Assembly (NCBI GenBank): GCA_037974665.1
Contig: CM075775.1
Coordinates: forward strand, 32,493,732 to 32,557,731
From: Ehretia macrophylla
Taxonomy: Eukaryota > Streptophyta > Magnoliopsida > Boraginales > Ehretiaceae
Length of the DNA stretch: 64,000 nt
Direction of reading: 5' to 3'
Shown: positions 1-64,000 of the stretch, in pieces
Numbering within the stretch: the first letter of the stretch is position 1
How the letters are laid out: every line of letters starts with the position of its first letter
Made by a program: the position numbers and the translations under genes
Notes under the pieces: generated by a model
Databases searched by the model: none
Told to the model about the DNA's origin: nothing
What the model saw: the letters and a program-made list of their open reading frames with translations, nothing else

Positions 1-1384
1 GTTCATCCTTATCTTCAGGTACTTTTAACATACTTAACCATCTAAAATCATAAATTATTTGTTCGTGTTCTATTCATCAATACTAATTAATTAAGATTAA
101 TTTTAAAATTGCTTAGTACAAGTGTTGGAACACATATTCGTGTTAAAATTTTAAAAGTAAAGCTCAATGATATAGGGGCAGAAAAAAAATATATCAACAA
201 TAAATATATCTACAAATTATAGAATTGACTTAATACTATTTTATAGTTCAAAATTAGAAAATTTATTTGTAAATACAAATTTTCACATAATTTATTTATA
301 AATCAAATAATTTCATCACAAGTATTTCCAAACACTCTAATCTAAAATTCAAAGTCTCACAAAATTTTGAAATTACTCACCTTTGCTATAAGATTTAACA
401 AAAAAGTTATAAAACCGTATGTTAGAAGGGTATTTTTGTCTTTCCATTTCTTCTCTTTCTTTTCTTTTCTTTTTCTACTTTCTTTCCTTTTCATTCCCGC
501 CCGGCTGATATATAACTCAAAATCACAGGACTGAAAAAAGGGTAACCAATATATTTGATGTAAATAATTAGGCCCATTTGTCAAGTGTGGGACATTGATG
601 TAAATATATTTGTAAATGGATTTACTGTCAATATTTTTGAAAATCAATACAAGATCTTATTTATCGAGAAAAAATGATAGCCAAATATTCTCCATGTTCA
701 TAAATTCCCCACAACTTTCTTGTCTAGTAGAAATGCTAACAGTTTACTTTCTCATCTTTTTTTTTTCTTTCCATTTTGATACAATATTTTCCTTATAAAT
801 CCCAAGTGAGCCAACTCTTAACCAACTGACCCACTAATACATTGATACAAAAAAATAATAATAATAAAAATAAAAAATTAAGCTAAAGCAAAAGCTCAAA
901 AATGAAGATTTAAGTATTTATTTTATTGATTTTGGTAAAAGTGAACTAATTCAGAGTATAAACGTTGGATTAGACACTTTACAAAATTAAGACTAAATAT
1001 TAAGAGATCTATGCGTTTAATAAGGATAGAAAAAAAAAGAGAGAGAGAGAGAGAGAAAGAGAATGTCGAGTATTTTCTCTTAGCCATCCAAATTATTTTG
1101 GGCCTAGCTTTCTATAAAGATCCTGGGCCATCTACAAAAAAAGGCCCATGCTTAAAATTAAATGTGAAGAACTGTTTCACTATCAATATGACGTCAAGAT
1201 CTGTACGGAGTGAAGCAGGGGCATTATCATCGAGTAAAGATCTCTCATAATATTATAATATTGTGAACGAATCCAAAAGCTAAAATATTATATTATGATT
1301 GTATAAATAGTTTACAATCGTTGAATGTGACTCATAACATCATAAGGTTTTGAGCATATCTATTCTAATTACAACCATGCACTT
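1..1384. other. AT-rich intergenic spacer, no gene seen
   Basis: Only short chance ORFs, A/T homopolymers and a (GA)n tract at about 1030-1056. No conserved protein motif, tRNA-like fold or transposon terminus was recognised. Confidence 0.6.
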
Positions 1385-1489
1385 GCCATTTGGTCTAGTG
1401 GTATCACTTTAGATGCTTGAGGTCTTAAAATTAATTTTTGGAGTATATAACACCTTTTAAAAGTAATATAAAATTAACTTAGTCTTTCC
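1385..1489 (+). repeat. tRNA-derived SINE copy, split by the copia element
   Basis: A pol III box A (TGGTCTAGTGG) lies at 1391-1401. The body matches the complete SINE at 48862-48990, including the shared pieces 'tatataa', 'aagt' and 'aacttag'. The match breaks at 1489, where the 5' LTR begins. It appears to resume after 7710 (tttcatattaataaa against cctcccataaataaat in the other copy), so the LTR element landed in the SINE tail. Box B is eroded here. The SINE class is established knowledge; the split is inferred from the two copies. Confidence 0.6.
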
Positions 1490-1771
1490 TGTTATGAAAT
1501 GATGGATATTCATTATGAAGAACCATGTGATGCTTATCTATAATAAGATATTGTAATATATAAAGCTTCCTTTTAGAAAAGTAAAGGAACATGTTATGAT
1601 GATGATAAGTGGAGGATGACATCACTTACGATGTCATTAAGTTGCTATCTATGCTTATATATAGGAAGAGATTGTGAAGCAAAATGTATGAAGAAACATT
1701 CAATGAAATTCTCTTCTTTTCTTTATCTATATTTCTTCTTTATTATTATCTTTGATAATTATTTAATAACA
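1490..1771 (+). repeat. 5' LTR of the copia element
   Basis: This 282-bp direct repeat pairs with 7427-7710 and has TG..CA ends. By eye the two LTRs differ at roughly 15-18 positions plus a few small indels, so the insertion is old but still easily aligned. A TATA-like 'cttatatatagg' at about 1653-1664 could be the LTR promoter. Confidence 0.88.
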
Positions 1772-4450
1772 CGTTATCAGCACAAGGAGTCTCTACCAAT
1801 AATCACTTGCTAGAAGTAAGATGATAAGAACATCTCTAAATATCGTCTAGCCTCTTATGATCCAAAGGAAATTGGCATCTAGAACTCCTAACCCTTTCAT
1901 AAGGTAATGAAATGATCATCTTGAGTATACCAGATATGATAAGTTAGACAACTTAAATATAACAAATTTATTTGTGCTCAAAACTCAGTATATTGAAGGA
2001 CATTAATTTATTATTATAAACATGAGATGTGAATACTATCAACCCTGTACCAAAAGTTCAGATCTTCTGTGTTAAATACCGTATATCGTGTTGCTACTGG
2101 TTCTTTGCCATTGAAAGGTTTGGCTTGTTTATTGAATTTATGTTATAATATACATTTTATACTATCACATGCATATTCACGACCTTCTCTTTTGTGAGCA
2201 TGTTACTTTACTATTTGAAAGGAAAGGCTTATAATATTAATGAGAATGCTACTATGTCATATGATAACAATAAGTCAAGACAACTACACACCACATCATC
2301 ATATATATTCTTGGTATCACACATGATAGTCTTGACACAAATTGTTTATAATATATCCACCTTATATCATAATTTGTCCACATAGACATATTATATATAT
2401 ATTAAGCACTCTATATGATGTTATGTATTCTCCTCTTTAATGCCCGAATGATTTTCACCAAATTATAAATAAATAAATAAATGAACTGCTATTATGCATT
2501 ATATTTATACTACTCATGATAAGAATATAATAAAATAACCATGTCATGAACTACAAAATGAATTCAGCAAATGAGCAGATAGCAATTCATAGTTTTACTA
2601 ATAGATATTCTTCAGGTTTGCCAGTAAAACATGTCTTTGGCAATAGGGTTGTATACTGCAGAAGGATACATATTTGTAAGAATAACCAAATATAAATATG
2701 CAGTATGATTGTTGACATTAAAACAAAAAAAGGAAGTAGGGAACATAATAAACGAACCATAATCCAAACCCAAGTTTTCGTTTATGATGAAGAAGATGAT
2801 AATTGAAGCGAGAACATTAATTTGATTTGATATTATGCTAGGTTGGGTTGTTTCTTTGATTTCCTTGTAGTGTCAAAGAATATGAGTCGCAATTGACCAA
2901 CTTGGAAAAGCAGGTTTGTTAATGATGTGTACGCATTATTATAGGAGTGGTTTACATGATGGCTATTGCAATAAAAAAAATTAAATTAAATTGGCATGCA
3001 TAGACTTTACTCGATAGTTATGTAAGCTTTATATAATTCTTTATATAAAGTGTAATATTTTGGTCCAAGTTGATGAATAGTTCTGATGATGGCCGATTTT
3101 GGTTTGGTCAAAATGACCATGCCACAATTTTGTATTTCACGAGTTATTGGCTTTATTTGCTGGAATGTTTGTGGTTTAGCCAAAAAGATTAAGATTTGAG
3201 ATTAGATCTAATCATTCCTATTAAAGAAAGCAAAGGTATGGTGTGATTTTTTTTTCTTCAACAGTGGTGGCATGGCTTTAGCTTTTTTCTGCTTGTGCTC
3301 ATAATTACATGTACATAGTATAATAAATCTATTATTGCAAGGTTCAATTAATTACGAGAAAAGATCTACACAAAGATCTAACAAGGAGCTCGCTAGATGC
3401 AGTTTGCTGCACCTTATTGTAAAAGGCCATTATAATTTTTTGGTGATGGTCTTACTTGAAAGGCAAACTTTTCATAAGCAAAAGTATAACCAAACAAATT
3501 GGTGGGCCCTACTCAATCAAGTGTTTTGAATAACCACATAATCACATATATTTTATTCACATGATAGTCAATATTTAGGTGATAAATGAGAATGCAGAAA
3601 ATTGTTGTATGGCTGCTTGTCTGTTTCCCAAGACAAATGGGCATTAATCTATTTCAACCATATGAGGTAATGATTTCATTTGTGTTGGAATTATCTTCGT
3701 CCTACTACAACACACTAATGATATTATTTAATTGTTATATGTTAATGCTTCATAGTCAAGTTGTTTGACATATCTCACAATTCAAGCTTAATGCAAATTT
3801 TCAATACTACTTGGACCATATGTTGAAATCATTCTTAGCTTGATAATTAAAAAAAAAGTGATTTGACCGAGTGAGTAGGGTTTTTGACCCAATACTCTTT
3901 TTATTCTCCCTTTCCCCTCTCGCCGCATACTCCATCTTCATTCCTCCATTATTTTTCTCTCTTTCACTTCATCTTCTTCATCCGTAACATCGAGAAAAAA
4001 AAAATTCAAAGGTTAGTAATGGAGGAGTGCATGAATGTGGTTCTAATTTTTATATGTATATTACTTATGATCCTTATTTTTTTTTCGTTTTCGTCAAGTT
4101 TGTAATTTTGAATATAAATGTGAAACTTGATTAAAATAAGGATCTATATCATAGATCTAAATCTTTTGGTATTTTAGATGGTTGAATTTTGAGATTTCGA
4201 TTAAACTCTTGTACTTTAATCTTTATTTCATTTGTAGCACGTTAACCGTTTAGAGCTATTGAATGGTGTCATATTATTCTCAAGATCCACTTGCAATTTA
4301 TAACTTGGAGTTATATGATTTTATGTTCTCATATATAATTTATTGTGGTATGATGAACAAAATAAATATATCTTACTAGATGAATGTATTTTTAGTATTA
4401 TTATTCCTATGAATATGAGTTTTCTCATATGACTATATGTGCAGTTGAAA

Positions 4451-4482
<32 letters not shown>

Positions 4483-4938
4483 TCTAGTTTTTCCATGCGT
4501 TGAAATGATCACTTGTGTGGTATAAGTGTCACGGTAATGAAAGGAATTCATGAAAAATTCTTATGAACACCCACTAATGAATCATAGGATATTGGATTCA
4601 AAGTGTTCTATATTTTGACATGATATGAGAAGAATTATTATAAATTCATATGGGTACCGATTAAAGAATCAAATGATTCTGTTACCAAATAAATTTTCAT
4701 GTACTACTTGTGCCCAAAGAAAATTGATTAAAAGGCCATCCCGTATTAAAATTGATATCAGAAATTCTGTATTTCGATAAATGATTCAAGGGGATATATG
4801 CGAGCCTATTATTATATCATGCGGATCATTTCGATATTTTATGGTATTAATCAATACCCCAATAGTGTATATTGGGATTTGTGGTGAGCATTATGTGACT
4901 CACACACATATGGTTTAGCTGAAACCTTTATTAAATAT

Positions 4939-6960
4939 TTGCAGCTAATTGCTAGACCAATATTATTACTGACTAAATCTGGTCGTGTTGAGGACATGGG
5001 TATCATATGCTGCAACATTTATTCAAACAAAGCCAATCGTTTGAATTATATACTCCCCATTATTCAAATCTCATCTAAGGATATTTTGTGCAATGTATGT
5101 TTCTATTATTCCCCCACAAGCGCTTAAAGATGGGTTTATAAAAGAAACTGAGAATTTATGAAATCCCATCAAATATTATATTGGGACATTGAATGAATCA
5201 ATTTCAATAGTATATTTTGCCAATTAATGAAACAATAAATACTTATATGGCAAGTTTATCATATGATCCTCATATAAATATCAAATGCATTCCCGGATGC
5301 AAAAATAGTGACTAAGTCACATATACCAGCTTTAAATACTCCTACATATCAGAATTGATATTTCAATTGAGAAACATATAAAAGAATAACATCTACTACA
5401 CATTGAAATGGTGGTAGACATAGCGGTTCACAAATAAAGGAGCAAAATATGCGAGTTGGTATTTTTGAATTATTTGATATCTTGCAGATGTCAAAATAAG
5501 GAGTTGAAAATATAACTGAGAAATATTACTCTACGAGAGTATTAGGTACCTGAAAATGATGTGAATATTGAAAATATTGAGACTAAAGAGATCTCACTCA
5601 GTTAAATTACTCCTAGAAAGGAATGGAACCGACAATAGAAATTGATCATGATCAAATTTTGAACACTGCAGTAGCTACTCATGTTATGAAAAAATCGAGG
5701 ATCTTACATTACAAGTCCACTAAAGAATGTCGACAAATAAATGATTGGCCAATAAAATCAATGAGACATAATCCAGACATAAAATGAGTACATATGACAT
5801 ACGTATGAATGCTCAAATCCTCATTGGAATGACATATGTATGGTTAATGATATGCTTATTGAAATGATATATGTCTAGTTGTTGAAATGCACATTGAAAT
5901 ATGTATTGTTGTTGACATCCACATGAAATCTGTATAGTTGATGGGATTGAGGGGGAGCATTGTACGAAATCAATCCCACATCACTATGAAAAATTTCAAG
6001 GAATTAATCATAATAGTTGTCTTTTCTTTAAATTGTTTAAAGGCAAACAAGGAATGTGTTAGTAGGCTGTGTGATTATACCTTAGTGTATATTCTTCGGG
6101 AAAATCATATTGATATTAGCTTGGTAATTTTTGAAAAAGGACTTCATATGCGTCTTGTGAATATGGTAATAATTTACCTATATAAATCACATGATAATAT
6201 TATTGAAGTCTTAGAATGACTCTATATGCTTGAAGCATATATTCAAGTGATAATGATATTTAAGTCTTGGAAGGACTTTATATGCCTGAAGTATATATTC
6301 ACGTGATAATAATATTTATACTGAAGTCCTAGAAGGACTTTATATGCTGAAAATCATATGAATGAAAATCTTGAGAAATTTATTTGATTACAAAGATCTT
6401 TGTATGGAATAAAACATTGTAGAAGAATGTAATAGAATTTTCTTAGAATATAATGATATCATGACATATTTTCTTCTGATTATTATATACATTTGTTATA
6501 TATGTTGATAAATACTATAATGACTCACCAAGAGTTATTGGTCCTGGAGTATTATATTTGAGTACAATTAATGTACTAATATATCTTTTTGATAATACAA
6601 TATAATATATTTGGTTAATTTGTTATCTAGGTATAGTGTAGCTCTAATCTGAAGTATCGTGCTATATATGTGGAATATCACATATGAACTTATCGTATCC
6701 AAGAACATTGAAATCATCATATATTGGCTCTACAGATGTTGACCATTTATTTGAACCCCACAAAGTAAGATCACTAACAACCTATGTATTCACTTGTAGT
6801 GACAAGTATATTGTGGCGATCCATGAAACAGATCATGAATACTTCATTTTGAAATCATGCTGAGATTATGACAATTCATGTGGCTGGTTGAGAATGCATA
6901 TGATTGAGAACTGTCACCAATGAATCATGTTGCAATGACGGGAAGAAGGTATTTGTGCGC
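4939..6960 (+). pseudogene. Decayed copia pol (integrase, RT, RNase H)
   Basis: Fragments in different frames resemble copia Pol in the expected order. At 4939-5127 is an integrase C-terminal-like stretch (QLIARPILLLTKS..., then a 'YYSPTS' piece where copia has PIPPPQRTKMG). Near 6490-6515 is an RT active-site relic, YVDK in place of YVDD. At 6747-6815 is the RNase H segment EPHKVRSLTTYVFTC (family form SDPHKARSQTGYVFTC). Stops and frameshifts separate the pieces. This is a relic with no coding capacity. Confidence 0.75.
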
Positions 6961-7426
6961 TGTACTCTTTTTCCTTCACCAAGATTTTTTTCCACTGGGT
7001 TTTTCCTGGTAAGGTTTTAACGAGGCAAACCAAATACAAACATGTCACACTAAAACTCTATTTGAGCATGAAACTTAAAAGGGACATGACATCAATGCTC
7101 ATCAATTTCAAAGTCAAACAAATGTTACAGGATCCACAGAAGCATTGCCAACGATGAGCTAACTACCAAGATAGACATGTGTTGACTTTGTGATCATTAT
7201 TAATATATCCATATGAGAGGGAACCTTATACGAACTGTACTATTTTTCCTTCGCATAGGTTTTGTCCTACTGGGTTTTCCTAGCAAGGTTTTAATGAGAC
7301 AGTACAAGAAGCATATATAAATAATATTGTACTCTTTTCTTTCATCAAGTTTTTATCCCATTGGATTTTTCTTGACAAATGTTTTTAACGAGGCATATTC
7401 TTAAAAGATGAATATCCAAGGAGGAG

Positions 7427-7710
7427 TGTTATGAAATGATGGATATTCATTATGAAGAACCATATGATGCTTATCTATAATTAGATATTGAAATATATAA
7501 AGCTTCCTTTTAGAAAAGTAAAGGAACATGTTATGATGATAATAAGTGAAGGATGACATCACTTACAATGTCATCAGGTTGCTATCTATGCTTATATATA
7601 GGGAGAGACTGTGAAGCAAAATGTATGAAAAAACATTCAATTAAATTCTATTCTCTTCTCTATCTATATTTCTTATTTATTATATTATCTTTAATAATTA
7701 TTTTATAACA
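7427..7710 (+). repeat. 3' LTR of the copia element
   Basis: This 284-bp partner of the 5' LTR is preceded directly by the purine tract ending at 7426. It ends 'ttataaca' and is followed by TTTCA, which matches the 5' flank TTTCC at four of five bases. Confidence 0.88.
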
Positions 7711-8440
7711 TTTCATATTAATAAAAGAAGACAAAGTCAAACGTTGGTTTGATTTAGTCAATTAGCGCCAATCGTAACACATGAAAACTTGGATGGCAAA
7801 ACCAAGCATTGTTTGACCCCCCATAGAGTAGGTTAGAGTGCAAACAAATTTCAAATGACCTAGAGAAGAATAGAATAATGGGTGAAATATTACTAACGCA
7901 ACTAAATTATATCCCAATTTTTATTTTCCTCATTCAACAATTTTCGTCATTTAATTATTTTTGATTTTAAAAGAACTATTAATTTATTATTTAAGTTTTA
8001 TTTTGATTATTCTATTCATTTTTTTATTAAAATAAATTAACTGTTAGAGATAAAATCGTAAAATTACTTACACTAATTATCTTTTGGCCATCAAAATGTA
8101 TTTGTAATTCTACCTCAATTTGCTTAAAAGTCCAGAAAAAAAGAAGAAAATAAATGATTGAAATGGCTAAGTGAAAAAAGAATTAAAAACACATTTGGAA
8201 ACTCTTGAAATTCGTCAACATCAAAGACGTCAATACGTAAATTTCTTCTTTTTCCTTCTTTGCAAGGAGACAAGAACGATGGAAAAATTGAATTACGAAT
8301 TGAGAGGATGACTCGTTCTTTTTATTTTTTTTTCAATTAACAAAAGGAATTTCCTCAACAACGTAGACATACTATGTCAATACATGAATTTTGAAGTTGA
8401 AAAATTGTTTAATCAATTCGAACTAATATCAATTTTTCAT
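7711..8440. other. Spacer and distal promoter of the 4CLL gene
   Basis: AT-rich sequence between the 3' LTR and the 4CLL promoter. The start probably continues the tail of the interrupted SINE. No ORF or defined element was recognised. Confidence 0.5.
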
Positions 8441-8450
8441 ATATTTATAA
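8441..8450 (+). promoter_or_regulatory. Candidate TATA box of the 4CLL gene
   Basis: The sequence atatttataa lies about 200 bp before the 4CLL start codon, which would give a 5' leader of roughly 170 nt. A 10-bp palindrome (acctataggt) follows directly. This is position plus motif only; the transcription start is not proven. Confidence 0.35.
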
Positions 8451-8644
8451 TACCTATAGGTATAAGTTCTACCTATGAGAGGCTGACCACCAAACCGGAT
8501 TTATAGTAAAATTTTCCTTCGGAGTTAACGTTCTTGAACAATTTCTACAAGAAAAAAACATTTTTATATTCTCCCTAAACATATCCATCTTCTTCATTTG
8601 AAGCAATCCAAGAAAACCAAACCAGACCATAACCTTCTCCATCA

Positions 8645-11600
8645 ATGTCACCACCAATCTATAGCCAAGATGGCATCTATAGATCTCCAAGACCACCCAT
8701 CTCTCTGCCACAAAACCCTAACCTTTCAATGATCTCATTCCTCTTCAGAAACCTTTCCTCCATATCCAAAACCACTGCACTCATTGATGCTGAAACAGGC
8801 CAAGCCTTAACATTTCATGAGCTCAAAAAACAAGTTTCAAACCTCTCTCAAGCCCTCCTGATCAAGCTTAACCTAACCAAGAATGATGTTGTTCTCATTT
8901 TCTCACCAAACTCTATATATTTCCCCATCTCTTTCCTTGCTGTTGTTGCCATTGGTGCCATTGCCACCACTGTTTACCCTCTATACACCATTAATGAGTT
9001 ATCAAACCAGGTCAAAGATTCTAGCCCTAAACTTGTTATCACTGTTAGTGAACTATACCATAAAGTCAAACACTTAAATCTTCCATGTATTTTGCTTGGT
9101 CCTAAAGGTGATCCACATGATCAAAGTACTGTTTCACCCAATTCATCAATTTGGTATTGGCCAGATTTGATGAACTCTTTAAGTAATGTTGAATCAGACT
9201 CGAGATTAGAATGGCCATCAGTGATGGAAAATGATGTTGCAGCACTGTTGTATTCATCTGGCACGACTGGGAAGAGTAAAGGGGTGATTTTAACGCACAG
9301 AAACTTCATTGCCACGGCACTAATGGTGGCTTCAGACCAAGATTTTTATGGTGATCAGAAAAACGTGTTTCTTTGTTTTCTTCCCATGTTTCATATATTT
9401 GGTTTGTCAGTGGTGACTTATGCGCAGCTGCAAAGAGGCAACACAGTGGTGGTGATGACGAAGTTTGAGTTGGATAAAGCTTTGAGTGCTATTCAGAAGT
9501 ATAGAGTGACTCATATGTATGCTGCGCCACCAGTTGTGGTGGCTCTGGTGAAGCAGAAGGAGGTGGTGAAGAAATATGATGTTTCATCATTGAAAGAAAT
9601 AGGATCAGGTGCTGCACCCTTGGGGAAGGATGTAATGGAGGATTGTGCAAAGATTTTTCCAAAAGCTGTGGTTTTTCAGGTGATTAGATATAAAGAGCAT
9701 TTAATATAGTAGATTCTTGATTATTGTTTGATTAGTAGATTCCTATATATGTTTGATGATTGGATTCTCGAAGTCCCGAGTTGAGTATCCTAAATTTGCA
9801 GGTGAGACTAGTGTTGTAACGATTCAGGCTCAATTATTGACATACCAACACATTGAGTCTAATTAATTAACAAAAAATGCTTAAGTTCGTATTAACGATA
9901 ATACTGAGTCCAAATTATTATAAATTGAGCATACATCTCTTACAAACTTGATGAGAGAGACGAGATGTCACACTCGAGCTTACGAGTCATCAATAAGGAT
10001 TTGTATGTTGGCTTCATATTTGAATGTAGACAGAATTTATGAAATTTTGATAACCCAATCTCAGATCACCAAATTTTGAATGCACAAAATAAGAACTTTC
10101 TCCAAATTAATTCCCATGTGATATTTTTCTGAGTTGTAGACATGCAAAGCATGATCTTGTACTAAAGCAATCACTTCATGTCCAAGAGTGTGCGGAATGA
10201 TCATGTATATGATCAGTTATAATCAGAGGTTTGAGCTCAAAGCACAGTTTCCGTCTCCATTGTATAAAAAGAAAAAAAAAATGCAATCACCCTTGAAAGT
10301 AGATTGATCAGGTGAACCAACCACAACCATCCTGAATGGTTTTGTCATTTTAGGAAAGACTAGTATCTACCTCAGATACTGCCTTAAAGATGGTCAATTT
10401 CTATAGTACCTTTGTGAACTTTGCAATGACGAGATGTGTTAAGAATCATGCAGTTTTATTCTAAAATTAGTTGGTGGGGTATGAAGTAGTCCGGGATAAT
10501 GTTTGATTTGGATTTGAAAACTTCTCCTGTTGAATTGCAATGAAAAGTTACGAATTTTGGCAGGGGTATGGAATGACAGAAACATGTGGAATGATTTCAA
10601 TAGAAGATACAAGAAGGGGAAGTCGACATTCAGGTTCAAGTGGGATGCTTGTTCCAGGAGTTGAGTCTCGAATAATAGACATTGCCACAAAGAAACCACT
10701 CCCCCCTTTCCAGAAAGGGGAGATTTTAGTTTGTGGTGCGAATATGATGCAAGGTACAGATAAGTAGTTACATTTCGTCTCACATCGGTTTTATATGAGA
10801 TTTGTGTTCACTTTATAGTGACTTGAGTTCGCTACTACAATCAACATTGGCTTAAGATCCTTGTCAATGTTGTAATCTGAATTCACTTCAGTCTTGCATT
10901 GACAAATTGTATATTGATCAGCTTTGGGATATTAATCCATGTTGGTATCAGCATACTGTAATTAGTGTAATCACTAATTGTTATCTACTGCTGAACTGCA
11001 CTAACTCCAGATTTCATCTTTCAAAACTTTATAGCTGCTCTCAGTGTGTGAAGTATTGAATGCCTAAACTCGAACATAATTCATTTATGGCTCGGTCAAG
11101 CTTTCTTGTCTAGTCATTCTATGATCGGATCTTTGGCCAGTGACATTCCCCTTCCAGGGCTCTCAGAACTTGGGTGTCTGGTTCCGCTACTGCCCAAGAA
11201 TGTGCTGAAGATTGGAGCAATAATAGCTCTAGCAAATGTCATACTGAGACTTTTTACTACATCACACTTTATTATGACTTCAAGAAATGAACTTGATTGA
11301 TTTTAAACTATGATTTAGTTGTTATATTTCTCACTCAAACTTGATTATGCCATGCTGCGAGTGCGATAATGAGTAATATGATGATTATCATTTGCAGGAT
11401 ACTTCAATAATCAAAGAGCCACAGAGCAAACCATGGATAAAGATGGGTGGGTATACACTGGAGATTTAGGCTATTTTGATGAAGAGGGGCAGATATATGT
11501 TGTAGATCGGATAAAAGAACTTATCAAGTGTAAAGGCTTTCAGGTGATTAGATTTATATCATGGGATATTGACACATAAAATTCTTTTCAGCCTTTCCTA

Positions 11601-12204
11601 AGCTATATATCGTTCTATCGAATGAGAGCACATGTTAGTAATGGTGACACATGTCAGCGTCATGAGAATCACCACGGACTTATATGTGTTTCTTGTCAAC
11701 CAGGTTGCTCCAGCAGAGCTTGAAGAGTTGCTGATTACTCACCCTGGAGTATCAGATGCTGCTGTTATTCCGCGAGTAACGACAACATTATTGAAGGATT
11801 ATCTAGTGATAACATAGATATTTACTCGTAAATTTCTTTTATAGGTCTCCTGATGCTGAAGCTGGAGAGGTTCCTATAGCATACATTGTTCGTTCAGCCG
11901 GTAGCTCAGTAACTGAAGAAGAAGTTCAGAAATTTATTGCAGAACAGGTACATTAGCTTTAAAGCATTATATGTAACAAACCAAACCAAACGAAATCTTA
12001 TCCTATTAAACGAGGCATAAAAAGTCTCACACCATTGATGAATCCAGGATTTTCATTTCATTGCTTGACTAATTTGTCTGTCAACAGGTTGCACCTTACA
12101 AAAGATTGCGCAAAGTAATTTTCACTGCTAGTATTCCGAAATCGGCCTCAGGCAAGATCCTGAGAAGAGAGCTGATCAAACTGAGAGTTTTGTCAAAACT
12201 CTAG
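8645..12204 (+). CDS. 4CLL7: 4-coumarate:CoA ligase-like acyl-CoA synthetase, peroxisomal
   Basis: Member of the ANL superfamily: it would adenylate a carboxylic acid with ATP and transfer it to CoA. Six exons join in frame to 552 aa, a normal 4CL length: 8645-9679, 10564-10753, 11398-11543, 11704-11771, 11845-11947 and 12088-12204. The ATP-binding loop [10 protein letters not shown] is at residues 204-213, GYGMTE at 346-351, YTGDLG at 428-433, VDRIKELIK at about 444-452, and the catalytic lysine of SASGK at 537. The last three residues are SKL, a peroxisomal PTS1 signal. The N-terminus (DGIYRSPRP) resembles Arabidopsis 4CLL7 (At4g05160), a peroxisomal enzyme linked to jasmonate-precursor and fatty-acid activation. 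The substrate is inferred; true lignin 4CLs lack SKL. Intron 4 is GC-AG. The ATG at 8645 is the first in frame and matches the family N-terminus. Confidence 0.94.
11772..11844 (+). other. Non-canonical GC-AG intron 4 of 4CLL
   Basis: The 73-nt intron starts GCGAGT and ends ATAG. Exon 4 ends ATT CC and exon 5 starts G TCT CCT, giving [12 protein letters not shown], which matches the family (IPFPDEEAGEVP in 4CLL7). The nearby canonical GT at 11776 would add one codon, shift the frame and hit TGA three codons into exon 5. The GC donor is therefore needed for a full-length enzyme. Confidence 0.85.
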
Positions 12205-13446
12205 TACTAGACAATAGCTACTACCATTCAATCTGGTAGATGTATTAATCACAAAAATATGTATATCAGTAATGGGGGTTTCATTGATAAATAACCCCAG
12301 ACAAAAAGCATTAAACTAAGATACCATCATCTATGGTCAATCTGGTAGATCTGATACAAAGTGAATCATCATTTTGGTAATAGTCTGCAGCATTTTATCC
12401 TATGATATATATATGAGACACTGAATAGACTTTCATATAAAATTCATCAATGATAATATTAAAGGGGTAGATGAACTTGAAACAAATTTTATTGCAACTC
12501 TTTCAGTTGTAGCATTAAGCTAGCAGATCTTGCATTATAATGCATGTTAATCCTTGAATTTAATCCTCAATGCAGCCTCCAAATATTAAGAAAGAGAAAA
12601 TAAATGGTTTAGGTCACATATATTTACTTAAAATATCTGACAAAAATTGTACAAGGATTATTATTATTATTACCCAACTGCCACTCAATTTCAAAGCACT
12701 CTACATCATAATAAAGCAAAAGATTCAATCCAACTACGTGTCCCTACAACTACTTTGTTACGGCTTCATTTTGAGATGAATAGGGCGTTGATGAAAATCT
12801 TAATATTCCTAAAAAAACATACTTCAAAGGTAGAAAAAAAGTTAAGGAATAGTAGATTATCGCTTATAGTCACTCACTGGAGCGGGGCTTTGGAACTTTG
12901 ATATGTAGATTTGATCAAAGCAAGCTAGTGAGTCAGGAAACTCGATAATGGAGGACACAGGAAACACAATTTATGCAAAATTATTTATTCTTGGTAGACT
13001 TAGACCGGGTAAGATTTACCAAGTTCTGTTCACATTCGAATATTTGATTAGGATAATTAATTTTTTTAGTTGTTAGATAATCTACTTTAAATTTCAAATA
13101 TTCGTTAAATCTAAAAGTATAAAAATACCCTGGCCATACGATTCGGCTGCTGGACTGACGAATCAGGAAGCAACCCGCAAAAATTAATTCCGTCTTTGCA
13201 CACTAGGGGAAGGTAGTCCAATCAATTAACATTCATTATTATCCTGGAATGTTTTAGTGCTTTGTCTAGCAAGAAGTTTTGCAATCTATGCCTCATAGCC
13301 AGTTAAGGTAAGTTTTGTGTTTGATTAACCCGATTTTATTTTTATTGGGGCCAAAAATGGCCCAAGTTCAAGACACAAAATGATGGTCCAATGCGCTTTA
13401 GAACAAGAATACAAATCCCACTAAAGAAGAAGTAACCTTTGGACTA
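12205..13446. other. 3' flank of 4CLL and spacer
   Basis: It contains the probable 3' UTR of 4CLL, then AT-rich DNA with no recognised gene. The small ORFs at 12570-12900 have no family features. Confidence 0.5.
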
Positions 13447-14029
13447 TAAGGGCATCTTCAATGGAGTCTCTAAACAACAATAATTGCTATTTTAGAGACT
13501 CCATTGAGGAAAAATCAACACCAATGGGGGTCTCTAAAACACTATTTAACACTTTTTGGTAAAATAATGACATCACAACAACTTTTAGTCTCTAAAATAG
13601 CACCTAGTCTCCATTTTTTTCAACAAATTTGTTGAAGAAAATGGAGACTATACAAGAAGACAAAAATGAGTCTCTAAATTTGGCATATGACGATCTGACT
13701 TTCTGACTTTTGTCAGAACGTCATATCTGAAAAAAAAAAAAAAAAATTCCAATTTTTTTTTTTTTTTTTGATCAGACCAGAAAACAAAAAAAAAACAACT
13801 TCTGACAATGGAGTCGTTCCAACATCCTGCAAAGCTGCAAAAAAAAAAAAGAGCCGTTGCAAATTCAGCCTTTATATGCAACCAGATCTGAAAAAAAAAA
13901 CCAACAACAAATTCACAAAGCATCATCCACAAACAAATCTTTAAACAAATCACAAATTTGTTAAAAATTTGGAACCTGTTTTCCTCAACAAACAGAAAAA
14001 AGGAAAATAAACAGAGAAAAAAAAATAAG

Positions 14030-14480
14030 AGGGTGGGGGCGGGGAGGGTAGAGGCGGGGGTGGTGGGGGGCAGTGGGAGTGGGGCGCCATGGTGGGAGGG
14101 CAGTGGGAGTGGGGAGCGGTGGTGGGGTGGGGCGCGGTGGTAGGGGCAGTGGGAAAGGGAAATAGGAGGAGAGGGGACGGGACAGGGCCTCGTGGGGTAG
14201 GGTGGCGATGGTGGAGGGGCAGTGGGAGTGGGTAGCGGTGGTGGGGTGGGGCACGGTGGTAGGGGCAGTGGGAAAGGGAAAGGGGAGGAGAGGGGAGAGG
14301 ACGGGGCCGCGTGGAGTGGGGTGGCGTAGGGTGGGGAGGGGGGCAGTGGGAGTGGGGAGCGGTGGTGGGGTGGGTGTGGAGGCGGCGGTGCTGTACAAAA
14401 TAAAGGGAAAGGGAAACGAGAAAGAAAGGGAGGGAGAGGGAGAGGGAGAGGGAGAGGGAGAGGGGGGGGGGGGGGGGGGG
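14030..14480 (+). repeat. G-rich minisatellite inside the Harbinger element
   Basis: About three tandem copies of a unit of roughly 120 bp. The landmark ggcagtgggagtggg recurs near 14099, 14218 and 14342. A (GGGAGA)n run and a poly-G tract (about 14461-14481) follow. Dense GGG/GGGG runs make this strand a strong G-quadruplex candidate. The long ORFs on both strands here are low-complexity artefacts of the repeat. Confidence 0.85.
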
Positions 14481-14849
14481 GCTTTTAAGTTAATTTTTTT
14501 TTTAATTAAGTTTTTAAATATATTTGTTAATTAATGTTTTAATTTTACTTTTTTAGTTTAGTTTTTATGTTTGTATAATTTTTTTACTTTTTTTACTTTT
14601 TTTTATTTAATTTTTTTTTTTTTTTTTATTTTTCAATTGTTATTAAACTTTTTTTAATCTTTTATATTTTATTTTTTTTAATTTAAGTTTTATATTATTT
14701 GAATTGTAATTATATGATTTTTATAGTTGTAATTAGGGTTTTTAATTATATTTTTTTTTAAATTTAGCTTTATTTATTTAATTAGAATTAGTATATTTTT
14801 AAATAAATCAACCTAACTATCATTTTTTCCGCTTCATAGATTAGCAGAA

Positions 14850-15757
14850 ATGGAATGTACGGACGGACTTTCGAGGGGACGTAATTTCACGCATGAAGAT
14901 GATAAGGCTTTGTGCCGGGCCTATATTGCGATTAGCGAAGATCCTTTGATCGGGATAAACCAAACATCAGGAACAATGTGGAATCGAGTTCTACAAAAAT
15001 ATGAAGAGTTTCACCCTTCCAACAATCCAAGTGAAAAAAGAACAACAAAGAGCCTTAAATCCCGATGGACGCAAATAAATCAAAAATGCACAAAATTTGC
15101 GGAATGTCTTGCTCAAGTCAATATGAGACCAAGGAGCGGAGCAAATGTCATTGATAATGTGAGTTTTTAATACCATATATTGTACTTTTATAGAGTATAT
15201 TGTATTTAATACTTAATAATTTTGTAAATTAAACTTTGAAATTAATTGTTTTGTAGATGGATGACGCTAGACTCTTATACACAGCTATGGGTCATAATTT
15301 CAACTTGGAACACTGTTGGTCCATTTTACAACACGGAAAAAAATGGCGGTCAATAATCGATGTTACGAGTCCAATGATGAATATGAATCCACCCGAGACG
15401 GATTTTTCTGTTGACAATGACGATCCCATGGAGTCAGTGCCAGAAACCCCGAGATCGTCAAGGCCGATTGGAAACAAAAGGGCTAAAAAACAAGCAAAGG
15501 GTAAGGCCATTGGGGAAGATCTTAATAAACCAGCGAAAGACATAGCAAAAACAATTAAACACTACAAAGAGGAATTAGAAACTTCTAACGATTATAAGAT
15601 TATGACGACAAAGACTTCGGCAATCGAAACTCCGGCCAGAAGAGCATGGATGATTGAGGAACAAAATGCAATTATGACAAAAAGGGCATCCCGTTCGATT
15701 AACTTTGATAATGACGTATATCATCCTCATATGACTTCACTTGACGAAGAACAATAG
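14850..15757 (+). CDS. Transposon-borne Myb/SANT-like protein with NAM-associated C-terminus
   Basis: Two exons (14850-15158 and 15257-15757) flank a 98-nt GT-AG intron (gtgagt...tgtag) and encode 269 aa. Residues 11-85 form a trihelix/Myb-SANT-like domain: RNFTHEDDKAL, then GTMWNRVLQKYEEF at 41-54 and SLKSRWTQI at 68-76. Exon 2 starts MDDARLLYTAMG and carries HCWSILQHGKKWR, typical of plant proteins annotated as NAM-associated and often misnamed GST T3-like. Then come a lysine-rich stretch (about 175-190) and a charged C-terminus. In PIF/Harbinger elements such a protein partners the transposase in DNA binding. It lies inside the TIRs at 13450-16252, so it is a transposon gene, not a host regulator. 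The frame is intact, suggesting a fairly young element. Confidence 0.75.
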
Positions 15758-16255
15758 ATGTATTTTTATTATTTATTATAATTTGTGTTTGTAATTCATA
15801 TTTTAATTAGTTAAATATATGTTTTTATTGAATTAGTGTGTACTCGAGTTTTTTTTTTTGAACCTATATTATTGCTTGTTCAAAAAATAAAATTGTATAC
15901 TTTATTTTTAGTTTAGGTAATTTTATTAATTAATTGAATAGAATAAAGAAGAAAAAATAAATATAAACGTAACACACGATAAAAAATTAATTAATGGGTC
16001 AATTTAATTAAGATTTTTTTTACGTATATTTTTTTTTTAATGTTATCAAATTATTATATAAAATTAAAATTAATACGATATAGAGACTCAATTTTATAGA
16101 GACTGTCACTGAATATTATTTTTTATCTTGGTCTCTAAAATAGTTTTTTTGCCTTAATCTCTAAGTGGGTCTCTAAAATACTATTTAGTCTCTATATGGG
16201 TCTCTATAAATAATTTATAAAGACCCATATAGAGACTCCATTGAGAATAGCCTAA

Positions 16256-16569
16256 GAGGAAGAGGCCCACTTGAAAAAGCTCAATGGCCTTTGGAATGCA
16301 AGTTGGCCGAGTAGAGAGCAGTGCGCAAAGCCAATCGATCACCCCCCCTCCCTCTATCCATCCATCTAACAAGTGTTGAAACTTGCTTTGATAAGAGTTG
16401 CTGATTTAGTATCGTAATCACAAGCGTCTCAAGTTGAAAGAATGACAAGTCATTATCACATGAAAACTGGCGGCCAAAGAGACCCAACGCATGCCAAAGC
16501 AGAAAAGACAAGTGTTTAATGGTAGCGAATAAGCGACCACTCCTCAACGAGCCAACTGCATTGAATGCA
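16256..16569. other. Short spacer between Harbinger and hAT elements
   Basis: Less AT-rich than its surroundings. Overlapping - strand ORFs (about 16181-16589) look like chance: no motif was recognised, and they run across both transposon boundaries. Confidence 0.4.
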
Positions 16570-16577
16570 GGCCCCTC

Positions 16578-17413
16578 TAGGAATGACAACGGATTAGATA
16601 TCTGTCAAAATTTATAAAATTAAATTCAAATTCGTTTAAATTATATTTTATTAAATTCGTGATGGTAATCAGTCGGGTTTAGATTTTGTTTACTAAATCT
16701 GAACCAATTAAATATTTAAAAATCTGCTGGTACTCGACCCGACCCGTTAATGAATAAAAAAATATTTAAAAAAAAAAAACTTAAAAGGTTTTTAAAATAA
16801 ATGAAAAGAAGTCCTAAAATAATAACAAATCGCACTGGATTAAAAAAAAAAATTAAAATCCTTGTCTATAAACAAATTTAAACTTACTAGAAACATTCAA
16901 CAAAATCTTTATGCTGAGAAGTTATCATCCTTCCATAATAATACGAAATAACCTGAGGAAAAAAAAAACATAAAGTACTTGTCATAATTGTAAATTATCA
17001 TTCTCGTTTGAATTATTCAGCAATTGAGTGGTTGTGTTATTTGAATTAGATAAAAGAATATGTAAACCTAAACTATGAGGGTTAACAACTGATAATAAGA
17101 TTTGGACTATAGCCCACAACTATTATTCATAGACCAATATTAAAAAATTATTTTTTCTTAAATAATATATTATTTGTATATGTATGTAAATATATAAATA
17201 TTTTAATTAATTTATTTTTACTAAATTACTAATTGAGTTTTCGAGTTTCGGATTTTTTTAAATTACTATTATCAAACCCTATCGGACTATCCGTCGGTAA
17301 TCATTTGTAAAAACTAAACCCTAACGGATACTTCATCGATTTGATAAACGGGTTTATAATCGAGTCAGATACCCGTCGGAATCGGATTTAAACCCTACCC
17401 ATTACCATCCCTA
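16578..17413. mobile_element. Small non-autonomous hAT element
   Basis: The left end TAGGAATGACAACGG and the reverse complement of the right end TAGGGATGGTAATGG form hAT-style TIRs. Flanks are GGCCCCTC (16570-16577) and GCCCCCTC (17414-17421), an 8-bp duplication with one mismatch. The 836-bp interior is AT-rich with no ORF; CGACCCGACCCG-type sequence lies inside the left end. Confidence 0.72.
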
Positions 17414-17421
17414 GCCCCCTC

Positions 17422-19560
17422 CACCCACGAGTCTTAGTCAGTTTTTACAAATTCTCCTTCAAACAAGATTATGTGTTCCAACATTTAATATTTTCGAATT
17501 TTAATGTCAATCTAAAAACTTTCTAACGATTGTTGCCAATCATGTAGAGAAAAAAGAAAATAAAGTCTTGCAATCTATGCCTGATAAATGAAAGCGACAG
17601 TTCAGATATCCACATTTCTACACACCACAAACAATGATTCTGTAGTTCTGTACATGTAGATACTGGCTCAGTTCGTGGGAAGACATAATGCAGGCAGAAT
17701 TTTCCAAGACGTGAAAATGTTTTTAAGGTGTCCTCTGATCACTGACAGTTAAATGCCACTTCTTTACCAAGCAAGATACCATGTCCTGTACATATCTGCA
17801 AGCTGGTCTCACTTAGCACTATCAACACTTTAACCCGTCCCCCAACCACCCCCAAAAACTAAAAAGATGAGTGAAAGTAGGAGATTTAAAAAATTATTGT
17901 GTTCGGTTAACGGTTTATTTAGTCGTATTATAAAAGTAGGTCATTCAAATAGTGTATTAATGGGTCGGAAGGCTGTTGGTCGAATAATAGACTCTGAAAT
18001 AAGAAGAATGAATAAGATGAGCTTATAGAAGAAAATAACTGCGACTACGTCTAATAAGAAATTATTAGTCATTTGAGATGTATACCAACAAATATATTTG
18101 TGATTGTAAATTTTTTTAGGCTAGAGGTTATATTTTTCTGTATGATATCCGAGATGTTGGCACTTTCTGAGTAATTAACTAATTTGTTATCAATCAAATT
18201 TGTTTACTTACCAGAGACGTTATTAGAAATGATATTAGTTTTTTTCATATATTTTGGTTTTTTTGGGATTTCTTTTAAGAAAAAATATGTATATACTTGA
18301 GTGTTCTTTTCTTTTCTTCATTTTCCAATTATTATTCTGTCTAATATGCTGCTTGCCATGAATAGAAGGGGAAGAACGGGCACATGGTAGAAAGCCCAAG
18401 GACCTGTAAGGACCCAAATGAGATTAAGACACTGAAATTGCATAATTGATTTTGAGGTATCTAACGGGGCCAATTAGGCCCATTTTGAGTAAGTCACACA
18501 CAACAAGAAACAGTCATATGATCTATATGTTCCACCATCTTTGAAAATAATTCTTGAGTATTGAATAATCTGATTTTGTTTACACATTGATGAAACAGTG
18601 AACGTAAATTTTGATATGGTTAGTTAAAACAGTCTTTATCAAATAAATGTTTTTATATTTAGGTAATATCATAACCAGTCTCCGACTACAAAGTCATGAT
18701 AATATTAGTTAAGAGTTTGAGCACTGAGACTTCCATTATATATTGGACAAAAATGTTGCTTTCAATGCCCTTGAATGAGATTAGAGACTCGTCACGAACT
18801 CATAAAGAAGGCCATCAATCTCTCTTTACTAATATGGAAGTTTATGATTAACAATATTTTTTTGTATAAAAAAGCTCATAAATGAAGCTAATATCAAAAT
18901 CTTTAAAATACTTATACTTTGATCTCAAATTTGTCGATCTAATATTTTTAATCGATATTATTATTATTTTAATTCACAATATTTATTTTTAAATCCCTCT
19001 CACCGATAATGTGTTGTCTCATAGCTTGAAAAACTTGAAGTCGATAAACAATTGATGTTTGTAGGAGACATCAACAATGATTTTCAATACTTTTTGAGGA
19101 CCTTGAAAGACTTGCTTGCTTTGTATTATTTCAACACACAAGCCGACCGGGTCCCTATACATAAATTCTTATGTTCAATCATGATGATAAATTTAGATTT
19201 CAATGAAAAACATAGTTCGTGCAATTTTTGTTTTTCAACTAAATATTGTCAACTTTACCTCCAAAATTGGTTGTCCATTTCCCTCTTAGCTGAAAGATTC
19301 AACTGAATTGTCTCAATCTTGAGACTTTGTGTTAAAACTGTCTTTTAATCACATCAACTTTATTTTATTCGGTGAGAACTTGTCTTGGAGTACTGCAAAT
19401 TGCAATATAGTTGGAAACAAAGGATATTTTCTTAACCTAAAGGAGATAGTCTATTGATAGATCGCTTGAGGCGTTGGTGAAAAACTTGTTTAAGTCTCAA
19501 ATTCAAATTAATTGGGAAGTTCATTTCATTTGAGTTAGTATACTAGTAGATTAATTAATT
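17422..19560. other. Intergenic spacer, nothing recognised
   Basis: No protein motif, RNA gene or transposon terminus was supported. Only short ORFs are present. Confidence 0.5.
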
Positions 19561-19574
19561 TCATTTGGGTTAAT

Positions 19575-19875
19575 ACTAGTAGACCTTATATCTAGCTAAC
19601 ATCTTAGGGTTTAGCACTCCCATTGTGAGCTCAAAGAGGTTTCTAGGAAAGCCAATTTCTTTAGGATTAGTCGTGGTTGGCCTTATGCCAGACTAATGTT
19701 ACGGGGTTTAACAAATCTGTCTGTCCTAATAGATTTTGTATCTGACTAATGTCATGAAATTTAACACCCCGGTGAGAGTTCAAAGAGTTAGGGTCAGTCC
19801 TAAAACGTCTTGTGTCTAACTGATGTCACCTAATTTAACACTTCTATGTAAACTCAAAGAATTTCTCTTGGAGAA
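19575..19875 (+). repeat. Degenerate tandem repeat, about four units
   Basis: Four diverged units of roughly 60-110 bp share the order: t(a/g)t(c/g)t(a/g)(a/g)ctaa(c/t)(a/g)tc, then a-tttaaca or ggtttagca, then a 'gtgagctcaaag'-like piece. They occur near 19590, 19680, 19738 and 19810. A related single piece ('caacactccggtgagatttg') lies at about 46320. The origin is unknown; it could be a decayed LTR or satellite. Confidence 0.45.
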
Positions 19876-21300
19876 TTCCCTATCATCGAAAAAGAATGGA
19901 ATTTTCTTTCACTAATTTCATGAAGTTTCTGATGTCAATTATCAGCAGTACACTGGCGGTCCATTTCTACAATCACATGTGATCCCAAAGGCATCACCAG
20001 TGTCCAGTTGGCTTTCGTCGTATCAGAAGAAAGAAAAAAAACAAAAAAAAAAAAAAAAAAAACTCTACTTTTAGTTGTTATCAAGTCCATCGTTTTCATT
20101 GACAAAAAATTTCTTCAAGGTGATCAAACTTCTTTTCCTTGTGTATTTTTTTTTTTTTTTTTTGGTCAATTTTCCTTGTGTATGATGCGTGGTACTTTTC
20201 ACCCAATTTGGTTGGTAATAAGTCCTTTGCAACATGTTAATTGCACATGGAGAGGGCCACAGCTTGTTCGTGATCCAAAAGCTAGTTTGATTTTACTCCT
20301 TACAGAGATGAGATGTTAACATATGCCGAAACTTAAACTTCCATAGCTTTTGCAATTTAACATGTGAGCAAAAGCACATACACTCACTTCTAACGTTATA
20401 ACGTCATACGGAAAATTTAATGGTAGTAAAACGTGTAAAATGTTTCATCCTAATTATTGGACATTAGTCTTGCAGGTTTGGGTGATAAGGGTTGGGTAAG
20501 CTCGGGTTAGCCTGTTATGGTGAATGCAAATAGTGGATGTAACTTCTCTTATGAAGTGTTTTAGTTCGGGAGTAACACATATCTTGTGTCAATTTATTAT
20601 TATTGAATTCAGGCGCGGATCCAAGTTCCTTTTAGATGCCATTTTTATCTTGTTAGTTTGGCATATAAATGGGCCATTCAGATATAAAGTCAGAAAACAT
20701 GCATAGTCCACCAAAAATAATTGAGCACCTAAAATTCTTAGAAAGGTATACTTACAGGATTGTGTGCCACTACAATATCTGATTCTTGTGTTAAATTTAT
20801 AGACATAGCATAACAAAATAATTGGAGCGCATACGACTGCTGTGAGATATATTTCCATATTTTACAAGATATAAAACGATAGTGGTTTATTATAAGTTAG
20901 TCATATTGTAAGTTTAAGTAATTTTTTCGAATTAACTATTTTGAATTTTCTAAAAAAAGCTTGAATGGCATATCACGTGATTGCCTTATCATCTCTGTCA
21001 GTAATAGTGTATGTAACGGATGTTTAACTCAAAATAATTATTTTTAAATTTACAACACGGGTCTGTAATATAAGACCTATACTAGATTTGTAATAGCAAT
21101 GAGGGGCTATCCATGTCTATAAACACTGAGCTTGGGATAATGAACATTCAAGCATGTTGTTGCTTGAGTACTAGTACAACTATGGTCTCCAGACAGGACA
21201 AGAAATTGTCAGATGGTTTGGTCGCCGCGGCTTAGTTGTTCAACTTCCACTACGACCTTTGAAATTGATTGATCATAAAGTAGTGTTAGGAAACAACCTC
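19876..21300. other. Intergenic spacer, nothing recognised
   Basis: Two long A/T homopolymers (about 20035-20060 and 20146-20163) and short ORFs only. A piece of the GGCGGATC-type dispersed repeat may lie near 20610. Confidence 0.4.
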
Positions 21301-21304
21301 ACAA

Positions 21305-21410
21305 ATACTCGACTGTTGATTGTAATAGTTAAGTAGTGACCTATTATAATTAGAAATAATTTTAAATTTAAATTACAATTCTAATTTACATTATAAAAAA
21401 AAAAGCGTCA
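21305..21410 (+). repeat. Possible SINE head fragment
   Basis: The stretch 'gttaagtagtgacctattata...' resembles the 5' tRNA-like part shared by the SINEs at 28252-28462 and 32341-32530, read in the opposite orientation. No target duplication was found. Confidence 0.35.
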
Positions 21411-21550
21411 TAAATACTTGATTAAGAATTCAATTTACTAAGGTTTTTTTTTTTTTAATCCCTTACCTCTACCTACCCCGATTCTTATGAGATTCGAACT
21501 CTAATTTTTCAACTACCAATTTTCTCTTTTATTTTAGCAGGAAATGTTTA

Positions 21551-21863
21551 TACTTCAATGCTTAAATTCAATGTCAAAAACTTACTATTTTTAGTAATTT
21601 TTAGAGATTGAGTCTCTAAATTTAGAGCTAAAATGCATGAGGCCCACACAATTTTAGATATTTTAGCCAAAATAGAGATCTAATTTATTTTTTTTTTACT
21701 CTAAATTTAGAGACTCAAAAAGTGATTGGGTCTCTATTTTAGCCAAAAAGTTGATAAAATTGGTGGGTCCCATCTATTTTGACTTTAAATTTAGAGACCC
21801 GAGTCTCTAAAATAGCCAAAAATAATAAATTTTTGTAAATAATTCCCACAATTGAAGATACTC
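21551..21863. mobile_element. Tourist-like MITE (foldback, Harbinger-related)
   Basis: Internal inverted repeats of gagtctctaaatttagag and ctaaatttagagactc fold the whole unit. The right end, read on the - strand, is GAGTATCTTCAATTG; the left end is TACTTCAATG. Both resemble the Harbinger terminus GGCATCTTCAATGG at 13450. Flanks are TTA (21548-21550) and TAA (21864-21866), fitting TWA targets. The internal 'gtctctaaaatagcc' is also shared with the 13450 element, so that family could mobilise it. No ORF. Confidence 0.6.
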
Positions 21864-22726
21864 TAAGGTGACAATAGTTAAATTAATTTTTGACGTATAC
21901 TTTTGCATTTGATGTTACTTCTTGACCTTACAATAAAGCAAAATCAACCAAGAAGTTATTAGTCCAGCATATATTGTTTATTCTGATAAAAATAACTGGA
22001 AATCCAATATCATTATATTAAATTTGACTAAGAGCAACTGAAGTATTAGTCGTCCTAGTAAATAGGAAAGAAAATTGAATTTACTCCGTGCAAAAACATT
22101 TCGCAAACCGAAAGGTTGATTTTGTAACTCAGCAAATTATCTCATATTCCAATCTCCATTCTCACATTTGACCTTTCTGATTTACTAAATTTATGAAAAA
22201 CTCTTCTTGGAGAATCATTCAAGTTCACATCAAAAATATCAAACTTCAAAATATATGACTTTTCTCGAGGTAAATATGATCCAAATTAATCAGATGCAAA
22301 ATCTACCAGCACTTGCCTTAAAAAAAATTACTTTTCGATTGATTCGAATCAAGATGTGACCACATCTTCTATTATGTCCTAAATGCTCCCTCCTTATCTC
22401 TATTTTCCATGTAAAGTACAACATCTTGATTAGGTCCATTTGCACGGACTCTTAACAAACTTAGAAAACTAAGATAATGGTCACTACATACTGAAGGAAC
22501 TAACCAACAAAGAATGGAGGGTTCGTGCATGTTAGAGAATCCAAGACTATTGTCTTTTGAGTTGTAAGAGAGCCTGGCCCAGGTTAGAAAAAAAGCTAGG
22601 ACCACCTCCTCCGTACAATCCAAATTGCTTTGGGTGTGATCGATGCTTTGACAAAAAGCAAAAAAAAAAAAAAAAAAAAAAAGCACAAATTTTGAAAATA
22701 TAAAAGGATGTGGATTACACAAAGAG

Positions 22727-22800
22727 TTGAATGAAATAATTAAGTAACGACCTATTGCGATTCAAAATTTTAAGTTCGATATTAATATGGAAATAAGGTT
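22727..22800 (+). repeat. SINE head fragment
   Basis: 'aagtaacgacctattgcgattc' with the box B-like 'gttcgatat' matches the tRNA-like head of the SINE family seen elsewhere in the window. The tail is not identifiable. Confidence 0.4.
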
Positions 22801-22859
22801 TCTCGACCCGATATTACTAATCCTCGATCACTAAGTCATGGACTCACCAAAATAAACAT

Positions 22860-23285
22860 CTGAGCAACATGTCAAGGGTGGACATTGCCTAATATATCCG
22901 ACATCCGAGCATTAAAGGGACTTGAGGAATATTCAATGTGTTTTCCGCGATTGACGGCGGTGTTCCTATGAGAAAACTTCTGTATCTGAGAGGTTTTTAA
23001 GAGATATTTCCCTTGAAGTATACGGTAAAAGTCTTTGAGAAAGGGCTCGACTATCTCTAAAACCTAGAGATCCCTTTCCAAATACAATATACCCTATTTC
23101 ATTGTTCACAAGGTAACTCATTCTAAAATACTTTCTCATTTTTAGATTTCATTTTATCTTGGGTAATAATTTACTAACTTGAACGTCAGAAGTATCGCTC
23201 AGAAATCACTCCGAGATTTCCATTTGTGTAGATTTGTATATTAGGAGTTGTCCAAGGATTTAATACCAAGTTTTACCTTAACAAA
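22860..23285 (+). repeat. Probable Ty3-gypsy LTR fragment
   Basis: The sequence has the layout of a plant gypsy LTR: 'ctctaaaacctagagatccc', then 'ttattttattgttcac'-like sequence, then 'ttactaacttgaacgtcag', the phrase often found near the LTR 3' end. The second LTR, PBS and pol were not found, so this is a solo or truncated LTR. Boundaries are approximate. Confidence 0.45.
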
Positions 23286-24845
23286 TACAATTTCGATCTT
23301 TATTATATGTATAAGAAAAAAAGCATGCGGATTAAAGGAGAAAAAATATATAAATGTTTTCAAAATTATTGAAGTCTTAAAAAATTAAAAGGATAATGAA
23401 ATGGACAAAAAGGGCATGGGACCAAAGCAACCTCATGGAAGATGCAGAAGTGGTGACCAGAGAGGTATGTGAAGACGTGCATATGATCGATCACTAAAGA
23501 AGGCACACACATGGAAAACCAAATCCTCCACTATGGAATGCAAAATAATCATTCATCATTGAACTCAATTACACATGGCATACTATTTTTGTCATTTGCA
23601 TCATAAAGGTCAACTATCATTAAAAATACCCTATGATCAATTCACATCCTCCACTACCCCACCCAAGACTAAGATACATAATACATCCTAACCCTAATCT
23701 TGTTGTACATTGCTTTGCCCATTGCATTCTTTTTTTCTTTTTTATATGAGAAACTTTTTTTTTTGCGGCCTCCACTTGAACCAAAAAAAAATGAAGAAAA
23801 CAAAACTTTTTTTTGGGAAATGTTTTAGGCTTAAACAAAGAATATTATATTGCAAAACACATGATTCCACTCGAAATATATATGGTTTAAATTAATTAAG
23901 TATATATAACACTTATTGAAATTGACTCTCAAACAATTAACTTTCTGATTAGTTCGAATATGAGACGTGAATAAATCTTCCATCCACGTTGGCCTCAAGT
24001 GTTTTAACTCGCGCTAAGTCTTGGGGTTATATATGTTAAGGACCAAATATTCCAAAAAAAAAAAAAGAAGAAGAAGAAGAAGAAGTGCAATTTCAATACT
24101 TAATAATTTTCAAATGATCACTATTTCTAACCTTGAAGTCCATCTCCAAGTAATTTTATTTTTCTCACCTTTCTTATTTTAAAAGTTTCTGACTATTCTT
24201 TCAAAGTCCATGCCATGCGGTATGTTTCAGATGTGTTCTAATATTCATTAATGATAAATCGAGAAGTCAAACTCTTAACATGTTTTGTAGCTTCAGAAAG
24301 ACGATAATTTATACCATTTTTTAAAATCAAAATCCAACTTAATCAATCGAATCTATAATAGGTTGACCAATAATTAAGTACATAAATATATAATTACTAT
24401 GTTGATCCATTTAGACATTGTATTATCTGTTAAATCTTAAACTATTACTTTGACTAAACTATATTAAGTAATTAAAAACCTTTAAAATTTATTTGTATAA
24501 CCAAAGAAAGGTTGTCAAACGAACCGCTAATTTCAATGGTTCAATTATTATTGATTTTGCCAAATTATTTAAAACAATTACGCAAGTTTACCTAGTGTTT
24601 CCATCTATTTTATATACTATCTATTTATAATATGCAATTTTGAAAAGTTATAGCCAACTAAAATTAATTGTCAATTCCTTGTGCAAATTTATTGATCTTG
24701 TGTGAAGTAAAATTGGTTATGCATTTAAATTAAGTAGTTAATTAAGTCAGTTAAATTGGAAGAAAGTCTCTGAAGCTTTTGTTAAATTCAATGGCTTTAG
24801 AAATATTTAGACTCATTATTCTTACATATTATAATTAGATTCTCA
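23286..24845. other. Intergenic spacer
   Basis: AT-rich with a (GAA)n tract at about 24066-24086. No gene seen. Confidence 0.5.
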
Positions 24846-24854
24846 AAAAATTAA

Positions 24855-25350
24855 GGGTGAAGTGCACTAGACCCCCCTGTATTTTAGTGAAAGTGCACAA
24901 CACCCCCTTATAGTTCAAAAACCTCCTGAACTAGTCCTTATAGTTTTTCAAAAGTGCACAACACCCCCTTACCGTTAAAAAATCCGTTAAATTTAACGGA
25001 GAGTGTACTTCACACAAGTTAAGTGAATTTTTTTTTTTATTTTTAACGAATTTATTCATTAAATAATTTGTGAATTGACCAAATTACTCTTTTTTTATAA
25101 AAATAATAATAAAAAAAAAGTAATCTTCCCCCCCACTCCACCCCACCCCGCCCCACCCCCACCCCCACCCCCACCCATCCTGTCAGCCACACCACCCCTC
25201 CCCCCCTCCCCCCCCCAAACACCCCCAACCCCAACCCCCACGCCCACCCCCACTCCCACTGCCACTGCCACTGTGTGTTGTGTGTGTGTGTGTGTGTATT
25301 TTTTTTTTTTTAAGTGTGTGTATATATATATATGTATATATGTATGTGTG

Positions 25351-25383
<33 letters not shown>

Positions 25384-25635
25384 TTCATTGTTGACTAAAA
25401 TTAATTTTCTTTCGTAGGCAGTCCTTATCACATCTACACAAGCTTTGACGCTCTGCTAATATATCGCCAATGAAGCATGGTAGTCATGCAGTGGAACGTC
25501 ATTGATAAGACCAAAAACAAGAATGTTGAAGAAAGGAACAATGCATCTTTTTTCTTTGGACGATGATGTTGACCTGGTCTTACCAGATAATTGACACAAA
25601 TAATTTTTTTTTATTCCCCATTACCAATTTTAGGC

Positions 25636-25668
<33 letters not shown>

Positions 25669-25909
25669 TCCTTTTTCTTTTCTTTTTTTTGGCCTAAACA
25701 TATAGGAAATAGCAAAAGAGAGAAATGAAAAAAAATTGAGGGTATTTCTGTCGTTTTTACAAAATCCGTTAAATATGACGGATTTTTTAACTGTAAGGGG
25801 GTGTTGTGCACTTTGAAAAAACACAGGGACTAGTTCATGAGGTTTTTAAATTATAGGGGAGTATTGTACACTTTCGCTAAAGTATAAGAGGGTCTGGTAC
25901 ATTTTACCC
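24855..25909. mobile_element. Mutator-like (MULE) element with 9-bp target duplication
   Basis: Inverted arms of about 150 bp (24855-25010 and 25753-25909) open with GGGTGAAGTGCACTAGACCC and the matching right end. They share the phrases 'gtgcacaacaccccc' and 'aaaatccgttaaat'. Identical flanks aaaaattaa occur at 24846-24854 and 25910-25918; nine bases is the Mutator signature. The 1055-bp interior has a strand-biased C-rich tract (about 25128-25262), (GT)n and (TA)n microsatellites, and a higher-complexity piece (about 25417-25590) that could be captured host sequence. No transposase: non-autonomous. Confidence 0.85.
25128..25395 (+). repeat. C-rich tract plus (GT)n and (TA)n microsatellites
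   Basis: Runs of CCCCA/CCCCC (25128-25262) are followed by (TG)n (about 25273-25297), poly-T, and TA/TG repeats to about 25383. The long proline- and glycine-rich ORFs read here on both strands are repeat artefacts. Confidence 0.8.
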
Positions 25910-25918
25910 AAAAATTAA

Positions 25919-27426
25919 TTTGACTTCTTTGTGAGTTAATTAATTGTCAAGGTTATGCTATAATATGTGTAATATTCCATGAAATTAGGCAAGGTCAAAC
26001 TAATGCACGAGATCGAAAAATTAATAAAGATACAAGAAAATGAATTGACCTCGATTTCCTACCCCATTCCTATAACTTTGAAGGGAAAAAAAAAATTGCA
26101 AACTTCCTTCAATTGCCCTATTTTTTCCTTGTAGAGGTGCAAGTGTATTCTATTTGCAAAAGTTGCATAACTATAAATATAGCAACAATAATCTTCCGAC
26201 AGAGTCGAATAGTCATCAGAATTTATGTGGGAGATAAATTTTATATGTATATGAGATTCATCTTGATATTTCAATCGGACAATTTGATTATTAAAAAGCG
26301 CATATCGAGTGCTTTTCAAAACTATAATCAAACAATTTTACTTGTATAATCTATTAATTTAAGACCCTTACCTAGTGCACGACTATGCTCACACCATGTT
26401 TTTCTTGAAATTTTCTTAATGTTCATGGCCTCCAACTAAGGCAAGCATGAGGAAATTATTGTGGAAACCATTGAAGATAAGAGTACAAACCTTATTAATT
26501 TAAAGGATTAGTGTAATCCAGTGAAGGTTTGCTACCGTTAAGGATACACCTAAATAGGATTTCCACTATAATGTACAACTTTTTATTTGATTCTTCTTTA
26601 TAGGATTCCCACTATGCCAACCTGAGAATCAACTATCAATTTCATATTCACAAGCTAATTGTCACTTTAGAGCAATAAGGAAATTCCAAAAGGGTTCATC
26701 TTTTCATCATGGGATGACATCAAATTTAAATTAGAGAAAAGTAAGATATGCATCATCTCAGTGGCGAATTCAAGTATACAGTTGTAAGGTTTCTAACCCT
26801 CACTAACTTCATTATAAATTACTTTAAAATATCTTTAAAACTCTCAATATTTTTCGTTTAAAAAACTACTTAATGCCCACAATTTCATTAATTTTGATCT
26901 TCAAAATCACCTAAAATACTCCATCGATAAAATATCCTAGATCCTCCTTTGTATCGCAGTACTATTTTGAGTTGCAGATATATATGCTATATTTGCTATA
27001 TCCACTTTGAGAATTCATTCTTGGTTTTAAATCAGTACGGAATCTTAATAAGTTGTTTCAAATGAGCTGGTAATAATGTGCATATGATTGAAACACGTTC
27101 TAGCAATATCTGATTTTGGGTTCGATATGTAGAAAGTAAAGATACAATATTTTTGTTAAAGAAATGAGCTGTGTTAATTTTTGTGTTGGAACATTAGTTG
27201 TCAAATAATATTTTCTAGAGCCGCCATTGGATAAAGCAAGTTCTAGAGTTGGGATTTGCTTTTCCCTTTATGAAGTTGCTACTATATACTTCAGCCAACT
27301 CTTCGATGACAAATTATTCCTAAAGTTTTCGATATAAAATAATAAAAGAATATTTTAATACATAAAACTTTCACTATAAACCGATAAAATTGTTAGGCAC
27401 CTTGAGATTCTATCCTAAATGAAGTG
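25919..27426. other. Intergenic spacer
   Basis: No gene or bounded element. The overlapping ORFs at 26059-26349 on opposite strands lack any family feature. Confidence 0.45.
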
Positions 27427-27665
27427 GTATTAGGCAAGGGCGAATCAAAAATTATTGTCTAGTAAAAGTTAAAAATACATAATTTAATAGTCTCATATAG
27501 ATAAAAAAAAAAAAAATTCAGTGGGAGTTAAATTGATTTTTTTAATTATAAATACCTTAAAAATACACATATTTTCAAAAAGATACAACTCTAACTCACT
27601 TTTTAATAGTTCCGCTCTATGAACCAGTAAAAGTTGTAGCCTCCACTAACCCGTGAATGACTCTA
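27427..27665 (+). repeat. Dispersed AT-rich repeat of the GGCG-start family
   Basis: It begins gggcgaatcaaaaatt and contains taaaaatacacatattttca, which recurs almost exactly at about 62593-62612. Related pieces occur near 31200-31490, 33274-33756 and 28530. Member of a local non-coding repeat family, class uncertain. Confidence 0.5.
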
Positions 27666-28251
27666 TCCTTAGTGCTATGTGGAAGAATACTCCATAATTT
27701 TTTATATACTAATTTTAAATATCTTAATTTATTTATGTGAGACAATTAGATTTTTACAATAGGCATAAACTACAACATTTCGAAACAAATCTTGTAGAAA
27801 AGGGTAGACAAAGTGGAAAAGTAAGGTTGTAACTTCAACGTTTCAACATAACTGTACCTTGGCACAATTTGTGGCTTGTAATTCAATTTCCTTTTTTTTT
27901 TTCAAATAAAAGGCTAATAATTGACAAATCTTTTAAAAAAATTGTTTAGATGCTTTTATTCGCGCATTAAAGAGCTACTTTTTCCCATTATTATTATTTT
28001 TTCTAATAAAGCACGCACATGGATTCTATGTGCAAGGGTTCTACGTAATGTTACCTATACTTGCCCTAGGGTTTGATATGTTAGCCTTCACTTTCATATC
28101 TGCTTCAGAGATTTTCCACTTTCAAAGGTTCTTAATTTATATAGTATTATCATTGTGTTGATTTTTTTGTCTCTCTTTACAAGACAGTGTAAATCAAATT
28201 ACCATGGCTACTAGCTAGTTACCGTTTCTTTCCTGGAGTAGCTGTCTAATC

Positions 28252-28462
28252 GTTTTTTTTTTAATAACGAGAAATTTACTTTATAAAAGATCACATTGAA
28301 TTCATCTAAAGGTTATAAATTTTGTGATGTAGTAACACATCCCAAAAGATGCTCCAAGTCAATTAAGAATAGGACATTCTTTATGCAGGGTAGAAGTTTT
28401 GAACTCGATACCTTTGTTATGATAAGTCGTTATTTTATTGCTTCGTCCAACCCTCCGGGGCG
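28252..28462 (-). repeat. SINE, - strand, with 13-bp target duplication
   Basis: The unit is flanked by tagctgtctaatc (28239-28251) and tagctatctaatc (28463-28475), one mismatch. Read on the - strand it starts cgccccggagggttgg, has a perfect box B core GTTCAAAAC (pattern GWTCRANNC) about 55 bases in, and ends in a poly-A run (the T-run at 28253 on + strand). About 211 bp. A second copy in the same orientation is at 51367-51580. Confidence 0.7.
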
Positions 28463-28475
28463 TAGCTATCTAATC

Positions 28476-31400
28476 TCCTTCTTAAGCAAAGTGTTATAAC
28501 CCAATGAAATGCTTGTTGAGCATCCTAAGCAGAGGCGGATGCATATGAAGGTCAGTGAGGGCTGCAAAAAAATCTTTAAAATTTTATATATTTCTTTAAA
28601 AAAAATTAGATGTTTATGTGTTCTTAGTTAAAAAAAATTTATTAGCCTTACCCAAAAAAAAAATTACTCATATATAATTAAAAAATTATGTATTTTAATA
28701 TCCACTGACAAAAATTCATAGATTCTCCCCTAATCTTATGAATGGAGGTCTATATGATAGGAATACTAATTATGCTATTTGTGCAAATTTATTGGATATT
28801 AGGATTAGGGCTAATTGGCAGACAAACTAATAACAATCATCAAACTAGCACAAAGGGAGAAAAATAAGTACAATTAATAGTTAATTACATAAATCAAAGG
28901 GTTTGCCTCCAATTAGCCCAACAATAGGGATTTATGATAACATAATTTCTTCGAAATTGTAATACATTAATTGCCCCAATAGACTAAGATGTAGCCAATT
29001 CATGTAACATGAGTGAAATATTATATAATTTTTGGAGTTGAATGCGTCAACTGAGGCTATGTTTTGGACAAGTTTAGTTAGATTTAGACCCACAAGGTAT
29101 TAACTAGGTAGCTAGTAGTTGTTGAATAATAAAGAACGTGATGGTATCAAGACAAATTTAACATTCATTAACTTAATTATTTGTCTCAAGAGAGATGTTG
29201 GCTTTAAATGGACCAATAATTTAAAGCAAAGAATATACGAAGCTTAAAATAGATGCATTTAAAAAATTTCCAATCAGGCTTAGTGTTACGTGTAGCAATA
29301 GATTCTTTTATATATATTTTGGTGGTAGTTTAATTGATTAGGAGTTGGTAGATTTATCATGCAATTTTCTATCCTCGTTTGTGATTATATTAGGTGAAAG
29401 ATAGTTGTAGAGGAACGATTGTAAAAGGACGGTTCCCCACCTTTTCATTGAAATAGGGAGGGCCCTTAATTACCCCACCATCCCGTGGACACAGAGATTT
29501 GGCCTACCAACAGCAGGCTTGGGTGGGGGGTTCAAAGATGTGAAAGTTCTGTAGATATTGCATGTTATTCATGTTTTTTAGGTGTATTTTTGGAATCCAA
29601 CCGGCGAATTAGATTGAGATATGTGTAAATTGACCCGATATACCACCTGATCAATAAATTTCAAGAGAAAGAAATTAGCATTCATACATGGATGAAGAAT
29701 TTCCTGAAAAAAGTGGCCAGACTACCTAGGCAATAATGTTTACATTAACGAATCGGCTCGAAAATTAATGACTTGTTAAAACTACTCTTTTGACTAAGCT
29801 AACTACATCATTAAGAAAGCCCTCATATCAGTTGAATCAAATTAGGGTTTGTGATTATGATAAAGTTAGCTTGTTAGGCAATGAACCTCAAAATAATCCC
29901 TAATTATTCGGACGAAGAATATGCCTATTATTTTGGCTTTTAAAACGCGATAAGCCTTAAAAATGCTAATATAAATATACAAGAATAATCTTTGATTAAT
30001 TAATGATGTTAGACTTGTAAATAAATTTTGTTGGATTACCACCACCCAACCATAATGCAGTTACGATTCTATCTAAAAACGAATTATTAAAATAAATATT
30101 GCTTTTAAATTAAGATTAGACTATCTGATTAACAAAAGCATATAAATTAATAATTAAAGCACACTTAACCACAAGCAAGACAATGTCATGGCATGATGAG
30201 CATCACATGCGCCACTTTTACGAAATTATTGAGTAGCCACCAGACTACTTGTTAATTATTTTTTATAACCCCTAAACTAATTAATTAATTAATTAATTAA
30301 TTAATCCCCCCTCTACATTGGAAGTGGAAATGTGCAGTATTGAATAATCCCTTTTAATAGACTCATAATGATGACCTCTCAATTAGAGAGAAGAGTGATT
30401 GAGCTACTCTTTTTGACTTCCTCAAAGTCTTGTGTGCCCTTCCACAAATTAAGCTGATTGATAAGACCAAATGTGTAAACAAATTCAGCTTATAATAAGT
30501 TTGACCACCGACTACAAGTTTCTTTTATCCCTACCCTAACAATTGATTGAAATAATTGGGTAGTAATTCGTTGTATTTAATAATCTTAAATTTAAATCTA
30601 TATTGTCTCATTACATATACTGTTTATCCATTGACTAATATAAAACATACATTATAATATATTACTACATCACAAAATTTTTAATTTTAATATAAATATA
30701 ATATTATTTTATTTAAAATAAATTTTTCGTCATTAAAAATAAATTTATTTTGCACCTAATTCAACGAATTTATTCTCATTTCTTTTCCTACTCTATCATA
30801 TGACTGACTAACGTTTATGCCTCTATAATTGAGCCCCACTTTTTCTTCTACTTTTTACTTAACATATTGACCAACATACTAAGACACATGATGGACCTAA
30901 CATCCTCACTTACTTTGTTTCTTTGTGTCATATCTTGGTCCTTTGTTTTGAGTTTTTATTGAATCAATTTAAATCAATGTCTTATCCTAATCTTGGCCTA
31001 AGATTCTTCACTCTAATTATAAGTGGGCCAAAAACAACTAGGTGCCACAACCATGCATGATACGAGTACAATTTTCAAACGTCTCTTGCTTGTTCTTTCA
31101 GATTTCTGCATATGGTATTCACATGCCGAGGAAAGTTCATAAGTGATTACTCTATATTTTGAATGTTTTTGAGTTTATCGTTTCTTGATATAAATAACCC
31201 GGTCGAATTCAAAATTTTTGTTTAGTACTGTAAGTTAAAAATACATAATTTAATACTCATTGAACATTTTTTTTTCTAATCAAGAAAAAATTGATTTTCT
31301 AGTTTAAAAATATTTAAAATATAAATATTTTTTAAAAAACATTGATATTAATAATCCGGTCGAATTTGAAATTTTTGTTCGGTATTATAAACTAAAAATA

Positions 31401-32340
31401 AATAATTTAACATTTATTGAATTTTTTTTAAATGAAGAATTAATTGATTTTCTAATCTAAAAATATTCTAAGACGTACATTTTTTTTTTTTAAAGTTGAG
31501 ATGACCATTGATCACTCATTAATGGCTCTTGGAAATATTAAGTATGACATTTTCCATTAATTAGAAACCAATTTTCTAAAGCAAATTCATAAATAAACAT
31601 GTGAGCAGAAGATAAATAAGCACAATTTTTCCTTTCTTTTTTTTTCAATCTCTTTTGCAACTTGTAGTCAGAAATTTGATTTTTAATGAAAATGTATATA
31701 CCCAAAACCGATGGCGAGTAGAATAATATTTTTTACGTTTTTTTTTTTTTTGGCTAGCTAGTGTCTAATTTTCCAACTCTTTGAGAAGGACTTATTGTTT
31801 ATTAATAAATTATAATTCTAAAATTACTCTAAGGAGTTGCGGAAAGATTTGATCCCAAGAGGCCAAAATCTGTTTAAAATACTACAAATGTATCATATCG
31901 TATCGAATGATGCATCATCTAAAAGGTTAAATTATTAAAAAAATATATCAACTGAATATATCGCTTATTTTTAGTGTATATATATTATTCGACTAGAACA
32001 AATTGGCAACCCTAGTGTATTCTGAATTAGCAATTCTTGATAAAGATTGGATAACGACTTGTTACGTTCAAAGATTCTAAGTTCTAACTTATACTTGTCA
32101 ATAACAAATATCTTTTTAGCCCTTAATTATCTTGTAGTATATATGTCGATATTAACTGCTGCACTTATAATTCTAAGTAGGGTGAGATCTTCGGTACTAG
32201 GAAATGAAAAAACGATTTTATTGGGAAGAAGTGGTTTCTGATGAGCTCCAACCAGCTGGCATATCCGAACACTACCCAAGGACTCTTTGATTAATAATGT
32301 GTACTCATGTAATAAATATTGTTTTACCAATATATATATA
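28476..32340. other. Long intergenic spacer with repeat fragments
   Basis: No gene seen. It contains an (AATT)n microsatellite (about 30278-30304), possible SINE heads near 30545-30640 and 32040-32110, and two tandem-like copies of the GGCG-family repeat at about 31198-31490 (shared phrases 'tcgaattcaaaatttttg' and 'aaaaatacataatttaat'). A short less AT-rich island at 29430-29530 is unexplained. Confidence 0.5.
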
Positions 32341-32530
32341 TTTTTTGGATGACGTGGGAGTTTAATAAGCAGAATCAGATCATTAATTGGTAAACTCTCA
32401 TATACAGTTGCGTATTTTTATACATGTACCAAATTAGTAAAAAGTAAAATTTTAGAGCATTAAAAATATCGAACTTACGACTTTACAGAATCAATTTTAT
32501 CCCACTACTATTTGACCATGTCCCGGGAGC
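32341..32530 (-). repeat. SINE copy, - strand
   Basis: On the - strand it shows box A TGGTCAAATAG (exact to TRGYNNARNNG) and box B GTTCGATAT (8 of 9) at tRNA-like spacing, and ends in an A-run (T-run at 32341-32346). It aligns with 47946-48136. Target duplication unclear. Confidence 0.6.
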
Positions 32531-33273
32531 ACCAATTCAATATTGATAGCATGGATGTTACATGTAATGCCAGAGCCATTAAAATCTGAAAACATGGTCG
32601 GTAAAGGAGCACATCTACTTCCTTAAACATGCCATCAAGTAAAAAGAATCAAAAGGGTGGTGAGTCAGAAGTGACTTTCTCTATGGATTTGTACCTATTT
32701 CTAAATTAGTAATATTTGTTACCTGCAATATTAAACAGATCTGTTGTAAAACTAGTCACTAGGACATTGTTGCTTGGCTGGCACCTTTATGAATGACATT
32801 TCAGTTCAATTCACGAAGATGGTATGCTTGAAGACCAGACTTGTTGCTAAGGATTGGTTTTTGCTTTTCTGGAAGCAAGCATGGTGGAGGGAGTTGTAAA
32901 CCTCTCTGAATGGTAAATTATCGTTTTATCTAAAAGTTTAATTTGTTATAAAATATTTATTTTATTTATTTATTATTTACAATATTAAACATTTTGATTT
33001 TACGATGTATTTACAGGTGCTATAGATATTAATCTAATATTGGAACTCAAAAAAAATAATCTACAAATAAAATTAATGGAAAAAAGTGACCTCCAAATGA
33101 TAGGTCTTCACATGATACAATTCACTAGGTGTATCATGGAGTTTCACCTCCAAATTGAAAGGTTATGCTAAATACTAGTTCCGCTGGACAAAGTTTGAAT
33201 GTTTACTCACGCATGCACAATCACCACTCATGGTAATATGGAGTATAAAACACCAACGGTCACAATGACAAAT

Positions 33274-33756
33274 AGGGGCGGAGCCAGAATTTCATGTCAG
33301 TGGGGACTAAAATTTATAATTTTTAAACTATACGAGTTTTTTTTTTTTTTTTTTTCCGGTGGAGTTAATTAATTTTTTTAACTAAAAATACATAGATATT
33401 TAAATTTTTTTAAAAAAATATATAGAAATTTTAAGGTTTTTATAGGTCAATGGGGGCTAAAATCCATAATTTTTAAACTATACGAGTACTTTTATTTTTT
33501 AATGGGGGCTAATTAATTTTTTTTAACTAAAAATACATAGATATCTAATTTTTTTTCAAAAAATATATAAAAATTTTAATATTTTTATGGGTCAGTGGGG
33601 GCTAAAATTTATAATTTTTAAACTATACGAGTACTTTTATTTTTCAGTGGGGGCTAATTAATTTTTTTTAACTAAAAATACATAGATATCTAACTTCTTT
33701 TTAAAAAAATACATAAAAATTTTAATAATTTTTATAAGCATGTGCCTCCGCCAGTG
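33274..33756. mobile_element. 483-bp DNA element holding three tandem ~145-bp repeats
   Basis: Flanked by identical atgacaaat (33265-33273 and 33757-33765). The ends AGGGGCGGAGCC and, inverted, CACTGGCGGAGGC share GGCGGAG. The interior is three tandem copies starting near 33297, 33448 and 33592, each carrying 'gggggctaaaat', 'ttttaaactatacgag' and 'actaaaaatacatagatat'. The 8-9 bp duplication fits hAT or Mutator. No ORF. Confidence 0.65.
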
Positions 33757-33785
33757 ATGACAAATGATCATGTAAAGTGACCAAC

Positions 33786-33900
33786 GAGAGTATTTTTTTT
33801 ACGACGAGAAATTAGAATAAAATATATTAAATTCAATTCAAAATTATAAAATTTTACAGTGCAATAGTGGGGTCAGGCAATATTTGTGCCCAACTATAGC
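33786..33900 (-). repeat. SINE fragment, - strand
   Basis: 'tttttttacgacgagaaatt' followed by '..attaaattcaattc' parallels the 3' tail of the SINEs at 28252 and 51367. The head is not clear. Confidence 0.4.
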
Positions 33901-35011
33901 ATTACTCTTTTATTTCATGGGTTAATTATGTGCGTAATTACTAGTTTTGGACATGAATGATTTTCAGTTGTATTTCTATCTTTGTTTTCCCATGCAATCT
34001 TGTTGACATGAGAAAACGTGAGTGCTTGACGTGGAACCACTAAGATCGTTACACATATCTTCTGTCAGACCAGTTCGATAGGATAAATAAATCAAAAAAT
34101 TATGGGTCGGACCTCTCTCAATCTGACCCGAGCTCAACTGTTCTTTGACAAGTCAGCATGGCTTAGCCCGCCGAAAATGTCTTATCGCATTTATGATGAA
34201 CTCCATACGCTAAGCACCATGGCGGAGCCATCAACCTCCACCAAATCCCCTGAAAATGGTTCCTCCAACTCTTATAAATATCCCAAGAAAAGGTTGTGGT
34301 GAGGGTTACACGCTTCTTAATTATTCTTCTTTCTTTAAATCAAGTTAATTAATTTGAGTGTTAAAGTCATTTCCAAAATATAGTCAACGTTTTTTTACTT
34401 TTGCAGATTACACAAAATTGAGTGCCGTGCAATTTCATACCTTAACACTTGCTAAAAATTTTAATGGTAGAAATATATTAGTGCAAATTCTTGAGTTATC
34501 GAAGCCATTATTTATGATCTTTGTATTTCCCCACAAGGTAGCCTTAGGTCGAAAGTATATATATAAATGTTGATATATATCATCGTTTTATCGTGTGAAG
34601 ATAAAGCTATATATATTGAGTGTAAAAACTTGGAACATTATAATTATTGGGGTAGATTATTAACAATGGCGCCTCTATGAAGTATGGACAATTGTCCTTC
34701 CCCCCTCTTTATTACTGCAGGGTCCACCTTGTTTTTTTTCCAAGTCTTATATATTTTCAAGTTAAGTTAACAAAACCAAGAAAAATGCCCCCACAATTTT
34801 GAACAAAGCCTTCCTCATAATTACTTGCCAAAAGTTCCGGAGTCATATGTCGAGAAGCTAAGGAGAAAAAGTAAATAAAGAATTAAACAGAGGAAACAAA
34901 TGTTATATGTAGTTTTAATTTCAGTGACAATGATAAGATTTTAAAAGTTATTTCAAGACACAATACGTTATATTTCAGACTCATAATTCTAAATTTACAA
35001 ACGAACTTGTG

Positions 35012-35062
<51 letters not shown>

Positions 35063-38000
35063 TAAAAACAAATACTATACTTAAAAAATTAAGTAGTGGA
35101 AAAAATTTTACATATAGAGTTAATTGCAATGACAATTGTAAGAGTTTAGAAGTACGTATATCAATAAGGACACAATATGATTATACTCCAAACTCGAAAT
35201 CTTGAGCTTGTAAATGATATCAATCTTATAGGTTTAAAATAATTGTTTTGATTTCATATTCACTGACCCAAGCTAATCAACTTGAGTCATTATTTAAACC
35301 AAAATACAAATATCATATCTCTCATTAATGTGAAACATTACACTATAAGCATATCTCTCATTAATGTGAAATATCATATCTCTCAGTAAATATATGGACC
35401 AGAGGGGTTCTAGTGCAAAAATGCATTAATAGAAGAATCACTTCTTTAAACCCCTTTATAGGCCGGCAGAGACAAATGCTCGTGACTAGCAGAAACAAAG
35501 AAACCTTTGCTACCAAGGCGTTGCAGAAAAGGAAGAAAAGCCTGCCATTCTTCAATTTAACACTTTGTTCCCAAAAATTCTCTCTAAAGTAAAAGTTGAG
35601 GTAATTTTTAGAATAAAGATTAGGTGAAATTAATATTTGGGTAGTAACTCGTTATGATTAAAGTTTTTTAGTTTCAACCTTTGTCTTCGACAACCTTTGG
35701 AGTGTCTTTTAGGCTGCGATGCTACCTGAAGAAGTTTGTTGCCTTGATATGAATATAATGTGATCCTTTCTAAGATGCATTCCTCGTTCAGAAAAAGAAA
35801 CGAATTTTTTTTATATAATTAATATGACAGTAACAACCTTGCAACATCAAGAAATTGCAGGTCAAGTGAGAGATCCCAATTATAATCTTTAATCATGTCT
35901 AGCTAAAAAAAGAGCTGACTCACTGAATTTTTCACTCATTAAAAATTCCAAGGCCTGATTAAAGTAACTTACAACTGTATGATAACTCAGATCTCTAATA
36001 AATTAGTAACCCTTTAAACTAAAAAATTAATTTAATTAACCTTTAAGTATTGTACTATAACTCTCAAGTATGATATATATTAACTCTACCAATAACAGTA
36101 CAAAGCAATTAAGTTTTGCTACAATATTTTTTTGTTTTTATGTTGGAATCTTTAGATTTTATGAGGATTTTCTGACAGCAAATGTCCAAGTGTTAACATT
36201 TTAAGAATCTTGTACTAAGTGTCAAGTCATTTTTAGGTGGAAGTGTGTGGTGGAAGTGTTTTTAGATGACCAATAGAGCTTAAAGATGAAGGGTTTTGGA
36301 CAAAATGTAGTGGAGAATCGGTTAGATCCAAGCTGTTTTTTTTTTCTCTCAGATAATAATTAGTGGAAATGAATAGGGATTATTTACCAAGCAGAATCCC
36401 ATATATGGCTCACAAAAAGGTTTTGTTGCTTTAACATCTTTAACCCAAAAGCTTCGAAGGCTTACGCCAAGAGTTGGATAAAATGATAAATAACGATTTA
36501 TTATAATTATAAATTTTGAGTTCAAATAATGTCTTTAGCCTTCATGTATCAAAAAAATATAAAGAAAAAAAAAAGAAAAGAAAGAAGACCTCATAAGTCA
36601 ATGAAGAGCTAAATATATAAAAGGTAAAGTGAAAAACACCATCATATTTTTTTTAGTTGTGTGTTAGATTATATGGTAACATCATAATAATAATTAAGAC
36701 TGATAATTTACTTACTGTCCCTTATGATAATAATGACAAAACATTTTTTGTCATTTTCTTCTAAACTATAGGAAATTGTTATATTAATTTTTACTAGAAT
36801 TCAATCTATAGTTTAAACGAGCCTTGTGAATATTTGAGAGGTTAATCTAGTAGAATAATACTTGCATGATAGGTGGAGATATTATTCACATCTCATGTGT
36901 AAATTGGCCAGGAAATTATGTTTTTGTTGGATCAATTGGCGGTCTTGTACCTAATTATTATGAACAATGCCTTCTTTGAGTGGAATTATATATCTTAAAA
37001 TTTGATCCTTAATATAAATTTAAACGTTTTAAAAGATTAATTCTTCGTGGTAAAAAAAAATTTGGGATACTTTTGTAATTTATCTTCAAAATAAGAAAGA
37101 AAATAAAGAAAGTATAATCACCTCCATGTCACGTGAAGAGGCTAGTCAGTCAACATTCACTTTTACTATTTATGTATACAAATCTGTATCACAGTAGTTT
37201 ACATATGCATTAATGCCTCGATATATACAATGCATATAAAACTTGGAAAATTTAAAAGAGAGAGAAAGAAATGCTTGGTACACTGCAAGAAGAGAAAAAA
37301 TCCTGCGAATTTGATGGAGACAGACAAAGAGGTATGGTTTGAACATGAAACTTTCTTCTTACACTAGCCTTTACATATAATTTAACTTGTACTGTAAGCC
37401 AAACCCCTACAGAATTAAATAAAAACAGTATCAGCAGCTATAAAAATTATTCGATCAGTTTAAATTGATATATCAATCTTTTACATGATTATAAAAATTC
37501 ATGCCTTCTAGATATAGATGCATGAATTTGTACATGTATACTAGTTATATTTATTATTATTTTTGACCATTATTATATATTAATCAGGTAATATTTCATC
37601 CCTTTTTACATGCTAAAAAGTTTTATTAAATAACAAAAAATTAAAGGATTCGAATTTTCTAATAATGCAATCATGTTATTAAATAGATTAATGAGGTTCT
37701 TACTGTATAAAAAATGGTGATAGGAGAATCAACAATCAGAGGATCCAAACTTAGAAGCAGTGGTGGAGGTGTATTCGGGTCAGCAAAGTTATAGTTTTTA
37801 TTGACCCAAAAGAATTTAAAAATCTTATATATATATTTTTTAAAAAATTTAAATATATAGGTATTTCTAAGCAAACAGTTCAATTATCCTCTAAAAAAAA
37901 TTATATACTCATATAATTAAATATTAAAAAGAATTTGTGGATTCGTGCTATTTAGGTCAAAAAGGGCTCCCCAATCTCAAGTTTACACAGATTTCTTTGT

Positions 38001-38890
38001 CGGGTCCCTCAAAGTCCTCTCTTTCTCACTCTTATCTTTTGATTTTTATCCACAAGTTTTTCTCTTTCTAGGCTTTGGTCAGCATCTCATCATCTGTCAA
38101 TTCTTGTGCGTGCATGCTTGTGGGTGTGTTTTTTAACTTGAGAAGCAACCAAAGAAACCACCTTAAAAATAGAAATAAAAAGTTTTAAGGAAAGAATATT
38201 AACTATTTCTATTCTAAGGCCATATCGAAGAAAAAAGTGATACTATAGTGACTACTCACCAATGATACAGCCAGGACACTAACCTTACCGAATTAATAAT
38301 TTGATGGTGAACTTACCGGCTGTGGTTACGGGACTCAAATGCGTTTGGGGTCGTCAAGTGAGACATTTGGTTCACGAATCAAAAATTTATCTCCACAGCA
38401 AGTTTAATGCGTAAAATTTTTTTAAGAATAGACAAAATGATTTTGTTAGATATACAATTATTATGCATTAATAAATCATAAGTTTTAAAACTATTATATA
38501 AGATACTTAATTATCTATTTAACACTAATTATTTTTCCTTAAAATCCCTTATTTTATTAATTAAATTTTAGTCTAGTCTTATACATTTATGTGCAATTTA
38601 TTATTGCTTCTAGGGTTTCACATTTTTGCTTATTCTAGATTCTATTTCGACTCTCATATAAAACTTTCTTAGTAAAAATGTCCGTCTATCTCAATTTTTT
38701 CACAGATTTCATTTTAAATTGCTTCTTCAATTTTGATTACACAAAAGTATTAAAGAATATACTTGTCTCATATTGACAAATTAAGGATTCTAAAATAAGA
38801 GTTACATACTCAAAACAATGACGATGATTGAAATTAGCTAGTTAGTCTGCACGTAACTTAACAAACTATTTTGAGAAAGACTTTGATACC
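33901..38890. other. Intergenic spacer
   Basis: No supported gene. A small + ORF at 34102-34302 contains MAEPSTSTKSPENG... and ends KKRLW, but has no known family. It also holds an (AT)n microsatellite (35013-35059), three near-copies of 'catatctctcattaatgtga' (35314-35393) and possible SINE heads at about 35625-35700 and 36472-36545. Confidence 0.45.
35013..35059. repeat. (AT)n microsatellite
   Basis: Uninterrupted dinucleotide run of about 47 bp. Confidence 0.95.
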
Positions 38891-38892
38891 AC

Positions 38893-39120
38893 ATTTTTTT
38901 TGAATAATATAAAAACTCAATTAACGGAGTTCAATTATTGAATTATTATTCGTAGAGCCCAACCATCCGTGCCACTGAATTATTCGCGAAATCGACCACC
39001 AATTAATAAATTTTTAAGTATCATTGTACCCAACACATACAAGAATGAAATTCAAAAGTAATGATTAAGTATTAAACACACAATCTCGTAAAAACGATTT
39101 TCTCCCAAAACCACTAGAGC
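38893..39120 (-). repeat. Diverged SINE copy, - strand
   Basis: The - strand head (tctagtggttttgggagaaa, then aatcgtttttacgagattg) aligns with the copy at 47946-48136 (ggtccagcgataatagggta, then aatcttttttgcgagactg). It sits just upstream of the ABCB1 promoter. Confidence 0.45.
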
Positions 39121-39231
39121 ACATTAGTAGGTGATCTACTTTACTATCAATAATCCAAGTGCTTAAAGAAACTCGGACACCACATAAAACTGTAAAATCT
39201 CAACACTGAGTAAAACTTGAGCAGCAAACTT

Positions 39232-39290
39232 GGAGAGAGAGAGAGAGAGAGACTGTGTGTGTGAGTGAGATTATAAGACTTTTATAAAAG
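39232..39290 (+). promoter_or_regulatory. GA-repeat tract and candidate TATA box of ABCB1
   Basis: A (GA)n tract (about 39232-39251) is followed by GTGTGTGTGAG and then tttataaaag (39281-39290), a TATA-like motif 50 bp before the start codon. If that TATA box is used, the leader is only about 25-30 nt and the GA tract lies upstream, as a GAGA-type element. If an upstream start is used, both lie in the 5' UTR. Motif evidence only. Confidence 0.4.
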
Positions 39291-39339
39291 AGGAGGTGTG
39301 AAACAAAGTGGAGAGAGTTGGTTATGTATTCACAAAGAA

Positions 39340-42300
39340 ATGTCACAAGAATCTGAGGAGATAAAGACGATAGAGCAATGGAGATGGTCTGAAATGCAAG
39401 GCCTTGAACTTGTTGTGTCAGCTCACGAGTCATCAGACACCATAGATTTAAGCACACCCTTTAAATCCAACAACAACAACAACAACAGTAGTTATAATAG
39501 CACCCCATCAACTCCTACTATAACTATAACAACCCCCACAACGGCTACAACAACTGCACACACTACACACACTGAGCATACAGAAACAACCCAAGAATTT
39601 GTACAAGAGAGAAGAGAAATGGATGGTTCTGAAGGGAACAACAATCATGGTGGCGGTGGCGATGGAGATGGAGAGAAGAACTCAACAGCCGCTATTGAGT
39701 TCAAGGAGCTCTTCAGATTTGCTGATGGTTTGGACTATGTTTTGATGGGAATTGGCACCGTTGGTGCTTTTGTTCATGGCTGTTCATTGCCTTTGTTCTT
39801 GAGATTCTTTGCTGATCTTGTTAATTCTTTTGGGTCTTATGCTAATGATGTTGATAAGATGACACAAGAAGTTTTGAAGGTAAACACAAATCCATTTAAA
39901 CAAACATATGTATATATATGTGTGTGTGTTGCTGTTTGATGACAACAAGATAATGAAGTGAAGTGATAAGTATTCTTTTCTTGAATGGTTGTTTTTGGTG
40001 CAGTATGCATTTTACTTTCTTGTAGTTGGAGCTGCAATATGGGCATCTTCATGGGCAGGTTAGAAGAAAAAAAAGAGTAGCTTTAATGGTTTTATGTTGA
40101 TTGTGTTAAATAATTTGTTGAAGTTTTTTCTGATTGATAAATGAAGAATCTTGAAATCTGCAGAGATATCATGTTGGATGTGGACTGGAGAGAGGCAAAC
40201 AACAAAGATGAGGATCAAGTACTTAGAGGCTGCTCTGAACCAGGATGTTCAATACTTTGATACCGAGGTTCGAACATCGGATGTAGTTTTTGCCATCAAC
40301 ACTGATGCAGTCATGGTCCAAGACGCGATTAGTGAGAAGGTGAAGAAGAAAGAAAGAGCTCAATTGGGCTCGATTCGTATATTGTAATGAATATGTTTTT
40401 GTGGCGATGGTTTCTAATTGGGCTTTAGTTGTGATTTGAATGCAGTTGGGTAACTTCATACACTATATGGCAACATTTGTTTCTGGATTTGTGGTGGGCT
40501 TTACTGCGGTATGGCAATTAGCCTTGGTCACTCTTGCAGTGGTTCCTCTCATAGCTGTGATTGGAGGCATTCATACCACGACATTAGCGAAGCTCTCGGC
40601 CAAGAGCCAAGAATCTCTTTCGCAAGCTGGAAACATTGTTGAGCAGGTAATAAAGATTGGATTTTTATAGCAATGAAGCTCGTGTTTTTCGTATAAAATT
40701 ACTCTGTTTTGCTGATTCAAGCCAAATTGCAGACAATAGTTCAAATCAGGACAGTATTGGCATATGTGGGCGAGTCGAAAGCTTTACAAGATTACTCTGC
40801 TGCCTTGAAGATTGCCCAGAAGACTGGTTACAAGACTGGATTTTCAAAGGGATTGGGACTTGGATGTACATACTTCACCGTTTTTTGTTGCTATGCTCTT
40901 CTGTTATGGTATGGAGGTTATTTGGTTAGGCACCATTTTACCAATGGAGGACTTGCCATAGCCACTATGTTTGCAGTTATGATAGGTGGACTGTAAGTAC
41001 TCTGTCCATGTAATTTCTCAAATGTAATCTTCATTTCGTGTCCTTTTTCTCGAGATGATTTTCCTTCTTTTGATTTTATAGAGCTCTGGGTCAATCTGCC
41101 CCAAGTATGACTGCATTTGCAAAGGCCAGAGTTGCAGCTGCAAAAGTTTTTCGAATAATTGACCACAAACCAAGTGTTGACAGAAACACTGAATCCGGGT
41201 TGGAATTAGACTCTGTTACAGGACAAGTAGAGCTTAAAAATGTGAATTTTGCCTATCCTTCAAGGCCAGATGTTCAAATACTTAAGAATTTCTCCCTTAC
41301 CGTTCCTGCTGGGAAGACGATAGCCTTGGTTGGAAGCAGTGGTTCTGGAAAAAGCACTGTTGTTTCCCTCATTGAGAGGTTCTATGATCCAACTTCAGGT
41401 AAAAAACTCGTTAAATTTCCAGACATGACTACATTTCATGGTAGGAATTTTTTTTATTAATGTCAGGTAGTTTACGATCCCGAGTCCATGTAGTTCTTGG
41501 ACTGGAAAATCTCTGTTAATAAATGAGTGGCTGTGCAGGACAAGTTGTGCTAGATGGCCATGACATTAAGACATTAAAGCTGAGATGGTTGAGACAGCAA
41601 GTAGGGCTAGTGAGCCAAGAGCCAGCACTGTTTGCCACCACCATCAAAGAGAACATACTTCTCGGCAGGCCTGATGCAAGTCTAGTTGAGGTTGAAGAGG
41701 CTGCTAGAGTTGCTAATGCTCATTCATTCATCATCAAGCTTCCTGATGGTTTTGATACTCAGGTAAGACATGGTAAACCGAATCAAATCAAGCCTTATCC
41801 ATCGAGTCAGAATTTAATTTTCTTATTTCGTGCTTCTCGAAAATAAAAATTGTAAAGAAAAAAATGTGTTGCTTGTGGAAAACAAACACCTATTCTCTCT
41901 CCTACATTCTACTCCAGCATTTAATGCACAAGCTTAATTGTTTATGGTCCCACCAATAACTTATGGAAAGAAGATAGAAACTTAATGTATGCCACTAGTT
42001 GCAGAATGTCAAAAGTTGCTTGACCCTGTAATTTTACGCATAATTATTCCATCTCATCAAGCAATGGCTCTAATTGTTAGTGTATATAGTCCTGCATAAA
42101 TAAATAGGGGTGACTTTAGGCGGGTGACTTTAGGCTGTAGACAAGGTAATAAATACCATTTTGCTTGACGAGGGGTCAGTCCCCTTCGGCCGGATAATAT
42201 ATTGTGGGTTCCACTTGTGTTTCATGGACAGATGGCCGTTTTGCCACAGGGAAGAATTTCCTCTTGGCTAGTTGCTATTCATTATTTACTCCTGTATTGA

Positions 42301-45300
42301 AAATTTGGCTTGCCTTTAGCAGTGGGCACGCTGCATGCAGATTTTTGTTGGATGATTAAGTTTTTGTAGTGTAAATAAGCATTTCGTGCGTATACGATGG
42401 TTTTTTACAAGGAAGTGTGATGCATTTAAGACTGAATGGCTTACTTACTCAGTCAACAAACAGACCTAACATGGTTTGAAAGTCAATGCTGGGGAGGTGT
42501 GTTTGGTCATGCATTTAGAAGTAGGGTAACATGGTTTCAGTCAACAATGCATGTGGGAGAATGCAACGGCTGTTTTTCATTCCTGTAGAAGCAGGAACCT
42601 CTAAGCTTTAGGTGATGGAGTGGGTGTGACTAGGAAACGCACAGTAGCATGCAGGTCATATCAGCGGCTGCTATTTTGAAACTAATGCTCGCGATGTGAA
42701 ATTTTTTGCTTTCCTCCCCGAGGGAGGGTCGGGGAGTGGTTGAGATCTACGGGGCTTACTGTGGATGTAGGAGTATCAGATACGACCGAACCCTACTAAA
42801 ATAGATAATTAATTAAAACAAAATGAAAGAAGACTGTGTAAGCTGGTAAAATTACAAATTTGAGAAATGTGTAGTATATTATTGAAGAAAATTTTGTTTG
42901 ATAAGATTAAGCTCTCATTCTCAACTGGAAAAGCAGATTTGAATTAGGACTTTCCTTCTAAACAGTAACTAAATCGAAGTACACCTTTGATTGCATTAAC
43001 CCTTGAGATTTATAATGGCTAATTTAATGAATAGCACTAAGGAATTTTTTCCTTATGAAATTAATTTCTAAAAAGTAAGGAGAATTGTAAATGAAAAGAA
43101 TTAAATCAGCAGAAAGTGAAACATTGTTTTGGACATGGCAGGTAGGGGAGAGAGGGTTGCAACTCTCGGGTGGACAAAAGCAGAGGATAGCTATTGCAAG
43201 AGCTATGCTAAAGAACCCAGCAATTCTGCTTTTGGATGAGGCAACAAGCGCATTGGATTCTGAATCAGAGAAGCTGGTCCAAGAAGCATTAGATCGATTC
43301 ATGATTGGAAGGACAACTCTTGTTATTGCTCATCGCCTGTCTACCATCAGGAAGGCTGACCTCGTGGCTGTGCTGCAGCAAGGTAGTGTTACGGAGATTG
43401 GAACACATGATGAACTCATGGCAAAAGGAGAAAATGGCGTCTATGCGAAGCTCATCAGAATGCAAGAAGCAGCTCACGAAACAGCTCTTAACAATGCCAG
43501 AAAGAGTAGTGCCAGGTATACTTTCCCATATGTTAACTATAACTGGAATTTCTAGCAAACATAATTTATAACTAAAATTCTCAATTGAGTATGTTAAGGT
43601 ACTTAGTCCTGCATGATTTGGGTATAAGTAGTAAGCTTATAAGTTGTTGATTAATGAGTTTTTTTATTTTACAGGCCCTCTAGCGCAAGGAACTCTGTGA
43701 GCTCACCTATAATTACCCGAAACTCCTCCTACGGTCGATCTCCATACTCACGCCGGCTATCGGACTTCTCTACTTCAGACTTTAGTCTGTCCCTCGATGC
43801 TGCATATCCTAATTATCGGCTTGAAAAACTTGCGTTCAAAGAACAAGCTAGTTCCTTCTGGCGCCTTGCTAAAATGAACTCTCCTGAGTGGAGATATGCT
43901 TTAGTTGGCTCTATAGGCTCAGTTGTTTGTGGCTCGCTTAGTGCATTCTTCGCATATGTCCTGAGTGCTGTTCTCAGTGTCTACTACAATCAAGACCATG
44001 CCTATATGAAGAGAGAAATTGCAAAATATTGCTATCTGTTAATTGGTGTTTCATCAGCTGCACTTATTTTCAATACACTCCAGCACTTCTTCTGGGATAA
44101 GGTGGGAGAGAACTTAACAAAACGAGTGAAAGAGAAAATGCTATCGGCTGTCCTCAAAAACGAAATGGCATGGTTCGATCAAGAAGAGAATGAAAGTTCT
44201 AGAGTTTCAGCAAGACTGGCTCTGGATGCCCAAAATGTTAGGTCAGCCATAGGTGACCGCATTTCAGTGATTATGCAGAACTCAGCTCTTATGCTAGTTG
44301 CCTGCACTGCTGGGTTTGTCTTGCAGTGGCGCCTAGCTCTTGTACTCATTGCGGTTTTCCCTGTTGTTGTTGCAGCAACAGTTTTACAGGTTTGTTTTCC
44401 ACAACTGAATCCATATAACATGCATATCAGGAAGGCAGTGGACAGTGAGGTCACTTTAGGAATGCCTAGGAGCGTTAATATACACTTTCGAGACATTAAA
44501 TTGAAATTTTTTAATAGAAGTCGACCTAAATAAACCTAATTTTTGTTTTTCTTTGGAGTTACCATTAATTGATGCCTGATGAATTTCCGTAATTGACTAT
44601 TTTCATTATACTTTCAACAGAAAATGTTCATGACGGGATTCTCAGGAGACCTAGAAGCTGCACATGCCAAATCCACCCAACTAGCAGGAGAAGCCGTGGC
44701 CAATGTGAGAACTGTTGCTGCCTTCAATTCCGAATCTAAAATTGTCAGCCTTTTCACAACAAATCTCCAAACTCCACTCCGACGTTGCTTCTGGAAAGGA
44801 CAGATTGCTGGAAGTGGTTATGGAATAGCCCAATTTCTGCTTTATGCTTCCTATGCCTTAGGTCTTTGGTATGCCTCTTGGCTCGTCAAGCATGGGATCT
44901 CTGACTTCTCAAAGACTATTCGTGTTTTTATGGTCCTCATGGTTTCAGCGAATGGTGCCGCTGAAACATTGACCTTAGCTCCTGACTTTATTAAGGGTGG
45001 AAGAGCAATGCGGTCAGTGTTTGATCTCCTTGACCGCAAAACTGAAATTGAGCCTGATGATCCAGATTCTACCCCAGTTCCTGAAAGACTTCGCGGTGAA
45101 GTAGAACTCAAGCATGTCGACTTCTCTTACCCATCTCGGCCTGATGTTCCAATTTTCCGTGATCTGTGTTTACGTGCCCGAGCTGGCAAAACTCTAGCTC
45201 TTGTGGGACCTAGTGGTAGTGGTAAGAGCTCAGTCATTGCACTTATACTGCGATATTATGATCCTTCATCAGGTCGCGTTATGATTGACGGAAAAGACAT

Positions 45301-45907
45301 CCGAAAATACAATCTGAAGGCATTGAGACGTCACATTGCAATGGTGCCACAAGAGCCATGCCTCTTTGCTACAACAATATATGAAAATATTGCTTATGGA
45401 CATGAATCGGCAACTGAAGCTGAGATCATTGAAGCAGCAACCTTGGCTAATGCCCACAAATTTGTATCATCGCTGCCTGATGGCTACAAGACATTTGTTG
45501 GAGAGAGAGGAGTTCAGTTATCCGGAGGACAGAAGCAGAGAATAGCCATTGCTCGCGCTTTCTTAAGGAAAGCAGAGCTGATGCTGCTGGATGAAGCCAC
45601 AAGCGCTCTTGATGCTGAGTCAGAAAGGTCTGTACAGGAAGCATTGGAACGCGCTTGTTCAGGAAAGACCACAATTGTGGTTGCACATAGGCTATCTACC
45701 ATCAGGAACGCTCATATCATCGCTGTGATAGATGATGGAAAAGTAGCAGAACAGGGCTCTCACTCTCATCTCTTGAAAAACTACCCCGATGGAATTTACT
45801 CGCGCATGATACAATTGCAAAGATTTACGCACGGACAAGCTGTGACTATGGTATCTGGTTCAAGTTCTTCAGCACGTCACAAGGAAGATCAAGATCAAGG
45901 CCAATGA
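39340..45907 (+). CDS. ABCB1: ABC transporter B family member 1 (P-glycoprotein 1, auxin efflux)
   Basis: Full-size ABCB pump (TMD-NBD-TMD-NBD) of the plasma membrane; orthologs export auxin with the immunophilin TWD1. Ten exons join in frame to 1382 aa: 39340-39879, 40004-40058, 40164-40339, 40446-40646, 40733-40992, 41082-41398, 41539-41762, 43142-43515, 43675-44389 and 44621-45907. NBD1 has Walker [10 protein letters not shown] (495-503), LSGGQ (599-603) and Walker B ILLLDE (about 619-624). NBD2 has GPSGSGKSS (1150-1158), LSGGQ (1254-1258) and [10 protein letters not shown] (1276-1285). The ABCB1-specific linker [20 protein letters not shown] is present. Start [10 protein letters not shown] was chosen because related ABCB1 proteins begin this way; an in-frame ATG at 39298 would add 14 aa. 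The roughly 118 residues before IEFKELF are low-complexity (N-, T- and G-rich), making it about 100 aa longer than the Arabidopsis protein. Intron 7 is longest (1379 bp). Confidence 0.97.
41763..43141 (+). other. Long intron 7 of ABCB1
   Basis: It opens GTAAGA after DTQ and closes GGCAG before [12 protein letters not shown]. No transposon ends or ORF were recognised in its 1379 bp; the other introns are all under 250 bp. Confidence 0.85.
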
Positions 45908-46468
45908 AGCAAAGAAAAATACCACCAGAAAGGAGTATAATTTCTCATACCCTTTAATGATTTTTGGGAATCCTTATTATCACTTCACCCTCTTGATATA
46001 GCATAGTATGTGTATTATCTAAATTCACCATAATATAGTCTGGTTAATCCATTTTCTCCCTCACTTTTGAGTACTGCTTTTTCTTTCTCCATTTTAGTCC
46101 TTAGATGGAGTCACTTGCTGCAACTCCTTGTATATATTTAGTATTTCACATCGCTTGTCATGCATAGGCCTAGAATTCTAACCCACTAAGCAAAGCTAGT
46201 GTCATAGACTTTACTATAATTATTTTGGAGCAAATATCCACTAGGTTCTAAATGGTGGTTAACCTGGTTTATTACTTAAACCTGTAATCTCAGATTTTAT
46301 AATTAGCACATTTCAAACCCAACACTCCGGTGAGATTTGTATCCTAAACTTAATTACAATTGTTTAGGGCTAGTTATGCAATCAAAATGGTTAATCTTAG
46401 TTATTATAAGACTTAGAAAACTCATTTGAAAATTACGTTTGTAGTATGTGTATCATGAGTATGTGACA
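45908..46468. other. ABCB1 3' flank
   Basis: Probable 3' UTR followed by spacer. A piece near 46320 ('caacactccggtgagatttg') resembles a unit of the degenerate repeat at 19575-19875. Confidence 0.45.
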
Positions 46469-46625
46469 TTTTTTTTTTTTTTAATAAAATGAGGGGTTCT
46501 TCCCTCCGAAAATTTTATTAATATCAAAAGAAATGTACAAAAGTGGAGTGGGATAAAAAGCTGGAATCTCCACGGGGATTGGGGTAGTTACCTGTCCCAA
46601 AAGCCCAGTTAATCTAAAAGGAATA
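46469..46625 (-). mobile_element. LINE 3' end fragment (- strand)
   Basis: On + strand it starts with a T-run (46469-46482) and then aataaaatgaggggttcttc. Read on the - strand this is a 3' UTR-like sequence ending '..ttattaataaaattttcgg' and poly-A. The overall style resembles 3' ends of plant L1-type LINEs. Strongly 5'-truncated, no ORF. Confidence 0.5.
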
Positions 46626-47944
46626 CAATTTGTTCCTTTTTACAAGAGTCTAAACAAGAGATTATGATATAACATAAATGCAACGCATAACCCTTGTCTT
46701 ACTCGTGTAAAAAACTAGAAACAAGATGGTGAGCAATATTAAAGAAATTGGATAACATGAGCAATATTATTCAACACTATTGACTACTTGATCAACATTT
46801 GTAAAAGCGGACCCTTCTAATGATTTGGCGTGAAATATGTCAAAGTCAAGGGTAATAATGATAGACAAGCTTTCTAAATTTTAATTGCGAGTGTGATCAA
46901 GCATGTTAGAATTCCATCATTTTCTCACCCAGTTTTATCAATTGATGATAATAATGGCTGTACAACCCGGACCAGAATGTTGGATTTCCGACAAGATAAT
47001 AAGTCACAATCCCGCTTACTTTTAACAAAAAAAAAAAAATAATAATAATAATAATAAGTCACAATCCACACATATATTAGATCCAATCATGCTACGTTTT
47101 GGACCATACAATCTTGATCTCTAAAAATAAAATAAAAAAAACTATTCAAGTGGAAGGTTTAAAGCGAATCTCACTTGCACATAAAAAAATATGTTGAAAA
47201 TAACAAATAAATATAATAAATTTTTCTCTAAAACTTTGGCTTTAAATCTTGTTGCCGCCTATTTAAATACAAAAATATCATACTCGCAAAAGACTAAAAA
47301 CAAATCTTCTTTAACACCTCTGTGTTCAAGTTTCTCTATCACCTTTTTTTTTTTAAAAAAAAAGTTGTCCGCATGTTGGGCTAAAAACGAATCCGCTTAC
47401 ACGTGAGGGTCGTGTAACAGACAATATATAAATATAATAAAATTCCCACCAATTCAAAAATTGAAAAAACTGTTCACGTGTAAGATTCAAAACAAATTTT
47501 ACCTGCACGTGAAGAGATGTGTTAAAGATAATAAATTAATATAATAAACTATTTAATGACAATTTAAATTTATAGATGATGAAATAATTTAATAGCATGT
47601 TTTATATTGACGACGATAGTGACGGTGGATTATCTAAAAAGATAAGAGGGGGGAACAACATTATTGACTTGGGGTCACGAGGTGGTTGCACATGCGAAAG
47701 AGCCTTAAAAAAGAGATGGAGACTTGATGGAAAACTTGGGTGCATAAACAGGGACAAAAAGCGACATTATATTTAGAACCTTATGTGAGAGTACATGTTG
47801 GTGGAGGTGCATGATAAAACAGAAAGGATGTGGTAACAGAGAAGTGACAAAGGATATGATAATGTTTACTTGATGACAATTGTGCTAATGTTTCTTGACA
47901 CTCAGAAAACGATAAAGAATACTGAGTGGCCACCAATAGTGCAT
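46626..47944. other. Intergenic spacer with short recurrent fragments
   Basis: No gene. A phrase of the form 'tgttaaa(g)ataataaat..aatataataaa' occurs at about 47190, 47415, 47520 and again at 48730. It marks fragments of one decayed repeat. Confidence 0.4.
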
Positions 47945-47945
47945 T

Positions 47946-48136
47946 TTTTAGATAACGGGAGAATTTAATTGGTAGAGTCTGATCACTAAATAGTGAACTC
48001 TTGAGTGTAACTGTGTGCCCTTATATATGTATCATGTCAGTCAAGAATGGAATGTCGAAACAATAGAGAGTGTTGAATCTGCAGTCTCGCAAAAAAGATT
48101 TTACCCTATTATCGCTGGACCATATCCCTCGAACAG
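47946..48136 (-). repeat. SINE copy, - strand
   Basis: The - strand head carries the box A-like TGGTCCAGCGA and the box B-like ATTCAACAC (8 of 9). It aligns with 32341-32530 over the tail (gggagaatttaattggtag) and the head (ggaccatatccc). Confidence 0.55.
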
Positions 48137-48849
48137 ATAAATATCTATATTGGATGATGCGGGGTTTGAATTCGGTATTTTGAGAAAAATTGAGTTGGCT
48201 CAAGTGAACCCAAATTTAGGCCGAAAAGAAAAAAAGTCCATATCAATATATAAGAGTTTTATTTCTAGATTGAAGACAAGTATTCAAGCTTTCATAATGA
48301 TGTCTTTTAAGCGTTTTTAGCGTGTGGGTATCAGGTGACGCTTGTTAATAATGTAGATTTAGATTGTTAAAATATCAGATATCTAAGATATTGATTGATA
48401 TGGTAGGTGCAATTATTATTATTATTATTTTTTCATATAACTTGTCATCATTCCCCTGGAGATGTATAATTGTAGCAAATATTTACTCTTTTCTTGATGT
48501 ACCATATGTATCTCTTGTGCCTAGAGCAGTTATGTTCGTTTTTCCAAAAATGAACTAGAGTGCTATATGCTGAACACGTGTCTAAAAAAGAAAGTTCTCC
48601 GTCATCAGCATTAAATCCCTATTTAACATTTTTAAATTTAAATTTTTAGACGAAGTAATTTATTAATATATTATAATTTACTTAACAAAATGTCTTAGGC
48701 TCAAGTCTTTTTGCTACCCATTTAAAATAGAATATGTTAAAGGTTATAAATAATTATAATAAATACCTCCCTAAAAATCTTAATCTTAAGCTTGGCTTAA
48801 GAATTTCTGTTTTCTCCATTTGGACATGTAAATGGCAGGAAGTCAACTA
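48137..48849. other. Intergenic spacer
   Basis: AT-rich; a decayed repeat phrase lies near 48730. No gene seen. Confidence 0.4.
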
Positions 48850-48861
48850 TATCAAGAATTA

Positions 48862-48990
48862 CTTCTAGCCATTGGTCTAGTGGTGTGATTTTCGCTTTAA
48901 ATGCGAGAGTTTTCGAGATCAATTCTCGTATATAATATCTTAAGTGATGTAAAGTAACTTAGGCCTCCCATAAATAAATAAATAAAATTG
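48862..48990 (+). repeat. Complete tRNA-derived SINE with 12-bp target duplication
   Basis: Box A TGGTCTAGTGG (48873-48883) and box B GATCAATTC (48917-48925) match the pol III consensus exactly at tRNA spacing. The 3' end is (AAAT)n-like. Perfect flanking repeats tatcaagaatta lie at 48850-48861 and 48991-49002. At 129 bp it is the reference copy for the interrupted SINE at 1385-1489. Transcription would be internal and by pol III. Confidence 0.8.
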
Positions 48991-49002
48991 TATCAAGAAT
49001 TA

Positions 49003-51357
49003 AAAATAGCACAACATGAGAGAAAGAAAATGTTCTTAAAGAGTCTTGTGCACTATAATAAGAGTGAAAAAACTTTTGATAATTCAAGCCTACTAGAATC
49101 TTAATACTAGGAGAAAGTCTCCCATCAAACCAATCATTCTATTTCCTCACATATAGGTGGGTTCAACAGATTTGTATCACGGTCGAATGACCGTTGAACT
49201 GATGTAAGAATTTTTCTAATACTAAGACATTTGGACAAATTAGGTGAAATAAAAGTTCTAAGGAATAGTGACATGAGAATTAATTCAAATAATAGTGACA
49301 TGAGAACTAATTCCAAATTATGTAGTTATTTTTCAATTTTATAATAAAAAAAATTGATTTGAAACTATCTATAATGACAATAAATCAAAATTTTTGATTT
49401 ATTTTTCATAGTAGCAAGTTGTTAAATTTAGATTTTGGGCCATAGGCAGGCCCATTCCAGCAGCTAGCTAAGCATCAAGTTGGGCTTGCGGTGGAGGCCC
49501 AATCCATTTCTGGACCCAACAGACATTATAGGAGAGTCCAGTTTAGATTTTACTATTGGGTTTGGATTTTACAATTGCAAGTAGGCCTCTCTAATTGAGC
49601 TTTTTGACCTGAGATTACTGGGTTTTGACTTGCATGACTTTTACTACTACTAACAATTATATTGAGTTTTTCAGCAAAAATAATGTTCCTTTCAATTCCA
49701 TAATTTTCATTTTGGATTTTACTAGTACATTAAGATTTTTTTTAAGAAAAATTTTGCATTAATTAATATGTTTTTTTTAATGGAAATTTTGATGATGACC
49801 AGCCTCTATTTGTAGTTTAAAAAATCTGATAACCTTAGAGCATAAATTTTAATAAAATGGAATACAAAAGATTGAATTGGTCGAAATACTAATGTTTTTC
49901 GTCAAGTCTTTAGAACTTGTTAATGTTAATCCTAGTGATCTTTATCTCTAAGGCCGTTAATTATAAATGGTTTGGCCTTCCCTTGAGCTTCAAAGGAACC
50001 GATAGTGTTGATGATTGGTAAACAAATAGTATTTTTATTCTCGAGTAGTGATAACTAAATTATGATATAACTATTCCTACTTGTTAAAAATACCGATAGT
50101 GTTAATGATTAAGGTATGAATCTGATAATGTCCTCCTTTGCCGAAAGTTAATCTTTAAGAATTTGCAAAACAAGGTATCTCGGGATTTTGCCCTGGAGAC
50201 CCTTCAGATGTTTAAATTAGCGAGATCGGGATAATTATAATGTATATAAAAGTGAATGTATAGGATAATAGTTACCTTTCTTGATATGTGTGCAGTTATA
50301 TATATACTAGTCTCATTAATAAGATATGATGCCACGTGTCTCACCCTTCTAGACATTTTATCGACTCTTCGGGCATTTTGGGAATCGGACGTCCTATGGA
50401 TCGGATATCTTCATAACCTTTGAAGACTCATAACAGATGATACTCGACTTCGGCTATTGTCCTCGGGGAATTAACTAGATCGGAGATCTCATCATTAAGC
50501 CTTTAACTAAATAAATATCCATTATGCCTTTGTGAGGTTCATCACCTCATATCACCACTGAAAGTGATAAACGAAAGCAGTTAATGAAAGAAAAAAAAAA
50601 CAAATGAAATCAAATAAATTCAAAGTTATACTACTCATAAAAATAAAATTTCATTATAATTAAGAAAGTGATTTAAGAATTGTTAATGGTTTATTATGAT
50701 TCTGTCTCTTAGTTTGATCGACATGTGACTTTGATTGTCTTTTATAGTTGGACAAAACCAATTAATAATTGTTTATGTAACCATCAATAATTACATTCTA
50801 TTATATTCCATGATCTAATTCATAATCGACTACACGACCGAACACGTGGCCTATCATCTATAGTTGTTTGGCCTCACTTCTTCCTCTCTATTAACTAATC
50901 TTGTAGCTTGTAAAGATATGAAATAACATATCATTTTTGGGAAGTAGTTTCATGCACGTGCAACCTTATTTCATTTAGCATAATTTAGCCATGTACAAGT
51001 TAATTCATGATGTAAACAACTAAACTAGCTTGGAGTGTTTTTTTGATTACACTGCCTCGTAGAAATTGATGTCTCCTGTTATTGAGCTTTTGTTGCAGAT
51101 ATAAATTAAAAAAAAAAAAAAAGGAGAACATGTTTGGTGAAATAAATATGTTTTTATTTTTTGTCCACAAAAAGTTCTAAAATAAATTTTTTAGTAGAAT
51201 TAAGTGTTTGGTTACCCTAATATGGAAGTTCCCTTAATATATAGTAATAAATATTTGAAACAAATATGTATTAGGAAGATAAAATACTTCATTTACCTAC
51301 ATATATACCATACCAAGCGTTCAACTACCTGTTTATTCTCTCCTTTTGTGTGTCCAT
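49003..51357. other. Intergenic spacer, possible decayed LTR at 49930-50570
   Basis: No gene. The stretch 49930-50570 is less AT-rich, with LTR-like phrases (ggtatctcgggattttgccc, 'gccacgtgtctcaccc', a 'tatataaaagtg' at about 50243). Neither a partner LTR nor pol was found. Confidence 0.35.
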
Positions 51358-51366
51358 GTCATCTCA

Positions 51367-51580
51367 ACGTTTTTTTTTTAATGATGAGAAACTCTTTTTA
51401 AACAACATTACATTAGATTCATTCTAAGTTTATAAAACTCATAATGTAGTGGCGCACCAAAATATATACTTCATGTCAGTCAAAAATTAAGTAACATTTG
51501 TAATGAAAAGACATAAATTTAAACTTAGGTCACAATAAGTCATAATTACCCGACTACTTCACCCAACGCTAGGGGCCTAC
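51367..51580 (-). repeat. SINE copy, - strand
   Basis: Aligns with 28252-28462: T-run, aatgatgagaaactc, 'ataatgtagtggcgcacc' and 'ccaacgctaggggcc'. Flanks gtcatctca (51358-51366) and gtgatctca (51581-51589) form a 9-bp duplication with one mismatch. 214 bp. Confidence 0.65.
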
Positions 51581-51922
51581 GTGATCTCAGCTCAATCAAT
51601 TGTTTACACCTTAAATTAGCAATGCTCCTTTTAAATAGAATATCCGCGACTCCTTAAAAATTGACATTGAATCTCTTTTTTTCCTAATCAAGCAAGTAAT
51701 CTAATATGCGCAAAATCATGGACACAAATTATAAAAAACTTGGTCTCATCACTAAATCATCATTGGAGAACCGAGTGATCAATGTTCCAATCAAGACTAA
51801 TTCTCCTATTAAGTGCACTATTACAAAATTCCTGCCACTTAACAATTCTAATGTGATGCTACCCTCAAATTTTCAAAAGATTTGATCTTCAGTAGATGCG
51901 CTATTGTTATAGAGTCGATCAT

Positions 51923-52228
51923 TCATTTCGCACTAAACAAAGTAAATCGCAGCACATAGTTGAAGTATGAAAATGTAAGATAGGAAATTTGCTCCCTTAC
52001 TATTATGAACAGCCCACGAAACGATCTTATTCCATTCACACAAGTTGTCGTGGATCCTAGTATTTGCAAGACATCTCTTCCAAATACGTTTAGTGAAACC
52101 ACATCCAAAGATGATGTGGTTTCTAGTTTCCGTCTGCAACGAACAGAACAGGCACATATATAGTTGAATAATCTCTTTGTTTCACCCTTCACTAAAATAT
52201 AACATTTCTGACATTTTGCAAGTTGCAA
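51923..52228 (-). pseudogene. LINE reverse transcriptase C-terminal fragment (zf-RVT)
   Basis: On the - strand, CLFCSLQTETRNHIIFGC followed by FTKRIWKRCLA is the zinc-binding zf-RVT module found downstream of plant LINE reverse transcriptases (C-x2-C ... H ... C, then F..RIW). A frameshift separates it from the preceding piece. The catalytic RT domain is absent. A CACTA-like terminus begins 86 bp beyond its 5' side, which may have cut the LINE. Confidence 0.65.
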
Positions 52229-52313
52229 GGCAATATTAAATTACTGGATTTTTTTAAATAAATTGATCTTTCCAAATATTTGCTTCGTCAAGCATGAGAA
52301 ATTTAAGATATAA

Positions 52314-52730
52314 CACTATATGAAAAACTGTTAAAAGCGACGGTCCGTTTTATTTTCGTCGCTAAAAAAACAACGAAAATGAGACGGAACTTTCCATATA
52401 TGAATAGTGACAATTTTGAGACGGTTTTACTAGTTGTTTTCAAATAGTCGCCAACAAAAGACGATTTGAAGACGATTTATCTATGTCGTCTCCAAACCGT
52501 CTCTTAATGGCGACAGTTTTATAAGTAGTTTCCAGATAGTCGTCAACAGAAGATAGTTTGGAGACGATTTATTTATGTCATCTCCAAATCGTCGCCTACC
52601 GTCTCCTAATGGCGACGATTTGGAGACGGTTCTATAAGTTATCTCTAACTAGTCACAAACATGAGACGGTTTGGAGACGACTTATCTATATCGTCTTCAA
52701 ATTGTCTCCTGTTGGCTAAAACATATTATT
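52314..52730 (+). mobile_element. CACTA (En/Spm) left terminus with subterminal repeats
   Basis: It starts CACTATATGAAAAACTG. About 400 bp follow of repeated, alternately oriented motifs built on GAGACGATTT, GGAGACGG and TGGCGACGG, spaced roughly 100 bp. Such arrays are the transposase-binding subterminal repeats of CACTA elements. The matching end is uncertain; see 55921-55982. Confidence 0.7.
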
Positions 52731-53164
52731 TATAGCTTCTGCATTACCTAAAACACTGATTTTTATTATGGAATGTATTAATGAAATAAAATTGTAAAAA
52801 ATTACATAATAATGATAAAAATTAAAACATCCAAAACATCTAATATATAGTATTCAACGTAATCACAATATAAACAATTAGTCCTTTAAAAAATCATAAA
52901 ATAAATGAATTCCGATAAAAGGAGGATTATAAATGAGCTTGGAAAGAAAACATTAACTTTCAATTCCATATATTGATAATTAAGGATTACATTTGAGATG
53001 TGATAAAATACGTCATACCAAGTACATAACACCTAACAACGTACATAATCACAAGTACATAATACCTAACAGTTCGCATCATCACAATAACGAACAAGCA
53101 TCATCTAGTTAACGAAAACTAAGTTGATATTCTTGACCTTAATATGCTAAACTGAACATAAATA
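52731..53164. other. AT-rich stretch inside the putative CACTA element
   Basis: No gene. 'aagtacataa.acctaaca' repeats near 53018 and 53053. Confidence 0.4.
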
Positions 53165-53383
53165 TTAGGGGAAGAACTTGGGTAAATAAATCTTCAACAT
53201 TTGAGACACAACTAGTTGACGACCTTGAGTTTCAGAAATGTAGTTGTCTTCCTTTGGTGGAGCATTAAGATCAAGCTGCGGTTTCACACATTTCTTCAAA
53301 TTCCGTTTAGTTTTTTCTTTCGTGTTGTCCTTATCTTCACTAAGACAAAGATACTGTGAATGGTATTTCTTTTCCTTACTCAT
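53165..53383 (-). CDS. Putative 72-aa protein with EAR-like DLNxxP motif
   Basis: The ORF starts MSKEKKYHSQ, is lysine-rich through residue 35, carries LDLNAPP at 37-43 and ends LPKFFP. DLNxxP is a form of the EAR repression motif that recruits TOPLESS co-repressors. Support for a real gene: a TATA-like ctatataaag lies 65-75 bp upstream on the same strand, and further upstream are two repeats with a G-box palindrome. It has no DNA-binding domain and no family I recognise. It may be a CACTA-borne gene, an exon of a longer one, or chance. Confidence 0.35.
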   Translation of the reverse strand: MSKEKKYHSQYLCLSEDKDNTKEKTKRNLKKCVKPQLDLNAPPKEDNYISETQGRQLVVSQMLKIYLPKFFP

Positions 53384-53447
53384 GGTTGATAAAAAGAGGA
53401 TGAAAGCTACAAGTGAGAATTGGGGTACTTTAGCGAAAATGAACGTT

Positions 53448-53457
53448 CTTTATATAG
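53448..53457 (-). promoter_or_regulatory. Candidate TATA box of the 72-aa ORF
   Basis: The - strand reads ctatataaag, 65-75 bp before the ATG at 53383, a plausible spacing for a short leader. Confidence 0.35.
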
Positions 53458-53539
53458 ACACCAACTCATTGAAATTTTTTTTGTGATGAATCGTGTTTGT
53501 CCATCACTTTTTTAATTTTTTTGCCAATTTTATGATATG

Positions 53540-53770
53540 GTCCAATTGTCCGCTGCCACGTGGCAGCGTACCACTTGTCCATCGATTTGTCAAATCAAAA
53601 TGGACTTGGTGTGCACACCAGGTCTTTTCAATATCAGACGATAAAACTAGGTCCCGTGAAAAGCAGACCTGGTAGTCCATTGTTTCGCTGTCATGTGGCA
53701 GTGTACCAATGGTCTATCAATTTGTCTAATCAATTGGAGATGGCGTGTACGCCAGTTCTTGTTAGTTTAA
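53540..53770 (-). promoter_or_regulatory. Two ~90-bp direct repeats, one with an 18-bp G-box palindrome
   Basis: Copy one contains cgctgccacgtggcagcg (53551-53568), a perfect palindrome centred on CACGTG. Copy two, offset by 135 bp, has the eroded form cgctgtcatgtggcagtg. Both continue with 'taccaNtNgtc.atc.atttgtc.aatcaa' and a 'gtgtNcNccag' piece. G-boxes bind bZIP and bHLH factors. They lie 170-390 bp upstream of the 72-aa ORF. Confidence 0.5.
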
Positions 53771-55920
53771 GGTCCTCAACTATTTTACTTAATATCAATT
53801 GATTTTAGAATGGAAACTTATGATTCAAAATAGAAGTCTTCAACTTGGAGTTTGTCTTAAACAACACCTCATTATACTTCCAACTATGCAATTTTCTATC
53901 ATTCTTCGGAAATATACCATTGTGAATGATAAATAGATTAATTTGTGTGTCAATTTTTTCAATCTAGTTAAATTGATAGCTTTACTTGACCAATAAGGTG
54001 CTTTTGTATAAATCTGCATGATCTCCCACATAATTATTGATTTAAATTATACTTTTTTAGAATGGGAGAAAATGTAAACAATCGAGACGAGTTTTTATAT
54101 CAACTCCATTTCCCTTTTTTGTTCTTGTTTCTTACTTAATTTGGATGTTAGAGAATACAATTCTCCTACATTATTAAATTATTAATTTCAAGATCAGCAT
54201 ATAAAATAGAGCATTTAATTAAGTGGCCAAGGATGGAATCAAATGGAGTGGCCAAATTATTTTTCTTATGCCAGAAGCATTCAATTTTATAATTAAGATC
54301 TTGCATTATTAAATGACAATAACAGTATTTTACAGAGATGCACAAATATACTTTAAATTGAGAATATTAGATCATCATATCAAATAGATATCAACCACAA
54401 CAATCATGAATTATTCATCACTACATATTTCATTAAAATTCCTGTGAAATTATCTATGTACTAATTTAAGAAGGTACTTTACTTTTAATTTCTAGATATA
54501 CAAGATATTATATATATATGAAAATTAAACGATCGACAGATTGTATTTGTTACTAAATAACAATTAATCACTTAATTTGTATTCATTCATAAATAAATTC
54601 TATTGTTTATGTGTTTGCAAAAAATTGGACTTTTTTCCCGGGATGACAAAAAGTATGTTTTCAAGGAAAAAAAAGGCAGATATTAGCCCTGGAAAGCGTG
54701 ATGTGGTTCCCTACGAGTTTATCTATCTCGGAATCAATTCGATTGAAACGATATATATTCCAGGAAAAATCTTATTAAAAAAATAGTATTCTTTATGATT
54801 CAACAACATATCATTTAGATCAATAAATTGTTCATGAGAAAACAATATATCATTTAGATCGAAACCTAGTCCAATTTGTTGAGAGGCAATAAAACAAAAA
54901 ATGATAACAAGACGAGAATCTAATGTCGTCTCTCATCAGCTTTATGGTGAAATATTCTTTTACCTTATCAAAGAGATGTAACGATAATAAATTGTTTAGA
55001 TCATTTCAACGTACCTGTATAAAACAGTTAACTACTATTGGATCTCTCAGATGGCATAGAGCAGAAGAAGAAAAAGTCTGACAGGTTCAACTTCAAAGAG
55101 AGATCTAACCATGAGAGCTGGCTTCAACGATCAATTGTACACTTGACAAAGCTTGTTTTTTTATCCTCAGAGAGTCAGTGTGTGCAAAGAAGAAACAAAA
55201 ACAAGAGTCAGAATACCTTATTTGAAAATTATGTATACTTGTTAATTGGACAAGATAACGGTTGCTCACTCAACAAAGCAAGAGCAATGCTATATGTTGT
55301 TCGGGTGATGCTCTTAAACGAAGAGAGATTTGACATTTAATATATTAATTCATTTATTAGGTGAAGCATCAGCCTGATAACATAAAATATTATCCATAAA
55401 TCAAGCATTTTTCCATACAAGAACAAAGAACCCTGATTTAATAAATCTATGTCTGAAACTATCACAAAAATGATTGCTGTCTAAACTTAATAAAGCATCA
55501 GTCCCTTAACTGGACAGATCTAGTCTTATCACTTTTTTTCATGTAAAAGGAGGGTCTATGTTGTAGAATATTTCACATTAATTACAAGTAAAGATAGTGA
55601 GATAGAGTGTTATGCAATAACCGCCGGTCATACGGGTTCTCATGATCTATAATAAATGTTATCTAAAAAATCAGAGATTCAACCAATGGGAAGATCTTAG
55701 GTCAACTTTAACAGCTTCTTTATTTATTTATTTATTTTTGAATTTGGGTCATTTATCTACATTTAGGAATTTTCTATTTTAGTTTCATTCCATCAGCTTC
55801 CTTAAATTTAATCAATTCCTTATTTCAGATGGATTTTGGGGATAGATTTGTGGAGTTGTTTCAGTATTTTCCAAGGATTCTTTACAAAGTAGAGAACCGG
55901 AAACTATTAGAGATGACAAC
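53771..55920. other. Spacer inside or beside the putative CACTA element
   Basis: Short + strand ORFs at 54577-54786 and 55038-55340 have mixed composition but no recognised motif. They could be decayed transposon exons. Nothing further is supported. Confidence 0.35.
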
Positions 55921-55982
55921 TACTACAACATTAACTGTCGGCCAAAAACTGTCGATTATTTGACCTTTTTTTTTTGATAGTG
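55921..55982 (-). mobile_element. Possible CACTA right terminus
   Basis: Read on the - strand it is CACTATCAAAAAAAAAAGG, then 'atcgacagtttttggccgac', typical of CACTA ends (compare '.agcgacgg' at 52340). It could close an element starting at 52314 (about 3.7 kb), but the 3-bp flanks (taa against ggg) do not match, so it may belong to another copy. Confidence 0.4.
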
Positions 55983-56404
55983 GGAAAAAAATATAGGTTT
56001 CTATACGCCAAAAAAAAAAAAAAGGAAAAATATACGAGAAAGCTTATGGCAGTTCAGAGAAAAGATAACTTTCATGACCTAATCATACGTATATATACAC
56101 ACAAGCATGGTTTTTAGGATATAGACCCTTGATCTCTAGTATGAATTGGTTGAATGAGAACACACACATAAATTGAGCCTAAACTGTTTTACTTGGTAGA
56201 TAAAACTATCAAATGCTCAAAATAATTGAGAAATAACACAAACGTTACAAATTTTCCATGCAAAAAAAACTTAGGAAATACCACTAAGTTAGCCGAAGAA
56301 TGATCTATGGCGTCAACGAGTCTAACACTTACCAAAAACGAGGAAATCATCGGCCTTGGTACGGAGTTGCATCAGCTGTGGATATAAAGAACTTGAGAAA
56401 GGAT
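55983..56404. other. 3' flank of the MIR530-like locus
   Basis: AT-rich with nothing recognised. It would contain the 3' part of the pri-miRNA on the - strand. Confidence 0.35.
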
Positions 56405-56515
56405 CCCAAGATGCCATTTTGTCTGCACAGGCACCTGCACCTCACTCTCCATATCAGCCATAGAAGGAGGGAGGTGCAGGTGCAAATGCAGAAAAAAATG
56501 AAGACACCTTGACTA
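56405..56515 (-). ncRNA. MIR530: MIR530 microRNA hairpin
   Basis: On the - strand, 56490 down to 56471 reads TGCATTTGCACCTGCACCTC. This is the plant miR530-5p sequence apart from its final base (poplar ends CUU, rice CUA, from memory). The opposite arm (56443-56423) is GAGGTGCAGGTGCCTGTGCAG. It pairs over 21 positions with two mismatches and one G-U. The loop is about 27 nt, and a U-rich/A-rich lower stem extends the fold. This geometry fits plant miRNA precursors. miR530 is known in poplar, rice and other angiosperms; a PLUS3-domain gene is a target in rice. The two ORFs overlapping the hairpin on either strand are not needed to explain it. Confidence 0.85.
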
Positions 56516-56607
56516 CTACTATGCCACATTTCTAAAGTAACACATCAACAAGAGAGATTGTGAATGCCTCTAATTTTATCAAATAGTTTTCGCTCCTTTT
56601 AGGTCTA

Positions 56608-56614
56608 ATTTATA
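56608..56614 (-). promoter_or_regulatory. Candidate TATA box for the MIR530 transcript
   Basis: The - strand reads tataaat about 95 bp before the hairpin and 120 bp before the mature sequence. The motif is common in AT-rich DNA, so support is weak. Confidence 0.3.
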
Positions 56615-56860
56615 CTACCCTGCGACCACGGTTTCATGGAAAAGTATGAAACCTGATTCCCACAGAAAAACCACTAATGTACTCCCGATATTTATACTCA
56701 ACCAAACATGCTCGCACTATGATAATGATAATGTATAATTTGACAATTATATGAATAAATTTTTTTTTAGTGGAAGTTATGACACACACTTTGAATTAGA
56801 AGTACATAAAAGTTTTAGATATTTTAATAAAAATAGTAGAGATTGTAAAAATTTTTGGAG

Positions 56861-56950
56861 TAACTTAATTGGTGGATTACCACCTCTGGCATGTAATGAC
56901 TACGGCTCGAATCCTAGGGATGGAGACGGAAAAAAAAAAAAGAAGAACAG
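56861..56950 (+). repeat. Possible second-type tRNA-derived SINE
   Basis: The box A-like taacttaattgg (56861) and box B-like GGCTCGAATCC (56904-56914) sit 44 bp apart, followed by an A-rich tail (from 56931). No target duplication found. The wording resembles tRNA 'tagctcaattggtagag'. Confidence 0.4.
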
Positions 56951-57039
56951 TAGAGAATGCAAGGGTGGAGTGGGTTTGGATCCTTTCCTTACTTTTTTTT
57001 GTTATCTACTAGATGAGGTATATAATAGGGCATGAGATT

Positions 57040-58205
57040 TAATTTTTCTAAATCTCAACTATCCATTTTTAATTTTAATTGTGAAAAAGGTAGTTAAAAT
57101 AAATTTGAATGAATGGTTGAATTTTTAAAAAGTCAAATCAATGGCCTATAATATACCTCATCGATCTAGTAGATAAGAAAAAAAGTAAATGAGAGAATCG
57201 AAATCCGGAGTGGAGCTACTTCAGTGCGGCCCTGCTAGGCCAAAAAAATTAAAAATCTACATTTTTTTGGGAAGAAAATTTCAAAAAAACTACGTATTTT
57301 TAGTTAAAAAGTTAGTTAATCTCCACCGAAAAAAATAAATAAATTCACAATTAAAAATTATATATTAAAGCTTTTACTAAAAAAAAATTTCTTTACGTAC
57401 ATGAGAAATTGTAACCTCCACTAACATCAAAGTGCATCTGACCCTAGGTCTAACTTCAAATTAAATAGTTTTTTTTTTTTCTATTTAGGAAAAATTAAAA
57501 ATCGTACAACATAATTAAAAAAACTCAAACTCACAACTTTTTATACATAACGAGTAACCTCATTATTGGACCAAAACCCTAGTGGCAAATTAAATGGCTG
57601 TTTGTAGGGTTGGAATGGACAGTACAAGACACACTGAGTAGCCACGTGATGAAAGCATTGGGATCACGTGGGCGTTGATGTCCTTTGCCAATTAGAATGC
57701 AGCAAACAAAGGTCCTACATTAACAGCCCCACCTGAACAGCCATGGGGATGGAGAGAGTAGTCATCAAACTTTTTCCAAATTGCTTGTCTGAAATTAGTG
57801 GTAGGCCTTATTTTAGAGTCGACGTGGGTAAACCTGTGACCAAACACCCGACACTTTCACCAATATCTAGCGATCCCTGGTTAGTCAACATCTAAAGTCT
57901 CAAGAGAATGTTGTTGTTGATATTTCTGCTTTTGGTGAAGATTTTGATATGATTCTCAATTGGTGGATTGCAGTCACGAATATGATTTAGATTTAAGCAT
58001 GGATTTAGTATTTTTGTTTAATAAAAATTAAAAATATAAAATTTAATACACCAAATTCTTTCACAAAAAATTAGGTTAAGTGGAAATTGCCACCCGCACT
58101 CAATTACTTATACATTTACCTTGTCTAAATTCCAATATTTGGTTTTACTTAAGCCGAAATTGCAAGTTGCTACATAGTGTGACAACTATTTTTTGGAAAA
58201 TCCAG
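57040..58205. other. Intergenic spacer, upstream side of MIR530
   Basis: No gene. A GGCG-family repeat fragment is at about 57215-57440. A less AT-rich segment at 57600-57830 holds two ACGTG motifs (gccacgtgatg and atcacgtgggc), which could be regulatory for MIR530 or another gene. This is speculative. Confidence 0.35.
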
Positions 58206-58211
58206 TGTTAG

Positions 58212-58417
58212 CGTAAAAAACCCATCAGCCCCCCCACCTGTCAGTCACCCCCTTCTCAACCCCACCCCCCACCCGTCAGCCCCTATCCCCGTCACCCCTG
58301 TTAGCCCCCATCTCCTTACCACCCACCACTACCCACCCGCCACCTACCCACCCATCAGCCCCCATCCCCACCCCTACCCCTACCCCTACCCCTCCTCCCC
58401 CCTACCTACCCGTCAGG

Positions 58418-58479
<62 letters not shown>

Positions 58480-58754
58480 TTTGTGTGTATATATAAATAT
58501 GTATTTCTTTATATATATTTCAAGTTCAAGGGCTTTTTGGTCAATTTATGCCTTATATAAAGCTAAAAAACTCGTTAAGTTGCTTCTTACGCGCGTGAAT
58601 TGCACATTCAAAGGCAAAACTAATGGACTGCAAACAGAGGAGGGTGGGGTGATGAGTTTCAAAAAATATAGAGAGATTTTTAATAATTTTGAGAACACAT
58701 GGGGGGTGGTGTGATAGTTTCCCATATCACAGGGGGGTAACGTGATATTTTCTC
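58212..58754. mobile_element. Truncated Mutator-like element, right arm only
   Basis: The right end reads, inverted, GAGAAAATATCACGTTACCC, close to GAGTAAATATCACTCCCCCC of the intact element at 58851. The arm (about 58570-58754), (TA)n (58418-58438), (TG)n (58439-58478) and a C-rich CCCATCCCC-type tract (58225-58415) reproduce that family's plan. The left arm is missing. Confidence 0.6.
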
Positions 58755-58850
58755 TAATAAAATAATTATAAAAAAAAAACCAGTCTTGCCTACAGTTGTC
58801 CTCACACTAGTAATGGTGTTGTTATGTATCTCTCTTATCACTTTATTATA

Positions 58851-59178
58851 GAGTAAATATCACTCCCCCCTGTGAAACACATATATATCAGCATGTCCCC
58901 TGTGTTAGCAAAACTATCAAAAAGCCCTCCTATGATTTTTAAAAAATGACACACCACCCCTCTCCGTTTGTAACTCTGTGAGCTGTGTCATGCACGCGCC
59001 TTTTACTGCATGTATGGATGTTTTTGCTCTTATTAAAGCATTATTTTTCCCTAAAATACCCTTTCTACCTTCATCACCATCACCAACTCAAACACCACCT
59101 TCATCACTATCACCAACACCAACACCAACACCACCACCACCACCATTACCTCCTCACAATTAATAAACACCATTAGTG

Positions 59179-59226
<48 letters not shown>

Positions 59227-59505
59227 GAGTTAGACATGGTCGAAAGTTGACATTAAAGCTAATGTCGAGGCTCATCCTCTAGCTTCCTACGCGGGTCATT
59301 CTTTGGTTAGAATGGAAATGAGATCTCTAATCATTCAAAGAACAATGATTGTTAGAGAGAAGTAGAGAGATCAGATCATGTATTTGATATTATTTCTCCG
59401 ATATTACATTTATATTGTTGCTCTTGCCATGGGCTAGAATAAGCTTCTCTCAATTGCCTCAAAGGCTTTTTTTTTGGCCTTACCGTGTGTATATATATAT
59501 GTGTG

Positions 59506-59547
<42 letters not shown>

Positions 59548-60153
59548 TATTTCTTTTTTTTTTGGTCTTATACATATATAGGGGAGGGGTGGAGATTTTG
59601 TATATATTATATACATATATACATACACATATATGTAGGTGTTATATGGTAATTGGAAAGAGCTTTGTGATGCAAGAAAAAGACCAAAAAGAAAAAGCAC
59701 CATTTCATGGGTTTGGCCAAAAAATATTGGTTCTTGTTATTAATCATTCCTGTTCAATCGTGGGGCGCTGTTTGCTGGGGGTAGGGAGGCTGTTTGCTGG
59801 GGGTAGGAGGTGTTAACGGGGGTAGGGAGTACTGACGGGAGGTGGGGGGTGTTTGTTGGGGGGTTGGGGTACTGACAGGGGGTGGGGGGTTAGGGGTGCT
59901 TAGGAAGATGTTGAAATTGTTTTTTGGTTGAAAAAAATAGGAGAAGAGAGAATAAAAAAAAGGAAAAAAATGTATAACATAAGGATAAAAATGTTATTTC
60001 AATATTTTTTTTAACAACGTTAGCTTAAAGGAGACGGAAGAGAACGGGGTGGCATTTTTTAAAAATTATAGATGATTTTTTAATAGTTTTCCTAGCATAG
60101 GGGCCCGATTGATATATATGACTTTCATAGGGGGATGAAGTGATATTTATCCC
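58851..60153. mobile_element. Mutator-like element with perfect 9-bp target duplication
   Basis: Identical tttattata flanks at 58842-58850 and 60154-60162. Inverted arms of about 130 bp (58851-58985 and 60017-60153) begin GAGTAAATATCAC and, inverted, GGGATAAATATCAC. They share 'atatatatca', 'aaaactat.aaaaa' and 'tttttaaaaaatg'. The 1303-bp interior has CACCAA/CACCAC repeats near the left arm, (TA)n (59181-59222) and a G-rich array (GGGGGTAGG and GGTGGGGGG units, 59760-59900) near the right arm. No transposase. Confidence 0.85.
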
Positions 60154-60275
60154 TTTATTATATGATACACATACATTATTTTTCTTTAACACTCTCCGTA
60201 GGACCTCCTATTCGTAGGAATTCAGTTATAACTTTCAAACCAGTATGTCAAATCTTGAGCTGCTCCACCTGTATG

Positions 60276-61376
60276 TAGAGGTGGCATTTGGGTTGGCCGA
60301 CACAGGTCCAATTCAGCCCAGCACACGAAAATTCGGGCCCAACCCAGCTTGAATAAAACTGGGTTTGACTCGGCTCAACCCACACATATAAGTGGGCCGA
60401 GCTGGGTCATATATTTTTGAACCCAGCCCATTTGTGCCCAAGCCCATTTATGCCCAAGCTTATCCCAGCCCAGCTCGAGCCCAACTCAGGCCCAGCTCGA
60501 GCCTAGCTTAGGCCCAATTCGAGTCCAGATAAAGCCCATCTTGAAATTATAATTTGTACATGTAATTTTTGTTATAAATAGTTAGTGTATTCAACTTCAT
60601 TTTACTACAAAACTATATATTTATTTTACTACCTATTGTCTCTTTATTTTACTATAAGAGAATACACAATATCTATTGCTATGGGAGAAGAAAATCTTTT
60701 ACAACGATTACGTTTAAATGTTTGGAATCATTTTGCCTACTTTGAAGAACATGAATATGTAATTTATAACTATTGTGAACGTAAATATATATTTCGTCGT
60801 CAATTTGGAACTAAAACGCTAGTAAAACATCTTGTATCCCAACACTCAAATGTTCCAAACTATTTTAATCATCAACCGCGGCCACCACCGCCACCAACAT
60901 GCTCAACACCCGCACAAAGAGCATAATAAAATAGAGAACTTCTCCACCAACTTTATTCAAGAATTTATGTAATGTTCTTTTTTTATATATATTTATTAGT
61001 AACGTATCTGTGTCTCGTGAACTTGTGGTTTGTTAAATAATATTTTATCATTTATGTTAATATTATCAATCACCTTATGTCTGGTTAATTGTTAAATTAA
61101 TTTTTACGTAAAAAAGGTTAAACTTAAGCTTTTTCGTTATTAATCCAACTATAAAAATTCAAAACATACTAATAAATAAATAAATGGGCTGGTCCAGTTC
61201 AGCTCAGCCCAGCTCGCTACTCGTTGTAGTAGGCTCGTGGGCCGAACTGGATCCTATATTTTAAGAAGTTAGCCCAGCCCAACTCAGCTTACTAAACATA
61301 TATACCGAGCCTAACTCATTTTTCTTAACCTACGATTCAAGCGGACCGTGTCGCACTGACCCATTTGCCAGCTCTA
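60276..61376. mobile_element. Non-autonomous hAT element with 8-bp target duplication
   Basis: Perfect cctgtatg flanks at 60268-60275 and 61377-61384. TIRs are TAGAGGTGGCATTTGGG and, inverted, TAGAGCTGGCAAATGGG. Subterminal 'cagcccagct' and 'gcccaactca' motifs repeat at both ends, as in other plant hAT elements. It carries a short BED-finger-like ORF (60681-60926) but no transposase. 1101 bp. Confidence 0.88.
60681..60926 (+). pseudogene. hAT transposase N-terminal BED zinc-finger remnant
   Basis: The 81-aa ORF starts MGEENLLQRLRLNVWNHF. It has VWNHFAYFEE, then YNYCERKYIFRR, FGTKTLVKHL and VSQH: the order of a BED finger (family: VWNHF, C-x2-C, GT..L..HL...H). The first zinc cysteine is tyrosine (YNYC instead of CxYC), so the finger should not fold normally. 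A proline-rich tail ends at a stop; the rest of the transposase is deleted. Confidence 0.65.
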
Positions 61377-61521
61377 CCTGTATGTCTAAACCCCATGTTC
61401 TCAATATCGTCCACAATAGTATATATATATAATGCTTCACTGGACTCCAGAACCAAAAAAAAACACTAGTCTTTCCTACAATTGACTTCATACTAGTAAT
61501 CGTGTTGTTATGTATCTTATC

Positions 61522-61793
61522 TTTTTTTTTTTTTTTGGTCAAACGAGAATTTCATTAAAAACAACAACAGATTACACACAGAGGGGGCGGCCTAACCCGG
61601 CCCAGAGAAAGACAATACAAATGCCCAAAAAAGGGGCTAAAAAAGGAAAAACATTATAAAATTGAAACTGGACTGAGACCCAAACATCAGATGGGCGTGA
61701 AAACAAAACTCTAGCCCAGAAAAACACAGAGATATCTGAAAGGACAGATCTGTCCCTGTTCTAACAATGGCGTCGGCAGCAGATCGAGAATCC
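61522..61793 (-). mobile_element. 5'-truncated LINE 3' end (- strand)
   Basis: A T-run (61522-61536) is followed by ggtcaaacgagaatttcatt. On the - strand this is a LINE-like 3' UTR ending aatgaaattctcgtttgacc plus poly-A. The target repeat atgtatct is at 61510-61517 and 61794-61801, inside the duplicated host segment. About 270 bp, no ORF. Confidence 0.6.
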
Positions 61794-62015
61794 ATGTATC
61801 TCTCTTATCACTTTATTATATATTATACATACACTTTTTTTCTTGAACACTCCCTTTAGGACCTCTGATCCGTAGAAATTCAGTCATAACTATCAAATCT
61901 GGGGTTGCTCCACCCGCCTAGACCCCATGTTCTTGGGTTGCTCCACCCGCCTAAACCCCATGTTCTCAATATCTACCACAATAGTATATGTATAATGCTT
62001 CACTGGACTCCAGAA

Positions 62016-64000
62016 TAAAACTTTTGGTTGGCGACAGGAGTTCTTCTCTTGTTCATTCTGCACTACTCAGTGTTTGACAGGACAGGAAACAATATATATC
62101 ATTTTCACGTGAGGCCTCGTCTAGAAAAGAAGCAAGATATCGAAAAGTGAACGTAAGTAGCGTGGAATACGTCTGTTTCTAGCGTGTGAAGCTAATTTGT
62201 TGATGGGGTCCATTTAATAGAGATAGACATTGAAAACATTAAAAGTTTTCAAGTCTTTTCCTTACAAGAAATGCTAAGATAACACTCATAGAAAATGTGC
62301 ATTCAACAGACGTGCACTAGCTATGAGGGTAGCTTCTTATCCAATAAGTTTAATGAATACAAGAAACAATTTCCCAACTATGCATCTTTCCTTTCGCCTT
62401 GGTTACTTTCTTCGGATCAGGTTGTAGGAAAATTCTTCCATCTGCAAACGGGACCCACCCCAAAATGAGAGTCGTACAAGGCGTATTCAAAATTTATACT
62501 TAGTAGGAGTTGAAATCATACTATTTAATACTTGTATGTGAATAATTTTTTCTAATGGAGGTTAAATTGATGTTTCAGCCTATAATTATTTTAAAAATAC
62601 ACATATTTTCAAAAAAATACAATTTTAGTTCACTCTTTAATACTTTCACTCTCGATTTCAATGTTTGGCTATAGTCCCCATTGACCCAAGTATAATTATG
62701 CCCTTGGAGTCGTATATCGAGTAGTGTCGGATTAAAATTATATCCCACGCTATAATTTTGTACCATTTTTGAAATGGAGATGGCTTTGTCTACCCGGATC
62801 ATTATCTTCTTTGAACTGATATCTTATTCTAACATTTTAACTTGTACCTCAGTTATTTAATTTATCTATCAAAAACACTTTCCTTCCATTTTTATAGTTT
62901 AAATTTTAAATAAATAGTTGAGACGTAATGTTAATTAGAATGTTACAACAAAGTATTAGTAAGAAGAAGATCCTAATCTGTTTACAGGATTCTATCATTT
63001 TTCTTCATAAAAATTTTGGACTAGTTAAAGTTGAGTTTTGTTTCAAAGTTCAAGTCCTAAGTCCATGCTAAATACAAGCATAATTCAGTCCAATGAGAAT
63101 AGGATAGTTAGAATGAGTTTCCAATAAATAAAATTTTCTAGCTTGTCAATAATTGTTAGAGGGCCACACTTCATGGAGGGTGTGCGTGTGGGTGTGGATA
63201 GTGAAAATGAGAGGAAATAGGATTTTCTACATTGTACATAATTGTCATAGGGCCCCACTCTATGGAGGGTGTGGGTCAAAGAGGGTTTTCTACATTTTTT
63301 TATCGGTCCAAATTATTTAACTATGCGATAAATTTTTTCATGTTTTTGTAGAAAAGGTCGATTGAATTAATGAGTCTTTAGATTTTTTCGAATATAAAGT
63401 CATGTGAACGATGGTTTAATTTTTTTTTTGTGCATTGTAGCCATTATTTGGGAAACAATGAATCTTTCCAATTTTGAATCGTGAATGCAAATAGCGGATC
63501 GAATCAAGTTAAAATATTGTGTTGTTTCTTTTGCGTTTTTTGTGTGTGGCTCAACCCAACAGTTAGGCATCATATTGTTCTTACTTTTATCTCAACTCCC
63601 AATTTGAGGATTCACAGTTTCTTTCTTTAATTTTCGTTGTAAACTATGCAGGCTAGTTATGAGATACCACAAGCAGTTTGGTCTAAAAATGATTTTGATT
63701 TATAAGACTGCCCCGAAGATGATCTTATTATTAATGAACGAAAAAGTCTTTCATCAATTCGGATTAATATCTGTCCGTGAGAGAGAAAGTAAATCTCACA
63801 TATTTGTGGGACTCACTCCATTTGAGATAATCAATATCCGTTCGAACTGATTGAACAACAACCCTCAATGAAACTATATATAGTAATAACAATCAATCAA
63901 AAAGTTATCGGTACACGTTGCACTCAAAAGAAAAAGACAAGCCATTGGTGGTGAATTAATAATACTACGTCAAGATATAATAATGTTACAAGCAACTGGA
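62016..64000. other. Intergenic spacer
   Basis: It includes a GGCG-family repeat copy at 62476-62670 matching 27427-27665, and a local near-duplication (gggccacacttcatggaggg at 63161, gggccccactctatggaggg at 63251). A + ORF at 63659-63850 has no recognised motif. No gene is supported. Confidence 0.5.

Follow-up and report, generated by a model that had tools for sequence, protein, structure and literature searches.

The window analysed here, a stretch of 64,000 nucleotides from Ehretia macrophylla (C12:32493732-32557731), carries on its minus strand what is very probably the plant's MIR530 gene, and the microRNA of its 5' arm would cleave the mRNA of TZP, lowering TZP output. What is observed is the mature sequence, the fold around it, a match to the MIR530 family, the occurrence of the exact 19-mer at a single place in the genome, and a target site in TZP. 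By those sequence criteria that can be tested, bar the Rfam cut-off, the locus is a genuine MIR530 gene; very likely, it adds one more ordinary member to a family already known.

The hairpin and its family

Positions 56512-56406 of the minus strand form a single long stem, the outermost pair being 56512-56406, and a fold of 56380-56540, the check proposed by the first-pass annotation, places the mature sequence TGCATTTGCACCTGCACCTC within it. This 161-nt segment (56540-56380) folds at -61.8 kcal/mol, compared to -40.1 +/- 3.6 kcal/mol in 200 dinucleotide shuffles (z -6.07; 0/200 as low), and among 6390 segments of 110 nt taken from both strands of the window in steps of 20 the hairpin segment has the lowest folding energy. 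Other segments of very low energy (-43 to -50 kcal/mol) start at 60400-60540 on the minus strand and at 52521-52601 and 16161-16181 on the plus strand. The MFEI for 56405-56515 is 1.08, which exceeds the 0.59-0.66 given for tRNA, rRNA and mRNA in the excerpted text of PMC5258749 and lies inside the range of plant precursor means given there (0.90-1.38).

The 20-nt form of mature miR530-5p occupies 56490-56471 on the 5' arm, and an alternative 21-nt form would extend to 56470. At its 18 paired positions the base-pair probabilities are 0.96-1.00; a symmetric 2-nt internal loop leaves mature positions 6 and 7 without partners, and a G:U pair at position 5 is the sole wobble of the duplex, so that the earlier description of a near-perfect hairpin with two mismatches and one wobble holds. 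The predicted star, miR530-3p, is the 21-nt AGGTGCAGGTGCCTGTGCAGA at 56442-56422; opposite the 21-nt mature form (56490-56470) it leaves 2-nt 3' overhangs. Between the two lie 27 nt (56469-56443), the length that had been given for the loop, although most of this terminal part is a short stem capped by a 5-nt terminal loop. Beneath the duplex the stem extends further, by 22 nt in its 5' strand and 16 nt in its 3' strand. Allowing up to 3 mismatches, the window would by chance contain the 19-mer of the mature sequence 0.02 times; it contains it twice, the second place being the hairpin's own opposite arm.

The only open reading frames of at least 60 codons (stop to stop) across the hairpin are of 74 codons on the plus strand and 65 on the minus strand, and the latter has no Pfam match. 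An annotation based on reading frames would miss the locus, as had been said at first pass, and the locus also escapes Rfam when the curated cut-off is applied: nowhere in the window does any RNA family reach its own curated value. In a permissive scan of 4227 families against 56300-56620, the best match is RF01005 (MIR530) at 56513-56405 on the minus strand, with 46.7 bits and an E-value of 5.7e-8, in agreement with the family and strand first assigned; the best E-value of any other family in that scan is 0.00077. The curated gathering score of RF01005 is 85 bits, which the hairpin does not reach. The alignment nevertheless spans model positions 1-172 with 109 bases, and both the arms and the basal stem align; in its undisplayed middle, 75 model positions correspond to 11 bases here, so the loop lacks about 64 positions of the consensus. 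The low score is probably due to this short loop. The extended lower stem is similar to that of the Rfam consensus, whereas the loop part is much shorter here. As the identity of the family resides in the arms together with the mature strand, the 85-bit value, a database cut-off and no biological criterion, is not treated as defining.

The poplar sequence ptr-miR7018 is taken here to be poplar miR530. In the sections of the sources that give sequences, all 20 letters of TGCATTTGCACCTGCACCTC are shared with persimmon dka-miR530a (PMC4308916), for which low counts are recorded (1.149 and 0.010 TPM in two libraries), and 19 of 20 are shared with cassava mes-miR530a (PMC9963618), where base 20 is U compared to C here. 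The same U for C at base 20 separates it from ptr-miR7018 (PMC2270843; 19 letters shared), so that the claim of a difference only at the last base is true of the first 20 bases of the poplar sequence, and pepper can-miR530 (PMC3667847; 19 letters shared) has G at this position. The rose miR530a (PMC3527192) and dried-nut miR530 (PMC6704100) listed in the excerpts are 21-mers that start with the same 20 letters; base 21 is U in both, compared to the C predicted here. The okra precursor was left out of the comparison; in the table seen from its source (PMC5831935) its 3' half is the same as that of other precursors. MiR530 is termed conserved across monocots and dicots in the extract of PMC8435866.

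The plus strand of the hairpin folds as well (-53.2 kcal/mol), which is counted against the MIR530 assignment and would accommodate a functional plus-strand precursor yielding a different small RNA. This is extremely improbable, as RF01005 scores 29.3 bits there compared to 46.7 bits on the minus strand, and the known mature sequence reads on the minus strand, on the 5' arm, which is also the arm of the 19-letter match in the poplar table (PMC2270843, as excerpted).

Copies elsewhere in the genome

In the 1.58-Gb genome (20 contigs), the exact 19-mer has one copy, that of the window hairpin. At an E-value of 1e-3 the hairpin has no genome match beyond itself and its own opposite arm, and does not have the many copies that a MITE- or transposon-derived hairpin would. 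No repeat was found over it, either with the hairpin as query (one candidate, which was scored) or with a 2.1-kb query (40 of 1377 candidates scored); the other matches among those 40 all fall on a neighbouring miniature element (MITE).

With up to 3 mismatches the 19-mer pattern occurs at 272 places (127 + 145) and the reversed pattern at 207 (86 + 121), which indicates that many or most of the 272 are chance matches. Loci were retrieved for 30 of them, namely 7 rows with 3 mismatches and every one of the 23 rows with up to 2, several of which overlap in tandem tracts of TGCACC; a more diverged paralogue may exist among the remaining places. For each of the 30 loci the best-matching place was folded in two 300-nt settings; in overlapping tracts this was sometimes the place of a neighbour, as for L022, for which the L004 place was used. 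Except at the window, these folds gave no microRNA-like hairpin in any of the 23 rows with up to 2 mismatches. The two places with one mismatch are L004, in a TGCACC tandem tract, and L005 (C14:47803924).

Several other loci pair extensively. L029 (3 mismatches; 20 bases paired to one arm) and L005 (17 bases paired) initially resembled hairpins, but when refolded alone they do not surpass their shuffles (z -0.07 and +1.18, respectively) and were rejected as copies. L023 pairs 16 bases to one arm and adjoins a reading frame that by eye is retrotransposon-like, and the pairing of L006 (17 bases) and L030/L031 (16) is spread over more than one side in one or both settings.

Loci of prokaryotes or viruses in which the exact 19-mer occurs, 18 in number, were folded as a control from outside the genome. 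None has a complementary 12-mer within 300 nt, of which the window has one, and in the best of them 15 of the 20 bases pair with a single arm (0/18 reach 16), compared to 18 in the window. These loci, together with the shuffling z of the fold, argue against a chance inverted repeat that happens to contain the miR530 letters. A repeat derived from a transposon might be suspected from the high-copy MITE nearby, since MITEs form hairpins, but the search at 1e-3 found no match for the hairpin beyond its own other arm; taken together, a chance or transposon-derived origin is highly improbable.

TZP and its miR530 site

At C14:47803924-47803943, the L005 match is antisense to an exon of a TZP-like gene; the opposite strand has an open frame of 185 codons, whose sequence at the site is KGAGVNAGSRVDMTF. 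The gene itself (L033, C14:47796200-47805900, minus strand) has the miR530 site in a 5' exon and further exons on the same strand, including one of 359 residues in which two CCHC knuckles, CLFCGRPGHDLRYC and CLICFQLDHWASTC, are recognized by eye; the Pfam zinc knuckle model gives this exon an E-value of 0.016, which is below its cut-off. Across several exon pieces joined by eye, a Plus-3 domain is found with an E-value of 7.1e-12 and 46.3 bits compared to a cut-off of 27. Two tandem zinc knuckles followed by Plus-3 identify the gene as TZP, and the N-terminal part of its product presumably resembles that of TZP proteins. Across the genome the knuckle exon is matched in full once. At C16:22539505-22539615 (L036) lies a 37-residue piece, interrupted by two stops and 76% identical to the start of this exon, which is perhaps a decayed TZP duplicate.

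In the pairing of miR530 with the TZP site, the departures from a perfect match are a G:U at miRNA position 8 and a mismatch at the 3'-terminal base, position 20. Under a scoring scheme devised for this analysis (mismatch 1, G:U 0.5, doubled at positions 2-13), the site scores 2.0; among 1000 letter-shuffled miRNAs the lowest score is 4.5, so that 0/1000 do as well. The genome holds 7 further Plus-3 matches above the cut-off, among which the intron-split one of TZP is not found, and in 3.2-3.3 kb around each, on both strands, the best miR530 site scores 8.0. Among the 30 loci, the only other score as low as 2.0 comes from the TGCACC tract L004/L022, equal to TZP. The longest reading frame there (387 codons) lies on the strand of the match, so a miR530 site would be antisense to it, although the opposite strand is itself open for 258 codons.

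No trace is left of a descent of the hairpin from an inverted copy of TZP: the only notable similarity between them is the 20-nt site itself (E 2.9e-4), and beyond it all matches of the hairpin to the TZP region are of at most 15 nt, with E-values of 0.28 or worse.

As far as the accessible parts of the sources extend, TZP is reported as a miR530 target by dual-luciferase assay in Kalanchoe (PMC8233840) and Ammopiptanthus (PMC10095008), it was predicted with a score of 1 in pepper (PMC3667847), and a rice miR530-TZP module is given by citation in PMC8233840. The reported target has a miR530 site, by sequence, in this genome also. Two TZP targets are described in the Kalanchoe text as excerpted (PMC8233840), compared to the one full knuckle-exon match here. 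Other published targets include bZIP transcription factors, predicted for miR530a in a rose table (PMC3527192), and HSP70, named for Populus qiongdaoensis (PMC7444055), again as these sources appear in extract. Such targets are counted against the MIR530-TZP explanation, as are the 46.7 of 85 bits, the imperfect target site and the equal score of L004/L022.

Upstream region and proposed function

A possible TATA box, TATAAATA, is located at 56689-56696 on the minus strand, 177 nt before the stem base. The motif has 7 copies on the minus strand of the window; in the 2.5 kb searched 1 was seen with 0.27 expected. Further up, an evening-element-like motif, AAATATCT (56817-56824, minus), has 5 copies on that strand of the window, 1 seen in the 2.5 kb with 0.2 expected, and two CACGTG G-boxes (57648-57643 and 57670-57665, minus; 2 seen, 0.55 expected) are possible PIF-type sites; both of these may be chance matches. 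AATAAA was seen 0 times in the 2.5 kb, compared to 4.4 expected. As nine motif classes were tried and the counts are small, these motifs serve as leads only. PIL15 and WRKY36 are activators of the rice miR530 promoter, acting through a G-box and a W-box, according to the extract of PMC11858971, and Kalanchoe miR530 follows a diurnal rhythm in that of PMC8233840; G-box and evening-element-like sites would fit with both.

The MITE lies outside the microRNA hairpin, at 56972-57206 on the minus strand, with approximately 275 bp between it and the TATA-like box downstream. It is 235 bp long with inverted terminal repeats, and at least 39 other genome places carry it with 75-82% identity (40 of 1377 candidates scored, the window included). 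Flanks were read by eye in three copies: L040 has a perfect 10-bp direct repeat, and the flanking 10-mers are alike at 8/10 in L038 and 7/10 in the window copy. The length of this repeat suggests a Mutator-like element.

An insertion this close to the TATA-like box is what would favor a silent or decaying MIR530 copy, in which the hairpin is intact and transcription has been lost, for example through the upstream MITE. This is very unlikely: the mature strand is intact, with the letters reported for dka-miR530a, the stem is nearly perfect, and the TZP target site has been kept. The folds made of the places with up to 2 mismatches gave no other microRNA-like hairpin, and in a decaying sole copy loss of arm pairing would be expected. 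It is unlikely that the module has been reduced to one MIR530 and one intact TZP and that the MITE, lying between the G-boxes and the TATA-like box, has altered the light or clock response of MIR530 and hence of TZP.

Elsewhere in the window, ABC transporter exons occupy 43658-45907 on the plus strand (Pfam ABC_membrane and ABC_tran; B type by eye), with further exons by eye from approximately 39.3 kb, where the reading frame 39298-39939 has no Pfam match. An exon of an AMP-binding enzyme, 4-coumarate-CoA-ligase-like by eye, is found at 8633-9709 (plus). Three features are possibly transposon-derived: a protein with a NAM-associated domain (15257-15757, plus), a zf-RVT fragment just below the Pfam cut-off (51933-52181, minus) and a BED zinc finger (60582-60926, plus).

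Under the favored explanation, that of an active MIR530 gene, Pol II would transcribe the precursor, as the family and general knowledge of plant microRNAs suggest, from a start near the TATA-like box at approximately 56690 on the minus strand, and the transcript would form the stem of 56512-56406. From this a 20-21-nt duplex would be excised by a Dicer-like enzyme, starting from the stem base, and the 5'-U strand of the 5' arm (56490-56471/56470) would be loaded into Argonaute. Loaded miR530 would cleave the TZP mRNA near the start of its coding part, resulting in less TZP. TZP is a light and clock signalling factor, and each step in this plant, from transcription through processing, loading and cleavage to a light and clock role, is proposed by analogy.

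Knowledge of plant microRNAs is left unchanged, but one more plant genome now has a MIR530 locus and a target site assigned to it. The locus illustrates that a short-looped precursor may drop below a curated Rfam cut-off despite a clear family and target, and it supplies precise coordinates at which to study the miR530-TZP module of this plant, in which miR530 would act to lower TZP.
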